From a virus: DNA of 29,318 nucleotides. The first letter of the stretch is position 1; the number at the start of each line of letters is the position of its first letter. The notes beneath the pieces were generated by a model. The model ran no database searches and was not told the DNA's origin. It worked only from the letters and a program-made list of their open reading frames with translations. Location of the stretch: the IMG/VR virus record IMGVR_UViG_3300031509_000005, positions 1 to 29,318 of that record; one strand, written 5' to 3'. The translations under genes were made by a program, and so were the position numbers. This document shows positions 1 through 29,318 of the stretch, in pieces.

Positions 1-61
1 AAAGGATAATGAGAAAATATTATAAACAAAAAGCAATTTTTTTAATTGGTTTAAAATCCTC

Positions 62-90
62 TTGACAAATTATTTATAATTTATTATAGT
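62..90 (+). promoter_or_regulatory. Early promoter P1 (TTGACA-N17-TATAGT)
   Basis: A perfect -35 box TTGACA (62-67) is followed by a 17-bp A/T spacer and TATAGT (85-90). Transcription would start near 97 and give a leader of about 24 bases before the ATG at 121. It heads the replication-gene cluster. After circularisation it lies directly behind the lysis genes. Confidence 0.75.
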
Positions 91-100
91 CATTTTATAA

Positions 101-120
101 AAATTAAATTAAATTAAAAT
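101..120 (+). promoter_or_regulatory. AAATT-repeat translation start region, first gene
   Basis: Three AAATT units (101-115) and AAAAT precede the ATG at 121, with no Shine-Dalgarno sequence. The same triplet of AAATT units (420-434) directly abuts the ATG at 435. A/T-only unstructured tracts are known to help ribosomal protein S1-dependent or SD-independent initiation. That role here is inference. Confidence 0.4.
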
Positions 121-405
121 ATGGTAAATTTTGATTATCAAAAAGAAATTTTTAAAAAATTAACCTCAGATATTGAAAAATATAAATTTTTAGAAAAACT
201 TCGAGATATCCTTCGGAATGTTCAAAAACTTTCTTGGCGGATCACTCAATTTGATAAAAAATTTCCATTAGAAGCCACTGATAAAAAAGACTATAAAAAT
301 TTATTAAACGCGTATTTAGAATTTGGAAAAGAGATTGAAAATATAGCGATGTTAATTAGAGAAAATGACACGAGAACAAACTCGCAAACTTTCAATAAAC
401 TTTAA
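121..405 (+). CDS. Hypothetical helical protein, first early gene
   Basis: This 94-residue protein is not recognised. It is predominantly helical and charged by eye (many K, E, L), with no Cys/His cluster, membrane segment or signal peptide. It starts at the ATG 31 bases after the -10 box of P1, behind AAATT repeats rather than an SD. It is the first gene transcribed from P1 and lies 29 bases before the replication initiator-like gene. That position suggests an early host-takeover or replication-accessory role, but nothing in the sequence shows it. Confidence 0.7.
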   Translation: MVNFDYQKEIFKKLTSDIEKYKFLEKLRDILRNVQKLSWRITQFDKKFPLEATDKKDYKNLLNAYLEFGKEIENIAMLIRENDTRTNSQTFNKL

Positions 406-434
406 ATTAAAAAAAATATAAATTAAATTAAATT

Positions 435-968
435 ATGAAATATATAAAATTCAACACTAAATTTTGGTATGACGGGTATATTTCAAGTTTAAGCCCGACC
501 GAAAAATTGTTTTTCTTATATCTTTTTACTAATCCAAGAGTAGATAAAACTGGCATATATGAAATTCCCGACAAGATTATTGAAAGCGAACTTAACATAA
601 CACACGCCGAATTACTTCAACTGAAAGCAAAAATGATGAAAGATAATAAATTTTATTTTTATAAAGATTGGGTATATATTGTTAACTTCGCTAAACATAA
701 TAAGTTTTCGACCGCCGAAAATATCGTAAAAGATTATAAAAAAGAATTTGACGCCATCCCAAAAGAAGTGAAAGACTATTTTATAAAAGAACTAAAACTT
801 CCTTATAAAATTCCAATTGAAAACACTGATAAAGTTAGGTTATCGTTAGATGTTAATGCTATGGTTATTGTTATTGTTATTGTTAATAGGGTAGATAGGG
901 TAGATAGGGTAGGTAGGGTAGAAGAGAGGCTAAATGAGGATGTTAATCCAGATGAAATATTACTATGA
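435..968 (+). CDS. Phage replication initiator-like protein (winged-helix N-terminus)
   Basis: The 177-residue protein opens with a pattern typical of phage replication-initiator/DnaD-like N-terminal winged-helix domains: KFWYDGYISSLSPTEKLFFL, then GIYEIP, then a recognition-helix region, then a wing ending WVYIVNFAKHNK (residues about 9-100). Such proteins bind the phage origin and recruit host helicase loader and helicase. The C-terminal 45 residues are encoded by short tandem repeats (VIVIVIV, then RVD/RVD/RVG/RVE) and are probably not a folded domain. No helicase-loader or DnaC-like C-terminal domain is present, so the protein is short for the family. It starts on an ATG directly after three AAATT units, without SD, and its stop overlaps the next start (ATGA). 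Family assignment is from remembered sequence pattern. Confidence 0.7.
   Translation: MKYIKFNTKFWYDGYISSLSPTEKLFFLYLFTNPRVDKTGIYEIPDKIIESELNITHAELLQLKAKMMKDNKFYFYKDWVYIVNFAKHNKFSTAENIVKDYKKEFDAIPKEVKDYFIKELKLPYKIPIENTDKVRLSLDVNAMVIVIVIVNRVDRVDRVGRVEERLNEDVNPDEILL
864..923 (+). repeat. Tandem repeats inside the initiator gene; candidate replication origin
   Basis: Four 6-bp units (GTTATT x3, GTTAAT; 864-887) run straight into four 9-bp units (AGGGTAGAT 888-896, AGGGTAGAT 897-905, AGGGTAGGT 906-914, AGGGTAGAA 915-923). Both unit lengths are multiples of three, so the frame is kept. In lambdoid and several lactococcal phages the iteron origin lies within the initiator gene. The arrangement here, a binding-type tandem array beside an A/T run within an initiator-like gene, is the same. 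Origin function is inference. Confidence 0.5.
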
Positions 969-1171
969 AACCAATAGAATATCTAAAACAAAACGCTCCG
1001 GTTCTTTTTCAAAAATATGCTCGTATTAAATTGGTAAAAATTGAACAAAGATTAAGAGATTTAAGAATTAAATATGTAGAAGAAATTGATGAAAAAAGAA
1101 AAAAGCAAATTGTTGAAGAAGGAAAAGAATTAAAAAAAGAATTAGAGGAATTAAAAGTTTTGATGAAATAA
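965..1171 (+). CDS. Small coiled-coil protein
   Basis: This is a 68-residue, highly charged protein. After an N-terminal segment (residues 1-22) it becomes a continuous helix of E/K/R/L heptad-like sequence, ending ELKKELEELKVLMK. It is not recognised. Its ATG overlaps the initiator stop codon (ATGA) and its own stop overlaps the RusA start (TAATG), so it is translationally coupled in the replication operon. A helicase-loader or initiator partner is possible by position only. Confidence 0.65.
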   Translation: MKPIEYLKQNAPVLFQKYARIKLVKIEQRLRDLRIKYVEEIDEKRKKQIVEEGKELKKELEELKVLMK

Positions 1172-1569
1172 TGGAAAAACAATTTTTTTTATTTTTAAAT
1201 AAAAGTTTTAAAAAAGTTGGAGAAATAATGCTTCCGGGAAGTTTTATGGATTTAAACGAATATATAAGAGTAGAGAGAATGAATAAATACGCCGCTGCAG
1301 TTGTCAAATTAAATGAGACAAATAGAGTAAAAATGGAATGTTTAGGAAAAAAGAAAATTGATTTACCAGTATTTTTAGTTTTTGAATGGTATGTTAAGGA
1401 TAAAAGAAGGGATAAAGATAATATTGCTTTTTCTAAAAAGTTTATTTTAGATGGTTTGGTTGCAGCAAATGTAATAGAAAATGATAATTTTAAATCATTA
1501 ATTGGTTTTTTAGATTTGTTTTATGTAAGTGTAGATCAAAAGGTAGTTATTAGTTTTTATAAGTTTTAA
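1171..1569 (+). CDS. rusA: RusA-family Holliday junction resolvase
   Basis: The 132-residue protein carries the RusA signature: a Pro-Gly/LNEYI start region (residues 21-33), a hydrophobic strand, then KDKRRDKDN with Asp81 and Asp83, ILDGL, and a third acidic position near VIENDN (Asp105). RusA enzymes are dimers that cut four-way junctions symmetrically. In phages they resolve recombination or replication intermediates before packaging. E. coli RusA uses three Asp, two of them in a DxDN motif like this one. The first 20 residues exceed the usual family start, so initiation at Met20 (MLPGSF) is possible. The ATG at 1171 is preferred because it overlaps the upstream stop. Confidence 0.85.
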   Translation: MEKQFFLFLNKSFKKVGEIMLPGSFMDLNEYIRVERMNKYAAAVVKLNETNRVKMECLGKKKIDLPVFLVFEWYVKDKRRDKDNIAFSKKFILDGLVAANVIENDNFKSLIGFLDLFYVSVDQKVVISFYKF

Positions 1570-1570
1570 T

Positions 1571-1648
1571 ATGTTAAATAAAGTTTTTTGGTTTATTTTA
1601 GGTTGTCTTTTTGCTTTTTATTTGTTAAGAGGAATTAAATTTTTTTAA
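1571..1648 (+). CDS. Mini membrane protein (25 aa), paralogue of the one at 4115
   Basis: The ATG lies two bases after the RusA stop and opens a 25-residue peptide of one hydrophobic helix: FWFILG, then LFAFYLLRG, then a basic end and FF. It shares the FWFILG...LLR...FF layout with the 27-residue protein at 4115. The two genes share a run of 17 identical bases around the FWFILG codons. Conservation between two distant copies argues that it is a real gene. Function unknown; a single-pass inner-membrane peptide is the visible feature. Confidence 0.6.
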   Translation: MLNKVFWFILGCLFAFYLLRGIKFF

Positions 1649-1662
1649 TTTAAAAATACCTC

Positions 1663-1692
1663 TTGACAAATAAATTATAATATGTTTATAAT
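1663..1692 (+). promoter_or_regulatory. Early promoter P2 (TTGACA-N18-TATAAT)
   Basis: TTGACA at 1663-1668 and TATAAT at 1687-1692 are separated by 18 bp. Both hexamers match the sigma70 consensus perfectly. The site lies in the gap after the RusA operon. Expected initiation is near 1699, giving a leader of about 25 A/T-rich bases for the HTH gene at 1724. Confidence 0.8.
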
Positions 1693-1723
1693 AAATTTAT
1701 AAGTTAAGAAAAATAAAAAAAAT

Positions 1724-1942
1724 ATGATAGACGGAAAATATTCTTTAAAAGAAATTGAAAAAAAATTCGGTGTTCCGTATAGAACTTTATACTACTGGAT
1801 AAAAACAGGAAAACTTTTTGCTGAACAAGGAGTAAATAAATTCAGGAAGAAAGAATGGTATGTAAGTGAAAATGATTGGTTAGACATTCCTACTTTTATT
1901 CGCAATCGTTATAAATCAAAAAAAATAAAAAAGACCTTATGA
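1724..1942 (+). CDS. MerR/excisionase-type helix-turn-helix DNA-binding protein
   Basis: In this 72-residue protein, residues 5-45 read as a MerR-like or excisionase-like HTH (YSLKEIEKKFGVPYRTLYYW followed by IKTGKLFAE). A second segment resembles the wing or substrate-contact helix (WYVSENDWLDIP). The C-terminus is basic. Proteins like this bind DNA as small transcription or recombination regulators. With no integrase in the genome, a transcriptional role is more likely than excision. It has its own consensus promoter, so it may be an early regulator of later promoters (inference). Its stop overlaps the next gene's start. Confidence 0.7.
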   Translation: MIDGKYSLKEIEKKFGVPYRTLYYWIKTGKLFAEQGVNKFRKKEWYVSENDWLDIPTFIRNRYKSKKIKKTL

Positions 1943-2112
1943 AAGTTTTTTTTATTAACATCATCGGTTTTAGACCGTATCCAATTACGAAAGAATATTG
2001 TGAAAAAGCAAGTAATTTTGGAACGGCGGTAAATAGAGCTATAAAAAAATATTTAAAAGAAACTAAAGGAAAAAAAAGATTAAAAAATATGGTAATTAAG
2101 GTTAAGGTTTAA
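1939..2112 (+). CDS. Small basic hypothetical protein (57 aa)
   Basis: The ATG overlaps the stop of the HTH gene (ATGA). The protein begins with a short hydrophobic strand and continues as FRPYPITKEYCEKASNFGTA, then AVNRAIKKYLKETKGKKRLK and a basic tail. It is not recognised. The composition (Lys-rich, one amphipathic helix, a final beta-like MVIKVKV) suggests a small alpha/beta nucleic-acid or protein-binding module, but nothing decisive is visible. Coupled translation with the HTH protein suggests they may act together. Confidence 0.55.
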   Translation: MKVFFINIIGFRPYPITKEYCEKASNFGTAVNRAIKKYLKETKGKKRLKNMVIKVKV

Positions 2113-2138
2113 CTTATTATAAATTTATTTTTAAATCT

Positions 2139-2927
2139 ATGGTAAAAACAATAAAGGTTGAAAAAACCGAAAAAGGAATAATCCCGCTTTCAGGGGAATT
2201 GGCAAATTTTTTTAATAAATATGCGATGTTGGGAACGGAAAATTTAGTGGGAAAAGCTCCGATTTTAAAGATTCATTCACAGGGGCGATCCACTACCAAC
2301 TTTTTAGAAGATGGTTCAGAGCCGCAAGATGGAAGTTTTTTCTACACCCCGACGAAAGAAGATTTTGGCAGAAACATAACCGTTCATATTCTAACTATAA
2401 GTAGAGGATTTAGAACAGATGGGGTTGGTGGGAAAAAAGATGTTTTTAATCAATTGGTGGGTGGAATAATAAAAACACCGGTGAGAATTCTTCCCTTCTT
2501 GATGTTTTTTTCTGGTAAAAGGTTAAAATATTTATGGGAATTTGGAAAAGAAATTTCTCAATATACAAGACAAAAGCCGGTGCCAATACCAATGTTTGCG
2601 ATTGAAGTCAGAATGTTTACTGAAAAAGTAAGAAACGATTACGGAGCAAGTTGGGTGGTAAATTTTGAAATTCAAAAAGAAGAAAATGGAATACCAGTTT
2701 TTATCAAAGATGTTGAGTTTCTTAATAAATTGAAAGATAAAGTAGAAGAAATGAAAATTTTCATAGAAGATATTATTGAGGCTAAATCGACAGAAGAAGA
2801 AGTAGAAACAACACCAATTCCAGAACCAATTCCAATTTCAGATATAGAAACTTCTTTTGAAAAAGTTTCAGAAGAGGAATTAGAAGAAAATGAAGAAAAA
2901 ATATCAGTTAAGGACATTCCTTTTTAA
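2139..2927 (+). CDS. Candidate single-stranded DNA-binding protein with DIPF tail
   Basis: The 262-residue protein has a beta-rich, aromatic-containing body (residues about 25-200). A Pro/Glu-rich linker (about 210-245) follows, and an acidic C-terminus ends EENEEKISVKDIPF. The acidic tail with a terminal D-I-P-F is the hallmark by which bacterial and phage SSBs recruit host repair and replication proteins. The body does not read as the usual E. coli-type OB fold of about 110 residues, so this may be a divergent SSB family. It lies among initiator and resolvase genes, which fits. No SD; the ATG follows a TTATTTTTAAAT tract shared with the capsid gene leader. SSB role is inference from tail and context. 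Confidence 0.6.
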   Translation: MVKTIKVEKTEKGIIPLSGELANFFNKYAMLGTENLVGKAPILKIHSQGRSTTNFLEDGSEPQDGSFFYTPTKEDFGRNITVHILTISRGFRTDGVGGKKDVFNQLVGGIIKTPVRILPFLMFFSGKRLKYLWEFGKEISQYTRQKPVPIPMFAIEVRMFTEKVRNDYGASWVVNFEIQKEENGIPVFIKDVEFLNKLKDKVEEMKIFIEDIIEAKSTEEEVETTPIPEPIPISDIETSFEKVSEEELEENEEKISVKDIPF

Positions 2928-2930
2928 AAT

Positions 2931-3479
2931 ATGAAAAAAATAATTATTATATTATTAGTTATTCTTTTAACTTATGGACTTATTTACAGAATGGAAAAAA
3001 GCCAATCCAAGGACGTATATGCTTCACGAAATAAAGTTTTACCTTCGATATTTATTACTCCCACGCCTTCGCCGGTTGATGAAAGATTGGTTAAACTTCA
3101 GAAATTTTTTAAGAAATATAATTCTTCGCTCTATGATTTTTCTAAAAAATTCATTGAAGTATCTGATAAGTATGGTTTTGATTGGAAACTTCTACCTGCT
3201 ATTTCGGGGGTTGAATCAACTTTTGGTAAATTTACTCCTTCTTGTGCTAAGTATAATCCTTTCGGTTGGACTTCTACTACTTCACCTTGTGGTTTCTATC
3301 GGTTTTCATCTTTTTCGGAAGCTATCGAAGTGGTGGGAAGGGGAATTGGAACAGAAAGTTTTTATGATAAGTTTAGAAAAACAAAAAGAATTGAAGACCT
3401 CGCCAAAGTATATTGTCCGGTGGACGACAAATGGGATAAAAACTTATATTATTTCATTTCTGAATTAGAAAAAATATGA
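2931..3479 (+). CDS. Membrane-anchored lysozyme/glucosaminidase-like protein
   Basis: The 182-residue protein has a Lys-rich start and a hydrophobic helix (residues 4-18) acting as signal or anchor. A Pro-rich spacer follows, then a lysozyme-like domain (about 50-182) with LLPAISGVESTFGKF, where Glu95 is the likely catalytic acid, then NPFGW, FSSFSEAIEVVGRGIG and a YCPVDDKW end. I associate this arrangement with small exported muramidase/glucosaminidase proteins common in Patescibacteria. Three Cys (in PSCAK, SPCGF, VYCPV) fit an oxidising extracytoplasmic location. It lies in the early region away from the lysis genes, so it may act in cell-wall remodelling or superinfection rather than final lysis (inference). 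ATG starts three bases after the SSB stop. Confidence 0.7.
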   Translation: MKKIIIILLVILLTYGLIYRMEKSQSKDVYASRNKVLPSIFITPTPSPVDERLVKLQKFFKKYNSSLYDFSKKFIEVSDKYGFDWKLLPAISGVESTFGKFTPSCAKYNPFGWTSTTSPCGFYRFSSFSEAIEVVGRGIGTESFYDKFRKTKRIEDLAKVYCPVDDKWDKNLYYFISELEKI

Positions 3480-3640
3480 GATGGTGTAAATTTTGTGGTG
3501 AACAAATTCAATGGTTTAGGGATGGAAAAAAAATAATTCCGTTAGATTGTAAAGGGAGAGATCATAGAAAGTTTTGTATAAGAAGTGAAGAGTATATTAA
3601 GAAAAGAGAAGAAAAGTTGAATAAAAAGTTCAAAGTTTAA
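3476..3640 (+). CDS. Small zinc-ribbon protein (54 aa)
   Basis: The ATG overlaps the preceding TGA. The protein begins with CKFCGEQIQWFRDGKKIIPLD and continues with DHRKFC, a C-x2-C ... H-x3-C arrangement like the one-domain zinc ribbons common in phage genomes. A basic helix follows. Such proteins are thought to bind nucleic acid or host transcription components; the actual target is unknown. It opens the cluster of very small genes between 3.4 and 4.9 kb. Confidence 0.65.
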   Translation: MRWCKFCGEQIQWFRDGKKIIPLDCKGRDHRKFCIRSEEYIKKREEKLNKKFKV

Positions 3641-3650
3641 ATTTAATTTT

Positions 3651-3759
3651 ATGGAAAAAAAATTTGTTTTAACAACTTTGTTGGGAAGAAGAAGCGGATA
3701 AAGACTGGTGGGAAGAAGTTAGAAAATTAAAAGTTAGAAATAAGAAAAATGAAATATGA
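3651..3759 (+). pseudogene. Broken small gene containing the DKDWWEEVRKLKV repeat
   Basis: An ATG at 3651 gives only 16 residues (MEKKFVLTTLLGRRSG, stop at 3699-3701). In the +1 frame the sequence continues as WEEEADKDWWEEVRKLKVRNKKNEI with a stop at 3757-3759, overlapping the start of the next gene. This looks like one small gene broken by a frameshift. A +1 programmed shift or a sequencing error is possible. The WW-containing segment is duplicated at 4220 without a start codon. Confidence 0.4.
3697..3736. repeat. 40-bp direct repeat, copy 1
   Basis: Forty bases are identical to 4220-4259. In one frame both copies encode DKDWWEEVRKLKV. Together the two copies bracket the zinc-finger gene at 3749, the inverted repeat at 4078 and the mini membrane gene at 4115. 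The bracketed segment could have arisen by, or be lost through, recombination between them. Confidence 0.9.
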
Positions 3760-4030
3760 AATAATTTACGCTGTTTGTCCTATATGTAAAACTCAATTGA
3801 GGCAAATAATTAACACGGCAAGAAAATTTGTAAATTTTTGTGATAATTGTGGAGTAATAAATAATCCAACTTATTCTTATTATTACAAAGAGGCGATAAA
3901 AAGATTTTACGAAGAAGAAATTAAAAAAAAGAAATCAGAAATTTTAAAACAAGAAGAATATCTTAAAAAGTTAAAAGAAGAATTAAAAGAAATTGAGTTT
4001 CGTTATAATAAATTTCTTAAAAGTTTATAA
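3749..4030 (+). CDS. Zinc-ribbon plus coiled-coil protein (93 aa)
   Basis: Residues about 8-35 form a four-cysteine zinc ribbon (CPIC at the first knuckle, CDNC at the second, about 18 residues apart). The remaining 55 residues are a single charged coiled coil (EEEIKKKKSEILKQEEYLKK and onward). Zinc ribbons with coiled coils usually mediate protein or nucleic-acid contacts. No specific family is recognised. The gene lies between the two copies of the 40-bp repeat. Its ATG lies within the reading frame of the broken upstream gene, so the two may once have been translationally coupled. Confidence 0.65.
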   Translation: MKYEIIYAVCPICKTQLRQIINTARKFVNFCDNCGVINNPTYSYYYKEAIKRFYEEEIKKKKSEILKQEEYLKKLKEELKEIEFRYNKFLKSL

Positions 4031-4077
4031 AGTTAATAGAAGTTTTTGATAATTGGGGAAAAATAACTTGTTATAAG

Positions 4078-4103
4078 TCAAACTATAAAAAAATATAGTT
4101 TGA
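4078..4103. repeat. Perfect 10-bp inverted repeat with A6 loop
   Basis: TCAAACTATA (4078-4087), six A, TATAGTTTGA (4094-4103). It lies in the gap between the zinc-ribbon gene and the mini membrane gene, just after an extended -10-like TGTTATAAG (4069-4077). No T-run follows, so it is a poor intrinsic terminator. A 5' hairpin of the following message or an operator is more likely. Confidence 0.55.
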
Positions 4104-4114
4104 GATGTAAAACT

Positions 4115-4198
4115 ATGACGCCACTTGAAAAAACATTTTGGTTTATTTTAGGAATAATGGTGGGGTTATTAGTTTTAAGAAATACAAGGTTTTTTTAG
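4115..4198 (+). CDS. Mini membrane protein (27 aa), paralogue of the one at 1571
   Basis: This short gene encodes a polar start (MTPLEKT), one hydrophobic helix (FWFILGIMVGLLVL) and RNTRFF. The FWFILG...LLVLRN..FF layout matches the peptide at 1571, with 17 identical bases across the shared motif. It follows the 10-bp inverted repeat and has no SD. Two retained copies suggest a selected function, perhaps altering the host membrane, but no evidence for a mechanism is visible. Confidence 0.6.
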   Translation: MTPLEKTFWFILGIMVGLLVLRNTRFF

Positions 4199-4219
4199 TT
4201 TTAAGGCTCTGAGGAGCGC

Positions 4220-4259
4220 GATAAAGACTGGTGGGAAGAAGTTAGAAAATTAAAAGTTA
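4220..4259. repeat. 40-bp direct repeat, copy 2
   Basis: Identical to 3697-3736. Upstream in the coding frame there is a stop codon (taa, 4203-4205) and no ATG before the repeat. This copy can therefore only be a remnant (ERDKDWWEEVRKLKVKK and stop), not an expressed gene. Confidence 0.9.
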
Positions 4260-4272
4260 AAAAATAAAAAAT

Positions 4273-4386
4273 ATGTTAACAACTATCTTTTATTTATTAT
4301 TAGCCGTTAACAATATGATAATTTTTAATTCGCAATTATTTTTAATTGCTTTTTCAATAGACCTTTTTATTTTATTGTTTTTTTAG
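4273..4386 (+). CDS. Small hydrophobic membrane protein (37 aa)
   Basis: Almost the entire 37-residue peptide is hydrophobic: LTTIFYLLLAV, a short polar NN, then MIIFNSQLFLIAFSIDLFILLFF. This fits one or two membrane helices. The ATG lies 13 bases after the second copy of the 40-bp repeat. It is not recognised. It belongs to a run of four tiny membrane-protein genes in the early region (1571, 4115, 4273, 4772). Confidence 0.45.
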   Translation: MLTTIFYLLLAVNNMIIFNSQLFLIAFSIDLFILLFF

Positions 4387-4436
4387 AATTTAGAAAATAA
4401 CAAGATTAAAAATTAAAAATAGTAAATAAAAAGAAT

Positions 4437-4748
4437 ATGAAGAAAAAGAAAACAAAATGGGTTGGAAAAGTAGATTACGAAAATGGTTTTTTCAGAAGTG
4501 GGGTTGTTAAAAACAATATTCCAAAACACGATGTGATAATTATTCAATTTAAAAAAGAAATAAAGAAAAATAAAAAGATTTTTATAGATAAAGATGATTG
4601 GTGTTTAGCATTAGATGAAGCAATGGTAGTTTGTTTTCTTATTTTAAAATCAATTCTTTATTATGTTTTTAATTTAAAAAAGGATATAAGACTGCTTGAG
4701 TATGAAGATGAATTAAAAACTTTAAAAATAAAAAAAGTTAAAAGTTAA
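4437..4748 (+). CDS. Hypothetical protein (103 aa)
   Basis: A Lys-rich start (MKKKKTKWVGKVDYENGFFR) is followed by a beta-rich stretch with HDVIIIQFKK. A mixed hydrophobic helix comes next (ALDEAMVVCFLILKSILYYV, residues about 60-80), and the end is charged. The central helix contains acidic residues, so a membrane location is uncertain. Not recognised. Position is in the early small-gene cluster, upstream of the packaging promoter. Confidence 0.6.
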   Translation: MKKKKTKWVGKVDYENGFFRSGVVKNNIPKHDVIIIQFKKEIKKNKKIFIDKDDWCLALDEAMVVCFLILKSILYYVFNLKKDIRLLEYEDELKTLKIKKVKS

Positions 4749-4771
4749 AAATAACTATAACACCGCTATTT

Positions 4772-4891
4772 ATGAACAACGAACAATTAATATCTTTGTT
4801 TATTTTTATTTTTTCTTTAGTAATTGCTTTTTATCTTGGTTTTTATCTTCTTCATTTAGTTTTTTATACTCTTTTTCTTATTGGAATTTAA
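4772..4891 (+). CDS. Small hydrophobic membrane protein (39 aa)
   Basis: After a polar start (MNNEQLIS) the peptide is a continuous hydrophobic run (LFIFIFSLVIAFYLGFYLLH and beyond) with no charged residue. It is about 30 residues long, enough for one long or two short helices. No SD. It is the last gene before the packaging promoter at 4900. Function unknown. Confidence 0.5.
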   Translation: MNNEQLISLFIFIFSLVIAFYLGFYLLHLVFYTLFLIGI

Positions 4892-4899
4892 AATTCTAC

Positions 4900-4926
4900 T
4901 TGACAAGAAAAATAAAATAATATACT
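4900..4926 (+). promoter_or_regulatory. Promoter P3 for the packaging operon (TTGACA)
   Basis: A perfect TTGACA lies at 4900-4905. The -10 box is either TATACT (4921-4926, 15-bp spacer) or TACTCT (4923-4928, 17-bp spacer). Either puts the start near 4932-4935, at the 5' edge of the long hairpin that begins at 4936. It precedes the winged-helix and terminase genes. Confidence 0.65.
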
Positions 4927-4935
4927 CTAAAATTT

Positions 4936-5029
4936 AGAGCAGCTTGCGATGTGGAGTAAGCTGAAGAAAGTTTGGTAAGTCAAAGCCGAAATTTTAAACT
5001 TTCTTCAGAAACCCTTCAAAAGTTGCTCT
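4936..5029 (+). promoter_or_regulatory. Highly structured RNA leader upstream of the packaging genes
   Basis: An outer stem pairs AGAGCAGCTT (4936-4945) with AAGTTGCTCT (5020-5029): 10 pairs, one G-U. An inner stem pairs CTGAAGAAAGTTT (4961-4973) with AAACTTTCTTCAG (4996-5008): 13 perfect pairs, 22-base loop. A competing hairpin, CAGCTT (4940-4945) with AAGCTG (4958-4963), would break part of both, so two folds are possible. A 9-codon frame MWSKLKKVW (4949-4978) crosses the 5' arm of the inner stem. The ATG of the winged-helix gene follows 10 bases after the outer stem. I recognise no known riboswitch or ribozyme. It could be a regulatory leader, a stabilising 5' structure or a free small RNA. 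Confidence 0.7.
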
Positions 5030-5038
5030 GTTTAAGAT

Positions 5039-5305
5039 ATGGATACTTTGACCAGAATACAGCTTTCTATTATGGTCTTCATTAAAAAATGGTGTGATAA
5101 ATTTCCTAATGACCCTGTTCCTCAACAAAAGATTTTGAAAAAAATGAAAGAATTAGGAATAAAAAGTTATTCTACTTTAAACGCTATTAATTCTTTAATT
5201 AATAAAGGTTATATTAGAAAAGCGGTTAAATCAGAAAAACACAGGACTTTTTATGTGTTGTTGAGAAATGTTATAATAAATGACGAAATTGAGCTGGAAA
5301 TATAA
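5039..5305 (+). CDS. Winged-helix DNA-binding protein, candidate late regulator
   Basis: This 88-residue protein reads as a complete winged helix: helix 1 (RIQLSIMVFIKKWCDKF), helix 2 (QQKILKKMKELGI), recognition helix (SYSTLNAINSLINKGYIRKA) and wing strands (HRTFYVLLRNVI). It follows promoter P3 and the structured leader and precedes the small terminase by 25 bases. It could regulate the late promoters or act with the terminase on the packaging site; neither is proven. Confidence 0.65.
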   Translation: MDTLTRIQLSIMVFIKKWCDKFPNDPVPQQKILKKMKELGIKSYSTLNAINSLINKGYIRKAVKSEKHRTFYVLLRNVIINDEIELEI

Positions 5306-5330
5306 GTTTTTTTAAAAAAATCTTCAAAAA

Positions 5331-5792
5331 ATGATAACAAAACCGACAAAATTGACAAAAAAGTTTTTAAAAGTAGCAGAAGAAGTAATAAATGAAAACA
5401 TAAATGCTTTAATTTTTACTGATGAAGAGTTAATTGATTTAATAAATGAAAGATTACCTGAAAAAAAAAGAATATCAATAATTACTTGGAAACGCTGGAA
5501 AAAGAGAAAATTAAAAGGTAGAAAATCATTATTAGATAGATTTGATACTTTATATAAAAAAGCTTTTGAAAAGCAAAAAAAATCTTTGTTTTATAAGCTT
5601 CAAACAGATGATAAAGCTTGGCAAAGGTGGGCTTGGATCATTGAGAGAAAGTTTCCGGAGTGGAATTTAAGGCAGAAAGTTGACGCAAATGTTAAAGGAA
5701 TTGTCGCAAAGATTGTTTCCTATGACCAAAGTTTGAATCAAAATCAGGAAACTACCAAAATTAATCAAAACACAAAAATTGAACAAAAATAG
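5331..5792 (+). CDS. terS: Terminase small subunit
   Basis: In this 153-residue protein, residues about 28-62 form an HTH (FTDEELIDLINERLPEKKRI then ISIITWKRWKKRK), the DNA-recognition domain. A charged helix follows, then AWQRWAWIIERKFPEWNLRQ, a motif I associate with small terminases placed immediately before TerL. The C-terminus is a Gln/Asn-rich tail. TerS oligomers recognise the phage packaging site and hand DNA to TerL. The stop codon is two bases before the TerL ATG. Confidence 0.8.
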   Translation: MITKPTKLTKKFLKVAEEVINENINALIFTDEELIDLINERLPEKKRISIITWKRWKKRKLKGRKSLLDRFDTLYKKAFEKQKKSLFYKLQTDDKAWQRWAWIIERKFPEWNLRQKVDANVKGIVAKIVSYDQSLNQNQETTKINQNTKIEQK

Positions 5793-5794
5793 TT

Positions 5795-7168
5795 ATGGAA
5801 GAGATAACTATTCCTTATAATTTTACCCCAAGAAACTACCAGTTGAACTTTCTTCGTGAAGTTGAAAGGGCGATAAATGGAAAAAGCCAAAAGAGATTTT
5901 TTTATCTTGTTTGGCATCGACGCTCCGGGAAAGATAAGGTAGTGATTGCTGATGTTGTTCCAAGAAGACTTATTTTGAATAATTGTTTGGTTAAGTATAT
6001 TTATCCTACTTTAGTTATGGGAAGAGACAATCTTTGGAATGGAATTGGCTCTGATGGTTTCAGATATATAAATCATATTCCACCACAATTAAGATTAGAT
6101 GAACCAAATGAAACGAGAATGACCATAAAAACAAAAAATATTCAAGGCGGAGAAAGTATTTTTCAAGTGGCGGGGACAAATAATCCAGATAGTCTTCGTG
6201 GTGGAAACCCAGTTTTAGTCGTTTTTTCAGAATGGGCTGAACACGATCCTTATGCTTGGGATGTGATTGAGCCCATTTTAAGAGAAAACAAAGGAATTGC
6301 AATTTTTAACACAACTCCAAAAGGAGACAATCACGCACGAAGTTTGTTTGAATTTGCTAAAAACAATGATTTATGGTTTGTTGAAACTTTAACTTATAAA
6401 GAAACTGGTATTTTTTCAGAAGATGAGTTTAAAAGAATAAAAGAAGATGTTATAAAAAGATTTGAGGCACAAGGAAGAACAGAAGAAGAAGCAATATCAT
6501 ATATCGAACAAGAATATCTTTGTTCTTTCAATTCACCCGTTGTTGGCTCGTATTATGGAAGCTTGATGAGAAAAGCCGAAGAAGAAGGAAGAATAACAAA
6601 AATTGCGGTTGAAAGAAATTTTCCAGTCTACACGGCTTGGGATTTAGGAATTGATGACTCAACGACTATTTGGTTTTTTCAAGTGATTGGAAATGAATTT
6701 CATTTTATAGATTATTTTGAAGCAACCGGAGAAGGATTAGAATTTTACATTAGAGTTTTACAGCAAAAAGGTTATGTTTACGCTAAACATTTCGCACCAC
6801 ACGATATACAGGTTAGAGAGCTTGGGACTGGAAAATCAAGATGGGAAATAGCTAAAAGTCTTGGAATAACATTTGAGATAGCACCAAGACTTTCAGTTGA
6901 AGAAGGTATAAATGCGGTAAGGACAATTTTAAATAGATGTTGGTTTGATAGGGATAAATGTAGTCGTGGAATTATGGCTTTAAAAAATTACAGAAAAGAT
7001 TGGGACGAAAAAAATAAAGTTTTTAGAAAAACACCTCTTCACGATTGGTCTTCGCACGGAGCTGATGCTTTTAGAACATTTGCGGTTGGTTTTAAAAAAC
7101 AATTACAGCCGATTAAAATTACAAGTTATGGTGGCGTAAAGCCCTTTTATGAGGATTTGGGAATTTGA
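5795..7168 (+). CDS. terL: Terminase large subunit (packaging ATPase-nuclease)
   Basis: The 457-residue motor translocates DNA through the portal and cuts the concatemer. The ATPase half has an adenine-binding FTPRNYQ (residues 10-16), Walker A WHRRSGKDKV (about 40-49), Walker B-type PVLVVFSEWAEHDPYAWD with catalytic Glu146, and a TTPKG coupling motif near 172. The nuclease half starts near 270 with AWDLGIDDSTT (Asp283) and ends with WSSHGADAFRT (Asp424), giving RNase H-like metal ligands. Length is usual for TerL. The Walker A ends in Asp where many enzymes have Thr, a variation known in this group. Circular permutation implied by the contig would fit headful packaging, but I cannot assign the mechanism from sequence. 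Confidence 0.95.
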   Translation: MEEITIPYNFTPRNYQLNFLREVERAINGKSQKRFFYLVWHRRSGKDKVVIADVVPRRLILNNCLVKYIYPTLVMGRDNLWNGIGSDGFRYINHIPPQLRLDEPNETRMTIKTKNIQGGESIFQVAGTNNPDSLRGGNPVLVVFSEWAEHDPYAWDVIEPILRENKGIAIFNTTPKGDNHARSLFEFAKNNDLWFVETLTYKETGIFSEDEFKRIKEDVIKRFEAQGRTEEEAISYIEQEYLCSFNSPVVGSYYGSLMRKAEEEGRITKIAVERNFPVYTAWDLGIDDSTTIWFFQVIGNEFHFIDYFEATGEGLEFYIRVLQQKGYVYAKHFAPHDIQVRELGTGKSRWEIAKSLGITFEIAPRLSVEEGINAVRTILNRCWFDRDKCSRGIMALKNYRKDWDEKNKVFRKTPLHDWSSHGADAFRTFAVGFKKQLQPIKITSYGGVKPFYEDLGI

Positions 7169-7170
7169 TG

Positions 7171-7198
7171 TTGCGAAAAAATATTTTTATCGTCTAAA
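7171..7198 (+). promoter_or_regulatory. Class II promoter-like site upstream of portal
   Basis: TTGCGA (7171-7176), 16 bp, TCTAAA (7193-7198), then 10 bases to the portal ATG. It belongs to a set of four similar sites (7171, 12117, 14241, 18090) with the same -35-like box, a shared A/T spacer pattern and the same 16-bp spacing. If used, the message would start about four bases before the ATG. Confidence 0.55.
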
Positions 7199-7208
7199 CT
7201 TTTAAAAT

Positions 7209-8996
7209 ATGGCAAATGAAATTCTAACTAACGATCCAGAAATAGAAATATTACGATTGAATAAAGAATCTGCTTACAATTTCAAAAGAAGAAGACAAGA
7301 GGAATGGAAAGAGAATTATTTGCTTTACCGGGATAATGTTATTACAAACAGACTTACACAAAGACAATCAGTCAATATTCCTTTAATGAAATTGTTTATT
7401 CGAACACTTTTTAAAGATATTGACGATATGCCTCTTATTTATTTTGAAAACCTTGATAACGACAAGCAAGCTGAACTTTTCAAAAATGAGTATTGGGAGT
7501 ATACAGTAAGAAAAAATAAACTGGATTTAAAAGATTTAGCTGATAAAAAACAAGTTCTTCTCTTTGGAAGAAGTTTCATTCAAATTCAAGTGGTTGATGG
7601 AGAAATAAAATTCACAGTTGTTGATCCTGAAGATATTTTAATCGATAGATACACAGACCCACTTGATATTCACTCGGCTCGTTATCTTATTCACACCAAC
7701 ATTTTCGTTCCTTTTTCGGTTTTGGAGTCAAATCCAATGTATGATCAAAGAAAAATAGATGAATTAAAAAAATGGTTTGCTTCGGAAAAAGGATTAATAA
7801 AATCACAGCAAAATGAGGAAATGAGAAGAGAAAAACAAAACAAAATGGCTGAAATGGGAGTTCCTGATGTTTCAAATCCGATACTTAGTGAAACTTATGT
7901 TGAGTTATCCTTACATTTTTTTAAGCATAAAGAAAAACCAGAAGAGGAAGAGGAGTTTTGGCTTTATGTTGAGGCGGAAGATAGCAAAATCATCTTTAAA
8001 GACAAATTATCAAATGTTATAGGCGATACAGTTGATAACTACTGGAAAACACATCTTCCTTATTCTACTTGGACTGATGATATTGAAATTCAAGACTTTT
8101 GGTCTGATGGGATTGCCGACATGATAAGAACGCCAAATAAAGTTGTAAATGCTTGGTTTTCACAGTTGGTTGAGAATAGAACTTTAAGAAGTTTTGGGAT
8201 GCATTATTACGATTCAACTAAATTTTCAGATAGCGGTTATAGTCCAGCTACATTTATTCCACAGCCTTGGGGTTGGTATCCTATTCCGGGAAAACCAACA
8301 GATGTTATTCAAAAAGTTGACATTCCAGATTTATCCGAAAGTCTTGATGAAATAATGTTTGTTATCAATATGATGGAAAAAGCAACAGGAGCAACAGCCA
8401 CACAACAAGGAGCAGCAATTCAAAAACAAATAACACTTGGCGAAGTTCAGTTGGCTTTAGGTGAGGCAAAAGAAAGAATAAAAGGTTGGAGTAAGTTTTA
8501 TGTTCCAGCTTGGAAAGAAAGAGCTGAGATGTTTGTAAAAATGATTGAAGCGGCTTCTGATAAGTTGAATCCAGTTAAAATTTATAAACAAGGAAGAAAT
8601 ACAAAAAATGTTTTTTCAAGAGAAATATCACCAAAAGATTGGAAAACAAAAAGCGGTTATCAAGTTAAGATTTGGAGTTTAGATGAGAAAAATACAAAAG
8701 ATACCGATACTTTAACCAAATTAAATGCGGTTATGGTTAATATGCCGGAAAACCCAAAACTAAAAGAAATTTATCAAAGAAAACTTTTAGAGTTTGCTGG
8801 ATTAAGCCCTGATGAAATAAATGATGTTTTAGAATATGAAAATCAAAAAAAATTACAAATTGATCAACTTGCCTCATCTGGGACAATGGGTGAGATGCCA
8901 GTAGGAAATACTGCGATGCCTCAACTTCCGGCTGGACAAATACTATCACCAAATAACACACTAAGCAGGCAAGTTAATCCTAATCAAAGCTTATGA
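7209..8996 (+). CDS. Portal protein
   Basis: The 595-residue product directly follows TerL. The N-terminal helical region (residues 15-75) includes RRRQEEWKENYLLYRDNVI. The wing/stem region has LFGRSFIQIQVVDGEIKFTV and VVDPEDILIDRYTDPLDI (about 115-150), a pattern typical of portals. A long helical region with an ATQQGAAIQKQ/LGEAKERI segment (about 395-430) precedes the crown. The C-terminus is Pro/Gln/Asn-rich. Portals form the dodecameric ring through which DNA is packaged and ejected and to which the adaptor binds. The stop overlaps the next start (ATGA). Confidence 0.9.
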   Translation: MANEILTNDPEIEILRLNKESAYNFKRRRQEEWKENYLLYRDNVITNRLTQRQSVNIPLMKLFIRTLFKDIDDMPLIYFENLDNDKQAELFKNEYWEYTVRKNKLDLKDLADKKQVLLFGRSFIQIQVVDGEIKFTVVDPEDILIDRYTDPLDIHSARYLIHTNIFVPFSVLESNPMYDQRKIDELKKWFASEKGLIKSQQNEEMRREKQNKMAEMGVPDVSNPILSETYVELSLHFFKHKEKPEEEEEFWLYVEAEDSKIIFKDKLSNVIGDTVDNYWKTHLPYSTWTDDIEIQDFWSDGIADMIRTPNKVVNAWFSQLVENRTLRSFGMHYYDSTKFSDSGYSPATFIPQPWGWYPIPGKPTDVIQKVDIPDLSESLDEIMFVINMMEKATGATATQQGAAIQKQITLGEVQLALGEAKERIKGWSKFYVPAWKERAEMFVKMIEAASDKLNPVKIYKQGRNTKNVFSREISPKDWKTKSGYQVKIWSLDEKNTKDTDTLTKLNAVMVNMPENPKLKEIYQRKLLEFAGLSPDEINDVLEYENQKKLQIDQLASSGTMGEMPVGNTAMPQLPAGQILSPNNTLSRQVNPNQSL

Positions 8997-9313
8997 ATAT
9001 AGACAAAATTCTTGAAAGGTTTGGGTTGAAATATGAGGATTTAAATGCGGTTGAAAAAGAGACTTTAAATAATTGGCTTAATGCTTTAAGTCAAAACAAT
9101 CTAACAATTGAAAAAATAAAAGAATATATTAAAGCAATGAAAGAAAGCGTTGAGCGAGAATTGACAAAAACCGATCACAACACCAAACAAGATATTTTTT
9201 TGAAAGCGAGGTTAAGAAACTATATTCTTCTTGAAGATTTATTATCTTCACCTGAAAAAGCTAAAAAAACTATTGAAACAATGTTAGAAGTTGCTAAAAA
9301 TAGATTATTATGA
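8993..9313 (+). CDS. Hypothetical helical protein downstream of portal
   Basis: The 106-residue all-helical protein has a portal-coupled start (ATGA) and its own stop overlaps the next gene. The N-terminal part resembles small phage proteins that begin with a KILERFGLKYEDLNAVEKET-like helix-loop-helix; the rest is amphipathic. Genes of this size and position are common between portal and scaffold and are usually unassigned. No function is visible. Confidence 0.65.
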   Translation: MNIDKILERFGLKYEDLNAVEKETLNNWLNALSQNNLTIEKIKEYIKAMKESVERELTKTDHNTKQDIFLKARLRNYILLEDLLSSPEKAKKTIETMLEVAKNRLL

Positions 9314-9495
9314 GAAAACTAAAACCAAAAGGAAAAAGGGGATTGGCGATGGTTAAAAAACTGGGAAGAACTTTTAAGACTGGACTATTTGACCAAATAG
9401 CCAGAAAATCAGCAAGGAAATATGGTTCAATGCTTGCTGGAAAGAAAGTGGCTGGTAAAATATTTTGGAAAAAAGTTAAAAAAAGAAAAAAATAA
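9310..9495 (+). CDS. Small basic protein (61 aa)
   Basis: This is an extremely basic protein: about one third Lys/Arg, with KTGLFDQIARKSARKYGSML and AGKKVAGKIFWKKVKKRKK. Small phage proteins of this pattern occur next to head genes. Nucleic-acid binding inside or near the capsid is plausible from charge, but unproven. ATGA overlap with the preceding stop shows coupling. Confidence 0.65.
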   Translation: MRKLKPKGKRGLAMVKKLGRTFKTGLFDQIARKSARKYGSMLAGKKVAGKIFWKKVKKRKK

Positions 9496-9496
9496 T

Positions 9497-9613
9497 ATGC
9501 CATTTGTTTCGCGAAAACAAATAACTTGGATGAAAAAAAACCGATCTGATATTTATATGAAATGGAAAAAAAAGTATGGTTTAAAAATTAGAAAGCATAA
9601 AAAAAGAAAATAA
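9497..9613 (+). CDS. Small basic phage protein, MPFVSRKQ family
   Basis: The 38-residue protein starts MPFVSRKQITWMKKNRSDIY and continues with MKWKKKYG. This matches a widespread tiny phage protein whose usual form is MPF-(K/V)-S-x-KQ-R-x-(W/Y)-(M/L)-x-A-N with a W-x-x-K-Y-G end. The start at 9497 is chosen because it gives that canonical N-terminus; a longer frame exists from 9422 inside the previous gene. Function unknown. It ends directly before promoter P4. Confidence 0.75.
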   Translation: MPFVSRKQITWMKKNRSDIYMKWKKKYGLKIRKHKKRK

Positions 9614-9614
9614 T

Positions 9615-9644
9615 TTGACAATAAATATTTTTTGTTTTTATAAT
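9615..9644 (+). promoter_or_regulatory. Promoter P4 (TTGACA-N18-TATAAT)
   Basis: TTGACA (9615-9620) and TATAAT (9639-9644) are perfect consensus hexamers with an 18-bp spacer, as in P2. Start expected near 9651, about 26 bases before the ATG at 9677. It would drive the 79-residue protein and the scaffold. Confidence 0.8.
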
Positions 9645-9676
9645 TTTTTAGTTATCAGTTAATAATTTATTAATCT

Positions 9677-9916
9677 ATGGAAAAAGAGGCTCTTGAAATT
9701 TTAAAAAAAATCATTTCAAAAAAAGTCCACGAATTAAACGCTTTTGAAATAGCTTTTTTAAAAGCAAGACGAAGTTATCTTACGAAAGAAGAAAAAGAAA
9801 AATTTGCTGAAATTTTAGAAAAGAAAACTAAAAAAAATAAAGCGAATGAATCAGACAAAGAAAAAGAAGAAGAACAAAATAAAGAAGAAGAAAAAAATCA
9901 AAATAAAGAAAAATAA
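9677..9916 (+). CDS. Hypothetical pre-scaffold protein
   Basis: In this 79-residue protein, residues 1-50 form helices with a pattern seen in small phage head-region proteins (LNAFEIAFLKARRSYLTKEE). The last 30 residues are a disordered Glu/Lys/Asn tail (KEKEEEQNKEEEKNQNKEK). The tail composition resembles the N-terminal half of the scaffold encoded next, so it may take part in assembly. Role unproven. Confidence 0.65.
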   Translation: MEKEALEILKKIISKKVHELNAFEIAFLKARRSYLTKEEKEKFAEILEKKTKKNKANESDKEKEEEQNKEEEKNQNKEK

Positions 9917-9939
9917 AGCTTTAATATATTAAAAATTTT

Positions 9940-9957
9940 CCTAAACCCTATTTTAGG
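9940..9957 (+). promoter_or_regulatory. Short hairpin before the scaffold gene
   Basis: CCTAAA (9940-9945) pairs with TTTAGG (9952-9957) around a 6-base loop, 15 bases before the scaffold ATG. The run of T expected of a terminator is absent. It could insulate the start codon from upstream translation or mark an RNA-processing site. Confidence 0.35.
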
Positions 9958-9972
9958 ACAGGAAATAAACCT

Positions 9973-10824
9973 ATGGGACACCAAAAACCCTCTAAAGAGG
10001 AACTAAAAAAAAATCTTGATTCTTTTATTAGTCAATTAGATGCTCCAGAAAAAACTTCACAAGAAAATAAAGCTCAAGAAAATCAAAAGACTTCACTAGA
10101 TGAAAAAGTCAAAAAAGAGGTGAAAAATGAAGATACTGAAAAAAAACCGAAAGTTGAGGAAAAAGAAAAAGAGGAAAAAACAGGACAAAAAGAAGCTGAA
10201 GAAGAGAAAAAAGAAGAGATGAAAGAAATTGATTATAAAAAGAAATTTATTGAGTCTTCAAGAGAAGCTCTAATTCTTCATTCAAGAAATAAACAAATGA
10301 GAGAGGCGATTGAAAAAGCAATAAAACTTCCAGAACCAAGCGATGAAGAAATGGCTAAACTTTATGAAGATTGGGATTTAATGACTGATACTGAAAGAAA
10401 AATTGTTAAAGATAATTATTTAGCCAAAAAAAGACTTGATGCTTTATATGAGGTTATAACCGCAGGGCGTGACACTGAAGAGTGGATTGAAAAGGTGGAG
10501 AAGTTTGCTACCGATCCAAAAGTTTTAGCTGATTATCCAGAGCTTGAAGGAAAAACAGATGAATTTATAGCGTTTTCAGCTAAACCGACAAGAAGAGGAC
10601 TTCCATTTGAAGATTTAGTTGCGGCTTTTCTTTATCATTCAAGTAAAGCCAATCCACCTAAAAAAGGAAAAATGTTTGAAACTGGAACTGCGGGTTCAAA
10701 TGAAAGGTTTCAATCATCATCTGGAAAAATATCTCTTGATGAGGCAAGACAACTTATGAAGACAGATTATAGAAAATATAAAGAATTATTGCTTGCTGGA
10801 AAAATTCAAACTGATGTGGAATAA
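9973..10824 (+). CDS. Scaffolding-type head assembly protein
   Basis: The 283-residue protein has a disordered, very charged N-terminal third (Glu/Lys repeats, residues about 5-90). A helical core follows (YKKKFIESSREALILHSRNK near 93-112, then a long helix around EDWDLMTDTERKIVKDNYLA). A C-terminal segment has a Gly/Ser linker and DEARQLMKTDYRKYKELLLAGKI, a helix likely to contact the capsid. Size, composition and position between portal and major capsid protein are those of a scaffold, which is absent from the mature virion. No protease domain is visible. Confidence 0.75.
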   Translation: MGHQKPSKEELKKNLDSFISQLDAPEKTSQENKAQENQKTSLDEKVKKEVKNEDTEKKPKVEEKEKEEKTGQKEAEEEKKEEMKEIDYKKKFIESSREALILHSRNKQMREAIEKAIKLPEPSDEEMAKLYEDWDLMTDTERKIVKDNYLAKKRLDALYEVITAGRDTEEWIEKVEKFATDPKVLADYPELEGKTDEFIAFSAKPTRRGLPFEDLVAAFLYHSSKANPPKKGKMFETGTAGSNERFQSSSGKISLDEARQLMKTDYRKYKELLLAGKIQTDVE

Positions 10825-10832
10825 AAATGCTC

Positions 10833-10860
10833 TTGACATATAATATATTAATTTGATAGT
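10833..10860 (+). promoter_or_regulatory. Capsid promoter P5 (TTGACA-N16-GATAGT)
   Basis: TTGACA (10833-10838) is followed 16 bp later by GATAGT (10855-10860), echoing the TATAGT of P1. Initiation would fall near 10867, at the edge of the hairpin that begins at 10865. It lies in the gap before the major capsid gene, which also has its own terminator. Confidence 0.65.
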
Positions 10861-10864
10861 TTAT

Positions 10865-10920
10865 TAATGGAAGATAAAACTTCTAACCTCTTCGTGAGAC
10901 GAAGGAATAATCTTCTATTA
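10865..10920 (+). promoter_or_regulatory. 5' stem-loop leader of the capsid message
   Basis: TAATGGAAGAT (10865-10875) pairs with ATCTTCTATTA (10910-10920): 11 pairs, one G-U. Inside, CTTCG and CGAAG close a small 5-base loop (10890-10904). The stem would lie at or within two bases of the 5' end of the mRNA, a position known to protect transcripts from 5'-end-dependent decay. An 18-codon frame (10867-10923) covers the whole stem. The capsid ATG follows 22 bases after it behind an A/T tract. Confidence 0.65.
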
Positions 10921-10942
10921 TAAATTTATTTTTTTAAATACT

Positions 10943-12052
10943 ATGGCAGCTCGTGGTTCAACAATAGCACAAGGATTTTCACAAAGGTTATTGCTTGAAA
11001 TGTATGAGCGAAGCGTCCTTGATGAGATAGTCAACCGAGACTATCAAGGTGAAATCAATGGCGTTGGCTCTGTATTAAACATTTTAAATTTTGATCGGTT
11101 ATCTGAAAAAGTTTATACAGGTTCACCTCTTACTCCAGATGATTTAACTGAAAATAACACTAAGCTTGTCATTGATCAAAAAAAATCTTTTTATTGGAAA
11201 GAAAAAACGATTGATAACTGGATTTCTTATATTAAAAATCCACATTCAACCATTGTAAAGCAAAAAGCAGATGAGAGACTGAAGAATATGGATATGTATG
11301 CTTTTAGTTTTTATGGCGATGTTGCGGCTGGTAATAGGGTTGGGACTGATTATACTACTGGAACTGTTGCGATTGATAGCGCTGGTAATGTAACAGGAAC
11401 AGGAACAAACTTTACATCAGCGATGGTTGGTAAAGGATTTAAAGCCGCAGGACACACTAAATGGTATAGAGTAAAAGCTTACAATTCCCCCACCTCAATT
11501 GTTATTGAGGATGATTTAGACGATGTCCCATCTCAATACACCGGGGGTGTTATTTCATCTGGTGCAAGTTATGTGATTGAAGCGGTTACTCCAGTGATGA
11601 TTACGTCCTCTAATTTGCTTCAAAAAGTTGCGGCTTTGAAGCTTAAATTAGATAATGCTGAAAAAAATGGTCATTCAGCTGTTCCTGATACTGATAGATG
11701 GCTTTTAGTTCCGCCAGAATTTGAGACAGTTTTGGTTCAAGCAACAGGAGTGGCTTTGAATGTTCCCGCAGCTTATGAAGACCTTGTTAAAAAAGGGTAT
11801 TTAACCCAGCTTTTAGGATTTAAGGTTTTTAAAACTTCAAGATTAAGTGGTGATAATACTAATGGATATCATTGTCTTGCTGGTCACCCAGCTTGGTTAA
11901 CATTTGCTGAAAAGCTGCTTGAGGCTGATATAGAAGAAGAATTAATCGGTGATTTTGGAAGTGCTTATAAAGATTTGTTTGTTTACGGAGGTAAAGTTGC
12001 TGATGAAAGAAGAGCATTTGCGGCTGAAGGTTTCTTTACATTCTCTGTATAA
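10943..12052 (+). CDS. Major capsid protein (HK97-like) with an inserted beta domain
   Basis: The 369-residue product is identified as the coat protein by position after the scaffold, by its private promoter and terminator, and by the HK97-type pattern. That pattern is an N-terminal helix with LLEMYERSVLDEIVNRDYQG, then a long backbone-helix region with ADERLKNMDMYAFSF, and a C-terminal P/A domain with WLLVPPEF, LGFKVFKTSRL, and VYGGKVADERRAFAAEGFFT. Between about residues 139 and 213 lies a beta-rich segment (TGTVAIDSAGNVTGTGTNFT, then WYRVKAYNSPTSIVIED). It resembles small surface domains found in phage tail and decoration proteins, so it is probably a built-in surface-exposed insertion. 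It starts ATGGCAGCT with no SD. Confidence 0.88.
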   Translation: MAARGSTIAQGFSQRLLLEMYERSVLDEIVNRDYQGEINGVGSVLNILNFDRLSEKVYTGSPLTPDDLTENNTKLVIDQKKSFYWKEKTIDNWISYIKNPHSTIVKQKADERLKNMDMYAFSFYGDVAAGNRVGTDYTTGTVAIDSAGNVTGTGTNFTSAMVGKGFKAAGHTKWYRVKAYNSPTSIVIEDDLDDVPSQYTGGVISSGASYVIEAVTPVMITSSNLLQKVAALKLKLDNAEKNGHSAVPDTDRWLLVPPEFETVLVQATGVALNVPAAYEDLVKKGYLTQLLGFKVFKTSRLSGDNTNGYHCLAGHPAWLTFAEKLLEADIEEELIGDFGSAYKDLFVYGGKVADERRAFAAEGFFTFSV

Positions 12053-12074
12053 AGTAAGCAGAGAGTGATAAGTT

Positions 12075-12108
12075 TTCCCCCCGTCTAAATGGCGGGGGGA
12101 ATTTTTTT
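12075..12108 (+). terminator. Strong intrinsic terminator after the capsid gene
   Basis: A stem TTCCCCCCGTC (12075-12085) pairs with GGCGGGGGGAA (12091-12101), 11 pairs with one G-U and loop TAAAT, followed by seven T (12102-12108). It is by far the most GC-rich element of this AT-rich genome and the only clear rho-independent terminator. It separates the capsid message from the fibre genes, which therefore need their own promoter. Confidence 0.95.
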
Positions 12109-12116
12109 AAAACCTC

Positions 12117-12144
12117 TTGTGTATAAATAGATTTGTATTCTAAT
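12117..12144 (+). promoter_or_regulatory. Class II promoter-like site upstream of the fibre gene
   Basis: TTGTGT (12117-12122), 16 bp, TCTAAT (12139-12144), 11 bases to the ATG at 12156. It sits eight bases beyond the capsid terminator, where a new promoter is required for the genes that follow. This is the best contextual support for the class. The spacer begins ATAAATAGATT, identical to the start of the spacer at 14241. Confidence 0.6.
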
Positions 12145-12155
12145 ATTTATTTTAT

Positions 12156-13229
12156 ATGGCAGATAAAAAGATTACCGAACTAAATCAGATAACAACTATT
12201 GATCCAACAGATATATTTCCTGTAGTTGATAATCCATCAGGAAGTCCAGAAACAAAAAAATCAACTTTCCAACAATTGGCTGATTGGTTGGCTTCTTTAA
12301 GTCAAACATTGGCTAATAAAACTTTAATTTCATCTACTTTACAGGCAAATAATAATGTTGCCGTTGTTTCTCAAAAAGACAACACTGGGACGGAAAGAAA
12401 TATATTAAAGTTAAATTCCTCAAATGATTTAGAGATTGGGGGTGCTGGTATATCAAGTTATAAACTAAATAATTCAATCATCAAACCATCTTCTGATTCA
12501 ACTTCTGCGATTAAAATAACAAAAGCAAATGGAACGACTACTATATTAAATATAAACAGCACTAATAACTTTGTCGGCATCGGGACGGATAATCCAGTAA
12601 GAAAATTACATATTTACGATACAGATAGTAATGGTGGTTTAAGATTAGAAGGTGGTTCGGATGGACCAAATATTGAATGGAGAACTGGCACTACAAGACA
12701 TTGGAATATTGACCAAGAGGGGACAAATCCTAATTTACGTTTTTTTACAGAAAATTCATCAGACGGAGAGGGAGCGGTAAGGATGCTAATAACAGAATCA
12801 GGTAATGTCGGCATCGGGACGGATAATCCAGCATATAGATTAGATGTCAACGGTCAATGTCACGCTTCTTCTTTTCCAACTTCATCAGATAAAAGATTTA
12901 AAGAGAATGTAAAAGAGATTAATAATGCTTTAGAAAAGGTTAAAAAATTAAGAGGAGTGTATTTTAATTGGAATAAGTTTTATAGAGAAACATTAGAAGT
13001 AGATGAGACTGAAGATACAGAAATTGGTGTTATAGCACAAGAAGTAAAAAAAGTTATCCCAGAGGTTGTTACCACTTTTAAAAGAGAAGTTGGTGGAAAA
13101 AAGAAAAAATATTATTCAGTTGAATACGCAAGGTTATCGGCTTTATTGATAAACGCTATTAAAGAATTAGCCGAAAAAGTTGAAAATTTAGAGAAAAAAT
13201 ATGGAGAAATTAACAACTCAAGAGCTTGA
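12156..13229 (+). CDS. Tail fibre/spike with C-terminal S74 chaperone domain
   Basis: The N-terminal segment (MADKKITELNQITTIDPTDI, residues 1-20 and on to about 55) is a common virion-attachment module of phage fibres. The middle is beta-rich with two NFVGIGTDNP/NVGIGTDNP repeats. The C-terminal 113 residues are an intramolecular chaperone/autoprotease of the S74 family: SSDKRFKENVKEINNALEKV with cleavage expected at Ser244-Asp245 (residues 243-247 SSDKR), then GVIAQEVKKVIPEVV, YYSVEYARL and ALLINAIKEL. The chaperone trimerises the fibre and then cuts itself off. Mature length would be about 244 residues. Its 3' end overlaps the next gene by 29 bases. Confidence 0.88.
   Translation: MADKKITELNQITTIDPTDIFPVVDNPSGSPETKKSTFQQLADWLASLSQTLANKTLISSTLQANNNVAVVSQKDNTGTERNILKLNSSNDLEIGGAGISSYKLNNSIIKPSSDSTSAIKITKANGTTTILNINSTNNFVGIGTDNPVRKLHIYDTDSNGGLRLEGGSDGPNIEWRTGTTRHWNIDQEGTNPNLRFFTENSSDGEGAVRMLITESGNVGIGTDNPAYRLDVNGQCHASSFPTSSDKRFKENVKEINNALEKVKKLRGVYFNWNKFYRETLEVDETEDTEIGVIAQEVKKVIPEVVTTFKREVGGKKKKYYSVEYARLSALLINAIKELAEKVENLEKKYGEINNSRA
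12572..12597. repeat. 26-bp repeat within the fibre gene, copy 1
   Basis: Twenty-six bases encoding the VGIGTDNP motif are identical to 12806-12831. The GC-rich codons (ggc, atc, ggg, acg) contrast with the surrounding A/T-rich coding. The identity at silent positions suggests recent duplication or conversion, or imported sequence. Confidence 0.85.
12806..12831. repeat. 26-bp repeat within the fibre gene, copy 2
   Basis: Identical to 12572-12597, 234 bp downstream and in the same reading frame (234 is a multiple of three). Recombination between the copies would delete 78 residues and leave a shorter in-frame fibre. Confidence 0.85.
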
Positions 13230-13347
13230 TATTATTATTCAAGCCTTATACAACTCAAATGTAAGGGTTGCTGATGCACCGTTGGTTTTGAAATTAATTG
13301 AGAAAATATTAAAAATAAAAGAGGAAGTTGAAAAAGAAAAAAAATAA
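13201..13347 (+). CDS. Small helical phage protein (48 aa)
   Basis: The ATG lies within the end of the fibre gene, in another frame. The 48 residues (MEKLTTQELDIIIQALYNSN, then VRVADAPLVLKLIEKI and a Lys/Glu coiled tail) follow a pattern familiar from small phage proteins near fibre or tail genes, where a TTQELDxIxxAL helix is typical. Function is not known. It may be co-translated with the fibre. Confidence 0.65.
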   Translation: MEKLTTQELDIIIQALYNSNVRVADAPLVLKLIEKILKIKEEVEKEKK

Positions 13348-13401
13348 TATTGTGTTGAAAGACTAGATTAATTAAGTTTTATAAATAAAAAAATATGAAT
13401 T

Positions 13402-14250
13402 ATGAAGTTATACAGCAGAGGAACATTTCCATTAACAACAAATATTTATGCTTTAGATGATAGTGATTTATCTACTTTGTATAGTAATAACGAGATTTCA
13501 ATTGTAGATAATGAAGATGATACCTATGTTGATTTAAGCGGTCAAGATTGTTATCTTGTCCATTTGTTTAAAATTTCAGTTGGAGTAAATAAAAAAATAA
13601 CTATTAAATGGGTAGGAAAAACTTCATTGTCTCCAACTCTTTCACCTGTTTATTTTGAAATTTACAATCATTCAACTGGACTTTGGGAAACAGTTGATAT
13701 AAGATATTTAGGCTCGGCTAATGTTAATTTTACTTTAAGTTATAAAATTGAAGCTTATATAGAAAATTACAAAAAAAACAACAATATCTCTGTTCGTGTT
13801 TTACAAAGAAACGATCAATATAATACTGTTTATGTTAAATATTATTTAAAACAAGAAAACTCTTTTTTTTTGCTTCTTGAGAATAGTTCCTTTATTTTAA
13901 CGGAAGAAAGCTATAATGTTAATATTCCAATCACTTATACTTTATCCACCGATTATTTTAATGTTTGTCTTCCTTATTTTGAAAAATATTATGATGTATT
14001 TAATTATTTACTTCTTGAAGATGGTGGCTATTTACTTCAAGAAAATTATTATAAAATTGGATTGGATAATAAATTTAATAAATTTTTAAACAAATATGAT
14101 AGAAAAAATTCTATTTATAGTTTAAAATATAGTCTAAAAAATACCTCATATAACAGTAAATACCAAAATAATAATCCTCCTACTTATTCTTTAAAATATT
14201 CAAAGAAAAACACCATTTATACTGATAAATATACAAATTGTTGCCAATAA
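13402..14250 (+). CDS. Putative tail/fibre structural protein with C-terminal repeats
   Basis: This 282-residue protein is beta-rich and aromatic. The first 120 residues look like a jelly-roll or Ig-like domain (FKISVGVNKKITIKWVGK). Two LLLE-type motifs follow (LLLENSSFILTEE near 155-167 and LLLEDGGYLLQEN near 199-211), a motif common in phage fibre proteins. The last 50 residues hold two near-copies of a 16-residue unit, YSLKYSLKNTSYNSKY and YSLKYSKKNTIYTDKY, and end CCQ. A virion-surface role is likely from composition and position; the family is not recognised. The ATG at 13402 gives the long frame; an ATG at 13395 in another frame does not. Confidence 0.6.
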   Translation: MKLYSRGTFPLTTNIYALDDSDLSTLYSNNEISIVDNEDDTYVDLSGQDCYLVHLFKISVGVNKKITIKWVGKTSLSPTLSPVYFEIYNHSTGLWETVDIRYLGSANVNFTLSYKIEAYIENYKKNNNISVRVLQRNDQYNTVYVKYYLKQENSFFLLLENSSFILTEESYNVNIPITYTLSTDYFNVCLPYFEKYYDVFNYLLLEDGGYLLQENYYKIGLDNKFNKFLNKYDRKNSIYSLKYSLKNTSYNSKYQNNNPPTYSLKYSKKNTIYTDKYTNCCQ

Positions 14251-14268
14251 ATAGATTAATAGTTTATC
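14241..14268 (+). promoter_or_regulatory. Class II promoter-like site upstream of the tail protein at 14277
   Basis: TTGCCA (14241-14246), 16 bp beginning ATAAATAGATT, TTTATC (14263-14268), eight bases to the ATG at 14277. This is the weakest member of the class at the -10-like box. The -35-like box and spacer match the site at 12117 closely. It overlaps the end of the preceding gene. Confidence 0.4.
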
Positions 14269-14276
14269 ATTTTTTT

Positions 14277-15650
14277 ATGATATATCATATTAACAAATTT
14301 TCAGGCGGAATTTCAGATTATGAGGATAAAGGAATTCCGGGAGCTTTTAAGTTTGGAAAAAATTTAAATATAAGAAGGATTACTGACAGTCTCTATTGTC
14401 AACAGGCTTTAAAAGAAGAAGGAAGCGGAGTATTTACTGACTTAATAAGATGGTTTGTTAAATGTTCTGATGGAAATTTGTATGGTTTTGGAAGTAGTGG
14501 TAAAATTTACAAAAGAACAAACGGGGTTTGGTCAGTGGTTTACACTGATCCAGATGGAGAAATAAAAGGAGCAGAAGAATTGGTTCAAAGTAATGGGACT
14601 AAATATTTAGGTTGGTGTAATAATACAAAAATTAAAAGAAAACCAATACCTGGATTATCTAACTGGTCTGATGTTTCAACGCTTGCTTCTAACTTAACTT
14701 CGGCTAAATGGCACACAATGAAACAAATTGCTGGGGCTACAAAAATAGCAAATTATGATAAGTTGGCTATGGTTGGTTATGATGGAAGCTGGACAAATGA
14801 GGCTTTAGCTTTAATTCCGGGAAATATCGCAAAAACAATTATAGAAAGAAACGGTAGAACTATCATTGGGTGTTATAAAGTAAATGAAGAAGACAGGGGT
14901 ATAAATTCTCAAATTGATGCTGAATTTCCTTTAATTCAGGTTGGCAACGATGGAGATATATATTTAGCTGATATGTCAAATACTATTCCGATAAAAAGGT
15001 TTCCCGGTGGTGGAAAAACTAATCCCGGTGGAGTTTGTAATTATTATGAACAACCGCAGATTTTTGAATGGGAAGAGACGGCTTTGTCTTGGATTGACAA
15101 ACAGGAAGTTGGAAATTTAGCTTATTTTGGCGTTTATGGAGGGGTATCGGGATATAATGGAATTTATAGTATTGGAAGATTAAATAAAAATAGACCTTTT
15201 GTTTTGAATTTAGATTATAGCTTGGAGGCTGATGAAATTGGAGCGATTGTTAATTTTAATGGAACTTTAATAGCAAGCTATAAATCTGGTTCAACTTATG
15301 GAGTAAAATCAGTTGATCCATCAAACAAAGCAATTGGCGTATATGAAGGATTGGATTTAAAAATAAAGCCAAAAGGTATAAGTAATATTGTTCAGTGGAA
15401 ATTTGCGGAGTTGACAATGTATCCTTTACCTTCTGGTTGTTCGGTTGAATTTTGGTTTAGAATTGATAAAAATGGTAATTTTGTTCAAGCAAAAACAATT
15501 GACGGAACTAACTCATATAATAAAACTGGTGGTAAAAAAGCTCATTTTTCAATTCAAGAAGAAGGTGAGATATTTGAACCACGAGTGGTTTTAAATCCAA
15601 ATGGTAATGTATCACCAGAAGTTTATGATATTAAAATTTATTTTGATTAA
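14277..15650 (+). CDS. Tail structural protein, beta-propeller-like (nozzle candidate)
   Basis: The 457-residue protein has many short beta repeats: KCSDGNLYGFGSSGKIYKR, then NDGDIYLADMSNTIPIKRF, then YFGVYGGVSGYNGIYSIGRL. The pattern reads as a propeller with about six blades (residues about 50-360), followed by a beta-sandwich C-terminal domain with VEFWFRIDKNGNF. The N-terminus YHINKFSGGISDYEDKGIPG resembles the start of short-tail nozzle or tubular-B-type proteins. Those proteins have propellers and lie at the tip of podovirus tails. The start at 14277 is preferred over one 13 codons upstream because the longer form overlaps the previous gene. Confidence 0.6.
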   Translation: MIYHINKFSGGISDYEDKGIPGAFKFGKNLNIRRITDSLYCQQALKEEGSGVFTDLIRWFVKCSDGNLYGFGSSGKIYKRTNGVWSVVYTDPDGEIKGAEELVQSNGTKYLGWCNNTKIKRKPIPGLSNWSDVSTLASNLTSAKWHTMKQIAGATKIANYDKLAMVGYDGSWTNEALALIPGNIAKTIIERNGRTIIGCYKVNEEDRGINSQIDAEFPLIQVGNDGDIYLADMSNTIPIKRFPGGGKTNPGGVCNYYEQPQIFEWEETALSWIDKQEVGNLAYFGVYGGVSGYNGIYSIGRLNKNRPFVLNLDYSLEADEIGAIVNFNGTLIASYKSGSTYGVKSVDPSNKAIGVYEGLDLKIKPKGISNIVQWKFAELTMYPLPSGCSVEFWFRIDKNGNFVQAKTIDGTNSYNKTGGKKAHFSIQEEGEIFEPRVVLNPNGNVSPEVYDIKIYFD

Positions 15651-15655
15651 ATCTT

Positions 15656-16171
15656 ATGGCAGATGAAAAGGTTTTTTATCCGGAAGAAATTCAAGAACAA
15701 CCTTTTCCTTTTTCTGGTCAAAATTTTAATTATTCATCAGGTAGTCAGTCATCGCAGATTTTAAAACCAGAAGAAATAAAAGATACTGGAATGCCACCAA
15801 TAAGAGATATTATTACAAAGTCTTTAAATACTTCTTCTCAAAAAATAATGAAAGAATATCAATTTACGGACAGTGGAGCAATAAGAATAGGAAAATATCA
15901 AAATTCAGTAAGTGGTGAAATTCTTATTTCTCCAGACGGAATTATTGCTAAAAATTCAAGCGGAGTAAATACTTTTTCAATTGATGGAGATACAGGCAAT
16001 GCTACTTTTTCAGGTCAGTTAACTTCAGCAAGTATAGTTACTGGAACTGTTGATGTTGGAAGCGGAGCTGGTGGGTCTTATGTTAGGTTAGATGGAGCAA
16101 ATAATAGAATAATAATAAATGATGGTTCAAGAGATATAATTTTAATAGGTTATCAGCTTAACGGATTTTAA
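15656..16171 (+). CDS. Tail-tip / fibre base protein
   Basis: The 171-residue product has a disordered N-terminal 50 residues, then GEILISPDGIIAKNSSGVNT, FSIDGDTGNATFSGQLTSAS and IVTGTVDVGSG. This 'structural glycine' pattern is typical of the C-terminal part of phage tail-tip and fibre proteins (ISPDGI...G..TFSIDG.TGNATF.G.I..). It likely forms a beta-helical trimer to which the following small proteins attach. It sits two bases before the first of the three paralogous modules. Host-receptor contact is inferred. Confidence 0.75.
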   Translation: MADEKVFYPEEIQEQPFPFSGQNFNYSSGSQSSQILKPEEIKDTGMPPIRDIITKSLNTSSQKIMKEYQFTDSGAIRIGKYQNSVSGEILISPDGIIAKNSSGVNTFSIDGDTGNATFSGQLTSASIVTGTVDVGSGAGGSYVRLDGANNRIIINDGSRDIILIGYQLNGF

Positions 16172-16173
16172 TT

Positions 16174-16482
16174 ATGCCAAATTATGGAATTAAAATATTA
16201 AAACCAAACGCACCATCTCGATATGATGTTAAAAACGCTCCGCCACGATATTTAACAATTTTATCCAGTGTTGAAAGTCATAAAATTTTTATAAAAACAG
16301 GTGTTTATTGTAGTTCTGGTTATACTTATTATCATAATTTAGGCTATGTGCCAGCGGCAATGGCTTGGGTTGAAAGAGCGGATGGTTCTTTAGCCCCAGC
16401 AAGTTTTGGAGTAAACGAAAATTCTATTTATATTAGTTGTTATAATAGAAATATATATTTTGTTATATTTTATGAGGGTTAA
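16174..16482 (+). CDS. Receptor-type tail module, paralogue 1 of 3
   Basis: The 102-residue protein begins MPNYGIKILKPNAPS, contains IFIKTGVY, then the hallmark YYHNLGYVPAAMAWVE, and ends in beta strands (YISCYNRNIYFVIFYEG). It shares its start motif and the YHNLGY core with the next two genes. Proteins with this NYGIK start and HNLGYxP core occur as small tip or fibre modules in phages. The likely role is variable host recognition or capping of the tail tip. It is an all-beta domain without signal peptide. Confidence 0.65.
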   Translation: MPNYGIKILKPNAPSRYDVKNAPPRYLTILSSVESHKIFIKTGVYCSSGYTYYHNLGYVPAAMAWVERADGSLAPASFGVNENSIYISCYNRNIYFVIFYEG

Positions 16483-16484
16483 TT

Positions 16485-16880
16485 ATGGGAAATTATGGTG
16501 TAAAAATAGCTAAAAGTGGTTATAGTGTTAATTCTCCATCTTTGGGTGATTATATTTACCATTCTTCTTATCCATTATTAAAAATAAAATTAATTCAAAA
16601 AAGTTCCTTTGTTTATTCTGATTCAAAAGGGACAACTAAAACTATATATCACGGACTAGGCTATCCTCCATTGTTTGATGCTTATATGAAACCAACAAAT
16701 TCTTCTACAAGGTATAGACAAATTCCTTATCGTAATTATTGTGGAGTAGGTATGTATGAAATTGTGAATGTTTATGTTGATAATAACAATTTATATATTT
16801 ATGTATCGGGACTGTGTGGTTATGCCGAGAGAAATTCTATTCCATATTTTGTCATTATATATTACGACCCTTTTGATTAA
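16485..16880 (+). CDS. Receptor-type tail module, paralogue 2 of 3
   Basis: The 131-residue protein starts MGNYGVKIAKSGYSVNSPSL and carries YHGLGYPPLFDAYMKP as its version of the shared core. The C-terminal half is longer than in paralogue 1 and rich in Tyr, Asn and Cys (CGVGMYE, SGLCGYAERN), as expected of a diverged binding surface. It starts two bases after the previous stop. Duplication followed by divergence of the outer half is the simplest history. Confidence 0.65.
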   Translation: MGNYGVKIAKSGYSVNSPSLGDYIYHSSYPLLKIKLIQKSSFVYSDSKGTTKTIYHGLGYPPLFDAYMKPTNSSTRYRQIPYRNYCGVGMYEIVNVYVDNNNLYIYVSGLCGYAERNSIPYFVIIYYDPFD

Positions 16881-16881
16881 A

Positions 16882-17322
16882 ATGGGAAATTATGGAATAA
16901 AAATAGCAAAACCAACGGCTAATATAAATTCTAACAATCCAAAAGATTATATTTTTTGGAGCAAATATGAAAGTTTATCTTTATATGGAATCTTTTCAGG
17001 AAATATAACTTTATACGCTTCTGATCCAAATAGAGAGACTTATGTTAATGTTTATCATAATTTAGGTTATTATCCAATAGTTAAAGTTTTAGTAAAAGAT
17101 TGTAATAATTTATATTCTATTTTACCTTTGGATTATAGCGAATGTGTTGATTGTGGTAAATTTTATATTCAATCATTATTTTTTACTTATTATATTTATC
17201 CTAATTATGTAAGACTCTATTTAAGTGCTTATTGTTATGAGCGTCAAGGACAAAATTTTAATATATTTTCTAATTTAACTTTTAATTATAAAATTTATGT
17301 TTTTACACAAAAACTAAAATGA
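16882..17322 (+). CDS. Receptor-type tail module, paralogue 3 of 3
   Basis: The 146-residue protein starts MGNYGIKIAKPTANINSNNP, with the shared core VYHNLGYYPIVKV. The first codons are nearly identical in DNA to those of paralogue 2 (ATGGGAAATTATGG), showing a relatively recent duplication. The longest and most aromatic C-terminal half of the three contains paired Cys (SECVDCGK). The start at 16882 is chosen over an upstream in-frame ATG at 16768 because it restores the family N-terminus and lies one base after the previous stop. The stop overlaps the next start. Confidence 0.65.
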   Translation: MGNYGIKIAKPTANINSNNPKDYIFWSKYESLSLYGIFSGNITLYASDPNRETYVNVYHNLGYYPIVKVLVKDCNNLYSILPLDYSECVDCGKFYIQSLFFTYYIYPNYVRLYLSAYCYERQGQNFNIFSNLTFNYKIYVFTQKLK

Positions 17323-18035
17323 GAATATTTTTTGATGAAAATAATAACATTGTAGGATATTCAGTAATATTTAGCAAAGAAAATAAAATAAAAAATAAAG
17401 CTAAAATATCAACTAAAAATAAAAATTTTAATTATTTAGATATTGATAATGATTTAGCCGAAAAGGTTTTAATTAAAGGAATAGACAAATTTGAAATTAA
17501 AAATAATAAGTTAGTAGAAAAAAAAGTAATTGAAGAAAAAAAACTTGATTTTACGACAAAAAAAGTAATTGTAGATTTAAAAAATTTTATAGTAAATTCT
17601 GATTTAAGGCGACATTTAAAAGAAAAAGATAATTATGAGTTTAAAAGAGTTTATAAAATAAAAAAAGAAGAAATAGATTTTAGCTATCTTTATCCTTCTG
17701 ATAGGTTAATTTTAAGTGAAATGTGTGAGAATTGTTTAAAAGGAAAAGAAAATGTTAGGGTTTATTCTTTATATTATAAAGAAAACAACGATTTAGCCGC
17801 TTTATCTTATTTGTCTTATTTTCAAAATATGTTTGAAGTAAAAATTTTATATCATAATGAAAAATATGATAATGCTGGTTATATCATAATTTATTATTTA
17901 ATAAAAGAATTAAAGAAAGAAGGTTTTAAATATTTAAATTTGGGTTCTTTAACTTTTTTAGAAAGTGGAATTAACCAATTTAAAAAAAAATGGGGTAAAG
18001 TTGTTTCTTATGATGATTTAAGAAAAATTCGATAA
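17319..18035 (+). CDS. Two-domain protein: fibre-associated N-terminus and GNAT/FemAB-like acyltransferase C-terminus
   Basis: In this 238-residue protein, residues 1-60 (MRIFFDENNNIVGYSVIF, then LDIDNDLAEKVLIKGIDKFE) resemble short N-terminal modules of phage fibre-region proteins. Residues about 125-238 read as an acyltransferase fold of the GNAT/FemAB-like kind: LYPSDRLILSEMCENC, VRVYSLYYKENNDLAALSYL, then NAGYIIIYYLIKELKKEGFK, YLNLGSL and a final NQFKKKWG. The 'lineage' helix, LxLG strand and FKxxWG end are typical of peptidyl- or aminoacyl-transferase-like domains. Placement directly behind the receptor modules, with ATGA coupling, suggests it modifies a virion or surface component. The substrate is unknown. 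Confidence 0.55.
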   Translation: MRIFFDENNNIVGYSVIFSKENKIKNKAKISTKNKNFNYLDIDNDLAEKVLIKGIDKFEIKNNKLVEKKVIEEKKLDFTTKKVIVDLKNFIVNSDLRRHLKEKDNYEFKRVYKIKKEEIDFSYLYPSDRLILSEMCENCLKGKENVRVYSLYYKENNDLAALSYLSYFQNMFEVKILYHNEKYDNAGYIIIYYLIKELKKEGFKYLNLGSLTFLESGINQFKKKWGKVVSYDDLRKIR

Positions 18036-18089
18036 AAGTTTATAAATATAAAGTTAAAATTGTCTTTAATCTTTTAGTAAAAAAATAAC

Positions 18090-18117
18090 TTGCGAATAAA
18101 TATCTTTATCTTCTAAT
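18090..18117 (+). promoter_or_regulatory. Class II promoter-like site upstream of the adaptor gene
   Basis: TTGCGA (18090-18095), 16 bp, TCTAAT (18112-18117), then 12 bases to the ATG at 18130. The sequence after the -10-like box (ATTTA) is the same as at 12145. It lies in a 94-base gap with no other clear signal and would drive the adaptor, ejection and giant-protein genes. Confidence 0.58.
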
Positions 18118-18129
18118 ATTTAAATTATT

Positions 18130-18789
18130 ATGAATACTTTTTCTGAATTAATAGATGCGGTAAAAAGCGATTTATCAATACCTACAACCAGTAGTCTTTT
18201 TAATGATACTACTATTAAATCTGCTATAAATAGAGCATATATTAAATGTAGTTCTTTATATCCTTGGCCTCAACTTGAAGATGCTTTAACTACATCAACT
18301 ATTGCTAATCAAGAATATTACGATTATCCAAACAACTGGCAACCCGATTCAGCTTGGAGACTTGAGGTTGATGGTGAAGATTATGGCGATCCGTTAGTTT
18401 TTAAAGACTATCTTTACGAAAAAGCCAATGGTATACCATCGGGAGCAGATAGACTATGGTCAACACAGTGGAAAAGGTTTTTTATTTATCCAACACCAAC
18501 AAAAAATGGAAATAATAATATAACAATTTGGGGATTAAAGACAGTAGATACTTTAGTCAATAATAATGATACTACTATTTTTTCTTATTCAATGCCAGAT
18601 TGTAATGAAGCAATAGTTTTAGAAGCCGTTGCTATATTAAAGAAAAAAGGCGAAGATGAACAACCGGGTCAATTTAGAAGTTTAGAAGCAAAACAAATTT
18701 TAGCTTTTGCTTGGGATAAAATTCAGAAAAATCAGAATAAATATAAAAAAACAACAACTTTTTTTGAAGTTAATGATTTTTTTAAATAA
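18130..18789 (+). CDS. Head-tail adaptor (P22 gp4 / T7 gp11-like)
   Basis: The 219-residue protein starts NTFSELIDAVKSDLSIPTTS, with FNDTTIKSAINRAYIKCSSL and a WPQLEDA turn. A beta section (YYDYPNNWQPDSAWRLEVDG) and a C-terminal helical part (NEAIVLEAVAILKKKGEDEQ) follow. This pattern is that of adaptor proteins that bind below the portal and gate DNA in short-tailed phages. The length is usual. The position is unusual: it comes after the fibre genes rather than directly after the capsid gene. Confidence 0.75.
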   Translation: MNTFSELIDAVKSDLSIPTTSSLFNDTTIKSAINRAYIKCSSLYPWPQLEDALTTSTIANQEYYDYPNNWQPDSAWRLEVDGEDYGDPLVFKDYLYEKANGIPSGADRLWSTQWKRFFIYPTPTKNGNNNITIWGLKTVDTLVNNNDTTIFSYSMPDCNEAIVLEAVAILKKKGEDEQPGQFRSLEAKQILAFAWDKIQKNQNKYKKTTTFFEVNDFFK

Positions 18790-18792
18790 TTT

Positions 18793-19959
18793 ATGGCAGG
18801 AATATATACACCAGAACAGCTTGGAATAAAACCGCCAAAAGGTGGTTTTAAACAAGGTGGTTGGTATGAGGGAAGACAATATTGGAACGGAACTTTTTCC
18901 GATCCGGGAGTAATTCACCCTCAAAGTAATCAGATAGGAGCAGGACAAGAAGTATCAAAAGAAGTTGTCCAACAGACTAATCCAGCTAACTGGGATTATC
19001 TTCAAAAATTAAAACAACAATCACAACCAAAACCAGTGGCTACATATACTTCACCACCATCTACCCTAACACCATCATCACCATCAATGCCATCATCATC
19101 TGCTTTTAGTATTTTAGGACAACAGCAAATGCCAACTATTGATTTAAAAGGATTATATGATAAGTTGTATAAAGATTTAGGAATAGAACAATTAGAAAAT
19201 GATTTAAAATCAAAAACGCAAGCTTACAATGAAGCAGTGTCAAAAATTAATGATAATCCATTTTTATCCGAAGCAAACAGAGTTGGTAGAATTCAAAAAT
19301 TAACAACTGATTTTCAAAATGCCATTGCTCCTATTAGAGATGAGATAGCTAAAAAAAAAGCTGACATAGAAACACAGCTTAAAATTCAATTAAAACAATT
19401 TGATATCAATAGTCAACAGGCACGAGATGCAAGAGAACAATTAAATTTCTTACTTCAATCGGGTATGCTTGATGGAGCAACAGGTGAAGATATAGCCAAT
19501 CTTACAAGAATGACTGGTATTTCTTCTTCTATGATTGAAGCGGCTATTAAATTAAACAAAGCAAAAAATCTTAAAACAGTTGTGAAATCATTTGATGATG
19601 GAATTAATCAAGGTTTTTATGTTGTTAATGTTGATACCGGAGAAATTGTTAATAAACAAATAGTTGCTAAAAGTAAAGGTTCTGGAACTGGAGGATTAAC
19701 GATTACTCAACAAAGAAATATTACAGGAAACGCAAGAGAAATTATAAGAATAGTTGATGAACAATATAGAACAATTAACGGAAAATTACAAAAACTTGAT
19801 AAAGAAGATTGGAGTGGTGATAAAAGATTGTCGGCTCAAGAGTATTTATTTGCAGTAAGCAAATTGATGGAAAAAACTGGTTTAGATAAAAATACAGCGG
19901 CAGCTTATATTACTCAAGCAATGAAGGATTTGGGTTATTCAAGTTGGAAACCAAAATAA
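18793..19959 (+). CDS. Putative internal virion / ejection protein
   Basis: The 388-residue protein has a Gly/Pro-rich N-terminus (GIKPPKGGFKQGGWYEGRQY). A Pro/Ser/Gln-rich disordered linker follows (about 75-115). A long helical region (about 120-270, including QLENDLKSKTQAYNEAVSKI and TRMTGISSSMIEAAIKLNKA) comes next, and the C-terminal helices look like a short HTH-like pair (LDKNTAAAYITQAMKDLGYS). Long helical proteins placed between adaptor and a giant internal protein in short-tailed phages are usually ejection proteins. No catalytic motif is visible. Stop and next ATG are one base apart. Confidence 0.6.
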   Translation: MAGIYTPEQLGIKPPKGGFKQGGWYEGRQYWNGTFSDPGVIHPQSNQIGAGQEVSKEVVQQTNPANWDYLQKLKQQSQPKPVATYTSPPSTLTPSSPSMPSSSAFSILGQQQMPTIDLKGLYDKLYKDLGIEQLENDLKSKTQAYNEAVSKINDNPFLSEANRVGRIQKLTTDFQNAIAPIRDEIAKKKADIETQLKIQLKQFDINSQQARDAREQLNFLLQSGMLDGATGEDIANLTRMTGISSSMIEAAIKLNKAKNLKTVVKSFDDGINQGFYVVNVDTGEIVNKQIVAKSKGSGTGGLTITQQRNITGNAREIIRIVDEQYRTINGKLQKLDKEDWSGDKRLSAQEYLFAVSKLMEKTGLDKNTAAAYITQAMKDLGYSSWKPK

Positions 19960-19960
19960 T

Positions 19961-22900
19961 ATGGCAGTATGGACTTTGGAAACAGCAGAACAACAATCAG
20001 GAATAAAAATTTCATCACCACAATCGCCTTCTCCAGAAGGTAGCGTGTGGGATTTAAATACCGCAGAAACATATGTAAATTATGAAGCGTCAAAACCTAA
20101 ACAACCATTAACAATATCTCAACCAAAACAAGTAGCAACTACCTCATCTTTTTTTGAAGGGTTTAATAAAATAAAAGAGAATGTTATTAAAATAAAAGAT
20201 GTTATTTTTTCATTTGTCCCAAAACCAGTTAAAGAAGAACTAAGTAAAGTAAGACAAGGATTAACTCAAGGGGTAGAAAGTATTAGTATTTATGATTTAT
20301 TTCCTTTTTTACCCAAACCAGTATACTCACCAGAACCGGAGGGAAGTAAAGGAGATATAAAAGCATTACAAAAGCAATATGAACAAAGTTTAATTGGCAA
20401 ATTTGATGATAAATTTCAAACATCAAAAAACAGTTTTATCAAAGGCTTAACTGGTGGAATTATTAAACCAAAAGAAAAAGTCAATCCTGATTTAGCTGAT
20501 AAGATTATCGCTGGTGTAAGTGAAGCGGTTGGAACAGCAATTACTATTCAAAATATAGGAACAAGACTTTTTAGTTTAGCAGAAGGATCTACTTTGGTTA
20601 AAAACTTTATTGAAAATTATCCTCGTTTAGCTCGTTATACTTTACCACTTTTAAAAAATATTGGGGCGTTTTCAATTTATGGACAGTTAGATCCAGATTT
20701 AAAAGATAGGTTTAAAAAACTTGCTGAAGATGTAGTTGTTTCAGTTCCATTTACTGCTTTGGGATTTGTTGAAAAAGCAAGATATTCAATTCCGGCTTCT
20801 TTTGGTTTGGGATTTGGATTGGCTAAATTAAGTGGCGCTTCAAATGAAGACGCTTTTGTTTCCGGTGTAGTTTTGGGAATTTTAGATGGTTGGGGAAGAA
20901 TGAAAGGAAGAGTATCTGATTTTGTAAAAGGAAGACAAACTGATAAAATTTTAAGAGTTGAAGCTTTAAAAGTTTTAAATGAATATTCTGATATTAAAGT
21001 TAAATTAGGTGATCCGATTGAAAAAATAAATGAGGCTTATCGTTCAGCATCAAAAAAAGTTCATCCAGATATTACTGGTTCAACAAAAGAACAAATAGCT
21101 TTAAATTCTGCTTACGAATTTTTGACTGGAAAATCAAAAAAATTTGACCCATCTATCTTTACAAAAGAAAGATATACACCACAGGAAATAATAAATGAAA
21201 TTATTAAAAATGGTTATGATAAGACAGAAGAAGGAAAAAAACTTATAAAAGGAGCGTTGGAAGCGGAAAATAAAAATCAAGATATAGTGGTTATTCAACC
21301 AAAAAAACCAATAATCACTGAAAAAAAACCGAAAATACCACCAGTTATTACAAAAGAAATACAAAGTAGACAAATACAAAAATTAATTAAAGATATTCCT
21401 GATTTAAGTAAAGCTAAAGATTATGTATCAGCAAAAGATTTTGCTGATGCTCTTTTTTCGGCTCAAGAGACTAATCAGATCGGTAAATTATCACCAGATA
21501 AAATAATTGCTCGTGATTCAGTTGATGAAAAAGGAGTAGCGGATTATATTAAAATGATAGAAGAAGGTAAAAAAGTAGAACCAATTGAAATACAAAAAGA
21601 AGGTGATAAATTTATAACAGTTGACGGCTCTCATAGACTTGAGGCTTTTAGAAGCTTAAATAAAGAAGTTCCAGTTATATATCGCGGTAAAGATAAAATT
21701 GATGGGTTATACACATTTGAAGAGATATTTAATACATTAAAAACCTCTTCCCCATCTATTTCGGAAGTTAAATCAGCAATTACTTCTGAACAACCTTCTC
21801 CAAAAACAACTGGGAAAGAAGTTAAGAAATTTGATATTAGTAGCAAATATGGTTTTGATAAAGTAGATGAGGCTTTTTCTCAAACACCATCGGATCTTGA
21901 TGATAGATGGAATACTGCTAATGAAAAGCTTGATAAGTTTAAAGCTCCATTACAGGAAAAAATAAATAAGTTAAAAAATGAGTTAGAGAAAATAAAAAGT
22001 GATAGAAGTAAGGAAGCAATTGATAGAAAAAAAGAAATAAATAAAGAAATTGAAAATCTTCAGCAAAAAATATCAGAAGCCGAACAAATACTTGAGGAAA
22101 AACAAACTGAATTTAATATGAAACTTGGAAAAATGGCTTTACAAAAAGCAAAAGAAATGGGATTAGATTTAGGTGAAATTGGAGATGGTTATACTAATGT
22201 AAGTGAAAAATGGCAAGAATTTAGAGATGAATTTTTAGTAAGAATTAGCGAGCGACCATATACTGATCATTATTGGGATACTCCATTAAATAAGATTTTA
22301 GAAGATTTAGTAAAACAGTATGGAGTTGAACCAAAAACACAAATAAAACTAGAAACAAAATCTGAAGTTAAACCATCAGAAGAAAAAATAAAATTAGTAG
22401 AAGAAACAAAACCAGAAATATCTCCAGAATTTCAATCATTAGTAGAAGAAGCAAAGAATTATAAAAGCGCGGAAGAATTTGTAAAAGAAAAATTGTTTGA
22501 AGCATACATAAGGCAGTTTGGAGTAGAAAGAGAACTTACAGAACCAGAAAGGAAGGGATTATATCCATCTTTTTTAAAAGATATTAAAAAATATGGATTG
22601 GAAGAAGTTGGCAGACAAATAAGAAGTTATGCGTCGTATCATAAAAGAAATGTTCCAGATATTTTGACCCGTCCTTCCAAATTAATCGAAATTTATAACT
22701 TTGCTCATAAAGAAATATCAAAAGTTAAACCATCAGAAAAACTAAAAGAACAGATAACTGAACAAGTTAAAACAAAAATACCTCCCGAACTTGAACCCTT
22801 TATTAAAGAAGCAAAAAAATATAAAAGCGTAGAGGAATTTATTGAGCAATTTAAAACAAGACCAGAAGAAATTGCTAAATCAATTTATCAAGGTCTTTCT

Positions 22901-25900
22901 GAGCGTCAAAAATATATAATAGAAGAAGCTTTTAGTAAAGCTGTAGAAGATCGAATGACACCAGAAGCAAGAAAATTAAAAGAAACAGTAATAAAAAAAT
23001 GGGCAAGAAGAGATGCTATGATAGAACTTCTTACCGAAATTTATAACGAAGCTAATAGAAGAACAAAACAAATTAATTTATTATCTGAAAATGAAGTATT
23101 TTTAAATAGGGAAAAAAGAATATTAGAAAATATACCGTTAAAAAGCTCACCAGTTGGTCTTTTTTCTTTTGATTTTTTATATAATATAGTGGATGTTCCT
23201 GACTATTTTACTGATGGTTATCTTTTGTTAACTGATAGATATTTAAATGAAGTTGAAAAATGGAAAAACGAAGCAATTAAAAAAGCTAAATATATTAACG
23301 ACTACACAAAAGAAGATGTAGAAAAATTGTTTAATAATCTTGGAAATAGAAATGAATTAGTTAAAATTGATGGAAATAATTTTTATATAGGTTTAGTTAA
23401 AATAGGAAAAGAAAATGAAAAGCCTTATGTTTTATTATATGATAAAAATAATAAAACGAAAATACTTTTAAATTCAGAAGCATACAAATGGTTAAAAAAA
23501 GAAAGATATGATTTTTATTACAATCCAAATATAGCTGATAAAACAGAAGAAACTTATTCAAAACCAATTCTTTTAAAAAGAAATGGAAGAGAAGCAGGAT
23601 TGATAATGCCTACAAGATGGGGTGGTAGAAGTTTAAATGAAGAGGTTGACAAAATAGAAAAAGATACTAAAATAGAATTATATGGCACAAAACGAGATAA
23701 TTTTCCTGGGCGAGAAACTGGACAAAAAGAACTTTCCAGTTCTATATCGGTGGGCGAAAAGCAATCCGGAAACATTGAAAGAACAAGTGATGAGGTTAGC
23801 AAACCAGCCGGGGGGGAGTATAATAAACGCTCTTCAGTCTCTGGAAAGCGACCTTCAACACGGCTAACACCATCACAGCAACAACAAATAAATGCTAAAG
23901 AGGAAATTAAACAAAAAGAGCAAGAATTTAAACAAAAACTTGAAAACGCTAAAAAAGAAAGAATCAATTTAATCGCAAAAGAAAATGATTATAATACTTT
24001 AGTTAGAAGATTGGCTGAAGAAAATAAAACATTTTTTGTTAAAAGAAGTTTGTTTACTACAGATACAAGAAAAGCTCCATCGGGATTTGCTGATGTTGGT
24101 GGTTATTCTAATATAAAAAGTCCAGAAAAAATTATTAATGATATAAAAGCGGTTGAGTTTCCAGAAATTCTTCGGATTGCTAAAAATTTGTTAGGTAAAG
24201 AAGTTAAGTTGTCTTCAAGATTTAAAACTGCTTTAGGCGCTTTTTATCCAAAAACATTTGATATTAAATTAAGTTATGAGATATTTAAGAAACCAGAATT
24301 AACCGCTAAAGTTTTAGCCCACGAACTTGGTCATTTAGCTGACTTTTTGCCTGATAAAACAATGGCAAGAGGAAATTTAGTTGGTAGAATTGCTACTCTT
24401 AAAAAACATTTAAAAAATCTTTATGGAGAATTAGACAATAGAGTAATAAGAGAAGAATTAAAAAAATTAACGCAACTTTGGAAACCATTTGGTGAAAACG
24501 CTAACCCAAAATATACAAAATATCGTTATTCATCATCAGAATTATATGCTGATGCTATATCGGTTTTATTTAACGATCCAGCTTTATTAAAAGAAAAAGC
24601 TCCAACATTTTGGGAGGGATTTTTTGAATATTTAGATAGAAAACCTGAAGTGATGGAAAACTTTAATGAAATTTGGAATTTATTAAATGAAGGAGAAGAC
24701 GCGGTATTTAAGAAAAGAGATGAGGAAATTGACAAAATGTTTAGCAAAGCAGAAGAAAAATTTAAAGCAAAATATGTTGATAGAGAAATGAGAAATAAAA
24801 ATTTAGTCTATCAAATAAAAATTTTATTTGACGATGTTAACAGACCAATTATTGAAAGAATAAACAAATTACAAAAAGAAGGAAAAGTAATTCCACCAGA
24901 ATTAAATCCAGAATATGCTTTAAAAGGACTTCTTTATTCGGATGCTGAAGTTAAAAACTTTATTGAAGATAATTTACAGCCAGCTTTTAATAAAGCAAGA
25001 GAAGTAGAAGATGGTTGGAATAAATTGGGAAAAATATTATTTTATGAACGGGTTATTTATGAACGAGGCGAGCTTGCTAATCCTTTAGGTTATGATCCAA
25101 ATACTGCTTCATTTAATTTAAAGAAAATGGAAGAACAAATGTCGGCTGAAGACTGGCAAAAACTTCAAGAAGCAAAAAAACTATTTAGAGAAGGAGTTAA
25201 AAAAGTTATTGATTTAGCAGAAAAAGAAGGATATTATACACCAGAAACATTAAAGGAAATGAAAATGAACCCGGCTTATGCTACTTTTCAAGTAATAGAT
25301 TATTTAGATACATATATTAGTCCAAGAGTTTATCATCAAGTTGGAACTTTAAAAGAAATATCAAATCCAGCAACAGCAACAGTAATGAAACTTATCTCAA
25401 CTTATAAAGCAATAAAAAGAAACAAAGTTAAAAAATTAAATATTAACTTTTTAAGAGAAAATTTTAGCAATGAAATTGAAAAAGCAAAAACAAGATGGAA
25501 TGGAAAAAGTTTAGATATAATGATGCCAAAAGATGAAAATTTAGGATTGGTAATAACAATAGAAAACGGAAAACCGCAGGGTTGGTATGTGCCAAAAGAT
25601 GTAGCTGAGACTTTAAATTGGGCAAGTAATTCTACTTTAGAAATGCTTGGTAATGTCGCAAGAGCTATTTCTCAAAGCAATTTTTATAGACCATTATTTA
25701 CAATATATAATCTTGGCTTTCAAACATTTAATTTTGTAAGAGATTTAAGTCGTGCTTGGAAAAACTATCCTCATAAAACATTAGCCGAAGTGCCGTTATC
25801 TCCTATTATTGATGCTTATAAATTAGGAAAGGGATATATAAAAGCAATAAAACCAGCCTTTAAAAAAGCTTTTGGATTAAGAGATGAGTTAATAAAAGAA

Positions 25901-27322
25901 ATGGAAAATGCTAATATTTTAGGTTTATCTTATAATGATGTTTTTTCCGGTGAAATACCAACCGAACAACAGCAAATTGAAAGAATTTTAGAAGGATATG
26001 GATTATTTGCGAAAAAAAAGAAATTTAAAATATTGTCTCCAATAATTAATGTTTTAGAAACGGTGGGAAAAGTTGGTGATTTTATTGAAACTTTACCAAA
26101 AGTAGCCGCATATGTAAATTTAAAAGGTGAAATGCCACCCGAACAATTAGCAGAATTTATAAGAACATCAATCGGTTCTCCAGCTTTTAGAGTAAAAGGA
26201 AGAGCAACACCAATAACTAATTCAATTTTCTTATTTTCAAATGCGATAAAAGAAGGTTTAAAGACAGATTTATATATAGCAACTGGTAAAAGAGGAAAAG
26301 CGAGTGCCTCATCTTTTTGGTATAAAACATTTTTGGTTAATATATTACCAAAAGTAATTATAATGGCAATTGCTTTAGGATATTTTGGCGATAGACTAAA
26401 AAAAATTATTAACGGAATATCAGAATATGACAAAACAAATTATAACATAATTCCAATTGGATTAGATGAAAATGGGAAATCTGTTTTTATTAGAATTCCT
26501 CAAGATGAAACTGGAAGATTTATTGGTGGGTTATTTTGGAAAACGATGAATATTAATAAAGATTATGGAATAGTAAAAAGCGTAATGGATGTTCTTTCAT
26601 TTGGGGCTGGACAATTACCAAATCTTTCTCCTTCATTTATTGGGCTTGGTGTTTTAATATCTTATTTTTCTGGTAATAATCCTTATGATTTTTATAGAGA
26701 CAGACCAATTATTCCGGAAAAAGAATTTAAAGCGGGCTTTCATCGTTCATTTCCTATTCTTTTAGATTGGTTGGTAAAAAATCAAGGATTGGCAATAGTA
26801 TTACCATCTTATAGTCCTAAAAATCCAACTGCTTTGGAAAAATTTTTATCTTTACCAGTAATTTCAAATATTATTGGAAGATGGATTAAAGTTTCGGATC
26901 AAGGATTAAGAGAAAAACTTTCAAAGAGTGAAAAATTAATAGAACAAAAAAAAGCAGAAAGGTATTTGGAAATTAGAGATAGGATTGATGATTATGTTAA
27001 AGAGTATCAAAAAAATCCAACGATTGAAAAAAGAAAAGAATTAGAAAGAAAATTATTAAAAGAATTTTTAGAAAAAGGTTCATCAAGTCAAGAAAAAACT
27101 AATCTTATTAAAAGGTTTAGAGTAGCAATTATTAAAGGAAAAGACAATCCATATTTAAATAGTTTAATTTATTCTCAAACAAATGATGAAAAAGTTGAAA
27201 TATTAAAATCAGCAAATAAAGAGTTATCAAATGAAGAATTTAAAAGTATTTTAGAGACAGCAAGAAAAAACAAAATAATTGGTAGTGAGGTTATTAAAAA
27301 GTTAAGAAGACAATTAAAATGA
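19961..27322 (+). CDS. Giant polyvalent virion protein: J domain, ParB-like, HExxH protease, membrane segments
   Basis: This 2,453-residue protein takes about 25% of the genome. In order: a short WTLETAEQ/VWDLNTAE duplicated N-terminal motif; hydrophobic helices (about 180-310); a J domain (about 327-390) with the HPD tripeptide at 368-370 (SASKKVHPDI); a ParB-like domain (about 505-585) with FITVDGSHRLEAFR at 551-564; coiled coil (about 650-720); two related helical units (EFQSLVEEAKNYKSAEEF near 823, ELEPFIKEAKKYKSVEEF near 944); a beta domain (about 1130-1220); a polar linker (about 1240-1305). A metalloprotease follows with HELGH (His1454, Glu1455, His1458) and a downstream Glu1527 in SSSELYADA. 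The C-terminal region is helical, with NFVRDLSRAW near 1924 and hydrophobic segments near 2120-2150. Such mosaics are called polyvalent proteins and are thought to be injected with DNA to act on the host. Exact C-terminal families are unverified. Confidence 0.85.
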   Translation: MAVWTLETAEQQSGIKISSPQSPSPEGSVWDLNTAETYVNYEASKPKQPLTISQPKQVATTSSFFEGFNKIKENVIKIKDVIFSFVPKPVKEELSKVRQGLTQGVESISIYDLFPFLPKPVYSPEPEGSKGDIKALQKQYEQSLIGKFDDKFQTSKNSFIKGLTGGIIKPKEKVNPDLADKIIAGVSEAVGTAITIQNIGTRLFSLAEGSTLVKNFIENYPRLARYTLPLLKNIGAFSIYGQLDPDLKDRFKKLAEDVVVSVPFTALGFVEKARYSIPASFGLGFGLAKLSGASNEDAFVSGVVLGILDGWGRMKGRVSDFVKGRQTDKILRVEALKVLNEYSDIKVKLGDPIEKINEAYRSASKKVHPDITGSTKEQIALNSAYEFLTGKSKKFDPSIFTKERYTPQEIINEIIKNGYDKTEEGKKLIKGALEAENKNQDIVVIQPKKPIITEKKPKIPPVITKEIQSRQIQKLIKDIPDLSKAKDYVSAKDFADALFSAQETNQIGKLSPDKIIARDSVDEKGVADYIKMIEEGKKVEPIEIQKEGDKFITVDGSHRLEAFRSLNKEVPVIYRGKDKIDGLYTFEEIFNTLKTSSPSISEVKSAITSEQPSPKTTGKEVKKFDISSKYGFDKVDEAFSQTPSDLDDRWNTANEKLDKFKAPLQEKINKLKNELEKIKSDRSKEAIDRKKEINKEIENLQQKISEAEQILEEKQTEFNMKLGKMALQKAKEMGLDLGEIGDGYTNVSEKWQEFRDEFLVRISERPYTDHYWDTPLNKILEDLVKQYGVEPKTQIKLETKSEVKPSEEKIKLVEETKPEISPEFQSLVEEAKNYKSAEEFVKEKLFEAYIRQFGVERELTEPERKGLYPSFLKDIKKYGLEEVGRQIRSYASYHKRNVPDILTRPSKLIEIYNFAHKEISKVKPSEKLKEQITEQVKTKIPPELEPFIKEAKKYKSVEEFIEQFKTRPEEIAKSIYQGLSERQKYIIEEAFSKAVEDRMTPEARKLKETVIKKWARRDAMIELLTEIYNEANRRTKQINLLSENEVFLNREKRILENIPLKSSPVGLFSFDFLYNIVDVPDYFTDGYLLLTDRYLNEVEKWKNEAIKKAKYINDYTKEDVEKLFNNLGNRNELVKIDGNNFYIGLVKIGKENEKPYVLLYDKNNKTKILLNSEAYKWLKKERYDFYYNPNIADKTEETYSKPILLKRNGREAGLIMPTRWGGRSLNEEVDKIEKDTKIELYGTKRDNFPGRETGQKELSSSISVGEKQSGNIERTSDEVSKPAGGEYNKRSSVSGKRPSTRLTPSQQQQINAKEEIKQKEQEFKQKLENAKKERINLIAKENDYNTLVRRLAEENKTFFVKRSLFTTDTRKAPSGFADVGGYSNIKSPEKIINDIKAVEFPEILRIAKNLLGKEVKLSSRFKTALGAFYPKTFDIKLSYEIFKKPELTAKVLAHELGHLADFLPDKTMARGNLVGRIATLKKHLKNLYGELDNRVIREELKKLTQLWKPFGENANPKYTKYRYSSSELYADAISVLFNDPALLKEKAPTFWEGFFEYLDRKPEVMENFNEIWNLLNEGEDAVFKKRDEEIDKMFSKAEEKFKAKYVDREMRNKNLVYQIKILFDDVNRPIIERINKLQKEGKVIPPELNPEYALKGLLYSDAEVKNFIEDNLQPAFNKAREVEDGWNKLGKILFYERVIYERGELANPLGYDPNTASFNLKKMEEQMSAEDWQKLQEAKKLFREGVKKVIDLAEKEGYYTPETLKEMKMNPAYATFQVIDYLDTYISPRVYHQVGTLKEISNPATATVMKLISTYKAIKRNKVKKLNINFLRENFSNEIEKAKTRWNGKSLDIMMPKDENLGLVITIENGKPQGWYVPKDVAETLNWASNSTLEMLGNVARAISQSNFYRPLFTIYNLGFQTFNFVRDLSRAWKNYPHKTLAEVPLSPIIDAYKLGKGYIKAIKPAFKKAFGLRDELIKEMENANILGLSYNDVFSGEIPTEQQQIERILEGYGLFAKKKKFKILSPIINVLETVGKVGDFIETLPKVAAYVNLKGEMPPEQLAEFIRTSIGSPAFRVKGRATPITNSIFLFSNAIKEGLKTDLYIATGKRGKASASSFWYKTFLVNILPKVIIMAIALGYFGDRLKKIINGISEYDKTNYNIIPIGLDENGKSVFIRIPQDETGRFIGGLFWKTMNINKDYGIVKSVMDVLSFGAGQLPNLSPSFIGLGVLISYFSGNNPYDFYRDRPIIPEKEFKAGFHRSFPILLDWLVKNQGLAIVLPSYSPKNPTALEKFLSLPVISNIIGRWIKVSDQGLREKLSKSEKLIEQKKAERYLEIRDRIDDYVKEYQKNPTIEKRKELERKLLKEFLEKGSSSQEKTNLIKRFRVAIIKGKDNPYLNSLIYSQTNDEKVEILKSANKELSNEEFKSILETARKNKIIGSEVIKKLRRQLK

Positions 27323-27426
27323 AAATCAGTAGACAAACAATAGACGATGTTATTATGATTATTTATATAATCTTGTGGTTTTTAGCGTGGATTATGCCAA
27401 ATTCAACAAGTTTTTGGTTGAAATAA
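27319..27426 (+). CDS. Small single-helix membrane protein (35 aa)
   Basis: The ATG overlaps the giant gene's stop (ATGA), so it is translationally coupled. MKISRQTIDDV precedes one strongly hydrophobic helix (IMIIYIILWFLAWIM, residues 12-26) and a short polar end. The position immediately before the endolysin suggests a lysis or spanin-like accessory role, but the peptide is too short to classify. Confidence 0.55.
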   Translation: MKISRQTIDDVIMIIYIILWFLAWIMPNSTSFWLK

Positions 27427-27483
27427 AAATTTATGAAAAAAACAATTTTACCAAATATATAATTTACGACAAAGTATTTTTGT

Positions 27484-28521
27484 ATGAAAATCAATTTACC
27501 AAAAATATACAGTCAAAATGATGAGCAGTGGAAAAACAAGACGCTTGGGACAAAAGGAACTATTGGTGCTTATGGTTGTCTTTTGACTAATATAGCAATG
27601 CTGTGTGTATATTTTGGAAAAAATGAGACACCGGACACTCTTAATGAAAAACTAAAAAAAAATGGAGGATATGTAAATGGTAATTTGTATGTTTGGGGAG
27701 CATTGACTAAAATTTATCCTGATATAACTTATCAAGGTCAAGTCTTAACTCCCAACCCTCTTACCAAAGCCCAGATGGATTTTATAAGAGCTAGGATAGA
27801 TGAAGGTTATCCAGTAGTTTTACAGATAGATACGATCCCATCTACTTCTCAATTAGATGAGCACTGGATTTTAGCCGTTGATTATGATGGAGACGACTTT
27901 ATTATCGTTGATCCGTGGGATGGAGCGGTAAAGAGAATAACCTCTTGGGGCGTTCAACCTCAAAAATTAATCTACGCTTATGCTTGGTATAAAGGAACCC
28001 CTGCTAAACCAACTGGCGATTATTATCTTGGAATTGATTTAAATAATAAAGAAAGTATAAAAGTGTGTGTAGATATTTGGCATAGAGTAGTTATTAAGAA
28101 AGAGTTTATTGAAAAAAATGAGGTTGAAAATAATTATGTTTTAAAATCAGAATATAAAAATTTAGAAAGCCAACTTTCTCAAAAAGATGAAACGATTAGA
28201 AATTTAAATTTACAAATTGATGAGTTAAACAAAAAAAATACAAAAATTAATGATGAAAACAGAGATCTTCAAACTCAATTAAAAAATTGTCAAAACAAAC
28301 TAAATGAAACAACTGAAACTTTTAGCAATCAACAGAAAGAACTGCTTGAATTAATTAAAGAGTATAATCAACTTAAACTTGATTATGAGAACGCCAAAAA
28401 AGATTGGGGATTGAAAGAGATTAACTATCAAAAACAAATAAAAATTTTACAAACAAAATATGATGCGACTAAATTTAGTATTAAAAAGTTGTTAATTGAT
28501 TATATTTTTGGAAAAAAATAG
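27484..28521 (+). CDS. C39-type cysteine peptidase endolysin with coiled-coil tail
   Basis: In this 345-residue protein, the N-terminal domain (about 1-170) is a peptidase C39-like fold: YSQNDEQWKNKTLG, then GAYGCLLTNIAM with nucleophile Cys32, DEHWILAVDY with His127 and VDPWDG with Asp143. A short module follows (GIDLNNKESIKVCVDIWHRV, about 184-203) that resembles a recurrent element of phage lysins and may bind the wall. The last 140 residues are one long coiled coil. C39-like phage enzymes cut peptide cross-links in the wall. No signal peptide is visible, so export would need the holin genes downstream. Placement at the head of the lysis cassette fits. Confidence 0.85.
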   Translation: MKINLPKIYSQNDEQWKNKTLGTKGTIGAYGCLLTNIAMLCVYFGKNETPDTLNEKLKKNGGYVNGNLYVWGALTKIYPDITYQGQVLTPNPLTKAQMDFIRARIDEGYPVVLQIDTIPSTSQLDEHWILAVDYDGDDFIIVDPWDGAVKRITSWGVQPQKLIYAYAWYKGTPAKPTGDYYLGIDLNNKESIKVCVDIWHRVVIKKEFIEKNEVENNYVLKSEYKNLESQLSQKDETIRNLNLQIDELNKKNTKINDENRDLQTQLKNCQNKLNETTETFSNQQKELLELIKEYNQLKLDYENAKKDWGLKEINYQKQIKILQTKYDATKFSIKKLLIDYIFGKK

Positions 28522-28522
28522 T

Positions 28523-28789
28523 ATGATAAAAGAAAATAAATTACCACCATACTTTCAAGAATATTTAGATGAGCGTTTTAAACGCTTAGAAGATAATGTG
28601 AATGAAATAAAAAAACTGTTAAAAGGAAATGGTAATGAGGGATTGGTTGAAAAAGTTGAAAAACACGACAAATGGATTAATAGCTTTGAAGCAAGAATAG
28701 GAATAGTTGTTTCAATTTTAGGAAGTTTTTTTGCTTTAGTCTTTTCTCTTGTCAAAGATGTTATTGACGATATATTTAAAGTTAAATAG
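28523..28789 (+). CDS. XhlA-like holin/lysis accessory protein
   Basis: The 88-residue protein is a charged coiled coil (DERFKRLEDNVNEIKKLLKG, then EKVEKHDKWINSFEARI) followed by one hydrophobic helix (GIVVSILGSFFALVFSLV). This arrangement is that of XhlA/haemolysin-type proteins which help endolysin reach the wall. The start at 28523 is chosen over an in-frame ATG at 28496 inside the endolysin gene because it lies one base after that gene's stop. Confidence 0.7.
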   Translation: MIKENKLPPYFQEYLDERFKRLEDNVNEIKKLLKGNGNEGLVEKVEKHDKWINSFEARIGIVVSILGSFFALVFSLVKDVIDDIFKVK

Positions 28790-28791
28790 TT

Positions 28792-28938
28792 ATGATAGTA
28801 GGAGTAAAAAAGAACAAAAAATTTGGCTTTTGGGTGGTTTATAAAAACCATAACAAAAAAGGTTTAGCTGATGTAAGAGAATACTTTACTAACAAAAATG
28901 ACGCTGAAAAAAGGCTTTTGGAGTTAAAAGTTAAATAA
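28792..28938 (+). CDS. Small basic hypothetical protein (48 aa)
   Basis: The peptide MIVGVKKNKKFGFWVVYKNH continues with a short loop and a C-terminal helix (NKNDAEKRLLELKVK). It resembles a small beta-beta-beta-helix domain, like AP2/integrase-arm or SPOR-size modules, but no family is certain. It starts two bases after the XhlA-like stop and lies between the two hydrophobic lysis genes. Confidence 0.55.
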   Translation: MIVGVKKNKKFGFWVVYKNHNKKGLADVREYFTNKNDAEKRLLELKVK

Positions 28939-28943
28939 AAAAT

Positions 28944-29117
28944 ATGAAAAAATCACCATTTTTAAGCCGTAAGTTTCTTTTTTCATTGCTATTAACCATT
29001 CTTTCTTTTGTTTTGGTTTTAATGGGGAAATTAACGCCAAAAGAATGGACAGATTTTGTAATGATTATTGTGGGTATTTATGCCACCTCAAACGTTGCGA
29101 CAAAATTTGCTAAATAG
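28944..29117 (+). CDS. Small two-helix holin candidate
   Basis: The 57-residue protein has a basic start (MKKSPFLSRK), helix 1 (FLFSLLLTILSFVLVLMG), a short turn LTPKEWTDF, and helix 2 (VMIIVGIYATSNVAT), with a basic end. The SRKFxxSxxLT...G.LTPKEW....I..Y..SNVxxK pattern is typical of small class II-type phage holins, which permeabilise the membrane at lysis time. It is the last clear gene before the origin-proximal repeat. Confidence 0.75.
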   Translation: MKKSPFLSRKFLFSLLLTILSFVLVLMGKLTPKEWTDFVMIIVGIYATSNVATKFAK

Positions 29118-29191
29118 GAGAATGTTTAAAAAAATAATATGGAAAGATTTAAACCAAAATTAGCAGAAAGAACAAGACAAAAAGAATTATG

Positions 29192-29318
29192 AAAGGATAA
29201 TGAGAAAATATTATAAACAAAAAGCAATTTTTTTAATTGGTTTAAAATCCTCTTGACAAATTATTTATAATTTATTATAGTCATTTTATAAAAATTAAAT
29301 TAAATTAAAATATGGTAA
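29192..29318. repeat. Terminal direct repeat, right copy
   Basis: Identical to 1-127. Joining the two ends at this repeat places promoter P1 about 140 bases after the holin gene and closes the map without breaking any gene. Confidence 0.95.

Follow-up and report, generated by a model that had tools for sequence, protein, structure and literature searches.

Four virion genes of an uncultured phage are preceded by promoters of sigma70-type layout whose -10 elements nearly touch the start codon, and the same promoters precede the same genes in distant relatives. The four sites lie in the window, the 29,318-base stretch of viral DNA (29% GC) analyzed here. Sequence comparison lends good support to this promoter class, to its register and leaderless placement, and to its conservation in a gene-specific manner. 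The favored explanation, at a probability of about 0.55, is that these are leaderless late promoters read by the host polymerase, with a phage factor acting at -25 and with a choice between TTGC and TTGACA at -35 that sets the dose of each product.

Since it is bounded by a perfect direct terminal repeat of 127 bp (1-127 = 29192-29318), the window is probably a complete, circularly assembled genome. Its gene products include the large subunit of terminase, a portal of SU10 type, a major head protein and an S74 tail fibre, and few of its genes have Shine-Dalgarno sites. One ORF of 2453 aa (19961-27322), a quarter of the genome, adjoins the tail genes. The early region holds two 52-bp direct repeats that are 92% identical (3697-3748 and 4220-4271), the first of which extends up to the ATG at 3749. 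Portal searches returned three close viral contigs, and a related capsid protein is encoded in 64 viral loci. Comparison with annotated phage records turned up no DNA match for the window's first 25 kb and a single capsid match, a weak one to a Pelagibacter phage. The phage belongs to an uncultured SU10-portal podovirus family.

Promoters abutting the virion genes

The preliminary description paired TTGCGA with TCTAAA (7171), TTGTGT with TCTAAT (12117), TTGCCA with TTTATC (14241) and TTGCGA with TCTAAT (18090), each across 16 bp. On re-reading, these hexamers were found as given, as were the ATAAATA in three of the four spacers and the 8-12 bases between the second hexamer and the ATG (7209, 12156, 14277 and 18130). 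The register itself was revised. A shift of 2 bp, to an 18-bp spacer, turns all four -10 elements into TAnnnT, so that the elements are sigma70-like rather than odd: a TTG-containing -35 and a TAnnnT -10 stand 18 bp apart at every site. The 16-bp register was rejected; in the relatives only 9 of 178 such sites lie 5-11 nt before an ORF. If transcription starts about 7 nt past a -10 element that ends 6-10 nt before the ATG, the leaders would be about 0-4 nt long, slightly shorter than the 2-6 nt first estimated. Three of the sites are intergenic, as had been stated; the one at 14241 overlaps the 3' end of a gene whose stop ends at 14250. The site matching 12117 reads TTGCGT in two relatives (L002 and L004). 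Coordinates are given in Table 1.

Table 1. Promoters, RNA hairpins and genes in the window
Feature	Position	Strand	Description
Early promoter	62..90	+	TTGACA-N17-TATAGT; no -25 TA; second copy at 29253-29281 in terminal repeat
Early promoter	1663..1692	+	TTGACA-N18-TATAAT; no -25 TA; precedes HTH1724
HTH5039, candidate late regulator	5039..5305	+	Small winged-helix protein conserved in family
Portal promoter	7171..7200	+	TTGC class; TTGCGA-N18-TAAACT; -25 TA at 7182-7183; 8 nt to ATG 7209; conserved before portal in relatives
Portal gene	7209..8996	+	SU10_portal match
Late promoter, TTGACA class	9615..9644	+	TTGACA-N18-TATAAT; -25 TA; precedes gene 9677 and scaffold gene; 32 nt to ATG; leaderless in several relatives
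Leader hairpin before scaffold gene	9940..9962	+	Conserved in relatives
Late promoter of major capsid gene, TTGACA class	10833..10862	+	-25 TA; 80 nt to ATG
Leader hairpin before major capsid gene	10880..10904	+	Conserved in relatives
Intrinsic-terminator-like hairpin, strong	12075..12101	+	Between capsid gene and promoter 12117
S74 tail-fibre promoter	12117..12146	+	TTGT class; TTGTGT-N18-TAATAT; 9 nt to ATG 12156
Tail-fibre gene	12156..13229	+	C-terminal Peptidase_S74 chaperone domain
Gene 14277 promoter	14241..14270	+	TTGC class; TTGCCA-N18-TATCAT; 6 nt to ATG 14277; conserved in relatives
Gene 14277	14277..15650	+	Structural region; no named family; conserved beside its own promoter
Gene 18130 promoter	18090..18119	+	TTGC class; TTGCGA-N18-TAATAT; 10 nt to ATG 18130; conserved in relatives
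Gene 18130	18130..18789	+	Tail-protein-like; weak phrog_10775 match

The motif originally put forward for a search, TTGYSA-N16-TCTAAW, recovers two of the four sites in the window, misses the other two and has one unrelated match. In the new register, TTGY-N6-ATA-N11-TAnnnT has exactly four matches on both strands (0.42 expected), and none of 100 shuffled windows reached four. This pattern was composed after the sites had been seen, and a matrix trained only on relatives (87 sites at distances 5-9, close relatives left out) therefore serves as the independent test. Scored with the TTGC-class matrix, the four sites rank 1-4 in the window (26.0, 23.8, 21.1 and 19.4), and the next site scores 12.4. 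The matrix of all 87 sites places them in the top five, alongside the promoter at 9615.

In 68 loci of relatives, some of which overlap so that site counts are not all independent, 75 of the 222 sites matching TTG[AC]-N20-TAnnnT are followed at 5-11 nt by an ORF of 50 aa or more. Other spacings within 15-20 bp give 4-9 such sites, and scrambled controls give 1-6. The distances peak at exactly 6 nt (36 of the 75), which would put +1 on the A of the ATG. Counted as in TA-led genes, the first T of TANNNT lies 12-16 bp before the ATG in the window, and the peak in relatives is at 12 bp. Positions -25 to -23 strongly prefer T, A and G (51, 57 and 37 of 70 non-identical sites in relatives). The spacer consensus there is AATAG and ATAAATA is not conserved; the spacer similarity noted earlier is nevertheless meaningful, in that TA(G) at -25 is conserved. 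In a blind scan, a strict pattern, TTGC-N5-AATAGTTT-N6-CTAnnnT-N6-ATG, was found in four of 2.9 million viral contigs, all of the same phage family, and each match precedes an orthologue of the portal gene, gene 14277 or gene 18130. An off-by-one variant of this pattern, an accidental control for the scan, had 0 matches. Absence of the motif before the same genes in relatives had been named as grounds for abandoning the class; the motif is present there, and the distinct, near-leaderless class before structural genes stands.

Promoter class, gene and module

Leaderless promoters before orthologues of the portal, fibre, 14277 and 18130 genes have TTGC or TTGT in 38 of 41 cases, and those found before the gene 9677-scaffold and capsid genes have TTGA (TTGACA class) in 31 of 31. 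This split by gene has a Fisher p of 3e-17, a value overstated because the relatives share ancestry. Assembly calls for few copies of portal and tail parts and for hundreds of scaffold and capsid, so that the TTGC/TTGACA split is naturally read as setting dose through promoter strength. At 19 of 24 capsid orthologue loci (the window counted), such a TTGACA-class promoter stands upstream of the capsid gene, at about 60-90 nt, and an RNA hairpin lies in between.

A hairpin of the form CC[A/T]AAC-YYY-loop-RRR-[A/C]CGG is found upstream of both the scaffold and the capsid gene throughout the family, and also before some genes near the small terminase. In the hairpin alignment (A4), 98.9% of pair cells are kept and there are 44 double changes. 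Rfam gave no match to the leader hairpin in the window. The hairpin perhaps serves translational control.

Early and late promoters were compared in the window and seven long relatives, with the module assigned by position relative to HTH5039 and not by timed data. Among TTGAC[AT] promoters, a TA at -25 is present in 20 of 29 from the late module and absent from the other 9, and it is present in 1 of 12 from the early module (Fisher p=5e-4, likewise overstated by shared ancestry). Spacers of 17 bp occur in 7 of the 12 early and 2 of the 29 late promoters. Late-module promoters thus differ from early ones in the -25 TA and in spacer length, in agreement with the earlier distinction, and by this comparison a TA(G) step at -25 is a mark of late promoters, consensus TTGACA ones included. 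TTGACA promoters had also been said to have longer leaders. In the window this is so (62, 1663, 9615 and 10833; 30-80 nt from -10 to ATG), but many TTGACA promoters of relatives are leaderless, and leaderlessness is therefore not peculiar to the TTGC class. In one relative (L123), TTGACAATACAnnCG-type promoters at 5862, 7199 and 12369 have a longer motif in common, which is perhaps an early operator.

Likely hosts and the reading of the promoters

Related capsid genes are present in genomes assembled from metagenomes and labelled as Woesebacteria and Paceibacterota (Patescibacteria), which makes Patescibacteria the likely hosts; this assignment comes from two metagenome-assembled genomes with related contigs, and misbinning is possible. 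A capsid relative (55%) is also present in a 156-kb contig, possibly a prophage, of one Thermoanaerobaculia genome (L074), and the leaderless motif was not found at that locus. Each of the six genomes sampled (G001, G002 and a further four from the phylum of G001, partly sampled) shows TAnnnT in excess at 6-9 nt before the ATG, at about 10-22% of genes, so that leaderless messages appear ordinary in the likely host phylum. G002, a Paceibacterota genome (loci L096-L115), has a strong TGGTAnnnT peak exactly 6 nt before the ATG. Its element is an extended -10 with no visible -35, and leaderless genes look common in its lineage. Across 59 genomes of the likely host phylum, the three-part form of the phage shows no enrichment (8 matches versus 16 for a shifted pattern), and host use of the same form was rejected.

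The motif, its position, its gene-specific conservation and the late/early difference are features of the sequences themselves, and from them we infer the start sites, leaderless translation, strength, timing, and a phage factor and its identity. The promoter is built of TTG(C/T) at -36, TA(G) at -25 within the 18-bp spacer and TAnnnT at -12 to -7. Transcription would begin at the ATG or within a few bases of it, and ribosomes would translate the leaderless message with no Shine-Dalgarno site. With TTGACA in place of TTG(C/T), this layout would drive the scaffold/capsid operon, and the capsid gene itself would have a long leader containing the hairpin. Most likely the host sigma70 polymerase reads both classes. 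A phage factor would recognise the -25 element and restrict the promoters to late infection, and TTGC and TTGACA would give weak and strong output for few-copy and many-copy virion proteins, respectively. That a phage factor takes part is reasoned conjecture, at about even odds, and its identification as HTH5039 is less certain still.

HTH5039 is predicted by AlphaFold with a mean pLDDT of 82.6 and has weak Foldseek matches to winged helices of the MarR/Fur/MecI type. It is present in motif-bearing records that include the upstream region and absent from 12 of 13 motif-free relatives, the remaining one having a divergent copy. This co-occurrence fits a late regulator and equally simple descent, being confounded with phylogeny. 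HTH1724, also suggested earlier as an activator, was found only in the closest of the relatives compared and is thus unlikely to be the factor of the family. An inverted repeat, ATAG-N9-CTAT, was rejected as an operator (17 complementary versus 16.1 expected), and with no palindrome in the -25 element a dimer operator is not evident. With working positive controls, eight records gave no match to sigma70 region 2 (PF04542), although a very divergent sigma factor could be missed; a phage sigma factor was rejected on this result. A search for a single-subunit polymerase had no working positive control and carries no weight.

These observations bear on several other explanations. Host sigma70 polymerase might read both classes alone. 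TTGC would then act as a weaker -35 holding few-copy proteins at low output, the -25 TA(G) would be a DNA-shape or host-sigma preference, and neither a phage factor nor special timing would be involved. The sigma70-like elements seen after re-registering, the agreement of the class split with copy number, the -25 TA common to both classes and the lack of a region 2 match in the eight records all accord with this. It is considered unlikely, if still to be reckoned with, in view of the early consensus TTGACA promoters, which lack the -25 TA and often have a 17-bp spacer, and of the three-part form not being enriched in genomes of the likely host phylum. More improbable is the version of the preliminary description, in which the TTGC sites alone form a distinct late class served by a polymerase that the phage has modified or by a dedicated activator. 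TTGC sites do precede structural genes only and are distinguishable from TTGACA sites at -13 and other positions too; the -25 element, however, is shared with TTGACA late promoters, so that lateness is not marked by the TTGC box, and HTH1724 was found only in the closest relative compared.

The portal falls in the SU10_portal family, and SU10 is related to phiEco32. Phages phiEco32 and 7-11 use a sigma factor of their own (PMC4331800), and a sigma factor or polymerase encoded by the phage, on the model of these phages or T7, could be imagined here. The negative region 2 search, with its positive controls, and a motif unlike TAATGTATA or TGATGT make this very improbable. Hardly credible is a motif that arises by chance or as a translation-related, AT-rich signal before the ATG and is not a promoter: at 29% GC the genome is AT-rich before all starts, but the TTG-TAnnnT coupling at 18 bp is strict, controls are low and the motif is conserved before orthologues.

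Known systems and significance

The available portions of two papers (Zheng et al. 2011, PMC3160421; Deinococcus-Thermus, PMC12340547) describe bacterial TA-led leaderless genes, in which TANNNT lies about 10-12 bp before the start codon, and no treatment of Patescibacteria or phage genomes was found in those portions. TA-led genes share with the promoters reported here a sigma70-like -10 beside the start codon and the lack of a leader and a Shine-Dalgarno site; the present promoters differ in serving phage structural genes and in having a fixed -35 at 18 bp and the extra -25 TA(G). The late promoters of phiEco32 and 7-11 have an TAATGTATA/TGATGT core read by a phage sigma factor (PMC4331800). 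They too form a podovirus family-specific late class before structural genes with a layout conserved between relatives, but the boxes here are sigma70-like, no region 2 match was found in the eight records, and the consensus, TTGCcTtnaaATAGttT...TcTAttCT, does not contain that core.

The ATAAATA in three of the four window spacers resembles T4 late promoters (TATAAATA, no -35). A T4-type late -10 was rejected: the -35 is conserved here, relatives do not preserve ATAAATA, and that sequence falls at about -25 with respect to the conserved -10. Promoters activated in the manner of lambda CII have TTGC-N6-TTGC around -35, and the second position reads ATAG or ATAT at all four sites. Promoters of MerR-type activators have a dyad in a spacer of 19-20 bp; the spacer here is 18 bp, and the candidate dyad ATAG-N9-CTAT is unsupported. 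The leaderless gene of lambda is cI. Leaderless initiation in lambda is noted in PMC3160421, and in that phage, too, the promoter of a phage gene abuts the ATG; lambda has one such gene, whereas here the design is repeated across a set of virion genes.

Literature searches that combined leaderless genes with either Patescibacteria/CPR or phage late promoters, with most subscription papers outside their reach, found nothing describing such promoters. Gene control in Patescibacteria phages, on which these searches found nothing, seems to be little known, and few Patescibacteria hosts can be grown. It is tentatively suggested that a phage protein, perhaps HTH5039, acts at the -25 TA(G) box to switch on a leaderless late regulon of virion genes in Patescibacteria phages; if true, late control would work here by reading the spacer, unlike in the phage late systems known so far. 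The signature is family-specific, gene-specific and exact to the base, and may be used to read true starts, late genes and relative dose. It would provide a testable case of leaderless expression serving virion assembly.

Follow-up and report, generated by a model that had tools for sequence, protein, structure and literature searches.

A 2,453-residue phage protein, probably a virion-carried polyvalent protein, joins a J domain and a ParB-like domain to a conserved zincin core

The viral record analyzed here, called the window, is 29,318 bp long. About a quarter of it had been described as coding for one protein of 2,453 residues, and this is what we found: a single open frame on the plus strand, 19961–27322, occupies 25% of the record. 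An exact repeat of 127 bp is common to both ends (1–127 and 29192–29318), which suggests a complete, circularly closed assembly. Since 127 is a common largest k-mer of assemblers, the repeat is perhaps not a biological terminal repeat.

The giant gene lies among virion genes, with tail-fiber, tail and conserved upstream genes before it and a C39 peptidase gene after it. Directly upstream is a 388-aa gene (18793–19959, plus strand), placed by synteny, whose homologues stand 5–16 bp upstream of the giant gene in the sibling of the window (L134) and in L018, L055, L017, L006 and L130. It is preceded by a 219-aa tail protein (18130–18789, plus strand), identified by a weak match to phrog_10775 and syntenic in L018, L055 and L017, while a 470-aa gene at 14238 has homologues 2.8–4.2 kb upstream of the giant gene in several lineages. 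Downstream, a gene for a C39-like peptidase with a coiled coil (27484–28521, plus strand; PF13529, E 3e-12) is probably a lysis or cell-wall gene, and a similar gene follows the giant gene in L018 and L007. Two further genes were observed in this part of the window. The tail fiber (12156–13229), with many tail-fiber PHROG matches, ends in a region resembling an S74-type intramolecular chaperone (SSDKRFKENV...), and a 238-aa gene resembling an acyltransferase (17319–18035), with no PHROG match, was seen only in the window and its sibling among the loci compared.

The motifs reported earlier for the giant protein lie exactly where they had been placed: HPD at residues 368–370, DGSHR at 555–559, HELGH at 1454–1458 and Glu1527, the last confirmed by an SSELY that starts at 1525. 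HELGH at 1454 is the sole HExxH of the protein. From the protein's own composition, 0.005 HExxH and 0.025 HPD would be expected by chance, and predicted structures place each of them in the fold where it belongs. The "hydrophobic stretches" also mentioned reduce to one: residues 2124–2142 (26330–26386, plus strand), a modeled helix within the C-terminal core, form the sole strongly hydrophobic segment, and no other segment exceeds 1.3 in a 19-residue Kyte–Doolittle window. The N-terminal region (residues 1–330; 19961–20950, plus strand), which is moderately hydrophobic or amphipathic from about residue 180, has no recognized domain and no credible Pfam match. Pfam matches of the giant protein to HTH_20, Prominin and Syntaxin were taken as chance or coiled coil.

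The J domain spans residues 336–400 (20966–21160, plus strand), with HPD at 21062–21070. It matches PF00226 (E 4e-4, under the Pfam curated cut-off) and phrog_13942 (E 2e-6). Residues 324–604 were modeled from a six-row alignment, and the overall pLDDT of 62.9 is low; locally, most of the J region reaches 80–89 and the ParB region 74–86, with low values in the linkers. The model has three helices with the HPD loop between helices II and III. Foldseek against the PDB retrieved DNAJA1 (2lo1, prob 0.96, rmsd 1.6) and Tim14 (2guz, prob 0.97) at E-values of only 0.5–0.9, so the assignment draws jointly on sequence, probability and motif. In helix II the domain is not identical to Escherichia coli DnaJ. 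On this combined evidence, the J domain proposed earlier can be accepted.

The adjoining ParB/sulfiredoxin-like domain (residues 505–580; 21473–21700, plus strand), with DGSHR at 21623–21637, matches phrog_1033 (E 3e-6). Its model retrieved from the PDB sulfiredoxin (6ky4, E 8e-4), ParB (7bnk), Noc, SbnI and free serine kinase, with prob 1.00. Thus the ParB-like domain of the earlier note is borne out by PHROG, model and Foldseek as a ParB/sulfiredoxin fold with a conserved Asp/Arg pocket, DGxHR. The protein of the window gave no match to the DdrB-type ParB model PF18763, whereas L012, of the same core family, matches it at E 1.5e-32.

The third domain is a zincin-like metallopeptidase (residues 1396–1570; 24146–24670, plus strand), identified by motif conservation and model, with HELGH at 24320–24334 and Glu1527 at 24539–24541. 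Its Pfam match, SprT-like, has an E-value of 0.001 and stays under the curated cut-off; sequence and model both agree with the protease motif that had been claimed, HELGH with a downstream Glu ligand. When relatives were compared, this motif proved to be conserved: among those of the first 91 family proteins that cover the motif in question, 87 of 88 retain HExxH and 89 of 89 the third-ligand Glu, figures best judged in loci found via the other motif, since the search patterns held one or other of the two. Asp1461, three residues past HExxH, is kept in 77 of 89. Across 84 aligned lineages the first His, its Glu and the third-ligand Glu are invariant, and the second His is kept in at least 90%. 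L009, with HELGQ for HELGH at residues 1460–1464, is the only member of the family in which a zinc ligand was seen to be lost.

Beyond what the earlier note had described, the conserved core runs about 750 aa past the zincin, into a helical region (residues 1571–2320; 24671–26920, plus strand) recognized by model and BFVD. The zincin and the C-terminal region were matched together in 161 of 167 loci, and AlphaFold2 on the 84-lineage alignment gave residues 1395–2320 a mean pLDDT of 88.8 and a pTM of 0.84, the zincin segment lying mostly at 90+. The whole core had no match in the PDB at E<=0.001 by Foldseek; metallopeptidases (lethal factor, LTA4 hydrolase, 3khi) appeared only at E>0.1. BFVD gave 71 core matches at E<=1e-3, with names that include large polyvalent protein associated domain 38 (LPD38), LT_GEWL, RelA/SpoT and methylase; those named LPD38 reached E 3e-16 and 1e-13. 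The LPD38 Pfam model PF18857 matched neither the whole protein nor the C-terminal piece alone. In hhalign, the core profile aligned with a giant DarB-like protein from Vibrio phage VvAW1 that carries a bona fide LPD38 (E 2e-40). The alignment covers the zincin and a further 280 or so residues (prob 94%, E 8.5e-8), and the LPD38 segment alone gave no significant score against the core. The giant protein of Ochrobactrum phage POI1126 was tried as a relative and set aside, as it gave no alignment to the core; it carries LPD39 and LPD3.

By scanning IMG/VR with successive core alignments we collected 167 family loci, a number that includes the window, its sibling, Baldr and repeat matches on the same contigs; 85 lineages were left at 75% identity. 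Among named phages, tblastn with the window protein and four family members found Pelagibacter phage Baldr only, and no relative turned up when genome contigs were scanned with the first core alignment. Throughout the family the region upstream of the zincin core is exchangeable and the core is constant. The cassettes seen upstream are J, ParB-like, DarB-like methyltransferase–SNF2 helicase, transglycosylase, GGDEF, RadC and ADP-ribosyltransferase-like. An Eco57I-type methyltransferase with an SNF2 helicase occurs in L002, L005, L020, L032, L041, L049/L050, L082 and L085; a strawberry-notch-type helicase in L010, L013, L033, L046 and others; a DdrB-type ParB with a phosphoribosyltransferase in L012; and a PARP-like cassette in L017. 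A transglycosylase-like segment, identified by motif and with no Pfam match, occurs in Baldr, L015 and L016. GGDEF (diguanylate cyclase) domains were observed inside the giant proteins of L011/L090 and L082 (L011:7046–13111, residues 691–849, E 2e-22; L082, residues 538–658, E 5e-14); possibly these phages inject a c-di-GMP synthase. A GGDEF domain in a polyvalent protein was noted earlier, in the survey of these proteins (PMC5512222). RadC was observed in 10 phage proteins (L009, L012, L030, L038, L047, L051, L052, L060, L062 and L079), although the same survey lists RadC for polyvalent proteins of conjugative elements only (PMC5512222).

Within the 167 loci, convincing J domains are confined to three proteins, those of the window, the sibling and L085 (which appears twice, as L085/L093). 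A weak J match in L117 was rejected, the rest of the J fold being absent. The J domain is therefore not general, being present in few of the roughly 85 lineages, but it is unchanged between the window and its sibling. L085 is distant, with 29% identity to the window in the core, and its J domain is independently supported (Pfam E 0.005; phrog_9210, E 5e-7). It has the order J, DGSHR (at 949), methyltransferase–helicase, zincin core, which is the order of the sibling. The order J, ParB, zincin, which had been called unusual, is indeed so within the core family, but recurs in this distant lineage; common descent and repeated gain could each account for it. A scan with the J and ParB region alone returned the sibling again and no further relative. 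A joint J and ParB alignment with L085 was dropped for short pieces, as the long L085 linker had misplaced the J domain.

The sibling, L002, has a giant protein of 3,543 aa at about 96% DNA identity, and it differs from the window at two places, both in frame. About 573 bp of the window (191 aa; residues ~1036–1225; 23064–23634, plus strand; "...KPILLKRNGREAGLIMPTR...") are absent from L002, and about 3.82 kb of L002 (~1,275 aa) are absent from the window, where the corresponding site is 23898–23900 (plus strand). The extra block of L002, a module missed in the earlier note, codes for an Eco57I-type methyltransferase and an SNF2 helicase and is homologous to P1 DarB (26.6% over 60%, E 9e-17); the window protein lacks this DarB-like N6 methyltransferase and SNF2 helicase. 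The idea that one site had been swapped was rejected, as a shared 266-bp piece separates the two differences. Since L041 has both a GLLMP-type segment and the methyltransferase–helicase, it would be simpler for each sibling to have lost one module, although gain may have occurred instead. It is unlikely that the window allele is an assembly deletion of the sibling allele, because the window has a segment that the sibling lacks. The 191-residue segment has no Pfam match. It was seen again, ending in G-x-[LIV]-M-P, in L041 (residue ~895), L053 (~1054), L055 (~988), L142 (~514) and Baldr (L003, ~1021). An iterated profile built from it ("LPDw") drifted onto lysine-rich C-termini and was discarded.

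The same pair allowed selection to be estimated. Over 2,178 codons the giant protein has a dN/dS of 0.19 against L002, with 0.32–0.38 in the linkers versus 0 in the J domain, 0.019 in the ParB-like domain and 0.093 in the zincin; for the J domain the counts are small (0 nonsynonymous and 4 synonymous differences in 65 codons).

Several disparate domains thus share one chain: J (co-chaperone), ParB/Srx fold, zincin and LPD38-like core. The earlier description of this chain as a polyvalent protein is upheld by the fold match of the core to LPD38 and large polyvalent proteins, the zincin, the ParB-like domain, the cassette variation and the DarB-homologous module of the sibling. We consider it likely that the giant protein is carried in the virion of a short-tailed phage and ejected from it. 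Virion carriage is supported by the synteny and, by analogy, by the proteome in which a 4,515-aa protein of Burkholderia phage JC1 was found; our search found no virion proteome for the phage of the window or a close relative. The zincin and LPD38-like helical region would be the constant unit, probably packaged and delivered, and the cargo would consist of the J domain, the ParB/sulfiredoxin-type DNA- or nucleotide-handling domain and the 191-residue uncharacterized domain. In this scheme the protein would be packaged in the head and would pass out via the tail in a partly unfolded state; once in the cytoplasm, the J domain would recruit host DnaK, so that the rest could be pulled in or refolded; the ParB-like domain and other cargo would act on DNA; and the zincin would free cargo or cut a target, either the polypeptide itself or an early host target. 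In the sibling, the DarB-like methyltransferase–helicase would modify the incoming DNA against restriction. Self-cleavage is not a given, because the N4 virion RNA polymerase, which bears a zincin, is packaged unprocessed (PMC5512222). From fold and HPD motif we tentatively suggest, at somewhat less than even odds, that the J domain recruits host DnaK to import or refold cargo. The bolder proposal, that an injected J domain in the cargo chain makes the host Hsp70 (DnaK) a Tim14-like import and refolding motor at phage entry, is more doubtful.

The J domain might instead work in the producing cell, recruiting DnaK to fold or package the ~280-kDa protein or the virion and standing idle after ejection. 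A protein of this size may need folding help, and J domains are thought to aid viral assembly elsewhere (SV40, cited in PMC12619734). Yet in about 83 of the 85 lineages, whose proteins are comparably large and share the core, no J domain is detectable, so that J is not required for folding of the core; moreover, in both lineages that have it, the J domain precedes the ParB domain and belongs to the exchangeable half. We therefore hold this reading to be somewhat unlikely. It is also unlikely that the J domain serves counter-defense, as a decoy or competitor for DnaJ/DnaK-dependent phage sensing: phage sensing by bNACHT25 needs DnaJ (PMC12169576), and polyvalent cargo is generally proposed to be anti-defense (PMC5512222), but nothing in the sequence points to such a role.

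For the zincin, it is possible, if not especially likely, that it acts as a maturation protease, cleaving the giant protein while the head assembles, in which case the virion would hold fragments. P1 DdrB is packaged processed, and its own C-terminal zincin has been proposed to be responsible (PMC5512222), whereas the N4 polymerase cited above from the same source is a zincin-bearing protein packaged intact. The invariable inheritance of the zincin with the C-terminal core could equally mean action with the core at entry. Finally, long linkers rich in lysine and glutamate could suggest an ordinary large structural protein with decorative motifs. The strong purifying selection on the domains (J 0, ParB 0.02, zincin 0.09, against linkers at 0.32–0.38) and an active site conserved in about 85 lineages make this highly improbable.

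Three things are new here: the J domain, a second lineage in which it recurs with the order unchanged, and two siblings set apart by a DarB-like module. Placed in a protein that is probably ejected, the J domain leads to a testable hypothesis, namely recruitment of host DnaK by the phage at entry, and bears on how giant ejection proteins enter the cell and fold there. The siblings, differing by the DarB-like module and the 191-residue segment with frame and core kept, are a natural experiment on the gain and loss of anti-restriction cargo. The core family, with its roughly 85 lineages and Baldr as sole named phage by tblastn, provides a reference for annotating hypothetical proteins.

Among known systems, the closest likeness is to the polyvalent proteins defined by Iyer et al. 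2017, for which delivery with DNA, processing by zincins and ParB-like nucleases are proposed in that survey (PMC5512222). With its phage-type, LPD38 subset the window protein has in common a giant multi-domain chain in a virion gene module, cassette variation, a zincin with Asp three residues after HExxH, a ParB-superfamily domain and an LPD38-like C-terminus (PMC5512222). It differs in having a J domain and in matching neither PF18763 nor PF18857. JC1 has a gene order like that of the window. Its gp69, a DarB-like, LPD38-containing protein of 4,515 aa that takes up 22% of the genome, was identified by 51 unique peptides in purified virions and ends the virion module shortly before lysis (PMC9144972); it is an analogue, not an established homologue, of the core. 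In VvAW1 the giant protein that aligns to our core profile lies near a DNA-ejection gene. P1 DarB is a virion antirestriction protein, and JC1 and VvAW1 have DarB-like antirestriction proteins; a module homologous to DarB is found in the sibling, not in the window copy.

T7 gp16, a giant and ejected internal virion protein, resembles the family in another way: Baldr, L015 and L016 have a lytic-transglycosylase-like N-terminal segment, an arrangement in marine phage homologues that recalls gp16. No homology was found between the core and gp16, which is not known to contain a zincin, a J domain or a ParB domain.

The J domain itself resembles those of known co-chaperones (DnaJ/CbpA, Tim14/Pam18 and the J protein of phage RB43) in its HPD loop between helices II and III and in its fold matches. 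"DnaJ" and "J domain" occur 0 times in the text of the founding survey (PMC5512222), and J-domain genes of phages are known as separate proteins (PMC12619734). In the named phage record MW202738 the J gene is likewise small and stands alone, unlike the J domain of the window, which is embedded in a phage protein of 2,453 aa.
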